Assembly (NCBI RefSeq): GCF_963675165.1
Contig: NC_087382.1
Span: forward strand, 5,247,963-5,311,962
Origin: Halichondria panicea
Taxonomy: Eukaryota > Porifera > Demospongiae > Suberitida > Halichondriidae
Reading direction: 5' to 3'
DNA: 64,000 nt
The position numbers and the translations under genes are program-made. Below the pieces are notes generated by a model. It saw only the letters and a program-made list of their open reading frames with translations. It did no database searches and was not told the origin of the DNA. How positions within the stretch are numbered: position 1 is the first letter of the stretch; every line of letters begins with the position of its first letter. Shown piece after piece: positions 1 to 64,000 of the stretch.

Positions 1-170
1 TACCAACCCTCCGGCCCACGAGGCAGTTGTCCATTACCAACCAATACAATGCCGTACAAGTTGACGCCGTGGATACTCTCAACGGCTGGGACAACACTGT
101 TCATCCAGGTGGACGCTTCTTCATCGGTACAGTTGGGCTTCTGTTCCACCACTCTCTCAAAAAATAATGC
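1..170 (-). pseudogene. Fragment of DIP2 exon 16 (truncated copy)
   Basis: This stretch closely matches the DIP2 exon at 28477-28790 (best match about 28588-28760), in the same orientation. It carries scattered substitutions and loses about nine bases where the intact exon codes for consecutive valines. Similarity stops abruptly at about 158-170, where a palindromic element begins. No other DIP2 exon follows on either side within the first 5 kb, so it cannot be a working gene. The left end is cut by the window, so more of the copy may lie outside. Confidence 0.85.
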
Positions 171-281
171 TGATTCAGCAATAATTATGCACATAATCTT
201 CAGTGCGGCCTGGAATCGAGGCTAATCCCTTTAATTATTGCTGACTGTGCATAATTGTTGCTGAATCAGCATTAATTTTTG
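158..281. mobile_element. Palindromic MITE-like element
   Basis: The two halves are inverted copies: the left arm reads AATGCTGATTCAGCA shortly after its start and the right arm has the complement just before its end, followed by matching A/T runs. The arms extend about 40 bp with few mismatches. It abuts the broken end of the DIP2 fragment, so it may mark or have caused that breakpoint. No target duplication could be defined. Confidence 0.6.
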
Positions 282-1410
282 CAAAATATTTGTCCAAGTG
301 GTTTTTTGCAATTTACTATTATAGTATTTGCCCTAAACTTCCTAGTGAGCTGCAAAGGGCAGTATGTAAACAATACAAAGAGCATAGTTAAAACATTATC
401 TATGGTTAAATGTTCAGTCATGTTTGCATATCTATCAATTCGTCTTTTACTCCAGGCCAGTCATGACTTTTGTCTCTATATTCTCCTTGTCACTGTCACT
501 GGTCTTCGCTGTCCGAGTTCAATTCAATTTCTGGCTCTTTCGTTTCAGCAATCTCTCTGCAAATGGACCAGAAGTACACCCTGGTCCACAGCCACAGTAA
601 TAATGGCTGTATCCCACTGCTGCTAACGTTTAGAAATGCTTAAAAACTCGCTATTACGTGGCAAATAACGGTGAGATTAATTAACCTGTTGCTCGTTAAT
701 GTTGCTCGTTAATGTTGGATGTTCAGAAATAATTTATGAGTAATATTACAGGTTTATTCCACTTGCTAGGTATACTAAATAAGCTGGGTAGGTTAGCTGA
801 GCTTCTCTACAGTGGGGTAAGCATATACAGTGGTCTGTTCAGGCAATTCCTGATAAAAAAAAATTATTTGACCTGTAATAATAGCGTATTTTTCGTACCA
901 CACAGAATACAAGTACGACTGATTTGGACGATGCTTGGAATGTATTGAGGAGGACGTCTGTTAGATGTAATACACAAATGTGGCTTATTGTGTGCTCACA
1001 TCTCTCCGACTAGTACTATTTTGTGGTTTTTTATACAGCATTTTCAACGATGCATTTCTAGACTCTCAATGGATCGACACGAAAAACAATTACATACAGA
1101 TGTTCATCAATCCTATAAGATAGCACTGAACATGTTCAAATTCATCTCATACCTTTGCAACAATTTGTCAGTTCAGTTTGCTGTGGCATGTAAATTTGTC
1201 TAAATATGTTTGTGTTGAAGTTTCTAAGCAAAGCCACATGGCGGCTTTGTGGCTATATTTAGTTCCTGCCATGTGTAATAGATTGGTGCAGGAAGCAGGA
1301 AACAAACTGCAAAGGGAAGAGAGTTATAAAAAAATGCTACTTTTGCGCAAGCAATTGTGAATAGCTCATTATATATTCATAAAACTTCACGTAGGAGCAT
1401 GCGCTGGAAC
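282..1410. other. AT-rich intergenic DNA, nothing recognised
   Basis: Only short ORFs without recognisable domains or splice structure are present. I found no inverted-repeat element or RNA gene in this stretch. Confidence 0.5.
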
Positions 1411-2104
1411 CATTGCGGTTCGACTGTTCAGAAGAGAGAACACAATGTTAATATCTTCTATTGCTGCTTATCTGATCCATGAAAGGACAGTAATTGATTC
1501 TCTATACACGTACACAGGTAGGTCATGACTACGAGCATATAGTACTGACAGTTCTATCTATGGTACGAGTGACTATAGATCGGTAGATCCACATCCACAC
1601 TGACCAATCATGATCGAACCAGTGCATGCAGTATCAAAATTATGACATGAACATAGTCTATTCTGATATAATTATTAATCAGCTCACCTTATTAACAGAG
1701 AACCCTTCTTTAGTCGCCATTGTCTCAACCATAGTGTCTCAACTGAAAGTAGATTCTTAGGGGGGCGGGGCTAGTGGTCAGAAGGTTCCCCTCTTTGGCT
1801 CCAGAGGAGGTCCGACAACAGTGCGCCTGAGCTTTCTGAAGCAACGCTCTTTAGTAAAAAAAGGATCATTATGCCGATTCAGCAAAAAGCTAAAGAAGAT
1901 AAATGTCACACAAAGTTAATTTTGGCAGGCTGCTGAATAAAATGCAATGTGCGCTACAAGTTCTATACCAGACACTTCAGTTGACATTGCCATTAATAAT
2001 GAGGTAAACGTCTCTGTGCTGAACATAGGTGTACAATTCACATACAGAATTCCAAGCTTTTCAGTAATTGAAGTTGAACTGCACTGAGGCAAGGAACATT
2101 TCAG

Positions 2105-2859
2105 TTTGAACATTTAGATGGATCTGTACGTGTGTATGATGGATTCTTGAGATCAGACCAGAGCTTTCCAGACCCTTCTAGACCGTCTACCACCCCTTTT
2201 GCTATCACTATTAAAGACCATTGTTTTGTTGATGTAAGTTGCTTCCCAATTTTGTTGTACTGGCGCATACTCAAATACTATGTACTTCTCTTACAGGTTG
2301 AAGAGTTTTGTAAAGTTGTGTATGTATACGACACCTAAAGGCTTTTGACAAGCTTGGTTTTCTAATCGTATGAGATTGGCTACTTAATGATGGAAACTGT
2401 GACGATGATACTGATAGTAGTGTGTGTGACAGAATATCTAGTGAAGAGTTTGCATCCCAAGAAGAAGACACTTAAGAGAGCTATGTTCCATTTAAATGCA
2501 TAGGTGTCACTCGTGATACGGAGTATCAGAACATTCTCCATGAAGTTAAGGATATAATTAAAAGTGGTGACATTGTTCCAGTGAAGATGAAACCTGAGCC
2601 AGAGAATATTGTTGATCCTGAGGCAATTTCTTTTCAGTGCCTTCATAATGGGGTTTGGCGGACAATTGGTTATGTTGTTTCTGAAATTTGTGAGGAAGTA
2701 CACACAGCTATCAAACAAGGGGACATATTAGTAGTCGAGTTCGTGTGGGTAAAGTTCAAGCTTTGGAAGAAACAGCCTGGCTATTATGCTTGTATTGGAG
2801 TCACTCGGAGAGGAGAATGGTCGATAAAGGTTAAAAGATGTTGTAGCACCTTTACTTGA
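2105..2859 (+). pseudogene. Transposon-borne HIRAN-like protein gene, decayed
   Basis: A first exon at 2105-2233 is open, bounded by an AG acceptor and a GTAAGT donor, and reads through VRVYDGFLRSDQSFPDPSRP. A second acceptor at 2296 leads into a short frame that stops at about 2336. A third block from about 2385 is broken by an in-frame TAA at 2473-2475, then continues open from 2476 to the stop at 2857-2859. The last block looks like a HIRAN domain: a GVTRDTEYQ start, a Gly-Asp-Ile strand, then EPENIVDPEAISF and the IGYV motif. HIRAN domains occur in DNA-binding helicases such as HLTF. The match was made by eye, and the stop suggests the copy is dead unless an unseen intron removes it. Confidence 0.5.
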
Positions 2860-3000
2860 ACTGCAACTTGCAATAATTGTATGGTCATCATCTGTCACAG
2901 TTGTTAATTTTGAACGTATGACATTGGATAATTAACGCATGCAAATGACGTATGAATACAAGGTAAAGAATACATAATAGCAATAATACGTCCTCGAAAG

Positions 3001-3862
3001 TTAGACATACGAGTGTTCGGAGATGTAATTGGGAATATTAGGTGGTGGCGGCAGCTCTTCTGGTGGATTGTGAAAAATTGCTGTTTTGTGTGATGGAAGG
3101 GAGGACTTCCCACTTGAAAACGTAGAAGTGGCCATCGATTCAGCTCTCGGGACTCTAGGCATTTTTCTAGGTGATTGTGTGGATGGAATGTCAAAATCAG
3201 GTCTGTCACCCTCATAGAAGCGGTCGTGGTTGGAGGTATAATAAAAATACGGCAGATCGGGGTCATTCCGTTTCTCATACTGTTATAGGTCTCTTCGTGC
3301 CTATTGCTTTCGCCAAGTTGTACATCACATTGGTTCCACCACCACGATCCAATTGCACCATAGCCTCAAGAGAGAGAATTAGATAATCGGAAGGATAAAC
3401 TCTTTCATAATAAAGAAGAGCATATTTCTGGAACAGCTTAGTCACCACACCGATCTGTTCTTCTCGACAGAGCTCTGATATTGTCTGACCAGTGCCTGAT
3501 AAAACACAATTGTTCATCATTGGGCAAGAAGAGTTTGTTTTATTGGTCAAATTGTATTCAGCCTTGGCATTGTCAGGAGAGGAGAAACGGTTTTGCAGCT
3601 CCCTCTGAACAGTGTTTCGACAGGCATCAGCTAGCTACAGTAGATGAGATAGAAAATTCACCATTATTTTTATGATACTAACATCTAGTAGCAGTTTACC
3701 TGTGCGTACTGTTTCCATGTTTACAAAAAGAAATTCAGAGGCATATTTCCAAAACTGATGTTTTCTTCCAAATGCTTGCATGCACTGCACTGCTTTTGCT
3801 GAATCAGCATAATGATCTTTTTTTTTTACTAAAGAGCGTTGCTTCAGAAAGCTCAGGCGCAC
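3001..3862 (-). pseudogene. Transposon-borne minus-strand gene of unknown function, frameshifted
   Basis: A frame that begins inside the right inverted repeat runs to a GTTAGT donor at 3682-3677 (exon 3683-3862). After the acceptor, exon 2 starts at 3634 in the matching phase, reading LADACRNTVQRELQNRF. It continues through an alpha-helical stretch with the motif YYERVYPSDYLILSLEAMVQ. At about 3278 the frame shifts by one base; the other frame then continues with aromatic-rich and proline-rich sequence (PPEELPPPPNIPNYI) to a TAA at 3003-3001. No clear ATG lies upstream. I do not recognise the family. It converges with the HIRAN-like gene, leaving about 140 bp between the two stops. Confidence 0.5.
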
Positions 3863-3912
3863 TGTTGTCGGACCTCCTCTGCTTTGGCTCTATGAGCTCA
3901 GCTCAGCAAATG

Positions 3913-3995
3913 TAGTCTCGCACCAGCCCCGATTAAAAAATGTTTTCTACCTAGCGTTCAAATAGAAAACATCCGGGGCTGGCTGTGCGAGACTA
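3913..3995. mobile_element. 83-bp MITE, TIR TAGTCTCGCA, 9-bp TSD
   Basis: It begins TAGTCTCGCACCAGCC and ends with a near inverse complement, forming a hairpin. It is flanked by perfect 9-bp direct repeats CAGCAAATG (3904-3912 and 3996-4004). It sits in copy 1 of the segmental duplication and is absent from copy 2. Confidence 0.85.
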
Positions 3996-5136
3996 CAGCA
4001 AATGTTGGTGTAGAAGTGAATAAGTGTAGATCTAGAACAAAGAAATGTAGATCTAGATCATATAAATAGTATGGCCAAGAGGGTCAGTGACTAATCCTAT
4101 CAGTATGGAGTATGGAAAATGTTGTTTGTAAGAGGCTCACAGTACTAGCTGTGGCCCAACACGTTGGGAGCTTCTCACGACGTGTTCTGAGTTGCAGTGC
4201 AGCGAGAACACAAGTGTTCTCGCTTGATGTGTACCTATAGCCATGCATGTGACGTGGCTGCAATGTTTGAGGTGGATACTACTCAGTTAGTTTCTTAGAC
4301 CATTCCGCAAAATAATAAGTACTACGAATAAAATTCTCGTAACAATTTTGCTACCTCGCCCGATTCATGCATGTGCAGATTTCTGCAACACTGATCTCAA
4401 CTTTGCCGAGCCCTTTTTTTCCTCATTGATAACTCACACCCAGTACCCCAGTGAAACCCCTCCCCTTTTTCACATAATTGCCGGAATAAACAGGTGATTC
4501 TTGATGTTTTCAGTGACCTGAAACTACTCTTGGAACTGCAGGACGACACCTGTGTCAGGACATGATGACGTTGGTACCAAACTGTACCATACACCCTGAC
4601 GTCTCGGGGATGCTGGAACCTTAACAAAGGCAAACCTCGCTTACACGGTATCAATTTTAGCAACTTGGTGCGCTCTTCATAACATTTCTGATGCAGTGCA
4701 CGCATGCATGCAGTGCAGTGCAGGGCATACAGTATGAGTCAATAGTAGGTAAAAGGTTAATGACAATCATTACAAACGTTTCCCACCCGCATGGAACCGA
4801 TCTGCTACGCTGTATTGGTTTGTCTAGCATGCAGACACAATTGTAGCCTGCCATTCTAAGTAAATGTACTCTTGCTCAGCGATAAAGTTAGATACGGATT
4901 AAAACATGTGAGGGAAAAGTACAAGCTAATAGTGAGAGGTTCAGGTTTCAGAATGCATCAAGAGTGTAACCACGGTAAGAATTAATGGTTTATGTCCACA
5001 ATGTATTTTGGGTGAAAAAGGCAACTATTGAATACAAATGGGTTGTTTACAGTACACTCCATCTCAATTTTAATGCTGTTTTGAGTAAAATCTGCCCTAA
5101 CCTACCTGAGTATGCACTTATAAGAAAATCTCCTCT

Positions 5137-5810
5137 CCCCCCTCCGTTCATATGCTTTCAAAGTATACACAATAATTATATTAAATAATAAAGCAGTAAA
5201 GCAGACAGTGCATACAACTATTGTGAGCATGTACAACAGTGTAGGCAATACTCTAAATACAAACTACTGAGCTGCACACATAAAGAAAATATATTTTGGT
5301 GGATGAAACATAAAGTGCCTGTAACTACAATTAACTGACAAGTTTTGGTTACAAATTGTAGGCTACATAAATGGGGTCGACTTCGTCAGCAAGGAAAGAG
5401 TCTCTGAGGTGAATGCGTTACTTCTCTCCTCTGGAGTTGATGGGAATGGTTCCGGGGTCCACGACTACCACGATGCCAGTGACCAGCTGTTGCTCTTCCA
5501 ATAGTGCCGTGGTGATGACAGGCACAATGTCCAGTGCTTCTCTCTCCTCTCCCGACAGATCAGCATGCATGCATGTGAGTGCATGTGTATTCATTTGGTA
5601 TACAGTTAACGTCTGTATAATTAAACTTGTGTTCACATTTCCCAGAAGTTTAAGTTTATATTTTTACCCACATTCACCATACACTACAAATAATGTTATG
5701 TCATGACTGTACGTTTCGTTGATGTGTGAGTTATATTAGCTCACCTAGGCCTTCCAACAACATTCTTGTGACTGCAGACAGAAGCTTCAATATCACTCAG
5801 TTTGTAGCAG
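5137..5810 (-). pseudogene. Second DIP2 fragment: 3' UTR, last exon, part of exon 27
   Basis: The stretch matches the 3' end of DIP2 at about 23690-24440: downstream DNA, the last exon, and, after diverged intron-like sequence, the 3' end of exon 27 with its donor. Because intron-side sequence is included, this is a DNA-level duplication and not a processed copy. The last exon has a nonsense change (the CAA codon after RGEK is TAA, near 5416), and its first part is replaced by unrelated sequence after about 5570. It is a pseudogene. Together with the exon-16 fragment at 1-170, the order of parts is reversed relative to the intact gene. Confidence 0.85.
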
Positions 5811-6227
5811 CCGCCATAATCCTTACTGCTCTTCTTTGGACAATGGTTTCCTCGCTGTTTCAAGGTTATGAAGTTGACTAAGAACAAAATTAAATTTTAT
5901 ATTATCATAATTATAATAATTATTCTAGCATGGCTATATATCATTTACCTACAACACTCCGCTACAGTTTTTACCAATAATATTCGTACTCAAGAATTAC
6001 TCATCAAGAAGAACAATACATGGCTAAAATTAGAGGAAGAAAATACAGTGCTAATAAATTATGGGATATTAATTGCACTGTGGTTAATTCCTGGGCATAT
6101 AGAAAGTTGACCTCTATTTATAAAGGCTAGTCCTGGCCCAGTAGTGGCTAGTTTTGTGGGTTCAGCTGACCCAATTAAATGATATTCTACCGAGATTACG
6201 CCCCCATCTGAAATTACGCCCACCATA
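5811..6227. other. AT-rich spacer, nothing recognised
   Basis: The stretch contains an AT-rich open frame at 5868-6110 with a hydrophobic start but no recognisable domain, homologue or promoter. I would not call it a gene. Confidence 0.4.
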
Positions 6228-6394
6228 CACTATATAGATATATAGTATAAGTAAACAACAATTGAACGAGACAAAAGTGCAAACAACAATTATAATTATA
6301 GTGCAGCACAATAAAGTTACACTATATATAGATCTATAGTATAAGTAAACAATTAAGTGCAAACAACAATTATAATTATAGTGCAGCACAATAG
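6228..6394. repeat. Two-copy tandem repeat, about 95 bp
   Basis: A block containing ATAGTATAAGTAAACAA followed by GTGCAAACAACAATTATAAT and GTGCAGCACAATA occurs twice in direct order. The second copy ends just before the stop codon of the Death-domain gene, so it lies in that gene's 3' untranslated region on the minus strand. Confidence 0.75.
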
Positions 6395-6397
6395 TTA

Positions 6398-9300
6398 CTA
6401 AACAGGCTGTTTTTTAATGAGTCTACAAATGTCCCTGACAACTTCTAAGTCACTGTGAATCTTAATGCACCCTCTCAGCAGGTATCGATAAGTGTCTTTG
6501 CGACTGGGCTCCCCACGGCCACAGTTGATCTCCTGCCATTTCAGTAGCATCTGATATCCTTTTGTGTGAGCGACGGTGAATCGAATGTCGGTCTCAATGT
6601 TATCCAAGTGTACTCTTGTCAGTCCAAGATAGTGGGCATATGTGGACCAGCTGTGCAGGTGCTGGGAGATGGGCAGTAGATGATCGTGGGAGCACGGCCT
6701 GTCCAGTTCTTGAATAGAGATTCCAACTTTTCTTGCTATGTCATCGATTTGGGCATCTGCAGCTGCACAAAAACAAAAAAATTAAAGTGTCACAAAAAGA
6801 ACTGAGTACTATAACATTGCTAATTCCTACATACAGCAATTACGAAACACTAGCTGTTACCAGTAATTTTATTCTGGTAAGGTGATACAAGAAATAATTG
6901 TGCTCACCATCAGCAGTAGAAATTTCTGTAGAGCTGGTTGTACTTAACCAAATAGCATCACTCGGCTTGAGATCCCCACCAAGGTCGATATTTTTGGAGC
7001 AACACCATAGCATGGAGTCAATGTAGACCACAGCATAGTGGCGTTCAGACGCCAGCGTTTCTCCTTCGTGTGGGCAGAAGATGCTAATCACTGGTTTGTC
7101 GTTGTCGTAGTGAAGAGCATTGGAAGCAGCATCGATACCATCGAGTATACTCTGCCTTACTACAGAGCACATCTTTTGACAAACTTTTGGTAAGGCTTTG
7201 ATGTGGGCCTCAACATATGAGAAAGAATCGATCAGTGTAACGCTACCAGGAGAATTGGGTAACCCAAACTTGACACAGTTCCTAGCAAGAAAAATCGGCT
7301 CTCCAGAAGGAAGACACACTTTCCACCCACACTTCTTCATTAGGAACACCACCAAACAACAGAAGACCCCACATCGAATACAGCCACTGACAAATCGGAT
7401 GAGAAGAGGATCAGCTGAGGAAGTGAATACACGATGGTGCTCTAACTCTGAAGGTGGAACAGATCTGAGGAGACTGGGCATGAGAAACTCCACTTGAGAG
7501 AAGGAGCAATCAATTTGACCAAGTAGTGGAATGGTGATAGGGGCTATTATCAGAAGCTCCATCATGATTGCTATCATATCAGCAGGTGTGAAGAGGCCGT
7601 CTTCGTAATGCTTCTGGAACTCTTTCGATTTGAGCATATCAATAGTGACAATGCCTTGATCTCTGAACTTGAGCCATTTCGCAGCCTTGGCAGAAGCAGA
7701 ATGAGGACGTTTCCTTTGATGTAAAACATCCCTCAGGGAGACAGCATGTTGTGTTAACTCACTAACCTTGTCTAGTGGGACTTGAGGATCCACAAACACA
7801 GTGTCGGGCAGGATGTGTGGGTAGTAGTGGACAATGCACATGCCATTGAAGTAGTCGAGAGCAGCATCCAATGCAGATGGATCGAATCCAAGCTGTTGAG
7901 CCAAAGCGATGCACTCGCTCTTACTAAGTATACCTCTTTTCATGATATTGCAGAGCTTTTGTAGAGCTAATTCCAAGATAAACCACCACAGGGGAACTTT
8001 GAGGTCGAAAGTAGGTGAGTTTTCCACAGCTTTTCGAATTTCTTTGGCAACCTCTTGTGTATTTTTATCACGACTGCAAGCATTGACGGTGAATATCACA
8101 TGTTTCAATGGCAGATTGCTGTAGATGACTTCTTGTTTCAGTTCAGGAGGCAAAGCATCAAGCAAAACTTGGTTTTTCTCGTCAATAACCTTCTGATCTT
8201 TGATTTCATCCAAGAAAGTGCCCACAAAGATTGGGCGTGGTGTGTACCCATCCCTCTTGCAGGAGAGAAAGGATCGCAGTAAACTCATATCGGTTTCCAG
8301 ATACGAGAGGTGAGATTGAGATGAGGGACCGACTGACTTTCCATCTTTGTACAAGTCGTCGTGGGGATAATCTGCAAAATTATCAGTGAGCCTGGAAACA
8401 AACAGCCCTGCTGAAGCATGTCGAATGAAGAGAGGGGCCACATCGTGAAACTGAGGCTGTCCACCATTGTCGGTCACACGCATCGTTTTTGTACCAAACA
8501 GTTCTTTGCTTTCAGTTGAGGAGATTGAGACTTCTTGTTGTGAAGGTGTTGACACCACAGCTTCAACGACTAAAGTGACGACATCTTTGATTGCTTGCTG
8601 CACAGGAGATACACTCTCTTGAGAAAGTGGGGTTGAATTAGCTGCACTGGTACTGGTCAATTCCTTGAGCCTGGTCTGAAGGTCAATAGGCAACTTGTCA
8701 CGAGAGCTCTGGGGTAGATGCTGAATGGCCTTAGCCAGCATTTTGATCAAATAATTTTCGCTCACTTCCTCCCATTTGCTTTCGGAACTCTTGAAATGGA
8801 GATTGGTGACTGGTCGAACGTGGGCTATTCTATCTCGACAAGGAGTACTGTTCCGTACTTTTGAGGGTGGATTGCCAAGCAAGAGATCTTTTGTCGCTGA
8901 TTTACCGCTACCAGCTGCACCCATGAGTAGGAGATTGATGTTGCGAAGAATAACGTGTCCATCCTTCATGGCCTCATCAAAGAGCTGCTGTGATTCTATG
9001 AGAGAAATGATTAAATATTGCACAACTATATAATTATTATAGCATGATAATTAGGCCAGACAAAATTTGATCATGGGTATATATCAATCTAGCAATGACA
9101 ATGAGTTTAATTATAAGAAACAATTGCTCAAAATAGCTATTCATGCAGTTTCATTAATGAGTTGAGGGTCTGTAGCAGCATACCGGGTAGGTGTAGAGAA
9201 TGCAAACGTGCTGCTATAATTTCAATTGTATGTGTGACGTCATAACATTATTTTAGAAGCTATAGTTGTGCTTGTTGAGCTTGGATTACAGTGCTGGAAA

Positions 9301-12300
9301 CTCGCCCATGCACTGTCTGTTGATCGTTTTATGGAAAATTTCAGCTATGTATTGGGTAGTCAACACCCACGGGGCTATGCTGAGCCATAGCAAACTACCT
9401 ACGGACTCCCAGCTACTGAGTTACAAGGAATTTTGTCTGGATTTCTGAAAGTTTTTTTCTAGTAGTGCCTATGGTGTATGGAAAGAGCTATGTAAATTTT
9501 CTTAGGATATTGTACAAACAGACTATATAACACGAATGTACAGCATGTTTCCGTTCCTCTTACTTCATCCTAGTCTCATGAATCAGCCGGCCTTGGAGCA
9601 CTTTAGTCTGAACTTTTTGGCCACGTCGGAATTCCGATCTGATCAATCAGATCAAGGATTGAGGAAATAAAGAATAAGAAGCGTATGCGTTGTCTACAGT
9701 AGGACGCATTTATAGCTAGCGCTAGTCAGTCTAACTGTAGCTATTGTTAGCCAGTCAAGGATCTATAGTAAGTTGAGTTGACTGCACTAGTGCTGTGCAA
9801 CCTTTTTCTTGTTCTTTTAGCAACGTTCTTGGAGCAAGCCAAACAAAAATTCATAGCTGCTAGTCAAGCGTTCGCGGTTGACCTTTTGTATGCGTTGGAA
9901 GTAACTGGTTTTGACACTTGACGTAATGACAATTAACATTCCATTGTGGAATGACCTCTAGACTAAAGTGCTCAGACTGTCTCTCCAAGGCAGGCTGATT
10001 CATGAGACTAACCTCATCCAGTGATGAACAAAAGCACTGTATATTCTACAGCAGCATGTGTTATTAATAGTATCAAGAGTTCATTACAACATTGGTCTGT
10101 TATGAACTCTTGTCAATGATAGTATAGAATGGGAATAGCACAGTATAGATTTATATCACATTTACACACACGCATTGATTGTTATAATTATGCCTGCAAG
10201 ATCATAGTACTTACTAATAGTTATACAGTAAATTGTTAGTGAATAATTTATTATCAGCAATTCAAACACAGGACATAGGGAACATGAAGAGAAAGTATGG
10301 AATGCTATAGAGATAAAAGATGGAATGCTACAGAGATAGAAGAGCTAGTCCTTTAAAGTCAAGACCAAGGAGAGGATCGAGTTAGATCTATAGATACATG
10401 AATATGAACCAACATGCATACACGTATTAATCAATGTCATTGTTGTATAATTATGTCTTCCATCCATGGTGTGTTTATCGTAGAAGTTAAATCTCCAAAA
10501 GACTCCCAAAAGCTTTCAAGGGAGTCTGGACCATATTACTCTGGCAGACAACTTCTTCTTCAATGAAATAAACTTGACAGACCACCCATAATTGCCACTT
10601 CTTGTAAAGTATTGTTTGTTTATTGTCAGAGGGTACCATGCATGAACCAGGTTAAAATTATGGTGCTTTAGGTTAAGTATTGCATTTCCTGTCACATGCC
10701 GCAACTAGCCTATAATAAAATTATACAGAATAGGATTTCTATTGCGTTCCCAATCCCTTTCCTTCTTTCTTTCTTTCTTATAATCTATGGTAGCAGTTAT
10801 GAGTCCTCTAAAGTCTAACATTATTCCAGCACAACAACACTATTCTTCTGTTCTCCCTTCGATATAGTTCTACATTACTGTGCTCATGCTCAGAACAAAC
10901 CCCTTGATCAGATGCGCTGCTGCCCCACCCACTAATTATTTTTAGAGGCAATCAATTTGAGTAAAATATCGTAGCAGGTAATTTTGGGAGGGGGGAATGT
11001 TCGTAGTTTTGTGGTTGAACCCCTGAGGACGAGTATTTACCGACGAATGAAACAATCATTACATGGCCGCCTTTACCTCCAGTGAAAGCAGCAAATACAA
11101 AACTACTGATTAAACATAGCTCAACCAAAATGTTTTGAACCAGGAAATCAACTGCAACAATATGGAATCAATGGTATACATGTATGGGCCTTATAAAATA
11201 AACACACCCAAATTACGAAATGTTTCCTAGTGCAATTCTCTGCTTCCATAGCCTGACTGACATCATAAGACTTCTCACTAAAGAGTACCTAGCCTCGTTT
11301 CCATGCAGTTGCTCGGAACTGGTACGTACATTGCATGCGCATGCATGCAAACGCATTGCCCCAAAAGAGAGTCTATTAATTCGTGCACACGGTATACTGG
11401 TTTAGAATAGCGCTAAGCAACCTATAGCCCGGACCAGTCTGATAATTATTATCAGCGAGCTAAAGACAAACGAACAGAATGGACGACGCTATATATACTA
11501 CAGTGCATGGAAGCTCCCAATAAAAGTTTGGGAGCAGAACTTTTGTCCTTATTTCAGAGGTTGTCCTCCGGTGGTCAAATCGCTATTTTATAGCCATAAT
11601 TATATCAATGGCATGGTCTGTATGCACCCTACTATAGTTAAAAAGCTAAGTAACTCAGATATAAAATAATTGCAGTATGCCAGTATGAGTAGCAATAACA
11701 TAATAACGATATCTACTATATTTTGTGATTTCCTGTTTATTCATTATAAGAGGCAGAGTTGGTCAGTTGGGAGCACAAAACTTATCTGCTGTCCAGAATT
11801 AAGAAGGTCCGCTTGTAGGAGATTGCTTTTATGTATACTTATACTAGCTATATATAGTGTCCTTAATAGAGAGGTATCCTCTAGTATCCTGGGAGGGTCT
11901 GTTATGCGAGGTTGCACTGCATGTATATAGTTATATAGACATCTAAGAAACTACCGGGTAGCCTGATTTAGAAGCAACAACCAACGCAAAGAGAATGGTT
12001 GATGGGTGTGGGCTGTGAACTTAAAGCCAAATAGTGTTGAAAGTAGTCTTGTCCCCAAGTCGAGCTGTCTCTACAATAACGCTAGGTCGCCAACTATATA
12101 GGCCTGCATATGGGCGTGTCTAGTAAATTAACGTCTCTATGTTTTAATGATAGAGAAATTACAAAGAAATATGATCATAGATGTCGAATAGTATGCTATC
12201 TATGTCTAGGTAGATCGAGCTAAATGGCTTCAAAGTTCATTGTCTGCAGCAACTGGTATAGGACCCTATATATAGGGAGGGAACCCTTCTTTCACCATGC

Positions 12301-12881
12301 ACTGGAGTTGACAACTTGGACTTATGCTCATTCAGGGAGGCCTTCTTGTTTGACACAGCTTGATAGCTACCACCTAGATCTATACCTATATAGCTAGCTT
12401 ACTTAGCTTTATTCAAGAGTAACACAGAGCTATTTTTGTGATTATGGCAGCTCATTGGAATTTGTCGAATCTGAAACTACACCCATATGCAATCTTTACC
12501 AGGCCTAGTTGGTGACCTAGCGTTATTTTAGAGACAACCCAGCATTATAACTATGAGTATGAAGTATTTGAGCAGTTATTGATGCTTAATCAGTGACCCA
12601 AACACTGGAATTTTTCTCATGACGCTAAGTGTTGACATCACCACGGCTACGGCATACATAATCCTATACGTCATTTGTAGTTCAAAATAATGAATACTGA
12701 ATGGACAAATTGACAAAAATTTTTCCTCATCACCTTGTTTTCTACGCGACTGCTTAGATTCATCAGATTTGCTTTTCAGCTCTTGTATCTCACTATTGAT
12801 GTGTGCAAGTTCTGTCTCCAGATGATGTCTTCGTTCATCAGAGGGCGAGCTCTGTAGCTCCCGTAGCAACTTAGCCCTTCT
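6398..12881 (-). CDS. Roc-like P-loop GTPase with C-terminal Death domain (5' end missing)
   Basis: Two exons are well supported: 6908-8995 and 6398-6762, joined in matching phase by a GGTGAGC donor and a TTTTGTGCAG acceptor. The large exon starts with a P-loop GAAGSGKS (8920-8897), then a DxxG-type motif NGGQPQF (about 8468-8448) and a TKxD-like GTFLDE, the order seen in Roc/Ras-like domains. A long helical, COR-like region follows. The last exon encodes a Death domain: W-S-T-Y-A-H-Y-L-G-L, then an I-x-x-I-E-type helix, L-L-K-W, and TYRYLLRGC. An upstream exon at 12734-12881, rich in heptad-like charge (coiled coil), ends in the phase the big exon needs; its inclusion is inference. No ATG was found, so the N-terminus is unknown. 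Likely role: intracellular signalling or innate-immune scaffold. Confidence 0.75.
9571..10010. mobile_element. 440-bp TIR element, 9-bp TSD
   Basis: It begins TAGTCTCATGAATCAGCC and ends with the inverse complement; the arms remain similar for about 60 bp, including CACTTTAGTC. Flanks are ACTTCATCC and ACCTCATCC, a 9-bp duplication with one difference. It lies in the large first intron proposed for the Death-domain gene. The TAGTCTC end resembles the 83-bp element at 3913-3995. Confidence 0.8.
10011..12733. other. AT-rich DNA without recognisable genes
   Basis: I find no convincing coding exon, RNA gene or long inverted repeat here. It is probably intron of the Death-domain gene if the 12734-12881 exon belongs to it, otherwise intergenic. 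Small features include a CTTTCTTTCTTTCTT run near 10760 and a short GCTCCCAA/TTGGGAGC hairpin at about 11511-11533. Confidence 0.45.
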
Positions 12882-13439
12882 CTACAATGAGGTATCATTG
12901 AGACGAGGATAAGAGTTATAATGTAAAAGGTGAATGAGGTCAGAGTTCAAGTGGTTGCCAGCTTCGGAGGAGTGAGGACACAAATAACCTTATAATTATA
13001 GGCATTAATTATAACCTTTTAATGCCATTCTTGGATACGCCCACTCATGTGACCAAAGCTGATTGCCACATGAGTGGGTGTGACCAATATGCAGAGTTAT
13101 AAGTGCGGAAGGTTAATTTTCCCACTCCTGGTAAACCTTTATACATGCAGCTCTTTTCTGGCTCAGCCTATTAAATACGAATGCCCCCAACTGTCCCTCT
13201 TAATCATTACTTCGGCCCTAGAAACCAACAAAATAGGACCGAGGTCCTCTTCCATTATTCCATGCTAATGTATTCAGGCGATAGCCTGCCTTGAACACTC
13301 TAATTTTTTCAAAGTAAACGTCCCGAACTACCCGACCACTGCAGTAAAGAGCAGTCGGGGCTTTCGAGAGGAAGGGCGGCTGACCAGTTATCCTAGCGCT
13401 TTAGTGCAAGATTTGTGCAAACAGATGATGCTACATGTA

Positions 13440-13593
13440 CCGTATAGCGGGTATATTTCGAGGGTATAAATTCTCGCGGAAATGCCTTTCATTTTTGTGG
13501 AATTAGCAGCCTTTTTGCAGTGGTTATAAATGTTCGCCATACATGCTTATAATCCACGAAAACCACGAACATTTATACCCTCGAAATATACGG
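13440..13593. mobile_element. CCGTATAGCGGG hairpin element, array unit 1
   Basis: The left arm begins CCGTATAGCGGGTATATTTC and the right arm has the complementary TACCCTCGAAATATA; TA flanks both ends. The far right arm is shortened compared with unit 3. TA target sites suggest a Tc1/mariner-type MITE. Confidence 0.65.
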
Positions 13594-14854
13594 TATATAC
13601 GCGCGACTCTGAAGATACGTATGCAACATGCAGCCTTCACTGTGATAACTTCAGAAAGAAGCATTAGGTTGCAAATCCACGAATATAAAGAGAATGGCTA
13701 AAAGCCTATAATATTATAGAAGAGCTGTTAGTTTTCATCGTTGAGCAGTTACAGCTGGTAACATCAATTATGCAAACAGATGGTATCAATTAAAGTGAGG
13801 AATGTAATTTCTTATGCAGACATGTAAATAGATGCTACAATGAATAACGTATCAAGTGAACACATGTAACGTCATTATACGGCTGTTTACAACTTACCGA
13901 TAGCTGATCAGTCAGTGGAAGAAAATACACGAAACAACCAAGTAAAGCGGAACCTCTCAAAATGTACATCATTGATGAAATTTATTGATGCTATCAACTA
14001 AATTGAGGTATTTTCTGGTATGTACAGTTACAGATGCCACAATGAAGTACACGTCAACTTCAGACGAGAACAATAAATCATAGATGCATAGTTTCACAAT
14101 AATAAATGTAGCCCTATATGTGGATGCTACAATGAATAACGTATCAAGTGAACGTCATGTAACGTCATTTTCTACAGCTGTTTACAACTTACCGCAATGT
14201 TACTCTAATCAGTTAGTGGCACATATGAGGGAAGAGAATAGAACACATGAAACAACTAAAATTCATCAAAGTACAGCGGAACCAATATGTATAGATGTAT
14301 TAAATCAATTTGCAGCTATACATCGAGGAATTTATTTTCTCAGACATGTAAAGACGCTACATTAAAAAATCCCACAAACACGAGTTCGTTATGCTACAAG
14401 GTATGCTTTGCTTCAGTCAAAAGTGCTAGATTGTTACTTCAATCCAATCTTGATTATCTTCCATGTTAGATGGAAAAATAAGGCCTCCTCCATGCACAGG
14501 CCTAGAAATTAACAAGGAGAGGAAGTTGGTGTGGAGACGAGGATAAGAGCTAAACATTTTATTGTAAAAGGTGGATGAGGTCAGAGTTCAAGTGGTTGCC
14601 AGCTTCGGAGGAGTGAGGACAAAAATAACCTTATAATTATAGGCATTAATCATGACCTTTTCTTGGATACGCCAACTCATGTGACTAAAGCTGATTGCCA
14701 CATGAGTGGGTGTGTCCAATATACAGAGTTATAAGGTTAATTTTGTCCACTCCTGGTAAAGCTTTCTTTATACATGCAGCTCTTTTCTGGCTCAGGATAT
14801 CAAAATATAGCTAACGCTTTAGTGCAAGGTTTGTGTGAACAGATGATACATGTA

Positions 14855-15009
14855 CCGTATATAGCAGGTATATTTCGAGGGTATAAATTCTCACGGAAAT
14901 GCCTTTCGTAATTTCGTGGAATAGCAACAGGGGTTATAAATGTTCGCGGTACATGCTTAATCCGCGAAAACCACGAACATTTATACCCTCGAAATATACC
15001 CACTATACG
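14855..15009. mobile_element. CCGTATA hairpin element, array unit 2
   Basis: This is the same inverted-repeat structure as in the first unit, with CCGTATATAGCAGG at the left and CCCACTATACG at the right between TA dinucleotides. Confidence 0.65.
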
Positions 15010-16735
15010 TATACACACGATTCTGAAGATACGTATACGTACTGCAACATGCAGCTTTCACTGTGATAACTCCAGAAAGAAGAGTTAGTTTGTAAATCCA
15101 CAAAAATTATAGAGAATGGCTAAAACCTATATAGAAGAGCTGTTAGTTTTCATCGTTGACAGTTACAGCAGAGCTGGTAAATTAAGTTTTATCAGTTATG
15201 CAGACAATTATTAGCGATTAAACTGAGAAGTCTAATTTCTCATGCAGACATGTAATTAGACGCTACAATGAATAACGTATCAAGTAAACACATGTAACGT
15301 CATTTTCTACAGCTGCTTACAACTTACCAATAGCTCATTCTAATCAGTCAGTGGCACATGTGAGGGAGGAAAATACATGAAACAACCGGAACATCTCAAA
15401 ATGTTCATCATTGATATTTTTTGTAGCCATTACATGGTATCAACTAAATTGAGGTATTATCTGGTATGTACAGTTAAAGATGCCACAATGAAGTACACGT
15501 CAACTTCAGACGAGAACAATAAATCATAGATGCATAGTTCCAACAATAAATAGCCCTATAATTATGTGGTATCATTAGTGTAGATAGATGCTACAATGAA
15601 TAATGTATCTAGTGAACACATGTAACGTCATTTTCTACAGCTGTTTACAACTTACATGTCCTCTCTAATCAGTCAGTGGCATATGTGAGGGAAGAGAATA
15701 GAACACATGAAACAACTAAAACTCATCAAAGTATACAGCGGAACCTCTCAATTATTAATGTAATCAATGTAATCGATGTACGTCTAATTTAACGGACAGC
15801 AAAAAATAAGGAAATTGTCCGGGTATAAATTAGAACAGATTTTATAGATCGAGCATGCAAAGTGTCCGGAATAATTAGAACAAGCAAGCAGCTGCATGCG
15901 AGCTAGCTAAGTTTAATAGAACAGGGTAGGACTGCACTATAGCTATCTAAAACTAGCTATACTCAAAGCTATAACTGCAGCACTCTAAGTCTTTCTTGCC
16001 GTCTATGAATGTATAACTCAACTTTTCAAGGTATTGTCCGGATATTTAATATTAAAGCACAGGATGTCCGTTGTATTAGAACAATGAAAATTTCCCAAAA
16101 GAGTGTCCGATAAATTAGAAGATATACGATAATCAATTAACAAATTTCAGCTATACATCGAGGAATATATTTTCTAAGACATGTAGCAAGATGCTATGCT
16201 TCAATCTAACATTGAAGATAATCAAGATTGAATATACACTGACAAATCCCACAAGCACACGAGTTCGTTATGCTACAAGGTATGCTTTGCTTCGGTCAAA
16301 AGTGCTAGATTGTTACATATCATTCAATCTCAATATTAGATCGAAGAATAGAGATTATTTGGCCTCCTCCACAGGCCTAGAAATTAACAAAGAGAGGAAA
16401 TGGGTGTGGAAACAACGATCAGTTTAAGAGGAAAAGGTATGAGGTCAGAGTTCAAGTGGTTGCCAGCTTCGGAGGAGTGAGGACACAAATAACCTTATAA
16501 TTATAGGCACTAATTCCGACTTTTTAGTGCCAGATACGCCCACTCATGTGACCAAAGCTGATTGCCACATAAGTGGGTGTGTCCAATATGCAGAGTTATA
16601 AGTGCGAAAGGTTAATTTTGCCCACTCCTGGTAAAGCTTTATACATGCAGCTCTTTTCTGGCTCAAGCTTGTAGCTATCAAAATATAGATAGCGCTTTAG
16701 TGGAAGGATTGTGCGAATAGATGATGCTACATGTA

Positions 16736-16913
16736 CCGTATAGCGTGTATATTTCGAGGGTATAAATTCTCGCGGAAATGCCTTTTGAATGATTTCGCGG
16801 ATTTAATTTTCGTGGAATAGCAGCCTTTTTGCAGCGGTTATAAATGTTGGCGGTACATGCTTAGTTCGCGAAAACCACGAATATTATACTCTCGAAATAT
16901 ACTCGCTATACGG
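16736..16913. mobile_element. CCGTATAGCGTG hairpin element, array unit 3
   Basis: The left arm CCGTATAGCGTGTATATTTC pairs with the right arm ending CTCGCTATACGG; TA lies on both sides. This is the most complete copy in the array. Confidence 0.7.
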
Positions 16914-18809
16914 TATACGCGCGATCTGAAGTACGGTAACATGCAGCCTTCACTGTGATTAACTCCAGAAAGAAGCAAATCCACGAATATAAAGAGAATG
17001 AAGAGCTGTTAGTTTTCATCGTTGAGCAGTTACAGCAAAGCTGGTAAAACTAACAGTTATGCAGATAATTACATAGATGGTATCGATTAAAGTGAGAAGT
17101 CTAATTTCTCATGCAGACATGTACTACAATGAATAACGTATCAAGTGAACACATGTAACGTCATGCATTTTCTACAGCTGTTTACAACTTACCGGTTGAT
17201 AATTCTAATCAGTCAGTGGCACATGTGAGGGAAGAAAATACATGAAACAACCAAGTAAAGCGGAACCTCTCAAAATGTTCATCATTGATGATATAGCCAT
17301 TACCAAGAGTTCATTAGGAACTCTTACCATTACATGGTATCAAGGTATTTTCTGGTATGTACAGTTACAGGTGCCACAATGAAGTATACGTCAACTTCAG
17401 ACGAGAACAATAAATCATAGATGCATAGTTCCACAACAATAAATGTAGCCCTATATGTGGTATCATTAGTGTAGATAGATGCTACAATGAATAACGTATC
17501 AGTGGCACATGTAACATCAGCTGCTTACAACTTACCACTCGCTCCTAATCAGTCAGTGGCACATGTGAGGGAAGAGAATAGAACACATGAAACAACTAAA
17601 ACTCATCAAAATACAACGAACCTCTCAATTAATTAATCAATGTAATCAATGTACCGTAATTTATCGGAAAGCAAAAATTGGAAATTGTCCGGGTATAATT
17701 GAAACAGATTTTTATAGAGCATGCAAAGTGTCCGAAATAATTAGAACAAGCAAGCAGCTGCATGCGAGCTAGCTAAGTTTAATAGAACAGTGTGCGACTG
17801 AATAGTTGCACTATAGCTATAAAACTAGCTATCTATAACTGCAGCACTCTAGGTCTTTCTTGCCGTCTATGAAGAATGTAACTCAACTTTTCAAGGTATT
17901 GTCAGGATATTTAATTAAAGCACAGAATGTCTGTTGTATTAGAACAAATGATAAAAATTGCCCAAAAGAGTGTCCGATAATTTAGAAGATATACGGTAAT
18001 TAATTAACAAATAGCAGCTATACATCGAGAAATCTATTTTAATTCTCAGACATGTAGCAGGATGCTATATACACTGAAAAATCCCACAAGCACACGAGTT
18101 CGTTATGCTACAAGGTATGCTTTGCTTTGGTCAAAAGTACTAGATTGTTACTTCAATCCAATCTTGATTATCTTCAATGTTAGAATGAAGCATAGAGATG
18201 ATTTTGCCTCATTAACAAGAAGAAGAAGTGGGCATGGGGACGAGGCTTTAAAAAAAGGGTGGATGAGGTCAAAGTTAAAGTTGCCGCTGCTTCTGGCTGT
18301 TTAGCTTTGGAGGAGTGAGGACACATAATTATATGCGCACTAATTAATGATACGCCCACTCATGTGACCACAGCTGATTGCCACATGAGTGGGTGTGTCC
18401 AGTATAATTATAGAGAATTATAAAAAGTGCGTAAGGTTTAATTTTGCCCACTCCTGGTATAAAGCTTTACATGCAGATCTACTCTGGCTCTTGTAGCTAT
18501 CAAATAGCTAGTGCTTTAGTGGGAAGCTAACACGAATAGAAAGTTTGTGCGAACATATGAAGATACGTACTGCCATGTACGTGACATGATTGATGCTCTA
18601 AACCACACCCAATTCAGTAAAGTCCAGGAACAAGCTATAGTCCGTCTAGCTGGGCTACAGCCCCCAAAGCCCCACCCTGACTGTATCTGCCCCTGAAAAA
18701 ACCTCCGAAAAGAGGACAAATGCTCTGCTCCTAAACTGTCCTTCATTTCAAGGCTGCACTCTTAATAGTTTCTCAGATTTTTACGCAGTTTATAGATCCT
18801 ACAAATAAG

Positions 18810-21364
18810 TACACCTCAACTTCAGACGAGAGAACACAATGTTAATATCTTCTATTGCTGCTTACAACTTACCCGATGAAGCTTAACTACCGTGTATAGC
18901 GCATATATTTCGAGATTACAATTATAATCGCGGTTTTCGTTGATTAAGCATGCATACTGCAAAGACTGCTGTTCCGAGAAACTTCTTTATTTAACGGTCT
19001 TTCCGCGAAAGTTTATACCCTCGAAATAATTATATCTACAAAAAGTACACAACACCTCAACTTCAGACGTAAGAACACAATGATCTTCATATTGCTGCTA
19101 ATACGACTTACCAAAAACTGCTGAAGCTTTGACTATATTCAGTCAGTTGGCACATGTGAGGTAAGAGAATAGAACACATGAACGAACTCTGATCCATGAA
19201 AGGACAGTAATTGATTCTCTATGCACGTACACAGGTAGGCCATGACTACGAGCATAGATTACTGACAGTTCTATCTATGGTACGAGTGACTATAGATCTA
19301 TCAAAACAGTAGATCCATATAGATCTACTGACCAATCATGTCAAACCAGTGCAGTTTAATAGTACATGCGATATGCAGTATCAATGAACACATCAACAGT
19401 ATCATAATGACCTTCTGAATAGTCTATTCTGATATAATTATTAATCAGCTCACTTTATCATCCTTAGGAACAGAGAACCCTTCTTCAGTCGCCATTGTCT
19501 CAATTGATAGACTCTAGTCAGTCTGCCCTAAGACCCCCAAGTTTTCAGTATTTGCAAGACAAGACAGGAAATACATACCACAAGTATTTTAATGGTATTC
19601 ATAAGGATGACATCACAAAACATTGTTTTAATGAAATTCATAATTATATAATGAGATTCATAATGATGCACCCTACAACTCTGTCAGATTGTAGTGAAGG
19701 GTGATTTTTTTCTGAATTTCCAAAGCTCATAACACAGACCATTTACTGAACTAGAACTTGTTACTAGGAGATAAATTAGTTCAATATGGAATGTATTGAC
19801 TCAGCAAGTTTGGACTGGATTGAGATAGTGTGAACAGCTTGCACAAACTCTCAAAGTTAGCTCATTCTGAATAATCTCTGTGGTTGGTGGAACTCATGGC
19901 TGCATATCTCCAGATGTGAATGGAACCAGAGACTGCCTAAAGGATCAACTAGTGCATCTGATGCATGTGCATGCTTAGCAGCAAGCTAGAAGGCTTGAAG
20001 TCATTCATGAAGTGTTCTATGCTATTGCCAAGTTGTGTATTTATTTCAAAGTTTGTGTAACTGCTTTGCAAACACCATTCATTTGTATGGCATTTACCTT
20101 GAATATGTTGTAATTTAGATCCTTTTGATTTGATCAACCAATTTTTAGCTTGCTACGTTGATGGTGAACAGCTTGCTCAAACTCTCGAACTTTCCGCAAT
20201 CGTTTTCACAACTTAATGCCAGTTTGACCCAAATTCATATTTTAAAGTGTTTATCGTATGTTAAACTGTCTTCTTATTACATATTTCAACTTAGATAGCT
20301 CTAAAAACCTTTACTTTTATCAGAAACAAAGAAAAACTGTTCTCATTAATATATTCATGAGGCAACTTGTAGCACTTCCTGTCTTACAACATTTGGGGTC
20401 TTAGGGCAGACTGAGTCTATTGTTTTTCTAGATTCTTAGGGGGGCGGGGCTGGTGGTCAGAACGGTTCCTGGCCCTTGAGCTGAGCTCAGCTCAGCAAAG
20501 GTGGGTGTATGAAGAATGTGTAGATCTAATGTAGATCATATGACCAAGAAGGTCAGTGACTCACCCTATCAGTATGGAGTATGGAAAATGTTGTTTGTAA
20601 GAGGCTCACAGTACGTGTATGGCCAACACTTTGGGAGCTTCTCACGACGTGTTCTGTATTGCAACCTCGCGATGTGTTCTCACTACATGCAGCAAGAACA
20701 CTTGATGTGTACCTATAGCCATGCATGTGACGTGGCTGCAATGTTCGGGGTGGATACTATAGATACTCTTAGACCATTCCAACTGATCTCAAGTTTCTGG
20801 TCCACTGCCCGCATCATTGCTATATACTATATACTACACATGCACACAATGGTGTGTTAACTATAATAAATTTGCAAAATAATGAATGATTCTCGTAGCA
20901 ATTTCACTATAATTATACCTCGCCTGATTCACGTGCAGATTTCTGCAACACTGACCTCAACTTTGGCCTTTTTTCCCCATTGGTGACCCAATCCAATACC
21001 CCATCATGCATGGCAGTGAAACCCCTCCCCTTTTTCACATAATGGTGAACCCCGGTTACATGGCATCAATTTTAGCAACTTGGCAACTCCATAATTATTT
21101 AGTCAATAGCAGGTAAAGGGGCAATGAACGTGTCCCACCCGCATGGAACTGATTCTGCTATAAAATTATATGCTGTATTGGTTTGCCTATAAAAGACAGA
21201 ATCAGAATTTATTTGTAGCCTGCCATTCTAGGTACATGTACTCCTGCTCAGCACCACCGTACTCAGCATTAAAGTAAGAGACGGATTACAACATGTGAGG
21301 TGAAAAGCAAAGAATGCATGACATTGTAATAGTGAGAAGTTTAGGTTTTAGAATGCAACTCTGA
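18810..21364. repeat. Segmental duplication, copy 2
   Basis: It is the partner of 1411-4965 (see that entry). This copy is interrupted by an 895-bp element at 19519-20413 that is absent from copy 1; the flanks on either side of that insertion are collinear with about 1730-1760 of copy 1. A decayed CCGTATAGCG-type hairpin lies at about 18890-19027. Confidence 0.8.
19519..20413. mobile_element. 895-bp TIR element, copy 1, 3-bp TSD AGT
   Basis: Both ends carry the perfect inverted repeat CAGTCTGCCCTAAGACCCC, followed by a partly matching AAGACAGGAA block. The insertion is flanked by AGT on each side. It is nearly identical over its full length to 22525-23420; I noticed only a one-base indel and one substitution. 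The only notable open frame (19949-20137, minus) is 62 codons and unrecognisable, so the element is non-autonomous. The superfamily is unresolved; 3-bp duplications occur in CACTA-like and Harbinger groups among others. Confidence 0.9.
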
Positions 21365-22367
21365 ATTTGCTCTGGCTAATTTTCTCCTTTTCATATAATA
21401 TACTGGCATTCAGACAGAGAGCTGCATGCCATTCTAGCACAAGTACCTGCTCAACCCCACCGTACTCAGTATAATTATACAGGATCGAAAAATCAGACTG
21501 ATCGAGAATCAGTATCCGCCATTGTTTTGCTCATGTGATTTTGTTCTTGCTACGCGGTGTGTGGATTTGGGAACCCATCGCATGACTCAGTTCAGGAAAC
21601 GTCGTGAGCAGCTCAGAACGTGTGTTGTGAGCCTCCTCATTCAGCAATCCATACGCGCGTGGTAGGAAAGACGCAACACACGTAAGACAAAGACTGCCAT
21701 CAATTTTTCAAGTCAGTGTATGAAGCCGCTCAGTCTGCACAGAGTCAAAGGTCAATGAGTGCTTTTGTTGAATTACGAATGCAAACAAGAATTCATTGAC
21801 TTTTTACTTTGTGCAGACTGAACACATGAAAAATTGCTTTGCCCTCGATTTGTTTTTCCTCTACTGCGTGCATTGAACTTGCTTGCTGCAAACAGTTAAT
21901 TGTGCCAGTGTATATATATAGCTAGCTATAGTTTGTTATTGTGTGCTACATGTAATTCGCTTGAAAAAAGATCGATGCTCATGGAGCACTGATTCACCTC
22001 GTGCATTGAGCAGCGGAAAATGGTACCGTAATGACAATTATGAGGAATATGATCGTGAATCTTTAAAGCAACGACTATATATTAATTAATTTTGTCGCCT
22101 TCGAAGATCGCCTATACAAGCTTAAGTCTATATAGCTATAGCTTCAACTATACTGTCTCATTATATAGCAGTCCTTGAAACGTTCACTCAAACAGCTCAT
22201 TTTTGTGTCCACACACAAACGGATAATCACTCTACCCTATATAGGCCTGCTGCGCACGCACGGGGTAATTTTATGATAATTATCTTGTCATACAATCAAA
22301 GTAAATAACTCCATGCAGGTCCATAAATTATGGCATGCATGCAAATACTTTATTTATAGCGTGTGTA
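21365..22367. other. Noncoding DNA with a short hairpin
   Basis: No gene was recognised. A 90-bp imperfect hairpin lies at 21731-21820: its arms start CAGTCTGCACAGAGTCAAAG and end in the complement CTTTGTGCAGACTG. No target duplication is visible. Confidence 0.5.
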
Positions 22368-23648
22368 CAGGAGCGTAGCCAGGATTTTTTGGAAGAAGGG
22401 GAAAAACTTATCAGCCGCGCAGCGCCGAAATTTTGCCCGGAAGCCACGCCTCTTAATTATGACGTCATAATTGACTTCTCTATTTAGTTGGGTGTGGCCT
22501 GATGTTTTATTTGCATAGAAGAAGCAGTCTGCCCTAAGACCCCCAAGTTTTCAGTATTTGCAAGACAAGACAGGAAATACATACCACAAGTATTTTAATG
22601 GTATTCATAAGGATGACATCACAAAAACATTGTTTTAATGAAATTCATAATTATATAATGAGATTCATAATGATGCACCCTACAACTCTGTCAGATTGTA
22701 GTGAAGGGTGATTTTTTTCTGAATTTCCAAAGCTCATAACACAGACCATTTACTGAACTAGAACTTGTTACTAGGAGATAAATTAGTTCAATATGGAATG
22801 TATTGACTCAGCAAGTTTGGACTGGATTGAGATAGTGTGAACAGCTTGCACAAACTCTCAAAGTTAGCTCATTCTGAATAATCTCTGTGGTTGGTGGAAC
22901 TCATGGCTGCATATCTCCAGATGTGAATGGAACCAGAGACTGCCTAAAGGATCAACTAGTGCATCTGATGCATGTGCATGCTTAGCAGCAAGCTAGAAGG
23001 CTTGAAGTCATTCATGAAGTGTTCTATGCTATTGCCAAGTTGTGTATTTATTTCAAAGTTTGTGTAACTGCTTTGCAAACACCATTCATTTGTATGGCAT
23101 TTACCTTGAATATGTTGTAATTTAGATCCTTTTGATTTGATCAACCAATTTTTAGCTTGCTACGTTGATGGTGAACAGCTTGCTCAAACTCTCGAACTTT
23201 CCGCAATCGTTTTCACAACTTAATGCCAGTTTGACCCAAATTCATATTTTAAAGTGTTTATCGTATGTTAAACTGTCTTCTTATTACATATTTCAACTTA
23301 GATAGCTCTAAAAACCTTTGCTTTTATCAGAAACAAAGAAAAACTGTTCTCATTAATATATTCATGAGGCAACTTGTAGCACTTCCTGTCTTACAACATT
23401 TGGGGTCTTAGGGCAGACTGAAGCTAGTTTAGCAAAGAACAAGAACTGTCTATAGATTTAGACCAGAATAGCTCACAGTTTAGAGACTAAATCGTTTTGC
23501 TTGCCTACTAGCTAGCTAACTGCAGCAAGATTCCGAAGAAAGGGAGTGCTCAGCAAGATAATCAGATACAAAAACTTGAGCAGAGTAGTAGAGATCCAGA
23601 AAAAGGGGGGGCAGTTGCCCCCTTTGCCACCCCCTGGCTACGCCACTG
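22368..23648. mobile_element. Outer TIR element (CAGNGGCGTAGCCAGG type) hosting the 896-bp element
   Basis: The left end reads CAGGAGCGTAGCCAGG and the right end is the inverse complement of CAGTGGCGTAGCCAGG. Without the nested 896-bp insertion it would be about 385 bp. Such ends resemble hAT-like non-autonomous elements, but I could not define a clean 8-bp duplication. Confidence 0.6.
22525..23420. mobile_element. 896-bp TIR element, copy 2, 3-bp TSD AAG
   Basis: This is the second, almost identical copy of the element at 19519-20413, with the same 19-bp inverted ends and AAG on both flanks. It is inserted inside the outer element 22368-23648, in the same orientation as copy 1. The two different 3-bp flanks show independent insertions and not a local duplication. 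Confidence 0.9.
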
Positions 23649-23909
23649 GTGTACATAAGTATAATTGATATGCATTATAATCACACCATTTCATTTGATA
23701 CACACCCCCCCTCTGTTCACATGTTTCAAAGTATACACAATAATAAAGCAGTAAAGCAGACAGTGCATACAACTATTGTGAGCATGTACAACAGTGTAGG
23801 CGATACTCTAAATACAAACTACTGAGCTGCACACATAAAGAAAATATATTGTGTCAGTGGTGGATGAAACATAAAGTGCCTGTAACTACAATTAACAGAC
23901 GAGTTTTGG

Positions 23910-25335
23910 TTACAAATTGTAGGCTACATAAATGGGGTCGACTTCGTCAGCAAGGAAAGAGTCTCTGAGGTGAATGCGTTGCTTCTCTCCTCTGGAGTTG
24001 ATGGGGATGGTTCCGGGGTCCACGACTACCACGATGCCAGTGACCAGCTGTTGCTCTTCCAATAGTGCCGTGGTGATGACAGGAACAATGTCCAGTGCTT
24101 CTCTCTCCTCTCCCGATAGCTCAGCCACCACCACCAGCAGGCGATTGGACGAGAACACAGCACTGTATGCGAGTGGGTGTATAAGTGAGGGGATGTATGT
24201 GAGCATGTCTATATTAATCATGTCTATATTAATTTGATACAGTCATGTTATGAAGTATCTCTTTTTAATTTTTGTAGACAAAAAAGTGTTTGTTTACATA
24301 ATTATTTTAGCACACATTCATAACTACACATGTACTGTACGTTTTGTTTATGTGTGGCTACATACATGTACTACTTGTATAGGAGTTAGCTCACCTTCCA
24401 ACAACATTCTTGTGACTGCGGACCACAGAAGCTTCAATATCAGCAGGGTGGTATCGGAACCCTCTAATGTTCAGAGCCTCATCCAACGCCCCCACCACAT
24501 ACACACTGTCGTAGTTAGCTGGAGGGGGGGTGATGCAATAGTATACTGTCCATATAGCACAGATACACGGCTATAGTAGCCACGCCGTACACTCAAACTG
24601 ATTGCCTATTTCTACAGTACCAAAAGCAATGAAAGCAGCAATCAATCATATGCTCTATTAACATAAAAAATACATACAATCTATTTTTATGTGAGCTTGA
24701 CAGCTGATAATTTGCGGAGAATCTCACCTCCCTGCCTGTCAGTCTTCTCTGACTTCATCATGAAGCCGAGGTAGCCAGTACGGGCGTAGTGGACACTGGT
24801 GTCCCCTCCACCCTGTACTACTGTCTTGAAGTGCTCCCGAGACAGGGCATCATTGATCTCATCCTTGAGCCCGTAATAACCACTGCCATTGTGAGGACTG
24901 CTCACCCAAATCTATAATTGATTATATCACACTTCATTAAAATACACATAATTATACGTACATGCAAGTACTTTCATCACACACAATTAGTACACATAAT
25001 TAACATACTGTTATATACATGACTGTATGTACACTTCTAACTGCCTATAGAAATCTGCTACTGCATTCGATCACACCCACATAAAGAAACACCCACCTCT
25101 CCCAGGTCCGTGTGGGCACAAGGAATTTTCGTATCTGGGTGGACAATGGTCAACTTCACATCGGGGAGAATCTGGGGATCAGTCAGCATAATTATTTCGT
25201 GATATTTATACAACGCAAATCTAATATTGTACGTGTACATGCACATGTGTTTACAGGGATATACATGTACATGTATTATTGACCTTTTCTATTAAAGGTA
25301 CATGTACATGATGATGCATGTAAATGTGTATGTCT

Positions 25336-25392
<57 letters not shown>

Positions 25393-28300
25393 GGTGTGTG
25401 CATGATGACTGACCTTCCCACACTCCATTAGACAGACGCTGTGAGGAGCCCCCCTCTCTAGCACAGTCACCCTGTCCACTCTCAGAGCACGCTGGTCCAC
25501 ATACACACTGGACGGCTCGGGGTGCTGGGGACCTACAGGGTGGGGGGGAGTGCATCGTATAATCTGAAAAATAGTTGTGAACGTACATGTACCTACATGT
25601 ATACCATAATAGCAAGACTCAGTCTGACTGCAATGAAATATGAGTACTAATGCTGATTGATATTGCTATCCCTGTTATATATGATAATGAATCAAAGCTA
25701 GTTGCTTTAAATAGCAATATTAATTTTAAGTAGAGACCTGCAAACAGCAGATAATTACACACGGAATTGCCACCGCAGCTCCACCAACATAAAAGTCACT
25801 ATAATTACACATACACACATGCACACCCCACCTTGTAGACAGATGACAGAGTTGACTCGACAGCCAAACGAAGCACTGACTGTATGTGACGCTAGTCCGA
25901 GGGGGCTGAACAAGGCAGCAAAGGATGAGAGGAGGGAGGTCCTGGGTCGCTCCTCACTCACCACCACACACGTACGAACCACCGATAGGTCAATGCCCCG
26001 AGTCTGGAGAGAGAGAGAGAGAGAAGAGTCAATGCGTTAATTCTGTACAACCACGTCGTGAATATCTCTAGCATACTGCATGCATGCAGTTAACATGAAC
26101 TCTTTCTACCTTTAATGACTCTGTGCTGCTGCCCAACTCTCTACAGCAGATGTCAATGGTGGCATAGGAAACGTATGTGTCTCGAACTGTGTGTGTGTGT
26201 GTGCGCACAGGGTACAAATAAAGCAATACATGTATAGAGCATACAATATGATTGTCATCACACAAAGCAGTGTGCTGTGTTTAGTCAGCAGAGGTCATCA
26301 TAACTCTCTCACCTTTGTTGTTGCTGACCACGGACAACCAGAGGATAGGGTTCAGCTCGAGGTCGTACGGGCTGATCAAGAAGGTGTGGTGACCAGCATA
26401 CACTCTGAAGGGGAAAATGATCAGAGAGTAAAATGTAACATGATCTACCAAATTTTTAGCCATACCATTAGGCTTTAAAAATAATTCGTTGCATAAATGG
26501 TGTAATGCATGTACATGTAACACAGACTATACATGCTCAGTTCATAAATAACTCCGCGATATCTGAGAAGTACGTGTACTGCAACAGGTGCAAGATTAGG
26601 TACGTGTAGCTCACCCGGACATAGCCCAGAGCAGTAGCCCCAGGCCAGAGTAAGGGTCCAGACACAGGGTCACCTCTCTTGAGGGGTACAGCTCACAGAT
26701 GTGCTTGTGGGCCCGACACATGCCCATGATCGCAGCATGGGATACCTGTAATAGCAACATTCAAGGTAACAACATGTAGTGTGTATATTCAATATTAGTA
26801 AATGTAACACATACACGTGTGCATGTACATACAGTCTGTATTGTACAACAAATTTAGCTTGAACACACATCAATACTTTTCCCAACCTGTACTTTATTTT
26901 ATGTATATACACAGAAGGTGAAAACATGCATATGAGCAATTCGACCACAAATAGACTACAGCTAATGATGCATGTAGCTACATGTACAACCAAAAGCTCA
27001 ACAAGTAAATTTCCAGCATTTACGGAGAGTCGGCACATATGTAGTAGTGATACATGTATGCACGTACACGTGTACAATAATTAGCGTACCTTGACCCCTG
27101 ACAGGACTCCAGTGGTGGAGACACTGAAATCGAGGTAGGCTATCAGTTCAGGGGTGGGTGGTTTGTAGTACTTCTCTATCTTCTTCTTGGGTAGGTCATC
27201 AGTGACCATCAGGGGAGGGATGGTCTTAAAGTCAAGCATCGGAGCAGCCTCCTTCGACTTGAGGATTCTGTAGTACACAAAACACAAATACGTAATTAGT
27301 TTGCAGCTTAACATTACTTTCATACTCTATACTGCAAAAGAAAATGTAGCATAAGACTCTGTAAGTCCTGAGGAATGTATTTCACTAAACTTAATTTATG
27401 GGTCCAGCCCAGTCAGTATAACTGTTGTATTTAAGGGAAGCTATACGGTTAGACAAAAACTTTACTACGTGAAAGTATTATCGAGTTATATCAGTTTACA
27501 AAGCTTACACCGTTCACTATAGTGCATGAACACAAGCTTGTAAGACATGCAGACTCACTTGAGGACAATGTTGGACGAGAGTATGGCTCGAGAGTTACTG
27601 ATCTGCAGAGTCAGCTTAATGGTGGGCAGACTACCAGGGAGGTTGGTCATGAGGGGGGGTCGGATAATGACAGGGACCATCCCCACGTACAGACAGCCAT
27701 AGAATGCAGCGATGAGCTCAATACCGGGTGGGTAGAGGAGGGCAATGTGGTCCCCAGAGTTGAGCCGTAGCTTGTCCAAGATGAAGGCCCCGATACGTTC
27801 AGCACGCTTGTGGAGATTGATGCAGTTCATGGCTCGCAAAGAGTGGCCCTGAAAAGAAACAAGGAGGACGATTAAAACAAAGACTATACAGTGCCATTAA
27901 AACAGACCGCTATACGTAAAGATATATAAACAACGTAGAACAGCAGTAGAAATTGTAGTATAAGTACTGTACTAGTATTGATCATGGGAGATTTGGGGCT
28001 GTGCAGAAGTTAATATTGAAATTATGTTGTAATACTACATGCACTTCTCACCCTACTGTCTAGTAGACTGTAGAGGAGGTTGTCTGGCTGAGTCTGTGCC
28101 CTCCAGCGGAGGACCTCCCCAAGATTCTGGAACTTGCCAGCTCCGTCACCGTCGTCATAAGGGAGGTTGAACGCCTGGCCGGTTATGTCAGCCACTCGAC
28201 CAGTCACCAGATCTCCTATCAACTGGGCGGCTCCGGTCACAGCTACATGTACAAGGGGGTGTGGTCATACGAGTGCTTCATCTAGTGCGCTAATCTGAGA

Positions 28301-31300
28301 TGCTCGCAAAACATTTGTTAAAGCAAAACAAAGCATAAAATTATACACATCTCAAAAAAATTGAAAACATGTACAGTACATGAATATGCATTCGTAAAGA
28401 TCAGCTAAAACCATGTACATGTGCACACACACAACCAATAATCTAGTTACAGCCAAGTACTGTAAAACCTACTCACATGAGTGTGGCTTGGGTACTGGGA
28501 GGTTGGTGACACACTGGTAGGGACACATCAACAAGTTGACCGGATGCAGCGATCCCTCTATAAACCTCTGTCTTGCCTCGTGGACTTGTACCATCCCTCC
28601 GGCCCCACGAGGCAGCTGTCCATTACCAACCAATACAATGCCGTACAAGTTGACACCGTGGATACTCTCTACAGCTGGGACGACACTGTTCATCCAGGTG
28701 AATGCTTCTTCATCGGTACAGTTGGGCTTTTGTTCCCCCACAACCACCACTCTCTCGTCACGCAGCACTGGCACAGAGAACACAGCAATCCTGTATGCAA
28801 TGGGGAGATAATTATATAATTCAGTAACAAACAAGTTATAGTACGAAAAAAGTATGCACTCCTGGCACTTGTAGAAGTTTTTGCCCCAACCTACATGAAA
28901 CTCTAAGAAATTTCGGCCTGTAGCTAAACAGAATCATACCTTTAGAGGTCGCAATTTACGTAACATTATGCTCTGAATAATGTTTACATGTATGCTTGTG
29001 CAATGCTCTGGTCACTAACTCACCTGCCCTTGTAGACAAAAGAGTGTGGTTCAACGGCCATCACCGTAGCAATAAGGTCCTCAGTGTTGTGCCGACGAGG
29101 ACCGATCTGTATGAGTCCATCCAGAGTCCCACAGACGAACGCCAGTCCCCCTGTCCCCACGAACCCTAGTAGCCCGGTGCGAACATACACCCCAGTAGTA
29201 GCAGGTTTCTCCTGTTCATCGAGGGGCTGTACTCTGTGCGGGGAGGGGTCACGAACAATGTTAAAAAACTCACTTGAAGAGAGATTTAGTACCTCTCACA
29301 GTGATATTGTTGACTAATGAAGTACACGTATAATATAATGAGGAAATAATAAATCACATAAGGCACACTGGCTCATGCACGAAACCCTAAACAGTGCATG
29401 TGGTGCAGTATAATACATGTACATGTACCTGAAGGCGTGTGCAGTCTTCCCCTGCAGGCCCCAGTAGGCAGCCCCAGTGGCCGCACTCTGCACACAGATC
29501 TCACCAATTTCATCAGTCTTGCAGAGTGTGGGCAGGTGGCCAGTCCTCACGACCGAAATACGAGCTGGGGGGAGGAGGTGCATGCAGTATTAGAACTTAT
29601 TGCAGCATAACGATACCAGTTCATAGATGTGTACAGACCTACACACATACATGTACACGTAGTAGAATTCAAGCATATAGCACATGAGTTGAATGATTGG
29701 GTTTCGCTAGCTACACGTAAAACTGAAGTCATTGAATGCCTACTTACAACCAAACCAACAACACACATACAATGTGCATAAATTATATACGTGTAGTTAC
29801 AGTGTACCATGTCATTGTCATTGTTACCCGAGGTGCGTGGGCAGCCACGGGTATCTAGGTATCACGGTGCTCTAGTTACTATATGTAGGTGGCCCACCTC
29901 CTGGCATGACAATGCCGACATCCTGCAGAGTGAGAGAAGTGATGCTGCCTGGTTCCTCCACCCTCACAACACCGTAGCTCAGACCAGAGATGGACATCAC
30001 ACCACGGCCAGTAGACGTTGTCGCAGTGGGTCTGTATGAGGGGGAGGGGCACACAATATATGGAGGGAGAATGAGAAAACAGAAATTTTAACTCAGCACT
30101 TAACAGTGTTATTTATCCAATGTACATGTATGTACATCTATCTGCTTGCACTCCGAGGCTAGAGCTGTATACTGCTAACTCTTGAGTAATTTCATCCATC
30201 TTACCACCCTCACAAAGGACTGTCCACGGCTACAAGCTAGGTAAGCTAATGAATGTGCTGTGTTGGTCTATTGGCCCTAATTACCCTCTGCTGACTATTT
30301 ATGGGTCTATTAGCGCTCGACTGGCTCACCTTCTGACAGAGACAGTGAGTGTTTCTGGTGAGCCTGCACACGGACACAGCGCCTCTCTCCGGAGACCCTT
30401 AGGGGCGTACGCATCATAGAACAGGTCGGAAGAGGCCAGTGACCCTGTGAGGGGGGGGGGCAGTGGGTAGAACAAGAATGAAGTACATGTATCAAGCAAA
30501 ACCTACATGTATGTACATATACGTGTGTAACACAAGCACTGGAAGTACAGCCAACAAATTCATGGAGATAAAAACCAAGAAAAAAGTATTTTGGAGAGAC
30601 TAACAATATAATAGTAGTGTAGAGGTGGCCTGCTAACACAAGTTGAAACATGTGCTATGGAAACTTTGGGGCCCATTAACCTAGCTGGGTGACCACATCA
30701 ATAGATATTCCATTGTACATTGTAATACACATGCTATTCAGTCTAACACTTTGGCCCCCTCCCACTCACAAGGGTTGGCCCCGTCCTCCAGTAGCATCAT
30801 CCTCACAGTGTCCAGTTTGAGGTCCCTCAGTTCCTTGTGGTTGGACAGCTGGATACACCCACCCAGAGCACGGGATGAAGATACCACACACACCGCTGTA
30901 TGGGGGTGGGGCATATGTGACTCTTATTACCAGAATAATTATAAGACACTACTTGTACGGTATAAGGTCAGTTCATTTGAAAATACAAGACTCAAGTTAG
31001 AGGATCACTTAACTGAAACTAAGCCTCTAGAGCTCAATACTCCTAAACTTAACAAGTTAAATTGACTATCATTACCTAATTTGAGAGAGTTGAACTGACT
31101 ACAGTAAATTACGGATCTATGGTAATGAAATTACATATTTAATTGTTACCCACTTACCCTTGTGTTTGTGAATCATGTGTAGCCAGGCAGTGGGCAGGGT
31201 TGCCATGACGCTGGGTGCGACGTACACGACATGGATCCCGTTATAGGCTGCCGCCATCACTCCATGCCACAGACCAATGGAGAGCTTCGGGTCCTCAGTG

Positions 31301-34300
31301 CATATCATACACTCACCTGATAGGGGGGCGGGGTTACATGTAGCAGTGAAGTTGACTTTTTCATACAATACACTAGTATATGTGTACAGTACATTTCACA
31401 ATGGGTGATGATGTTCTCCCACTTGTATAGCTTACAATCTCATGTCGACATGGGCACAGCACAGAGCTAATATACTCAGTACAGCCTATGCTGTACTTTA
31501 ATGTAGGTCTAGGTGATCTTATATCCATGTACAAGTACCTTCTCTGTACACGCAAGCAGTGGTGAGTGATCGACAGTGTGTGAGCATGGCATTCCTAGTC
31601 ACAGCCACTCCCAGAGCAGAGCCATCCTTGGCTGACGAATACTGGACAGTGGAAGCAACACACAGGGTTAAGGGCCACTCACAATAAAGACTTCACGATA
31701 CACGTGTATAACTGTTAAGCCTGTCTACTGTGGCCACCTTCTATAGTAGTACAATAGTTGGACTCTGTTTAGGAAGTTTCTACATGATTTAGAAGCTCAA
31801 AGGGATAGTTTTAGTATAATTATATCCAGGACGTAGTGAGGGTTCTAATAAGCCCTGAGAGCTTCTATTAGACGGCTTCTGTTTTAAAGAGACCCCCAAG
31901 TCTCATTTAGAGTGTGTTTTACCTCAACTACAGTCACTGTTAGGCTGCTCAAAACTACAAATAGGTGTCACTGCAGAGATTGCCTCACCTCGATGTAAGC
32001 TGGGGTATCAGGCTGAGGCCTCTGTGGAGGAGACCAATCTTTGGGAGGCTTGGGCAGGTGCTCAGTCACAAACCATGTGAGACGAGGCCAGCTCTTGAAG
32101 TGAACAATGTGGTCCTTTCCCTCCTCTTTAGGCAGACCCCTCGCCGTGATCTCACTGGTCAGGGCCACAGAGATGTTGAGAGAGCCGAGAAGGAACCCGA
32201 CCTGTTGGCCTCCTGGGTCCTGTGTGTGTATGTGTGTGTGTGTGGGGGGGGCAGTCAAAGGGCGGAGACTTAGAATACATGTACACAAATATATAGAGAA
32301 GTGCTACGTACATGTACAACACGAACGAACGTGATGAACAAAGGTATAGCACTGACCAGGAGTGCATAGCTGAAACAATACAATCATGCATTCACTGTAC
32401 AAGCACTACTTTCCGACAGTACAGCAAAGTATTTACAATTGTACACACAAACGTATACCATAATCATTAGGGTACAAGTCAGATGCAGTACATTTATGAG
32501 AAGGGCAAGCACTCACCTCTCTAGTGAGTGGTGGCTCAATGGCCACTGGGATGACAGCTGCAAAGATACAGCCGTAGAAGGCACACACAAACTGAGCGGC
32601 TTCATCGGGCCGGAACACGAGGGCCACTCTGTCTCCGGGCTGGACCAGCTTACCACCGCCCAGCTTGTTGAGCATGTAGTGGGCTATCTTCTGGGAACGA
32701 TCAGCCAACTTGCCTGCAGGGCACAGGAAGAGTGATATTATTATCCTATAGCACTGCCAAACTATTGGCCTCTGCATGTCAGTGTACACTAGCTCTCATT
32801 GCAGCTCCTGCTACTATAGTGCTCCCATGCACCACAAGAGAAAACACCACACATCGTATTTATACTAGACGTACAGTGCATGCAAGACCTGTTCTTGTAA
32901 TGTACGTTACACACGTACATGTATAGTGGCCCTACAGTACAAGCTATACATCGTACAGGTACAGTACACGTACTGTAGATATTATAATTATGCATTGATC
33001 GACCCACCCCATATTTAATGTATACACAACAAACCACCCCCTCACCGTATGTGACGGCCACTGAGACCTTCCCGTGTAGATCCACAGTAGAGATGGCCGG
33101 AGACTTGGTGAGGGTAGAGCTGTGGTGTTGTATGGCGGCCTCCAAGTTCCTGTGCCAGTCCTGTCTGCTCTCTAGAGGCACACCCACTGCCGGCTGCATC
33201 GTGGGGCCGACTGGACACGGAGCAGTCGGGTCCTCGACACTAGCACCTGGTGGGGGGTGGGAACTCATGATCACAGGGGGAGGGAAGGAGCTGATTGCAA
33301 TGTCAGGGTCCAATAATCATATAGTCACTGTTTACTGACTAAAACTGACAGTCTTGAAGAGGCTGAGCTATCAAATTGAAGCTCTAATTTCTACCAGAGA
33401 GGAGGTATAACTGAATAGCTGCCAGCTTCTAGCTAACTGAGCATAGACACAGAGAAGACACTCAATAGATAAAATCATGTGATTCAATGTATATTGTTGA
33501 ATACAGCAAAGGCCATTTAAAGCTTGCCAATTAGTTCTAGTATAAAGTGTTATGACTACATTACTGAGCATATTTGGCACACTAATAGTGTACAATGCAG
33601 CACTGGTCATGTATACAACTAACACAGTTAGCTACAATGTAATGACTAGCACTCCTACGATGAGGGTCATGTTGTTGGGTTGTACCTTGTCACTACACCC
33701 CCTCTAATTAATAACTTCTAAAGCATTTAACTATCGCTATCGAGACTAGTAAGGACTTTAGAGGACTATTGTGACATGGCTGTAGTATAGAGGTACAAGT
33801 ACATGTGCATGTCGTATATTCATGCATGACTGCAATACTCATGCTTCAGAGTATATACGGCATTTACATGTACGCTGAAAAATCCACGCTGTTATTATTT
33901 TCTTAAGCTGTTCAATTGATTTGCTTTGTACAAATACGCCCACCCACCCCTGTACATGGTACAAAAGCCAAGCAACAGGAAACTTTCATTTCTTAAGCTG
34001 TTCGAAATTAATTTTCGGGCACCCAATGAATTGAAGTACATTTAGTTACAGATACGCCCACTCTTTGTACACGGTACTCACTGCTCTCCTCCTCCTGGTA
34101 GTACTGTTCCATTGGTCGCTTGTTCTTCTTGGGCCTCTTCAAAGTGTTGAGCAGTTGCTGGATCTTGTGAGACACGCCCCCACCACCGCCCGCTGTAGAG
34201 GGGAATTCCCCACCCACTACTATCTCGGGAGGAGGGGGAGAGGTGGTCTGAGTCAGGGGGGAGCTGGCCGGGTGACGGGGCTTGGTCTTGGGGGCTGTTG

Positions 34301-37300
34301 GAGGAGGGGACCCTCGTGGTGAGGGGGGGTGGGCACTCTGTACACAGGGGGGGTAGGTCAGTACGGTGTACATGTAGTATGATCTCGTATATACAGTGCC
34401 TTCAGCTTTGAGAGTAAATTTAACCACAGAGTGAGTAGTTGTACTTAAATGTATCTCAAGATTGGAACATTTCTAAGAAATTGTGCTGATACCATTGTGT
34501 AGGTGAATAAATAAGCTACAACCCTATTTGAAAATATTTCCCCAAAAGTTGTTGTAGTGGGAAATCATTTTAGGTAAAAATGGGGGTGATCATAAAATAT
34601 ATGTGTAACATGAAATATCTTCGGAACTAAAGTATTTCTGGACAACTTTTTTGTATCAAAAGATAGAAAATGTATTAACAATTAATGTGCAAAAACAATT
34701 AGACCTTAGCCGACAAATTTGCTTGAGTTCCATCGCTAAGCGAAAAGGCACCTAAAATATCCCATAATTGAGTATTAATCAGTACGTGTACTTATGTAAA
34801 CTATAACCATGCATATGTTAGCTAAACTATTCAGGAATGTTGTGCCAAAGTTCCATACCTTAGCCGAAAACAATTAGTCTTTTCCATCGCTAAGCGATTG
34901 TCCACTATAGAAAAATGTTGGTGTTTTATAAACCACCACATACCCACCACCTTTGGTTGCCATGGAAATATTTTTGGATATGTTTTAGATAATTTGTTCA
35001 CCAACACAATGGTACAGTAGAACCTCGATTATCTGGACACCTTGGTTCCAGAAGCAGGCCGGATAAGTGAATACGCCGGATAATCGAATAGATAAACCAC
35101 GCCTTGATCCACCTACTTTATTGATAAACAGCAGTGCCACATGGTTGTCTGCGCATGCGCAGAAGATAAGTAGGCATGTCTCCATGGTAACAGCTGCAAC
35201 GCGCATGCGCGTTTGAGGGACACGCCCATTTTTTGATCTGATAACAAGAAAACTGCCAAGCCGGATAATCGAGGTTCCGGATAATGGAGGGCCGGATAAT
35301 CGAGGTTCTACTGTATCATCATATTTTCTTAGAAATGTTCCAATCTCAAAATATTTACATTTATGTACTAACACGTACCAAATTGCGTTTATTTACTCTA
35401 TAGACTGAAGGCACTGTATACATACATGTGTGACATCACTAATAATAGCTACAGACGTATACCAGTACATCTAATACGTTGTCTTCCGGACCCATTGCCT
35501 TATCATCTTTTTAACAAGTGCTACTATATGAAGATTTTGGGGCCGCCGTAAACATACATTGTACTACACGTAGACATGTAGAGAATGATCATAGGGTGAC
35601 CACAATACACAGTATACATGTAATAGACACAATCGATATTTCGGTCGTACAGACGAGTATCATATCAATTAGTAGTGCTAATGCCATACAGCATCCATAT
35701 TCCCAAGTGGGCGGACAATTAAAACAGATTTCAATATTCATGGGCCTCTAACAGTAACCATAACTGTTGACCTTTGCCCCCACACCTGGTGACACAAAAG
35801 GTAAACCATTGTCATAACCATATGCACTAGGACCACATGCAGAAGCGATTTAACAATGTTGTTCTTGCAACACATGTACAGCCTCGAATAGACAAACATA
35901 ATATGACCAACTACACACACTTGTACAGTTGTACTACGAATATTGAAATCGAAAAAATACACAAACGAAGAACTTACAATGTTCTGTACCTGACCTTTTA
36001 TGGAGAAAAACTCAGGCTGAAGAAAAGTTTAGTACATGACTGCACATTGTATGCTACTCTTGATGCTATTTTAATATTAGGGCAATATTACCCGACCCTG
36101 CATGTCTTCCCTTGTATAGACCTGTACCCACCTGAACCCATACAGGAGCCCATACGACATACCCTAAACACACACCCACTCACAACAAACCCAATAGAAA
36201 TATGACATCAGTTTTTTTAATTGAGTAGACCATAAATACTGTATGCATTCACAAGCCATCTATGTAGTACGGTGTAAGTGTCACCCCAATCTCCGCCCTC
36301 CCACTTACGGCAGATCTGGGTGTTCTGTTCATCTCATGATCGCTGGCGGAGGGAGACAGGACCTGGGGGATGGGTCCGGTGAACCTCCTCTCGGACATGG
36401 GCAGGGCCTCTCCCAGTGTGGATGCCAGCGCTTGTTGCACGGCAGCCTGACGGGCTCCTGTATCAAGCAAAGGCAGGGAGTAGTACAAGGAGCAGATAAA
36501 AATATTTTTAGGGGGGAATTTTGTGGCTGTACCATAATACACTATACTGTTATAGAGATTAATAAACACGTAGAATACTCAATTTCAGTATGATCACGGT
36601 GGATAGCATTTTGTTCCTGTCTTTGCGTGTCACTATAGTAACTGTAAACGTACTGCATGCACGTCTGTATATACTAGGGGTGAGTTAGTTAGTTTACTGC
36701 AGTGAAGACCAGTCTAGACAGTGGTGCAGCCACCCCTGGGTAGATCAACAGTTGGTATAATAAACAGGTGGCCTATTGAAACACGACAGCTATGGAGACT
36801 TAGGGCTCCATTAACCTGGCTGTATTATAGACATGGCCTGCTAACACAGGTCCAAACACATGCTATGAAGACTCAATTAGGGGTCCATTAACCTGGCTGT
36901 ATTATAGACATGGCTTGCTAACATAGGTCCAAACACATGCTATGAAGACTCAATTAGGGGTCCATTAACCTGGCTGTATTATAGACATGGCCTGCTAACA
37001 TAGGTCCAAACACATGCTATGGATACTCAATTAGGGGTCCATTAACCTGGCTGTATTATTTGGACGACCTGCTTATGGGTGACCACAATAGAACACATCA
37101 GTCACCATGACTGCATACCCTCCTCACTAAGTGAGTTTCCATTGTAAACATGTGGTCTAATTAGCTACGCTTTACGCTTTTCAAATTTTAGACTAAAGTA
37201 GTAGGAGGATGACTACTAAGACAGCCAACAGTTAATTACCACATCAACACAACACACGTTGCACAGCATCCCATCGACTCAGAGCTATACCATATATGGT

Positions 37301-40236
37301 AAAAATTGTATGGATTGGGTGACATTTGCATGTACAGTGCGTGTATAAAGCAGATGGATACGTGTAGGTTTGAGGATAACTATATAGCAAGGTGTGCAGG
37401 ACAGAGTAGAGGTAATGCAGCTGTAACACTTACATTGTAGGCTTTTAAACTCTTATATACATATTATTGTAAGTGTATCAAATATGCAAAAGCCACATGT
37501 ACACTGTACAATTAATGAGGTAGTTACATTGCCAGCACAAGTCACAATCACATGGGCAATTTGGAACCAGAAGTATAATAGCACATGAGGACATAATAGA
37601 CCTGCTTAGTCACATGTGAGAGCATCTGCCCACACACGCACATACGCACTTCCCATACATGTGGTTGACACAAACTAATGGCCATGCGTGTACATGTACA
37701 CACTGCAATAGGGTCACAACACACAGGTCACACTTGTAAGGAAATACACTGAAAGAACACACAGCCAAGGAACAGGACGCATAATCACATACATGTATAC
37801 ACTGGATGTAGTCCTATACCCGGCCCTTTCTACAGTGAAACCAGCGAGCACCTTGGGCATGCAGACTAACAGTGGCTGAGTTAAAGAGGTGACCTGCTAA
37901 CAAAGGTCAAGGTACATGCTACTGTATGGAGAATTTGGGCCCATATAATTATAGCCTGGCTATAGAGAGTGACCTGCTTTAGAGAAGACCTCAATAAATG
38001 TACCCATAGCATCAATAGAGTGGGAGTTCTGCTCTAAACAAAAACACTACAGGTAGAGGAGTTGTGTACTGTGTACAGAACTGACTGCAGTTGACTACTC
38101 AAGCATGAACACTAAAATTATGGATTATGGCAACAATAAAAAGAGGTGGTGTACAGTAACAGCAGCTGTTCAACAATTCAACTGTACCACAATACACACG
38201 TATAATTATTACACGTGTATGTAATTATTTAGTGACTGCCGAACCTTATTGGTTCATTGGCAGAAGGGAAATCTGTACGGTAGTTTTGAGTGCTAGAATG
38301 GCCAAACAGTAATTAATGCAATGTGTTATGCTTGGGTAGTACTAAAACCACAACAAATAGACCACAGTGTACATGTAAAGTGATCATGTGACTTACTGGA
38401 CTCGGCAGTGGGTATGTAGCCAGAGTTGGTGGGAGTGCCCGTGTTCCGTATGTACTCTACACTAGGAGAGGCAGCGCGAGGAGTGTGACGTCCACTTCCA
38501 TTCTCTGCAGGGACAGAAATACAACTCGTCAATCACATGTATTATATTAGCCATAAACAGCTACAGTGATGCATTAAATAGACAACACTCCCAAAAAAGG
38601 TGAACTAGTTATAAACACATGTACATCAGTCAGTTGCATGTACTTGTAGTGTGTCGGACATGTCTCACGTAAAATGTACAACAATTAAACAATTTACTGC
38701 TAGACAAAGCTGGTATCAATATCTAAAGTACATGTATGTATCCAATAAATACTTGTGCACCTATCTATACTCAAACTAAACCAATTCCCACAAGGGACAT
38801 CTGAAGTTTACTCAGTACTCCAAAGATAAGTGCAGTTCCTTAAGTACTTGCATACCACACACACTAATGACGCAGTAATGACAACAGCTCCAGTATATAC
38901 ATGTACATGTACATGTACTGTAGGAGGCTTTTGTCTGCTCATGTACTGTAGGAGGCTTTTGTCTGCTCGTGCAATATCTAGCCTACAAACATAAAATAAC
39001 CGCAAATACCGTATCTACCAAATAACTAGATTTATACTCAGCCCAGTCGCGTCAGCTACGTTTTATGTAAGTGAAAACGTAAGTGCACGCTTTTGAGAAG
39101 AAGCTAACACACACACATGTACACGTACACCAAAGACTTTCTCACCTGCACCAAAATACGGAGAAAGGAGTTTCGACTTCTTTTTTTCGTAGCCTTGTTG
39201 AGTGATGTCACCTGAGGGGATAGAAGGTAACAATTAAATCACATGGTCATTCCCGCACACACATTCTGCAATAGCCAATAAATAACACGCTGTCCCAATT
39301 TGCCAAACTATCAACTAGAGAATGAAGAGCTTGTGTTTACACTGAATATGAACAATGAATGGCTGTCACTTCCTGACACTTATAATACATCAAAGGTCAG
39401 CTTGTTTCCTGTCTACAGTGAGCCTTTTAAAAGTGGATACTGTCGGGACTTTTAGACAGTGTCCTGTTTATTGAGGTGTGTTCCTATTAATTTTAGCAGT
39501 TAATTCACTAGCCCTAATATAAGAGGTATACAGTACCCTCAAGGAACTATTAACGTGCTAACACACGAGGTGCATTGTTCCAACAATAACCACCCCTCTA
39601 CTACAATGCTCCCCATGGAAACTGCTGATAGGAAACCAGAAAACCATACAATCCACACACCCTGGAGCACTTTAGGGTAATTATGCACAGATAGGTGTTC
39701 ACCATGTGCTGGGGAGAGTTTAGGGTACTAATGCTGAACAACCATACACTTATCATAATGAATTCGTTAGCCACACATTTTATTAACAAGTTGTGCTTTG
39801 CTAATTAAAAGGACAGGTGGAGCACACTGGGAAGCAACTAGAGCAATTATTATAGATGCATTCTGACACTACAGTCTATCACTTCCACAACACTTTCACA
39901 TTCTACGTAGTTACCTAGTTAATATTATTATGGGGGTTTTCCAGGTTCCATAGGTTACTAGAAAACATACAAAACCCCCCCACACACACACAACTCCAAG
40001 CTGCTGTTAAATACCTTCAGGTAGGTACCAAAACCCTTACAAAGGTACAACCATTGAGCAGCTAAAGAGTCTTTTGCAGAAGCTACCTACATATCAGTAT
40101 TTACCCACAAGACATGGATGTATTTTGTGTGCTTCAATAGCTAGCTAGCTCTAGGTGGCTTACCCTCTCTCAGTTCCTCGTCCAGCTCATGAAGCTTGGA
40201 CAGTATATCTGAAGGCAGACCAGGGGGTAGGGACAT
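23910..40236 (-). CDS. DIP2: DIP2, disco-interacting protein 2 homologue (28 exons, complete)
   Basis: Exons in coding order: 40164-40236, 39146-39211, 38397-38504, 36309-36457, 34082-34337, 33046-33246, 32517-32713, 31989-32219, 31539-31641, 31158-31316, 30770-30895, 30330-30444, 29898-30031, 29429-29564, 29024-29233, 28477-28790, 28052-28242, 27559-27848, 27090-27267, 26615-26745, 26313-26404, 26110-26186, 25832-26003, 25414-25532, 25097-25171, 24728-24911, 24395-24518, 23910-24162. All junctions are GT-AG and phases close into 4,464 nt, 1,487 codons plus stop, close to the ~1,550-1,570 residues of vertebrate DIP2. The N-terminus carries the DMAP1-binding motif (LSKLHELDEELREG then DITQQGYEKKKSKLL). 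Two tandem adenylate-forming (FAAL-like) domains follow: motifs YSSAKDGSALG and RTGLLGFVG in the first, YLDFSVSTTGVLSGVK and RTGYLGF in the second, ending SFLADEVDPIYVAYNL. DIP2 proteins act in lipid (diacylglycerol) metabolism and neuronal patterning in other animals. Exon 5 is a proline- and glycine-rich linker. The identification is firm; exact splice sites are by eye. Confidence 0.97.
25339..25388. repeat. (GT)n microsatellite in DIP2 intron
   Basis: About 25 GT units lie just downstream (in the minus-strand sense) of the donor of DIP2 exon 24. On the coding strand it reads as CA repeats. Confidence 0.95.
34394..35416. mobile_element. Long-TIR element (CAGTGCCTTCAGC ends, TA target) in DIP2 intron
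   Basis: The left end is TA-CAGTGCCTTCAGCTTTGAG and the right end is the inverse complement ACTGAAGGCACTG-TA. The arms share AAATATTTCC/ACATTTCTAAGAAAT-type blocks with the element at 53530-55272, so both are one family. It lies in intron 4 of DIP2. A pogo-like MITE at 35015-35313 is inserted in its right arm. Confidence 0.75.
35015..35313. mobile_element. Pogo/Tigger-like MITE nested in the long-TIR element
   Basis: It begins CAGTAGAACCTCGATTATC and ends GATAATCGAGGTTCTACTG, flanked by TA on both sides. These ends are typical of pogo/Tigger-type Tc1-mariner elements. Internal GGATAATCGA motifs repeat near the right end. There is no transposase. Confidence 0.88.
36833..37063. repeat. Three 77-bp tandem repeats in DIP2 intron
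   Basis: The unit starts ATGGCCTGCTAACA at 36833, 36910 and 36987, each containing CCAAACACATGCTATG and GGTCCATTAACCTGGCTG. A degenerate unit precedes it from about 36765. Single related copies occur at about 30624-30695, 37892-37990, 43650-43760 and 63411-63500, always in introns and in the same orientation. Confidence 0.85.
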
Positions 40237-40525
40237 TTTAGAGCTAGCTGCTATGGAAACTTTCTCTCGGCAAATAGGTTGCTGTCGAGGGTTGTTGTGA
40301 CCTTGAGTGGAAGTGCAGGCGAGTTAGATTGGGTCTGCAGGCAGGGCTAAAAAGTTGTGAATTTGAGTGTATTCAACGACTATGATGCAGATTTGCGTCA
40401 CAAAAGCTCACATGAAGATAGCTTTATCTGAGAGCCATCACATGATTTCATTGCTAGCCTATAGCTTCTAAACAAGCAAGGGTCTTGACTGTACTGATCT
40501 ATAGCATGTAGAAGGGGTTGCAACG
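40237..40525. promoter_or_regulatory. Shared divergent promoter of DIP2 and DNAJC13
   Basis: Only 289 bp separate the two start codons, which point away from each other, so both 5' UTRs and core promoters must fit here unless an untranslated exon lies elsewhere. Visible motifs are two copies of TCACATGA (40408-40415 and 40438-40445), the M-box form bound by MITF/TFE factors in other animals, and TTGCGTCA (40393-40400), resembling a C/EBP-ATF composite site. I see no TATA box in a standard position. Motif function is inference. Confidence 0.7.
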
Positions 40526-43500
40526 ATGGCTGGAAATGAAGACAGAGCTAAATTTTATTGCACAAAGCACTCCTGGAGAGGAAAGTATGTTGCATGCAAC
40601 CACTAGCACTCAACATTATTTATATCTCACCCCTATAAAATTCAGAATAATACATTGACTAGCTGCATCATTGTCTAAAACATTAACAGCACATGCATCA
40701 AGCTTAGATGTAACTGATCTCCTTTGTACCAGTCAACATGCCTTTATAAAGCTTCCGTGTGAATTATATCTTGGTAGCTAGCTAGCTGGGTGCTGCAATG
40801 CGTGTATATTTGCTTGTATATTGCTTGTATTTATTTTATTTTTACGCAGGTACAAACGTGTGTTCTCCATAGGAACCACAGCTGTAACCACGTACAATCC
40901 CAACACTCATGAAATCACTAACCAGGTATGACGAGATAGCTACAAGAGTAACATGAATTTGGGGGCGGGGCTAATCTCAACAGAAATGTTGACAACATGT
41001 ATCCTGTATGTATTCTAGAGGCTATGCAAGAGTCACAAAACAACGTGAAGCTTCCACCTACCCTGTGTGTTGTGTCAGAGGAGGTCCGACATGCGTGCAT
41101 GAATCACTACGAGTACAGTGCATTGATGTCATTGCGGTCACGTGATAATGTCCTGGTCAATACACTGAACTTGTAGTGATTCGTGCATGCATGTCGGACC
41201 TCCTCTGGTGTTGTGTGTGCCCTTCTGTAAGTAGGCGTGTCCAGGGGATGTCCAGTAATGTTGAGATTTGTGAAAAGCATGTGGGCCGGAGTTGGTCTCA
41301 AGAATTGTATATACAGTGTAGAAGGTATAGGGCTTCTTTTTCGAGTTCATTACTGAGCAGGTCATAATCTCATGGCAGGTGTCATGTACAAACCTTGCCT
41401 GAGTGCAGATCTTGCATGGTTTCAGCCTTGTCTTTGTAACACTGGAGAATCACCCTTTATAATCAATAAGAGAATTAACTCGGTATAGTAACGTTATTAT
41501 GTATGAACATATCGTGAGATGTGGTTTACTCCACCATAGTATTTATTACCAGATCATTCTTTGTTAATCCTAAGAGACCTCGCGTTGGTCACAGGTAGCA
41601 GAATATGATATTGTATTTATTTACCAATGTCTGTCTCGCTCCAGTGGGCATACAATGAGTTTGTGGCGATTGCCCCTAGTCCAAAGGCCACTAACGAGTT
41701 TCTTATAACTGTGAGGAAGAAGAAGGGAGCCAGTAGCAACACTCAGATGACCTTCTCCAGTGACTATCGTGCTGACATCATCACCGAGACACTCGTGAGT
41801 GTGTGTGTGTGTGTGGTGAGGGTGTGTGTGAGGGGTGGTGGGCGGTGAAGCTCAAGAGGCGTCAGTGTAGAGTGGTGGCAGTTACTTTTGACATACTATA
41901 ATCGTTACTGCAGTAAACCCTTCTCACTTTTGGGGTAAGGGTTCAAAGACATTACTACAGTGTACCTCTGCGAAAGCTGTACCTCTGAGAAAGCCTTTGT
42001 TGCACAAACTATATTTAGGGTTAACGTCACTGTAATTACTTTCTTATTTCTAGCCCACACAGCATTTGTGGGTGTGTGGGCGTTATCATTACCCCCTTCA
42101 TTGACCCAAACATTTGTCTGTCTGTCTCCTGTAGTACTAATAACAGAAACCACATAACTGCTAGCACTGCATTAAGTATTGCACCCCAGGTATTATGAAC
42201 ACACACACACACACTCATTCTCACAGAGGTTCAGTCCATTGTTTTGTGATGCCGGACGATTCAAAGAAAAGGTGAGAGCTAGTTAAGTGTCTATTGTGGT
42301 CACCCTCCGTAATACAGCCAGGCTAATGGGGCTACATAACGTGCATTGCACCGTTGTAAGCAGATCACCCTCTATAATACATTGTACAACCATGGTTAAT
42401 ATAAGAAGGAGTTAATTGTTGTATGTATGGGGAAGGCAATTAGTATCAAGGTGACGTGTCGGGCAGAGGTAAAGGAGCGAACAGGAGAGCCAAGATCGAT
42501 GTGTTCCTGTTAGTAGCTAGACCACCTCTTTATTACAGCTTCTGTTGGTATGCCCCAAGGGTGACCGCTTTATAAGCTTAATAATTATACTGTCTGTACT
42601 ACAATGCTTATATATACATACATTCGTTTGTGCACATGCAGAAATTTGATGCTTCGAAGTACCACTGGAGTGAATCCAAAGTCAAAATTCAGCTCTTGGT
42701 AAGGTTACAAACTATTTGCAGCTACAAAGTTAATTTCTTTGCTTATACTCTAGTGATAAACTACATGTGACACAATAATTATCTGCTTGAGTAATTATTC
42801 CGCCCCCTCACAGGTGCGTCGGCACTGTGTGTCACAGGTCAACTTGGCGGGTCACAACCTGGCCGACTATGACTACAAGGACATCGAGTTCATCTCCAAG
42901 GTAATGTCGTATATTCTGTACTGATAGTACATGTACCTTGTGGGAACACCATTTATAGAGAGTCAGGCTATTCTGTATTTGGGAGGTCAAACAACTCATA
43001 ATTATGACAGTATATTCATTGTAGGTGTATATGGGTATGAAAGCTATTTGAGCACCATTAAATTTTGACATTTTGGAGCCATGTACATCATAAATTAATG
43101 TATTATGTATTCTCTCCTGGAACTGGCTACAGGTGTCAGATCACCCTGGAGGTGTTATACTCGCCACTGGAAACTTCTCTAGACTGGTAAGAGAAAGCAC
43201 TCATCTGTACATTGTCTGTAGGTACATGTACGCACGTATACAATGACATGTACGCACGTAGGTAGGGGTAATCAATCCACATGTACAGTACTTAGGTTCC
43301 TGCTGATACATGTGCCGTACGTACATGTAGTTAATAGTGTGTTGCCTGAGCAGGCAAGCACATGCATATACATGTACAAGCTGGTATTTTGAGACACTAA
43401 ATTGTTACTCGATCTGTTCCTACATAATCCCTCATCCCTCGTGCAGCACATGTTCTTCGTAGAGAACAGGGAGGAGTTGTTGAGGGCTATTCAGGTGGCA

Positions 43501-46500
43501 GGCACGGAGAACGTGGGATACCACATCGCGTGAGTAATATATAGAGTCCATTAAAATTGCACAAACACTAACAAGGGGAAAGCACTTAGTCTATTAGTAT
43601 ACATGTAAGTGCTTGTATGCACAGTCAGCGGTTACCTTTGGCTATAATAAGGTGGCCTGCAAACACAAGCTGAAACACGTGTTACACAGAGCTAGAGTAT
43701 TATTATTGTAACCAGCCCTGTGTTTATATACGAGGGGATGTCCTGCTTATAGGGAGGCCACAATAGACGGAGTGATTCAATTGTATGGTTATGTATGGAC
43801 TAGCTACCTGTTTATGTATGGACTGCCTGTTTATGCATAGACGTTGTTTTGTGTTGCAGTGTACACAGAGACACTATGTCACTCATGGACTTCCTGGAGA
43901 AGAGGCTCGGTCGCTATAGCGATGACGACTCCATCACTTCCCTCACAGAGTTCACAGTTCAGAAGCACTGCATTAGACACCACGTGAGTGAATGTCAACC
44001 AGTTCATTGTACATAGCTGATGTTTTTTGGCTCCCTCTCCCTCGTAAACTATCCCTCTTGTTGATGAGCAGTAGGTTAATTATATGCCAATCTCAGTTCC
44101 CTGGAGTGTCGATCTGAGATATTAGAGGTCATTAATTTATGTGTGTTCTAGTTAGTTTGGCTAAAATAGCACTTGGCTGCGTCCATTCTACGTTTCTTTA
44201 CACTTTTGTTCTTGGGAACACAGTGGAACCGCTGAATTTGAGGCCTATATAAAGTATTCTGTTTTGAGGTGTCCCTATTTTAGTGGTTGGACGTACAGTA
44301 TACATGTAATATTCAAGTGCTTGCATGGAGTGTTGTATTAGTTTAATATTTTACCTTTCGTGATTTCACTGTACGTGCTGTATAGAGGTGAATGCATGAG
44401 AACAGAGCTAGCGTCACTAACCACTCCCCCCCCCAGGATCCAGTTCAGCGAACACTGGCCCTGTCCGAGACGTGTGTGATTGAGAGGGACCCTGCCACTT
44501 ACCAAATAGCCACCATCAAGCCTCTTTGTGATGTACGTCAACACACATACTATGCATGTACTTACAGTTAACTATGCTTCAACTTTAGGTGGTGTACGTA
44601 CGTATAATTAGACTATGATACAAGTATTTCAAAAGAGAGCCCATTGTTAATTCTATTAAGGCTCATTCGATCAGTACATGCAGGGTGTCATACAGGGGGA
44701 GGGAAAGGGGGGATATCCCCCCCTATCTCCAATTTCCCCCCCCTTTTTTGCTGACTGAGCTGGCAATTTTACATACTATACTAATAGCTGGCAATTTTAC
44801 ATACTATAAGGGTATTGAAATAACAGTTGACCTTTTTTTTAGCAAAATACTTTTTTATTTCCCCCCTCTACTTCAAAATCCTATATGACACCCTGACATG
44901 TATATTTAATAATTGCTATAATCAATCGCTTATTGTACATGTATTTATATTTGCAGGTGTTTGCTCTGGTCCGGTATGCCGACGACCCACAGCGGTTCAG
45001 CATAGAGTACAACACAGGTGCCGTGAGACGCTACTCTTCCACTGACAGGTGAGGGTAGGGACTACAGTCGGTGTGTACACGTACATGCATGTATAGTCTT
45101 ACCATGCATGTACATGTACTCTTCCACTGAGAGGTGATGGGAGCTAAGGGTTACATATAGCTGGTTTATTTTAGGGGGATTAGACGGGCATTTGCCCCGG
45201 CCCTCTTAGAATTACTATGAACCATGGTATGGCCCACACATTATACATGTACACGAGCCCCCTACATGTAAATTTGTGGTTTCAGCATCTTGCGCCTTCT
45301 TGGAAAAATTCTGAAATAAGCGCTGGTTGGTGTTTACAGGTATAATCTTACCATGCATGTACGACTGTTCTCAATGTTTGCATGCATGGTTGCCTTCCAT
45401 GCAAGGATACTAGTCAGTGCTGTATTGATGTCTTACAGTTTATCATTGAATTTCAGTATTTGGTCAACTTGGTTACTGAACATACATTGTCTACATACAT
45501 GTATTTTCAGAAAACATTTGCAGCGAGTGTCATATTGAACGTATCGTATCACCTTCCATGGAGATTGATTTCAGAACTATGCATTTCTTTTCTGTCACAG
45601 AGATGCTCTCCTGTGCTCTATCCTGGACGGTGTGCGTGCCAGTGGTAACCGTGACATTTGTGTCAAGATGGAGCGCACTGATCGAGGCCAGCGACTCGGG
45701 CCACTCCACTTGCCCATAGACGAGGAGGTGGAGAGCCAGTATCTCAAGTACATCTACAACACGCCTCAGGGCATCAAGTTCTCGGAGGCCGTGTGCAAGT
45801 TCAATGCCAACGTGGGATACAGCGGACTCAACCATGCAGTCACTCAGGATGTGTGTTTTATACATACATGTAGTTAGCGTGCAATTACCGTGCATGCATG
45901 TTCCTACAGTTTAACTCTAACGTAACTCGAGTGTGTGTACACTGGTTTTACAAGGGGAGGGGGTTAAATAACCAGATGGTCACTCGGGCTTGTTGCCAGG
46001 TGTCATGCATGACCTTTGAGGGCTACTGTACCCTGCAATTATTATTGATGGATAATGGGGGGACATGCAGTGTTTGAGTAGCGTACATACCTATCCTATT
46101 TATGGTCATGCATATTATGTGCTCCCTAATTTGTTCTATCGCAATTAATGTTTTTGCCATCATCGCCCCACCAGCCTTCTTGTGGTCAGATATTGCTTAT
46201 CAAATATGTTGTTGCTAAGAAACCATTACCGAACTTCGTCCATGTACGTACATGTAACCTTTCACCTTATCATACCCACCTGTACCACCCTCCCCCCAAT
46301 ACACACACGCAGGGTCTGTTTGCCGAGAACAAGGAGAAGCTCATCAATGGCGCTCTCACAGCACTGCTGCTCAGGGAGGATGGCAGAGGGAGTGTCTCCA
46401 TATCTGAGCTAGAGGGGCAGTTTCACGCCCTCAGGCGATTGGTCGCCTCTAAGGCCGGCTTTGAGGCTTTCACTACACTACCAAAGTAAGTTATAGTTCG

Positions 46501-49500
46501 TTAGTCGATATTGTGCACAATTTCCTTAGGATTTAGCATTCAGACAATAATTATGATTGTACTGTACTCTATCTATTATGGATCAAAACCATGAGCTGGT
46601 TTTTTGCTAGCTTACTTTTGGGCTTGTTCAATGTTATAAAGAAACTTGCCTTTCGTACAGTCGTATTGGTCATAGAGAGCTCTAATTACATGTACACATG
46701 TATACCACACCCCCACCCACACACTACAGCTTCAGGGAGATAGTGGGTAAGAAAGTGGTGAGGGCGCTCAAGCTCAAGGACGACGGGATCAGTCACGCTT
46801 GTGTGGACTTCCTGTGTGCACTCATGCAACCCATGCACGACAACTTTGACATTCGTCAGGAACAAATGAACAAACGTTCCCTCCTCTCTTCAACCGGCTT
46901 CTTGGAGCTGCTGCTGGAACCTCTCAAACTCCACGTGGTATGTTGTGGTATCTACATACTGATAGCATGGAGGATACTTACATGTAGCTGCGTGCACATA
47001 CATTTGTACATGTAGCTGCTTTTCTGAGAATATTAATTGGTGCATGTACACTATGATAGCTGGAGAAAGTAAAAGTGTGTTTCACCAATCTCTCCACTCA
47101 CAGACTGGTTGTCACTATTGAAGCATTACATCATGCATGGCTTGTACCTATGTAACTGTACTGTCTATATTCCAGACAATAGCTCTAGTCGATAATCGAT
47201 CATCGTTGATGTTTGTTGTGTGTTATTATACACGTAGAGACTGGGAACTGGAGCTCTGATCATCAGCGCTGTACTGGACTTCTTCACATTTGCCATCTGT
47301 CCTCCATACAGGTACAGTATATACAGTGTGCATGTGCATGCAGTAAAAGAGAGTACATAGATTGCATATAATAAAAAATGGCAATGTGTGCAGTAGTAAT
47401 TGAAGTGAAAAGTAAAAGTATACCTAATTTGTACATTTAGTACGTACTACACACTAGAGTAAGATCTGTTGATCAAATTTAACTTGTCTGCATAGCGTAC
47501 GTACACATGTACACAAGTACACATGTATATCTGGTTTCAATGTTTGCGAATGACAATTTACAAGCCCTATTGCGTTTCTAACTACTGCAAATTGCCTGCA
47601 CATGCTCACTTTCTATTGCGATCTATGTGAAAGCTCGCAATTCACAATCAAAAGTTTACGGTCTACATGTTTTGTGCAGTGAGACAACGGATGGAGACAA
47701 ATTTGACCTCGTGTTGGAGTTGATCGCTGGGATGGGACGCGTCATCTTCAAGTTGTTCCAGCACCCGTCACTTGCCATTGTGAAGGCTGCAGGTCTCATC
47801 ATGAAGTCCATCATTGAGGTGAGGGGGTGGCTGTGTTGAGTGGGTAAAGAGTGTTAACTGAAGAAGTGAATTATTGGTGTACTTCTGATTTTACCGAGCA
47901 CTGAAATGATGTCTGTACTTTAACATGTAATAATGGAGTATGAATGAATGTATGAATCATAATTTGACAATCACCATTGAAGTACATGTACATGCATTTG
48001 TAGCTACCTAATGATGAGTTATGCTACAGTACATGTAGGTCGCAATGCATATATCACACCCACCATTACCCTCTGATAGGAAGGAGATGAGGAGACGGCC
48101 ACCAAGATGCAGGAGCTGGCTTTAGCGGAGGGTGCTCTCCCCCGCCACCTCCACACCTCCCTATTCACCTCTAGTGCCGACAACCGCCTACTCACTCATC
48201 GCCAGCTCAGCAGACATCTCGTCTCCCTGTGGATCACCGGCAACAAAACTTCCACTGAACTCATGCGAAGGATACTGGTCAGTAATATTACTCAGGGTTC
48301 TACATGTAGCTCAGGATACTGGATGGTTTGCTTAGGACACAGTCAATGATAATGCCTAAATGGTTATTTCAATGGTGCTGTACACAATTATGTTCAATGT
48401 ACTGTAGTCTTGTTTTTAACAGTAGAATAATTTGTTTTTACTGTCTAACTTTTGCGTCAGGTAAGCAAGGATTGTGGTGTCATACAAGTACCAGTATAGG
48501 TTTTTGCTATGATCTTACAAGTGCTATGTCGTAAGCATTCGCAGTAATACAGCTAGTACTCAACATGGTAGTGTACATAGTTCAGTGATCTAATACATGT
48601 GTGTGTGTGTACTGTATCTTATTGGCCTCGTCCTCGCAGCCACTGGGTCTGATGCAGTTCCTGGAGTCGGACGAGACCGTGTCAGACGATGAGATTGACC
48701 GTATGCACATCAGAGATAACCTCAAGGCTGTCACAGTGAGCTACAGCTTAGTTAGCTATTTATGTATTTATACAGGTAATAATAATATTCTCTGTGCATT
48801 AATTCAACTGCCATTTCATGTTAGTTATACATGTACACTGGCAAAGCACCATCAACAACCTACAGCTGTAACTAGTACTGAATTAGTACTTGCGGATTAT
48901 TAATTTTCGCATAAGGAAGGATTATAGTTCATTATGATCTGTTAATGGTATCATTAACTCGTGAATTTGTGCGGTTTTGTTATGAGGAGCTTTCATGAGT
49001 ACACACTTCCCATGATCACACACTACCACCCCAGACCATCTCCCGGCGTCGTATCGGTGTGTTGGAGGGTGCTCTGATCCACTGGCGGTCCAGGCTTCGC
49101 CCTAAACCACAGAAGGACCTGGCCAATCAGCGACCTGTCACACTGCGGAAGAGGCGAGAGAACGTCAAGAGTGAGGCTAACTGGAAATTATTCTACCACA
49201 AGTTTGCCTGCGACCACGCCACTTCCGCTCTCATCTGGAACTACAAGGTTAGGGGAGGGGCCTGCAATCCTGGGTTTCTGTACAATGAAGATAAAATAAT
49301 AGCTGTAATTATCCAGAACAATAATATTTGAAAGTTGTAGGATTGGAAACAAGAAAGCGGGAGAGCATAGCCTTTTTAACGTTGTGGTTCTCTCAGTGTT
49401 TCTGCAACTGAAACATTTGATGCACTCATTGCTTGTTGAGCATAATGAAACCTGTCTGTGTATTTGCAGGTCACCAAACTCTATACATGTGTTTCAACCT

Positions 49501-52500
49501 GTATTAGCAAGTCACCTAGTATTTATTACAGCCATTGTTAAATAGCCCTAGGGTTATCGCTAGAGCAGGGGTTTTTACATGTATGTGTATAGCAATCAAG
49601 ATACCAATCAAAATCATTTATACTTTAATTTGCCTCTTCTACCTGCAGACGAGAGAAGAGCTCAGGGAGGCACTCGAGAATGAGATACGATCTTTCACCG
49701 TTGATAAGGTTAGTTATATGTGACTCATATGTGATCGTTCAATGGTAATCACATGACTCAAACTGCAGGACCTGAGTGGGAAGTTAGAGATCTCCTGGAA
49801 TCACACCGAGTTCGAGGTCCGCTATGAGTGCCTCTCGGAGGAGATCAAAATAGGTACAGCTCACGTACACTTTGAATACCATAGTGCTAAAAAAGCACTG
49901 TCATGCATATGACTCGCCGAAGAATTAAACCTGCACCTGCTTGTGAAAACTGAGAGCAGTCCCATAATCTATGTGACCATCTGTTTTAGAGATTATAATT
50001 TTTTTGCATTATTTGCCCCCTCACACCTGATACACTAATTGGTTCTGACATGCATAAGCTGCCAATATGTCTATTGCAGGTAACTACTACCTCCGACTGC
50101 TACTGGACGAGGGAGGGGACACCAAGTTTGTGGACCCTCACGTGTTCTTTAATGACCTCTACCATCGGTTCCTCCTCTCACCCAAGCCAGCAATGAAGGC
50201 CATGTGTCTGCAGGCCATGGCCATTGTCTACGGACAATGCTACGAAGAGATTGGGCCATTCAACGACACTGAGTTTGTAGCGCGGAAACTGGAACAGGTG
50301 AGTGGGTGTGTATAATTGATGAAATAAGAGGTTAAACTGTATAATATAATATGACAATGAATCACATTTTGGGAGTGAATGTAGGTTTTACTATACTGGC
50401 CTTAACTCTTTAAAAACTTGGCGGATAGCTGCTCCTTATATTGCATGCAATACTTTCCTTTGGCGCCAGCTTTCGATTTTTGTCGATCGCTCATTAATTT
50501 AGCTAAAAGTTAAGTAAAATTGTGTGTGTTATATTAACATGCACGTGACTCAAATCACTTTCTCTAAACAAATGTTTGGGTAAGATTGTTAACATTCCCT
50601 GTGTGTATAGTCAGTCAGTTCATCTGAATGTAATCATACTGTTGGCTTTCAGTTACTTCCATCCCTTCATTCTCAACCTGGCTAGTCTGTTCATCATTGA
50701 ATACTTCGTACACCACATCGGACTGTACCTGTGTAGCATCATCACTCTGTGTAGTAGTAGCATAAACCGGGTTCTGCTTCATTTTAATAAGTGTCTCCAC
50801 TATCTCATAACCAGGAGTGGTACGCACACCATACAGTGGGTTAGGCTGTAGTGGTATTGCTTCATTTTCAAGGGTAGAGGCTTGTGATCTCACTTCCGAT
50901 ATTCTGGTATCTATAAGAGCGTTGTATATTCATTATGAGCCAATTTTTCATGAGTGTAGTTACATGGTACTAATTTTGGGCCAATATGCTTCATTGCAAT
51001 GATACAATGTTCACTTCATATACCTTATACCGGGTTTTGAATGCGAGAATCTGTCGATTACAAACGAAAGACTCACAAAAAAACAGTGTACGTTAGTTGA
51101 TTGGTTTACCTATAACGACGTTGTTGTCCTTGTTACCTCTTCTTTTGGTACGAACAGTGAGTGCAATGACCACAATAGTAACCAAGACGACAATCAACAA
51201 AGCTCCAACCACTCCCCCAACAATGCCACGGACTAGATCCGAGCTTACATCAAAGTCAGTATCTATGCATGGGACACAAATTGACACAAATTAAATTTCA
51301 AATTTGGTTATATACATGTATCACTCACCAGGCTCACAATTGGTGCCTGAGAATCCTGACAGACATGTAGTGCACCTGGTTGATATTTTTCGGCCCAGGA
51401 GACACACTGTACACCCACTGAGTCTATCGTAACCAGGGAGACAAGATGAGCATGTGGTGTTTAGATCGTAGTTAGCCACACACTCAGTGCAATTTGGATT
51501 AAAATTATCCAAGCAAGTTTGACAGAGTCTGGTTGGGTCCCCTCCTGGTAGAGCACACACACTGCAGTCTGTGTCAGTGAACCTGTCTGGTTGTAGGCAG
51601 ATGGAGCAGTTGGTGACTGGGTCTCTGTTGGGTAGGCAACTAGTACAGTCTGAGGTGATGTCCCAGCCTGGTAGACACTGGGTGCAGTCAGTAGAGGGAT
51701 CTCTGTTGGGTAGACACTGGGTGCAGTTGGTAGAGGGATCTCTGTTGGGTAGGCACTGGGTGCAGTTGGTAGAGGGATCTCTGTTGGGTAGACACTGGGT
51801 GCAGTTGGTAGAGGGATCTCTGTTGGGTAGGCACTGGGTGCAGTCGGTAGAGGGATCTCTGTTGGGTAGACACTGGGTGCAGTCGGTAGAGGGATCTCTG
51901 TTGGGTAGACACTGGGTGCAGTTGGTAGAGGGATCTCTGTTGGGTAGGCAACTAGTACAGTCCGAGATGATGTCCCAGCCTGGTAGACACTGGGTGCAGT
52001 CGGTAGAGGGATCTCTGTTGGGTAGACACTGGGTGCAGTTGGTAGAGGGATCTCTGTTGAGTAGGCAACTAGTACAGTCCGAGATGATGTCCCAGCCTGG
52101 TAGACACTGGGTGCAGTCGGTAGAGGGATCTCTGTTGGGTAGACACTGAATGCAGTCAGTAGAGGGATCTCTGTTGGGTAGACACTGGGTGCAGTTGGTA
52201 GAGGGATCTCTGTTGGGTAGGCAACTAGTACAGTCCGAGATGATGTCCCAGCCTGGTAGACACTGGGTGCAGTCGGTAGAGGGATCTCTGTTGGGTAGAC
52301 ACTGGGTGCAGTTGGTAGAGGGATCTCTGTTGAGTAGGCAACTAGTACAGTCCGAGATGATGTCCCAGCCTGGTAGACACTGGGTGCAGTCGGTAGAGGG
52401 ATCTCTGTTGGGTAGACACTGGGTGCAGTTGGTAGAAGGATCTCTGTTGGGTAGGCACTGGGTGCAGTTGGTAGAGGGATCTCTGTTGGGTAGGCACTGG

Positions 52501-55500
52501 GTGCAGTCGGTAGAGGGATCTCTGTTGGGTAGGCACTGGGTGCAGTCGGTAGAGGGGTCTCTGTTGGGTAGGCACTGGGTGCAGTTGGTAGAGGGATCTC
52601 TGTTGGGTAGGCACTGGATGCAGTCGGTAGAGGGATCTCTGTTGGGTAGGCACTGGGTGCAGTCGGTAGAGGGGTCTCTGTTGGGTAGACACTGAATGCA
52701 GTCAGTAGAGGGATCTCTGTTGGGTAGACACTGAGTGCAGTCGGTAGAGGGATCTCTGTTGGGTAGACACTGAGTGCAGGCGGTAGAGGGATCTCTGTTG
52801 GGTAGGCACTGTGTGCAGTCGGTAGAGGGATCTCTGTTGGGTAGGCACTGTGTGCAGTTGGTAGAGGGATCTCTGTTGGGTAGGCACTGGTTGCAGTCGG
52901 TAGAGGGATCTCTGTTGGGTAGGCATTGGGTGCAGTCGGTAGAGGGATCTCTGTTGGGTAAACACTGAGTGCAGTCGGTAGAGGGATCTCTGTTGGGTAG
53001 ACACTGAGTGCAGTTTGTTTGTGAGTCATAGAATTCCAACAAACATGATGTGCAGCCATCGAGAGGACTGAATGTAGAGTCCACGCATGATTCACAGTTA
53101 TCGGTTGTGTCATATTTGGTGTTAGTACAGGATGTACAGTTGGTGTTTGGGTCAAATGCATCTAATAAGCATGTAGAACATCCTGTAGCAATATTCAGGT
53201 TGTAGAGGCAGTCGTTACAGGCTACAAGAGATGAAGGGTCAAGCCGGTTGTCAATACACGTTATAGTACCATCAGCTTGACATATCGCCACTCGTGGATT
53301 GTTATAAAGTGTGGTCGAACAGCCATGCCCACAGAAACCAGGAGAGCACTCTACTCTGAAACTCATGGTCATGTGAGATATGTTGTGGAATCCAGTGAAC
53401 GTCATCTCCTCTGTGAAGTCTGCTCCAAGTTGGAGGTTATCCAGGTTAATCAACATACTGTCTATTATGTTCGGGAGTCCACTGTCCACGGCTTCTATGA
53501 AGAACTGTATTCTTCCCTACAATAATGTACAGTGCATCCAGCTTAGAGAGTAGATTACCACAAATTTGTGAGTAGCTGTACTTAAATGTAAATATCTTTC
53601 GATTGGAATATTTCTAAGAAATGATGTTAATACCAATGTGTAGGTGAATGACCAAACTACAACATACTCAAAAATGTTTCCATGGAAACATAAGATGGTG
53701 GGTTTGTGGTGATTAATAGAACAACAGCAAATTGTTATAGTGAGTACCCCCCTAGCTTGCATGTGGACTTACTGGCACAAACTCTAATCGGTTAGAGTAA
53801 TAAAACAGTAACCTTGTACAGCTAAGGTCCTAGACTTCATCACATAGTTGTTCAATGGTTTAGGTATCCTGACCATCTCTTTATGGGTCTTACATATGTT
53901 CACAGTGTCTATAATTCATGATTTACTGGTTTTCAGGTACACTTTTGGTTAGAGTAATAACTTTTAAAAAATTAATAGTTTAGCTTTCAAATTTCTGTAG
54001 TAAGTTTACAGATAAATGGGCTACATTTTGATACCAAGAATATCCTATATGCTTATTCCATTGCTGAGATAACACTGAAAAGCTACATAATTTACTATTT
54101 TCTACTGTTTTGATGACATCAAAACCACAAAAACCAATGACACTTTAAGGTTACGATGCAGTGTTCGCCCATGCAGTAATTATCAATAGTAAATCAAGCT
54201 TGTCTTGACTGTATACACTAGTCGTCATTTTATATGCTATATATTGCATGCTCTCTGCCAGTAAGGCAATTATCTATTTAAAGGAGGAAAGGGGCAGGGC
54301 GGCTCGAAACAATTTCTTCGAAACAATGAACAGTCATCGAGTTAGCTCGTATAGAAGTAGAAAAATATGGAAAAATAGCTGACTAGCTAGTAAACTATGG
54401 CATTTTTCTTCAGTTTGTAGATAGATAGGAGCAAGAACTCTTCGAGCCACCCTCAGGAATATCATAAACTGCTAGTAGGTCACTGTTTAGTTCTTGTTAG
54501 AGTCTTTCTTTGTCTAATATTTGACGACTAAAATCGGCAGTGACCACACGATCTTTGTGGTAAATTTTTGCCTTCTAGTTAGCGTACTGATAGCTAGCAA
54601 GCGCTGTAATAGTTACTTATGAGTAGTGCAACAGTATAGACACATAAAATAATAGAAACAATATCTTCCTTTCTCACAAAAACAAAAAATAAAAACTCAT
54701 GAATAATTCATGAGCAAACACGTCATCAAAAAGGTAGAATATGTAGGTTTTCAGTGTTATCTCAACAATGGAATAAGAGTAGAGGATGTTCTTGGTATCA
54801 AAATTTAGCCCATTTATTTGTAAACTTACCAGAGAAGTTTTAAAGCTAAGCTATAAAATTTTCAGAAGATATTACTCTAACCAAAAGTGTACCTAAAAAC
54901 CAGTAAATCATGAATTATAAACACTCTGAACATAATTATGCAAGACCCATAAAGGGATGGTCAGGATACTTAAACCATTGAACAATTATTTGATGAAGTC
55001 TAGGACCTTAGCTGTACAAGATTACTGTTTTATTATATATATATACTCTAACCGATTACCTACTATAACAATTTGTTGTTGTTCTATTAATCACCACAAA
55101 CTCACCATCTTATGTTTCCATGGAAACTTTTTGAGTATGATGTAGCTTATTCATTCACCTACACATTGGTATTAACACCATTTCTTAGAAATGTTTCAAT
55201 CGAAAGATATTTACATTTAAGTACAGCTACTCACAAATTTGTGGTAATCTACTCTCTAAGCTGGATGCACTGTACATGCGTGGATAGTGGGTAAGCAGTA
55301 CCATTTTAAAAACTTACGGTCCATATGGATATACCCCTTGTAACTGTTAGAGGATTAGCATATACCCCGAGGAGACCCATTGGACCTTGACCAAATGTTG
55401 TACTAATTTCACTGAGTGGGCAAGTATTGGGGGACACTTGACAATCAGTGAAGTCGTAATTTGAGTTAGGTCTAGTATTCAATGATGCACCGAATGGTCT

Positions 55501-58500
55501 GATAGTCCAACGGAACCTGGTGTCACATCTCTCCTCTCCTGTGTTGTTACAGTTGCTAGATTTGTAAGGAAGGTCATCACAGCACACTGGTACAGTTCCT
55601 TCAGGGTTACTTGTATTGAGTGGTCTATCACATTCTGCACACAGTCCAGTTGGGTTGGTATAGTTGACTAGGTTTACACTCAGCATGTACTCACATCTTA
55701 TCTGTATCTGTACACATTTTAATTTTAATGGCTTTCATTCTTTCACATTGGAAAACTCACTGTGAGGATGCTTGCACAAATTAAGACTGCCAGACTTTTC
55801 TGTTTGTTCTCCATTCTGAATTTCTTGTTTAAAATCTGCGTGCTAGTTTAGTTTACATGACATGTATGTGTGTGTTCTCTCTATAGCTGTGATTTCAGTA
55901 TCCCACTTAGCAGTGTGTTTATTCTATAAGTGAGGGTGTGTTAATTGGTTGTGTAAATTTTCATTGTGGGATATTTACTCTATACGTTCACAATGGTGGC
56001 TACAAAATAAGATTACAAAGACCTGCGTATGCTAGTATTTATATGACATCATGATCATTGCCAGATTGCAAAAGTTACATGTAGATATACAATATAGCAA
56101 CAGTTAAATTTTCTGCTCATTTAGCTCATTCGCATGCAAATATACCTTAAGGTTACTATGTAGTAATTTTAGCATTTTCAGGTTTTCTCTGTGTTTATAG
56201 GGTTCCTAATTTTGGCCGATTTGCAGTAAATTCAATATTTGTATGTAGTTCTTGCTAAAAATTTACGATCTTTCATAATAATTATAGCTAAATCTAAGCT
56301 TGCGATCAGCATCTCCATGTCCTATAGAAAATCCAAAACATATGCGTTGGCTGCAAAAACCCTTAAACATGGATATAACTCAAATCATTGCTGTACAAAC
56401 GTTTGGTAACATTGTTAACATTCCCTATGTGTAGTCAGCAGTTCATATCTGAATGTAATCATACTGTTGACTCTCAGTTACTTCCATCCCTTCATTCTCA
56501 ACCTGGCTAGTCTGTTCATCATTGAATACTTCGTACACCACATCGGACTGTGTAGCATCACTCTGTGTAGTAGCATCATCACTCTGTGTAGTAGCATCAC
56601 TCTGTATAGTAGCATCATAAACCGGGTTCTGTTTCATTTTAATAGGTTTCTCCACTATCTCATATTCAGCAGTGTTGTCAACATTAGTACTGACACAATG
56701 CAGTGGGTTGGGCTGTAGTGGTATAGCTTCACTTTCAAGGGTTGGGGCTTGTGATCTCTCTCCTAGTGCCAATGTGACAGATTCTGTAATTGTGTATATA
56801 GTTGTTATTGTGGTAGTAAAAACTGCTTATCTAGAATTATGTGTGTTCACCTTCCTTACTGATGCATGGCATGTGTGAATTTGAAACTCAATTTTAGATA
56901 CGCGTGTATATATTGATGAGCCATGCACAAGTTAAAATGAACTTTACCTGAGACTTTACTATCGTTGTTGCCTCTTCTCCGGAGTAGAATCACCACAATC
57001 GTTGCCAGGACAACAGTAAACACAGCTCCGACCACTCCGCCAATGATACCAGGCAGACACGATGAGCATGTAGTGCTTAGATCATAGTTAGCCACACACT
57101 CAGTGGCATTAGGGTTAAAACTATCCATGCAAGTTTGACAGAGTCTTGCTGTGTCCCCTCCAGGTAGACAACTAGTGCAGTCAGAGGTGATGTCCCAGCC
57201 TGGTAGACAATGGGTGCAGTTGGTTGCTGGGTCGTAGAATTTCAATAAGCATGTCGAACAGCTTTTTGTTGTGTCCACGTTGTAGAGGCAGTCGTTAGAG
57301 GCTACTAGAGGTGAAGGGTTAAATCGTTTATCGTTACACGTTATAGTGCCATCAGCTTGGCATGTCGCCACTAGGGGATTGTTCTGAAGTGTAGTCGAAC
57401 AGCCATGCCCACAGAAACCAGGAGAGCACTCGACTCTGAAACTCATGGTCATGTGAGATATGTTGTGGAATCCAGTGAACGTCATCTCCTCTGTGAAGTT
57501 TGCTCCAAGTTGGAGGTTGTCCAGGTTAATCAACAGACTGTCTATTATGTTCGGGAGTCCACTGTCCACAGCTTCTATGAAGAACTGTATTCGGCCCTAT
57601 TCAAAGCATTTATAAATGTTAGGTGCTGTATAACAAAAACGAACTTACTACCCAAAAAAATTGTTGGTTTGAGACAAGTAGAGGATTGGGTGTTACCCCG
57701 AGGATTGCTGCTGGACCTTGACTGAAGGTTGTACTAATTTCACTGAGTGGGCAAGTGCTGGGGGACAGGGCACAATCAGTGAAGTAGTAATTTGAGTTAG
57801 GTCTAGTCTCCAATGATGTACCGAATGGTCTGATGGTCCAACGGAACCTGGTGTCACATCTCTCCTCTCCTGTGTTGTCACAGTTTCCAGATTTGTAAGG
57901 AAATTCATCACAACACACTGGTACAGTTTCTTCAGGGTTACTTGTATTGAGTGATCTATCACATTCTGCACACAGTCCAGTTGGGTTGGTATAGTCGACT
58001 AGGTTTACACTCAGCATGTATTCACATCTTATCTGCACACGTGCATATAATTTTTGTAAAGGTAGTCTACATATGCTTTGAATCTCACTGAAATGACACT
58101 TGTGCAGATGAAGACCACTAAACTTTGCAGTGTATATCTCATTTTTCTCTGTGTAGAAAGTGTCACACTCTAACTCTAGTTTTATATGCTAAAGTCTATT
58201 TGTGTTGAGTTCGACCCAGGAAGTTATGTGGTCAATTATGGCTTCATTTATGCTTTATTTGGTGGACATGTATGCCTGGGACTTCTACATGTAAATGCTA
58301 ACTTTTAGCTGGTTGGAGCTTACCAGCTCTACAGCATATAGATAGAAGCGCTTTTTAACAAGGAATCCAATGGTATATGAAACTTTGAATAATTTCAGTA
58401 AAGTATGACAAAGTTATGACAACTTTATGAAGGTCAAACTCAACACAATAGACTTTAGTCTATGCATGTGCTTGTGACTTTAGTCTATGCATGTGCTTGT

Positions 58501-61500
58501 GACTTCAGCATTGGCTTTTCTATGGTACTCAATATCCATAATTGCATTAGCAGGCCTTTCATTTAAGAGCATGAGGAGGGTCTGTGACATCATAATTAGG
58601 CTTTTAATTCTATGGTACTCTATAAGTTATATTTGTTGTTACAGCTTTCAATTATGTATACATTGTGAATCTCACATGACACTCACATGACAGTGTGTGG
58701 ACAAGACGGAGAGGGACCGCCTCCTGATGTTCATTGACAAGCTCCTCCATCACAAGACCAACGTCAAGTTGTTCCTGGATGCCAACGGTATCCGAGTGTT
58801 GGTGGACCTGGTCACTCTGGCTCACCTGCACACCTCACGGGCACACGTACCATTACAGAGTCTGGCCATAGAAGCATCACCTGATCTGGACAGGTAGGCG
58901 TGCCATTGGTTTTGAACTATACAGTGCACATGCATGTATACGGTGTATACATGTATGCAGTGTGTATATGTCTGTGTACATGTCTATATACATTTATTTG
59001 GAGTCCTTAAAATAAGAGTGCTTTAGAGTGTATTTTAGCATTGCTTGAGGCAATGTGTGTGACCTTTCAATCACATCCCTTCGTCTAGGCATGCATACAT
59101 GTAGCCTCGATCCCAGGCCGATCCGTCTCCAATTGAACGCTAGGTCGCCTACTAGGCCTGGTATTGATTGTATTTGGGCGTGATCTGGGCGTGGTTTTTT
59201 AATAATTGACTCTGTGGTACAACAAAAAATGAATCCTCCAACAGTGGTCTTCAACAACAGCCTCTGGGGCAGTATACAGCAGGAAATACTTCCCAGAAGA
59301 CACTTCTTTGGCAGTGGCAACCAAATCTTTGTCGATTCCTTTATTGCTACTGAGGATGGCAGCAGAAACACCTCTATTGTTTAGACTCCTGCCTGGTCAA
59401 TCATGAGTCTCATGATGAGAGATACAAGGGGAGAGACAATTAACAAGAACAATACTTTTGTCAACAGGAGGAGCCTTGGTCCTACCTAGCTTGTAGTCCA
59501 TTAAAAAGGGTAGCAACTGATATAGCAGAGAGACTTGCCATATCCCGTTGGGAACCAGATAAACACGTCCCTTCCCTCAAACAGGAGCTTGAGAGCCTGG
59601 GCCTGTTCTGCCATGAGAGTGAGGCCATCTTGCTTCAAACAAGACAACGCGTTGCATGCCATAGCTAGCTAGCTATAAATTGAGAACATGACACGGAGCT
59701 ACATTACTGTAAGTTTTACGGGAGTAAAATGCCTCTACGTACACCTTTAGTATTACAGAAAAAAAGCAGGAAACAAAATGTGAAGAATCTCTGCTTTAGT
59801 TTCCGGTTCCTGCCACGCCCAGATACAATCAATACCAGGCCGTATTTTTCAACTTCGTTCTATTAAAAAAAAATCGGCCTGGGACCGAGGCTAGCATACA
59901 TGCAGAATTCCCTGAACTAGTTTTGGCACTACCGTATAGAGGGAAATTTTTGCGGACCACGACCCTGTACAAATGTTCGCTATTGCTTCAGAGCCCTCAG
60001 CAGAAATGTTTGTGGGTTCTAATACTCGCGTTTCATTTCTAGGAAACCACACCCACCAATAGTTTTGCATGTGAAATACCAGTGTGTGGGAGTTTATCAT
60101 TTTCGCATCTTCTGTCTGCCCTCGAAAAACACCCAATTTTGCACCTCACGAAAATGTCCCGCTGTACGGTATTCCAAACTGAAAATCCATTCATTGTGTA
60201 TTCGTTTGTTTATGAAAGTAGTACTCAATGAGTGGGTTTGAACATACTTGTATATGATTAGCGAGGATAACCGATCTGTGTCCATTTTTAAGTTGCTTTT
60301 CTCCGCGTTCCCCTTGTGCAGGGACTCAGAGAAGGAGTGGTACTACACTGGCAAGGACAAGGAGAGACAAGGGCCCTACTCATTCAAGGAGATGAGGGAC
60401 CTCTGGACTGAGCAAGAGATACACCAACGATCCAGGTATGTACATGTAGGAGGATATTTTTACACACAGGCATCACTATTTCTACCAATTGTTCTAGCAT
60501 GTACCACAAAAATTTATACCCACGAATTTAATATCGCATGCATGCATGCCTGCTGCAGAAAGGCTGCTACTCCGCAAAAACCTTTCTAACGGTCCATCCG
60601 CGAAAGTTTATACCCTCGAAATATACCCGCTATACGGTACATGTACATATAGGAGGGCATTCAACAATTTTTACACACAGGCAGAGTTTAATTTGTAACT
60701 ATTCTACTAATTGTTATCCTTATAACCTCTCCTGGGTGGGTGGCTTTATTACATGTAGTAAATTTCAGTCAAGTACAGTACCGTATAGTGGGTATGTTTT
60801 GACAGCTAAAATTTTCACGGTTTTCACCAAGCATGCTCAAAATAATTATTATACACAAAAATTAATGGCCAATCTGCAAAAAAATTAGACCCTCGAAAAG
60901 TACCTGCTATACTGACAATGTGTGTACATGTATGGATGTTAGTGCAGTGTTTCCTTCCCTGGGTGCACCCTGTTTGATTAGCTAATTGAATTTGGGAATC
61001 TGTACAAGTCTTTCATGTTGTGTATACAGTGATAAAAGGGGCTGTGCAGATTCTCTATATAAAGATAATTAGTGGTCATGTATTAACCTGTTCCCAGCTG
61101 GCCATATCCTGTATGGTCTATATAGCTGTAGCTATCGTGTAGCGGGTAATTTTTGTTGGTACAAATTTTGTACGAACTACCCAAATATTCGTACAGCTCA
61201 GGATAAGGACGTTGAACCTATTGTGCCAGAAAATGTAATTTCTTACTGATACGAAAAATACAAAAATTTCCACCATACAAAAATAACCCACTATCTCTAT
61301 AGAAGGCAGCAAAAACGAAAAGATGATGTGAGGCAATATAGTAAAAAAAGAAATGGTCGTATAGTTAAGAAAAAGAAAGGCCTGGTTGGGAGAGTCACCT
61401 GATCCACATAATATAAACATGTGCGATATGTACATGTACATGTAGCTCACAATCGTGACGTAGAATATTCTCCCACGCATTAAGACACTGCCAAGAGTCC

Positions 61501-61636
61501 AAGCTCAGTGCAGTATTGCCAGAAACCAGTGTGGCCATGCAGCTTGGTGCCAGGGTAGCTTAGTTTCTAAAATTACATCTTTATGAGTATAATATTGCCA
61601 CCGCTTTCCACTCCCCCCCACCACACACTGTTATGG

Positions 61637-61686
<50 letters not shown>

Positions 61687-63726
61687 GCACGCACTTCTCC
61701 AGATGCTGGGCTCAAGGTATGGACGGTTGGAAGCCGGTGGAGCAAATAGCACAGCTCAAGTGGAGCACGCTGGCCACGGGGTCGCCTCTGCTTAACGAGT
61801 CCGAGATGTCCTCCCTCATTCTGAGTATGTTCACTAGGATGTGCAAGTTCTACCCCTCCAGGTAATTAAGAGTGTGTACACTGTGTACAGTTATATTGTA
61901 TTTGTATGATTGTGTATGTTTGGTTGGCTCCCTACATGTACAAGTGTATGTTCAAACTACATGTACATGCATGTATACAACGTACTATCACTATGCGGTG
62001 TATGGTTATCAGTCGGCTAGTAGTCGGAACCTTGATGCTTCATTTAGGAACAAAATTAATGTGCATACCTTGAGTTGTGAAAAAATGTGTTTGAATTCTG
62101 TACAATACATGTACGTGTGCAATTAATGTATGAGGGCTTAGTCATCTGCACATTCAGAGCACATGATTACATACTATCATTGTTGTTAAACTATCCCCCC
62201 AGGGACGGGGATGGTGCTGTGGTGAGACCACTCCCTCGTGCCAAACGCTTCCTCTCGGAGGCTAACACTCTCCCACACATCGTACAGCTCTTGTTGACCT
62301 TTGACCCCATTCTAGTCGAGCGGGTAGTCATTCTCATCAACATCATACTCGAGGACAACCCCAACCTCTCGCGTGGTTTCTCCACTGGTGTGTTCTTCTT
62401 CATCATGATGTACACCGGCTCCAACATTCTCCCCATTGCCAAGTTCTTGAAGTGCTCCCACACCAAGCAGTCCTTCCGGCCGGATGAGGTGTGTGGTGGG
62501 TGGGTGTGTGTGTGGGTGTATGTTTAGGGGAATTCCCATATAGAAATGACAACCTTGTTATGTGGCTATTGCATGCAAGGTTGTTACAACCATGTGTAAC
62601 CATGGGTTTAGATGACAACCTTGTAACAAGCTTGATAAACTAATATTATGATCTAATATGAGCTTAATACATACATACATGTGCGTGTACGTTAGAAATT
62701 GAGTGGATCATGGTTGTGTGTGTATAACAAACTTCTTATAATCATTGTAAACTGTACTGTAGAATACATTATAGCTGGTAATTTTCGTGGGGCAAAAGTC
62801 ACTAAATATTGCTCAACCACGAATGTTTTGCCCCCCGAAAATTACTTGCTATACGGTATATACAGTACTATACACATTGAGTCGTACTAACACTCACTCT
62901 CCCCCCCCCCCCCCTCTTCGTAGTCTGCCACCTCTGACATCATGCTGCGTAGCATCCTGGGACAGCTGATGCCTGAGGCCATGGTCTGCTTCCTGGAGAA
63001 TTATGGTGAGTGTGTGTTTTTCTGTACACTAGCACAGCAACTATTAATTTCTTTTTATACTTATATGCCATCAAAAAATGATTGGGAATGTTGATTTGTG
63101 CTCCATTGATACTGTGACTAACCACACCCCTACCCTCCATATCACTACAGCCCCCGAGAAGTTCAGTGAGATATTCCTAGGGGAGTTTGACACCCCTGAG
63201 GCCATCTGGAGCAGTGAGATGCGACAACTGATGATCCAGAAGATAGCTGCTCACATTGCCGACTTCACTCCTCGCCTGCTTAGCAACACCAGAGCTACTT
63301 ACCAGGTGGGTGGTTACACAAAAATATCTATATCTATATAGCGAACACCCTTGTGCAGATCAAAATGGCCGTATAAATAAAAAGGTGGCTAGCTAGTACA
63401 GTGAGTGTACATGTACATGTTGAAACACATGCTATGGAGACTTTAAGACCCATTAACCTGGCTGTATTATATAGAGAGTTACCTGCTTACAGGGTGACCA
63501 CAATAAGCAGTCTCACTAATTAAGTTGGATATACGTATGTACATTTCGTACTACCTTGTCATTCATGTGTCTGTACTAATAAACCACACCCCCTCGACAC
63601 ATGCAGTACTGTGCAATGCCAGTAGTCCAGTATCCTCAACTGGAGAACGAGTTGTTCTGCAACATCTACTACCTTCGCCACTTGTGTGACACTGTCAAGT
63701 TCCCCGACTGGCCCATCAAAGAACCA
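40526..63726 (+). CDS. DNAJC13: DNAJC13 / RME-8 homologue (first 29 exons; 3' end outside window)
   Basis: Exons: 40526-40584, 40850-40925, 41645-41794, 42227-42271, 42642-42698, 42814-42900, 43133-43186, 43447-43529, 43860-43983, 44437-44532, 44957-45048, 45601-45850, 46313-46485, 46730-46937, 47238-47311, 47680-47818, 48080-48277, 48640-48735, 49035-49247, 49649-49708, 49769-49853, 50080-50297, 58694-58893, 60322-60435, 61703-61861, 62203-62488, 62924-63005, 63151-63305, 63607-63726. They form one open frame of 1,251 codons ending at a GTGAGT donor. The N-terminus has the [14 protein letters not shown] motif of RME-8; the Lys, Trp, Tyr and Arg reported to bind phosphatidylinositol 3-phosphate are at K14, W17, Y21 and R23. 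Later landmarks: LALSETC, FRFNAN-type [19 protein letters not shown], a GYF-like [32 protein letters not shown], and [17 protein letters not shown]. The J domain follows this point in the family, so it should lie just beyond 64 kb. The protein is an endosomal Hsc70 co-chaperone acting with the retromer/WASH machinery. Exon 22 to 23 spans an 8.4-kb intron holding two other genes. Confidence 0.97.
41076..41207. mobile_element. 132-bp MITE sharing ends with the 2,080-bp transposon
   Basis: Both ends carry CAGAGGAGGTCCGACA in inverted orientation and the arms pair for about 50 bp. The 9-bp flanks GTGTTGTGT are identical (41067-41075 and 41208-41216). It sits in intron 2 of DNAJC13. The terminal motif and 9-bp target match those of the element at 1802-3881, so it is probably a deletion derivative mobilised by the same transposase. 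Confidence 0.9.
44681..44895. mobile_element. 215-bp TIR element in DNAJC13 intron 10
   Basis: The ends are CAGGGTGTCATACAGG and its near complement CCTATATGACACCCTG. Five bases, ACATG, are repeated on both flanks. The interior is rich in G and C runs near the left. Confidence 0.7.
50615..55814 (-). CDS. Nested gene A: Notch-ligand-like cysteine-repeat single-pass receptor
   Basis: Exons: 55761-55814, 55318-55707, 51329-53516, 51110-51262, 50615-50910, all GT-AG with consistent phase (3,081 nt; 1,026 aa). Residues 1-18 form a signal peptide. Exon 2 resembles the MNNL domain of Delta/Jagged ([13 protein letters not shown], a CC pair, [17 protein letters not shown]). Exon 3 continues FFIEAVDSG and a degenerate DSL-like cysteine pattern around 205-235 ([14 protein letters not shown], then C-x7-C). 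About 36 repeats of 13 residues ([13 protein letters not shown] type) fill 317-784, then a variable Cys-rich stalk, a membrane helix at about 890-912 ([20 protein letters not shown]) and a 114-residue tail. The tail has NPLY, NPVY, VVYEVF and YDYIQM motifs: PTB-, SH2- or endocytosis-type sites. The gene lies wholly inside DNAJC13 intron 22 on the other strand. The relation to Notch ligands is inference from cysteine spacing. Confidence 0.82.
51609..53012 (-). repeat. Coding 39-bp minisatellite, about 36 units
   Basis: Each 39-bp unit encodes 13 residues, mostly [14 protein letters not shown]. Variants with GWDIISD followed by CTSC(L/P) recur several times in the distal half as a higher-order unit, suggesting unequal exchange of blocks of three or four. 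Because 39 is divisible by 3, every unit keeps each frame open and generates long spurious ORFs in other frames on both strands. The paralogue at 56443-58142 has no such array. Confidence 0.95.
53530..55272. mobile_element. 1,743-bp long-TIR (foldback-like) element filling intron 2 of gene A
   Basis: The ends are TA-CAGTGCATCCAGCTTAGAG and its inverse complement CTGGATGCACTG-TA. The arms are inverted copies over about 550-580 bp (53530-54110 against 54720-55272), with a unique centre. TA flanks suggest Tc1/mariner-type insertion. No transposase ORF is present. The shorter relative at 34394-35416 shares the termini. The element starts 14 bp from the exon 3 acceptor of gene A. Confidence 0.88.
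56443..58142 (-). CDS. Nested gene B: short paralogue of gene A
   Basis: Exons: 58089-58142, 57649-58032, 56948-57596, 56443-56783 (1,428 nt; 475 aa), GT-AG with closing phase. The order matches gene A: signal peptide ([15 protein letters not shown]), MNNL-like exon with [22 protein letters not shown] and DSL-like cysteines, a few Cys pairs, membrane helix at about 330-351 ([19 protein letters not shown]) and a tail. It lacks the 13-residue repeat array, and the helix is encoded in exon 3, directly after CSSCLPG, so the stalk and one intron found in gene A are missing. The tail keeps NPVY and VVYEVF, but NPLY has become NPLH and YIQM has become YIQI. Intron 2 is only 52 bp. It lies about 550 bp inside the DNAJC13 exon 23 end of the same intron, upstream of gene A on the same strand, so the pair arose by tandem duplication. 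Confidence 0.82.
59102..59893. mobile_element. 792-bp TIR element with 9-bp TSD carrying a helicase fragment
   Basis: Both ends carry TAGCCTCGATCCCAGGCCGA-type arms in inverted orientation, similar over about 85 bp including CAGGCCTGGTATTGATTG-like blocks. Identical 9-bp flanks GCATACATG occur at 59093-59101 and 59894-59902. It lies in intron 23 of DNAJC13. The interior is mostly a minus-strand RecQ-like fragment. Confidence 0.88.
59212..59662 (-). pseudogene. RecQ-like DNA helicase fragment inside the 792-bp element
   Basis: The minus strand reads [20 protein letters not shown], then the Walker A motif [11 protein letters not shown] (helicase motif I), then, in shifted frames, [19 protein letters not shown] (motif Ia) and GVSAAILSS, followed by [20 protein letters not shown], which corresponds to the region before motif II. 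Frameshifts and stops separate the blocks, and motifs II-VI are absent, so it cannot make a helicase. It is a captured gene piece or a remnant of a larger element's own helicase gene. Confidence 0.8.
59932..60169. mobile_element. CCGTATAG-type hairpin element, TA target
   Basis: The left arm TA-CCGTATAGAGGGAAATTTT pairs with the right arm ACATTTTCG-related GTCCCGCTGTACGG-TA. It lies 30 bp from the end of the 792-bp element, in DNAJC13 intron 23. Confidence 0.7.
60499..60637. mobile_element. CCGTATAGCGGG family element, left-truncated
   Basis: The right arm is intact (CCCTCGAAATATACCCGC then TATACGG-TA). The left part retains only AAAATTTATACCCACGAA-like sequence. It lies 63 bp after DNAJC13 exon 24. 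Confidence 0.55.
60781..60914. mobile_element. CCGTATAGTGGG hairpin element
   Basis: The left arm CCGTATAGTGGGTATG pairs with the right arm ACCCTCGAAAAGTACCTGC; the right tip is eroded. The interior retains a CATGC centre like its relatives. Confidence 0.6.
61135..61299. mobile_element. GTAGCGGGTAATTTTTG hairpin element
   Basis: The left arm TCGTGTAGCGGGTAATTTTT pairs with CAAAAATAACCCACTA at the right. It is a diverged member of the same TA-target family, in DNAJC13 intron 24. Confidence 0.55.
61640..61692. repeat. (CA)n/(CGCA)n microsatellite before DNAJC13 exon 25
   Basis: About 20 CA units grade into ACGC repeats and end 10 bp before the exon 25 acceptor (exon starts 61703), so the repeat forms most of the 3' intron sequence. 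Confidence 0.95.
62772..62856. mobile_element. Short CCGTATAGCAAG hairpin element
   Basis: The left arm TAGCTGGTAATTTTCG pairs with the right arm CGAAAATTACTTGCTATACGG-TA. It lies in DNAJC13 intron 26, about 70 bp from exon 27. Confidence 0.65.
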
Positions 63727-64000
63727 GTGAGTCCGGTCTCCATGACCGGGGGTGTGGCTGGGGGATTTGGTTTAGTACAGCAAGCGCACCTTTCTTTCAT
63801 GTAAATGTACATTAGATCAGTTATTTAGGCTCGCTAGAGTAGATTCTCTTTTTCACGGCTGTATATGCTACTGTATGGATACTGGGTAAAAAAAAAAGAT
63901 TATACAATGTACTGTGTAATGTGAACAGCACAACACTACAAAATGATGTGTAGTGGTACAGTGTTTGCATGTACACATGTAATAATAATTGATCAGCTTG

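Follow-up and report, generated by a model that had tools for sequence, protein, structure and literature searches.

A multigene family with Notch-ligand-like heads in the sponge Halichondria panicea, two members of which lie antisense within a DNAJC13 intron

Two intact genes, here called A and B, were found on the minus strand of Halichondria panicea DNA within one intron of DNAJC13/RME-8 (Table 1), which confirmed the original prediction for this window (the whole stretch of 64,000 nucleotides analysed). Since 43 paralogous loci were recorded, the pattern displayed by A and B is more than chance. Their N-terminal part, the head, shares ancestry with the MNNL(C2)-DSL region found in Notch ligands, as judged from profile alignment and exon structure, and is followed by a cysteine-rich stalk, a membrane helix and a tyrosine-rich tail.

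Genes A and B and their paralogues

The rebuilt models comprised 4 exons and 475 amino acids for gene A and 5 exons and 1024 amino acids for gene B, all junctions being GT-AG. Both displayed a hydrophobic N-terminus and a single strong membrane helix (Kyte-Doolittle values over 19 residues of 2.8 and 3.2 for A and B, respectively). Sequence identities of 79% in exon 2, 91% at the start of exon 3 and 76% in the tail make them paralogues. The original prediction of two complete, related models with a signal-like start and a membrane helix was thus borne out. On the host side, window exons to the left of the intron matched Pfam RME-8_N and those to its right GYF_2, which supports the antisense location that had been claimed. 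The two exons directly flanking the intron gave no Pfam match above cut-off; we take them to belong to DNAJC13, from their frame and their likeness to this protein.

Table 1. Coordinates of the host intron, genes A and B and associated repeats (positions in the window)
Feature	Coordinates	Strand	Basis
Host intron of DNAJC13/RME-8 holding A and B; GT-AG, phase 0	50298..58693 (8.4 kb)	+	
Gene A exon 1: start codon and hydrophobic signal-like segment	58089..58142	-	rebuilt model
Gene A exon 2: first part of MNNL/C2-like domain, variable loop between AEC and VCCD	57649..58032	-	model and hhalign
Gene A exon 3: end of C2-like domain, DSL-like region, 4 Cys units, membrane helix	56948..57596	-	
Gene A DSL-like core (FRVEC to TITC); Cys spacing 4-3-12-7, without G[HY][YF]	57336..57440	-	
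Gene A membrane helix	56982..57044	-	
Gene A exon 4: short tyrosine-motif tail (YEIV, NPVY, YEVF, YDYIQI)	56443..56783	-	
Gene B exon 1: start codon and hydrophobic signal-like segment	55761..55814	-	
Gene B exon 2: MNNL/C2-like	55318..55701	-	
Fold-back (inverted-repeat) element filling gene B intron 2	53525..55277	.	
Gene B exon 3: end of C2-like domain, DSL-like region, long Cys repeat	51329..53516	-	
Gene B DSL-like core	53256..53360	-	
39-nt tandem repeat, 34.5 copies, 13-residue Cys unit (gene B)	51670..53014	-	
Gene B exon 4: membrane helix (~51153-51221)	51110..51262	-	
Gene B exon 5: short tyrosine-motif tail, ending in YDYIQMN	50615..50910	-	

Intron 2 measured 1.8 kb in gene B versus 52 bases in gene A. 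One half of the fold-back element that fills it gave at least 44 genome matches, a lower bound because only 40 of 670 candidates were scored and a count that includes the element itself and short pieces. The element is dispersed across the genome. The antisense nesting of A and B in DNAJC13 may represent just a landing place. The two genes could even form a dead, unexpressed transposed duplicate, with the living family on contig C15. The element in B intron 2 would fit such a fate, as would the lack of any protein identical to A or B in protein searches (covering lengths of 0.55 to 1.75 times the query); yet frames are open and splice sites intact in both genes, and pN/pS between A and B was as low as 0.21 at the start of exon 3 (0.73 in exon 2 and 0.56 in the tail), which makes a dead pair rather improbable.

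The genome searched amounted to 131 Mb in 39 contigs, the window being located on contig C6. When the whole genome was searched with the exon-3 frame of A and, separately, with B exon 2, either query found 43 strong matches, 41 of them on C15 and the other two on C6; every strong exon-3 match was adjoined by an exon-2 match, giving 43 paired loci (counts were read from match listings, two extra weak exon-2 matches being left out). The pair originally reported is therefore real but incomplete, as it represents 2 of 43 loci of a family mainly residing on C15. An internal stop occurred within the matched stretch of three strong exon-3 matches. The one at 1.316 Mb extends well beyond the head into the following sequence. 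Copies on C15 were found at about 37 kb and at 1.07-1.13, 1.26-1.32, 1.92-1.96 and 2.19-2.305 Mb (the stitched C15 stretch was assembled without 2252001-2252500). These arrays lie near canonical Deltas, with Pfam DSL matches at 1.341, 2.178 and 2.185 Mb and MNNL matches as well at the latter two positions. Altogether, the genome contained 26 DSL and 29 MNNL matches, none of them inside the window. RefSeq names of the relatives included psiR-, VSP-, scavenger-receptor- and MEGF10-like. Literature searches by title and abstract start, mostly outside subscription journals, returned no prior description of such a family.

Relationship of head and stalk to Notch ligands

Alignment of the family against six canonical Deltas of the same genome by hhalign was colinear over 185 columns (98.7%, E 4.5e-16), with a score of 105.6 versus a maximum of 22.3 in 100 column shuffles. 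Most of this signal came from the exon-3 half (81.1), the exon-2 half alone being marginal (19.6 versus a shuffle maximum of 18.7). The family was represented by 12 pattern-cut sequences, 11 of which could be split by exon, out of 27 (25 found plus A and B). Canonical sequences were chosen from the 26 DSL matches by reading their loci, six Deltas serving for hhalign and eight DSL regions for motif and spacing comparisons. The position and phase of the exon 2/3 boundary also matched between family and canonical Deltas and, together with the hhalign signal, argue that the homology assignment is right. Kinship with an MNNL/DSL-like N-terminus, as originally predicted, was thereby retained at the level of profile alignment and exon boundary; the Pfam models were not reached and the contact-loop motif was absent (see below).

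The Pfam search suggested along with that prediction covered A, parts of B (its first 344 residues and the frames of exons 2 and 3) and the 25 relatives; it gave no MNNL or DSL match at E<=1, and EGF repeats were represented in the same set by sub-threshold matches only (best E 0.23). Neither did a PDB sequence search with the A ectodomain return anything up to E 10. PAS_4 exceeded the cut-off for the whole exon-3 frame of B; it was set aside because no single stretch passed and the best one fell in the repeat. Other Pfam matches in A and B were below cut-off. Fold prediction, a weak test that had also been proposed at the outset, gave a divided answer: a model of paralogue P0013 from a family-only alignment reached pLDDT 40 and no Foldseek match, and a second model matched DSL ligands by structure, bilaterian Deltas having been included in its alignment.

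Failure to reach the Pfam models and the RefSeq names would suit a convergent cysteine-rich family resembling DSL ligands merely through its cysteines. Such convergence is strongly opposed by the colinear hhalign score far above shuffles, by the shared intron place and phase and by the vicinity of arrays and canonical Deltas, and we consider it very improbable.

The heads are nevertheless not those of ordinary DSL ligands, as far as motif comparisons indicate: they have lost the contact-loop motif, their DSL cysteines are spaced differently and no EGF repeats follow. In Notch ligands the DSL contact loop touches Notch; its G[HY][YF] motif was found in 0 of 27 exon-3 copies of the family (taken from genomic DNA of 27 of the 43 loci) versus 8 of 8 canonical regions. 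Spacing from C1 to C5 was 4-3-12-7 in 24 of the 27 copies, versus 8-3-11-7 or 8-3-11-8 in seven of eight canonical regions. Since a cysteine stands at C1-x8 in all 27 copies, the family spacing can be read as a new cysteine together with a lost Cys3 (hhalign/MAFFT alignment), or else as six kept cysteines with a shorter first gap.

With the Pfam models not reached and the contact-loop motif absent, the term 'Notch ligand' in its working sense is unproven for these proteins. They might still act in the Notch pathway by binding Notch, be it as agonists, as cis-inhibitors or as decoys, and modulate the canonical Deltas; site 1 on the C2 platform is one possible contact. The MNNL/C2-DSL ancestry of the heads speaks in this direction, as do two adjacent LNR (Notch) matches at C17:277797-278177. 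Furthermore, Notch site 1 is located on C2 (PMC5538765, available part), and the available part of PMC3482393 records both cis-inhibition and dominant-negative ligands and the non-conservation of essential bilaterian DSL sites in Amphimedon queenslandica Deltas, so that lost contact residues are no proof of lost Notch binding. Against this stand the absence of the contact-loop motif from all 27 family copies, versus its presence in all 8 canonical regions, and the number of copies (43), the variable loop and the two classes of tail, which together exceed the needs of a decoy. We therefore hold a Notch-pathway role to be possible, though on the unlikely side. A third LNR match was found on C10; the NOD search matched nowhere in the genome and consequently says nothing about Notch.

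The 13-residue cysteine repeat claimed in place of EGF units was upheld by the 34.5 copies in gene B and by the sub-threshold nature of EGF matches. C-x9-C-x2-C units numbered 40 in B and 4 in A, and related C-x10-C-x2-C segments were present after Cys5 in three canonical Deltas of the same genome. In a score matrix built from 82 distinct family units (one left-out residue being allowed, at a penalty set by the analyst), these three segments scored 17.6, 24.3 and 21.2, the lowest family unit scoring 15.3. Controls remained below, with at most 13.4 for 500 Cys-rich windows from EGF and DSL proteins (99th percentile 0.7) and at most 3.0 for eight bilaterian DSL regions. Among the remaining canonical Delta ends, two scored 8.9 and 6.4 and three were negative. 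The simplest reading of these scores is that the stalk arose by iteration of the DSL Cys5-Cys6-linker segment, which would have replaced EGF repeats.

Tails, variable loop and exchange between arrays

Both A and B are predicted type I membrane proteins with a tyrosine-rich tail. Tail counts, made by hand from the match listing, pointed to two tyrosine-rich classes on one ectodomain type, divided by array. A long tail followed all 14 genes at 2.19-2.305 Mb, the first of them being divergent (37% identity to the probe), and a short one, with NPVY and YDYIQV-like ends, followed all six genes at 1.284-1.322 Mb, plus one extra tail whose head exons lie outside. Neither class probe matched in the array of the other. 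The A tail displayed a weak match to the short class (30%, E 2e-7) and the B tail was 75% identical to that of A. Tyrosine makes up 4-6% of the A and B tails, 6-8% of seven short tails from C15 and about 6% of four long ones; in three full-length proteins the long tail measures 362-368 residues, with 22-24 tyrosines. Tyrosine positions were not significantly better conserved than others between C6 and C15 tails (p 0.13). SH2 domains were present (71 matches).

Tyrosine-motif tails were found as predicted, but they do not set these genes apart. From strand order, the canonical Delta at 2.185 Mb probably ends in such a tail, encoded by a C15 frame with 12 tyrosines in 238 residues, and Amphimedon Deltas carry tails with predicted SH2/PTB sites (PMC3482393, available part), so that this kind of tail may be older than the family.

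The proteins could be adhesion or matrix components: glycoproteins on a Cys-rich stalk that mediate contact of cells with one another or with symbionts, the tail serving trafficking or anchoring only. The long stalk and the N-glycosylation motifs (5 in A and 20 in B) would agree with this, as would the NPVY motifs, which could be endocytic signals. The size and tyrosine number of the long tails are more than an anchor needs, and this reading seems unlikely to us.

Exon 2 was cut automatically for 22 copies and by hand for gene B, 4 copies being left out, and selection was analysed on the resulting 23 genes. pN/pS was 0.31 over the first 92 codons of exon 3, 0.37 over exon 2 minus three loops, and 1.25, 0.49 and 1.20 for loop 1 (16 columns, AEC to VCCD), loop 2 and loop 3, respectively. 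The six top-ranked 16-column windows all overlapped loop 1, which exceeded 1 in 99 of 100 half-samples. Loop 1 thus appears as the most variable part, the remainder being mostly under purifying selection according to these ratios. It consists of few cassettes common to different arrays, so that its pN/pS may be inflated by the alignment of unrelated cassettes. From its position after the first strand, loop 1 is probably the C2 beta1-2 loop, which in the available accounts of Notch ligands is variable and phospholipid-binding.

In a head tree of the 23 genes and 10 unnamed or partial proteins, sequences were not sorted by array: the 2.2-Mb group required 8 changes versus a shuffled mean of 9.5, and 102 of 500 shuffles were as low. 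One starred pair united genes from 1.07 and 2.30 Mb (96/81), although only 5 of 30 inner branches were starred. The two C6 genes grouped with each other (91/63) and next to four proteins from unnamed contigs (96/86).

Proposed function and comparison with known systems

Taken together, A, B and their relatives, a family derived from Delta genes, may act as inward-signalling recognition receptors that are no longer mainly Notch agonists, the reading we favour and to which we give about an even chance. The C2-like head, with its variable apical loop, would contact a partner on another surface (candidates being Notch, another family member, a lipid or a microbe), and the disulphide-rich stalk of variable length would set its reach. 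Tail tyrosines, once phosphorylated, would be bound by SH2/PTB proteins and pass a signal inward, the two tail classes giving different outputs from similar inputs. The C6 pair would be a separate branch now located in the DNAJC13 intron. A more specific version is less likely: a recognition repertoire rebuilt from Notch ligands, in which tandem arrays would share C2-DSL head cassettes, variable beta1-2 loop included, and swap them among one another, every array supplying a signalling tail of its own. This paired-receptor layout could, if true, serve self/non-self or symbiont recognition.

Should the proposed receptor family be confirmed, it would mean that a core developmental ligand of animals gave rise, in a sponge, to a whole family of surface-receptor genes along a route that can be followed: iteration of the DSL end into a stalk, loss of EGF repeats and different tails on one head type. 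The 43 loci are concrete candidates for sponge cell recognition. They also carry a warning, as domain searches miss such relatives and the RefSeq names encountered point elsewhere.

Like Delta/Jagged DSL ligands (MNNL PF07657, DSL PF01414), family members display a signal-like N-terminus, a C2/MNNL-like head, a DSL-like region, the same exon 2/3 boundary and phase and one membrane helix. They differ by the lack of a Pfam match, contact-loop motif and EGF repeats, by altered cysteine spacing and by the 13-residue Cys array. AmqDelta4 from A. queenslandica is likewise without EGF repeats, hence their lack is not an absolute bar to membership among DSL ligands. As described in the available part of the same account (PMC3482393), MNNL was detected by software in AmqDelta4 only, and the AmqDeltas share unconserved DSL sites and predicted SH2/PTB tail sites; in contrast to the family, all five possess a DSL domain, and that part mentions neither a 13-residue repeat nor paralogue arrays. 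Vertebrate paired receptors CD300A/C are related receptors with common ligands and differing output (PMC12447643, available part), yet they belong to the immunoglobulin superfamily, and for the sponge family differing outputs are a possibility. Finally, sponge SRCR and similar expanded families also constitute large multigene sets of surface proteins (PMC10855680, available part); SRCR differs in its domain, the head of the H. panicea family being derived from DSL ligands.

Further exon-2, DSL and MNNL matches in the genome

Searching the genome with family exon 2 recovered a remote relative on contig C7 (42% over 71 residues), which is possibly an intermediate. The Pfam search of the genome uncovered eight DSL matches within 40 kb on C2; at two of these loci (L004 and L006), DSL is followed by a membrane helix within a single open frame that has no EGF repeats. 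Three adjacent DSL matches sharing one 275-aa open frame occurred twice on C4. MNNL matches clustered on C12, C14 and C6, where no DSL was among the matches listed; these clusters perhaps represent additional Delta-like expansions.

Positions of the features (contig or window, with strand where assigned)
Feature	Position	Strand
Exon-2 relative	C7:3784908-3785099	
DSL cluster	C2:2043085-2083484	
Triple DSL match	C4:5457205-5457588	
Triple DSL match	C4:5594023-5594406	
MNNL cluster	C12:1815625-1869449	
MNNL cluster	C14:5642411-5701888	
MNNL cluster	C6:3987182-4032421	
Fold-back element	window 53525-55277	
736-codon open frame	window 6840-9050	-

Other features of the window

Intron 2 of gene B (the 1024-aa Delta-derived family gene) harbors a fold-back element with inverted arms of 76-207 nt, 88-95% complementary. 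Searched against the genome, one half of it gave at least 44 matches, a count that includes its own locus and short fragments and is a lower bound since 40 of 670 candidates were scored. The 736-codon frame gave no Pfam match at E<=0.01; it contains the stretch GAAGSGKS, which we take to resemble a P-loop.
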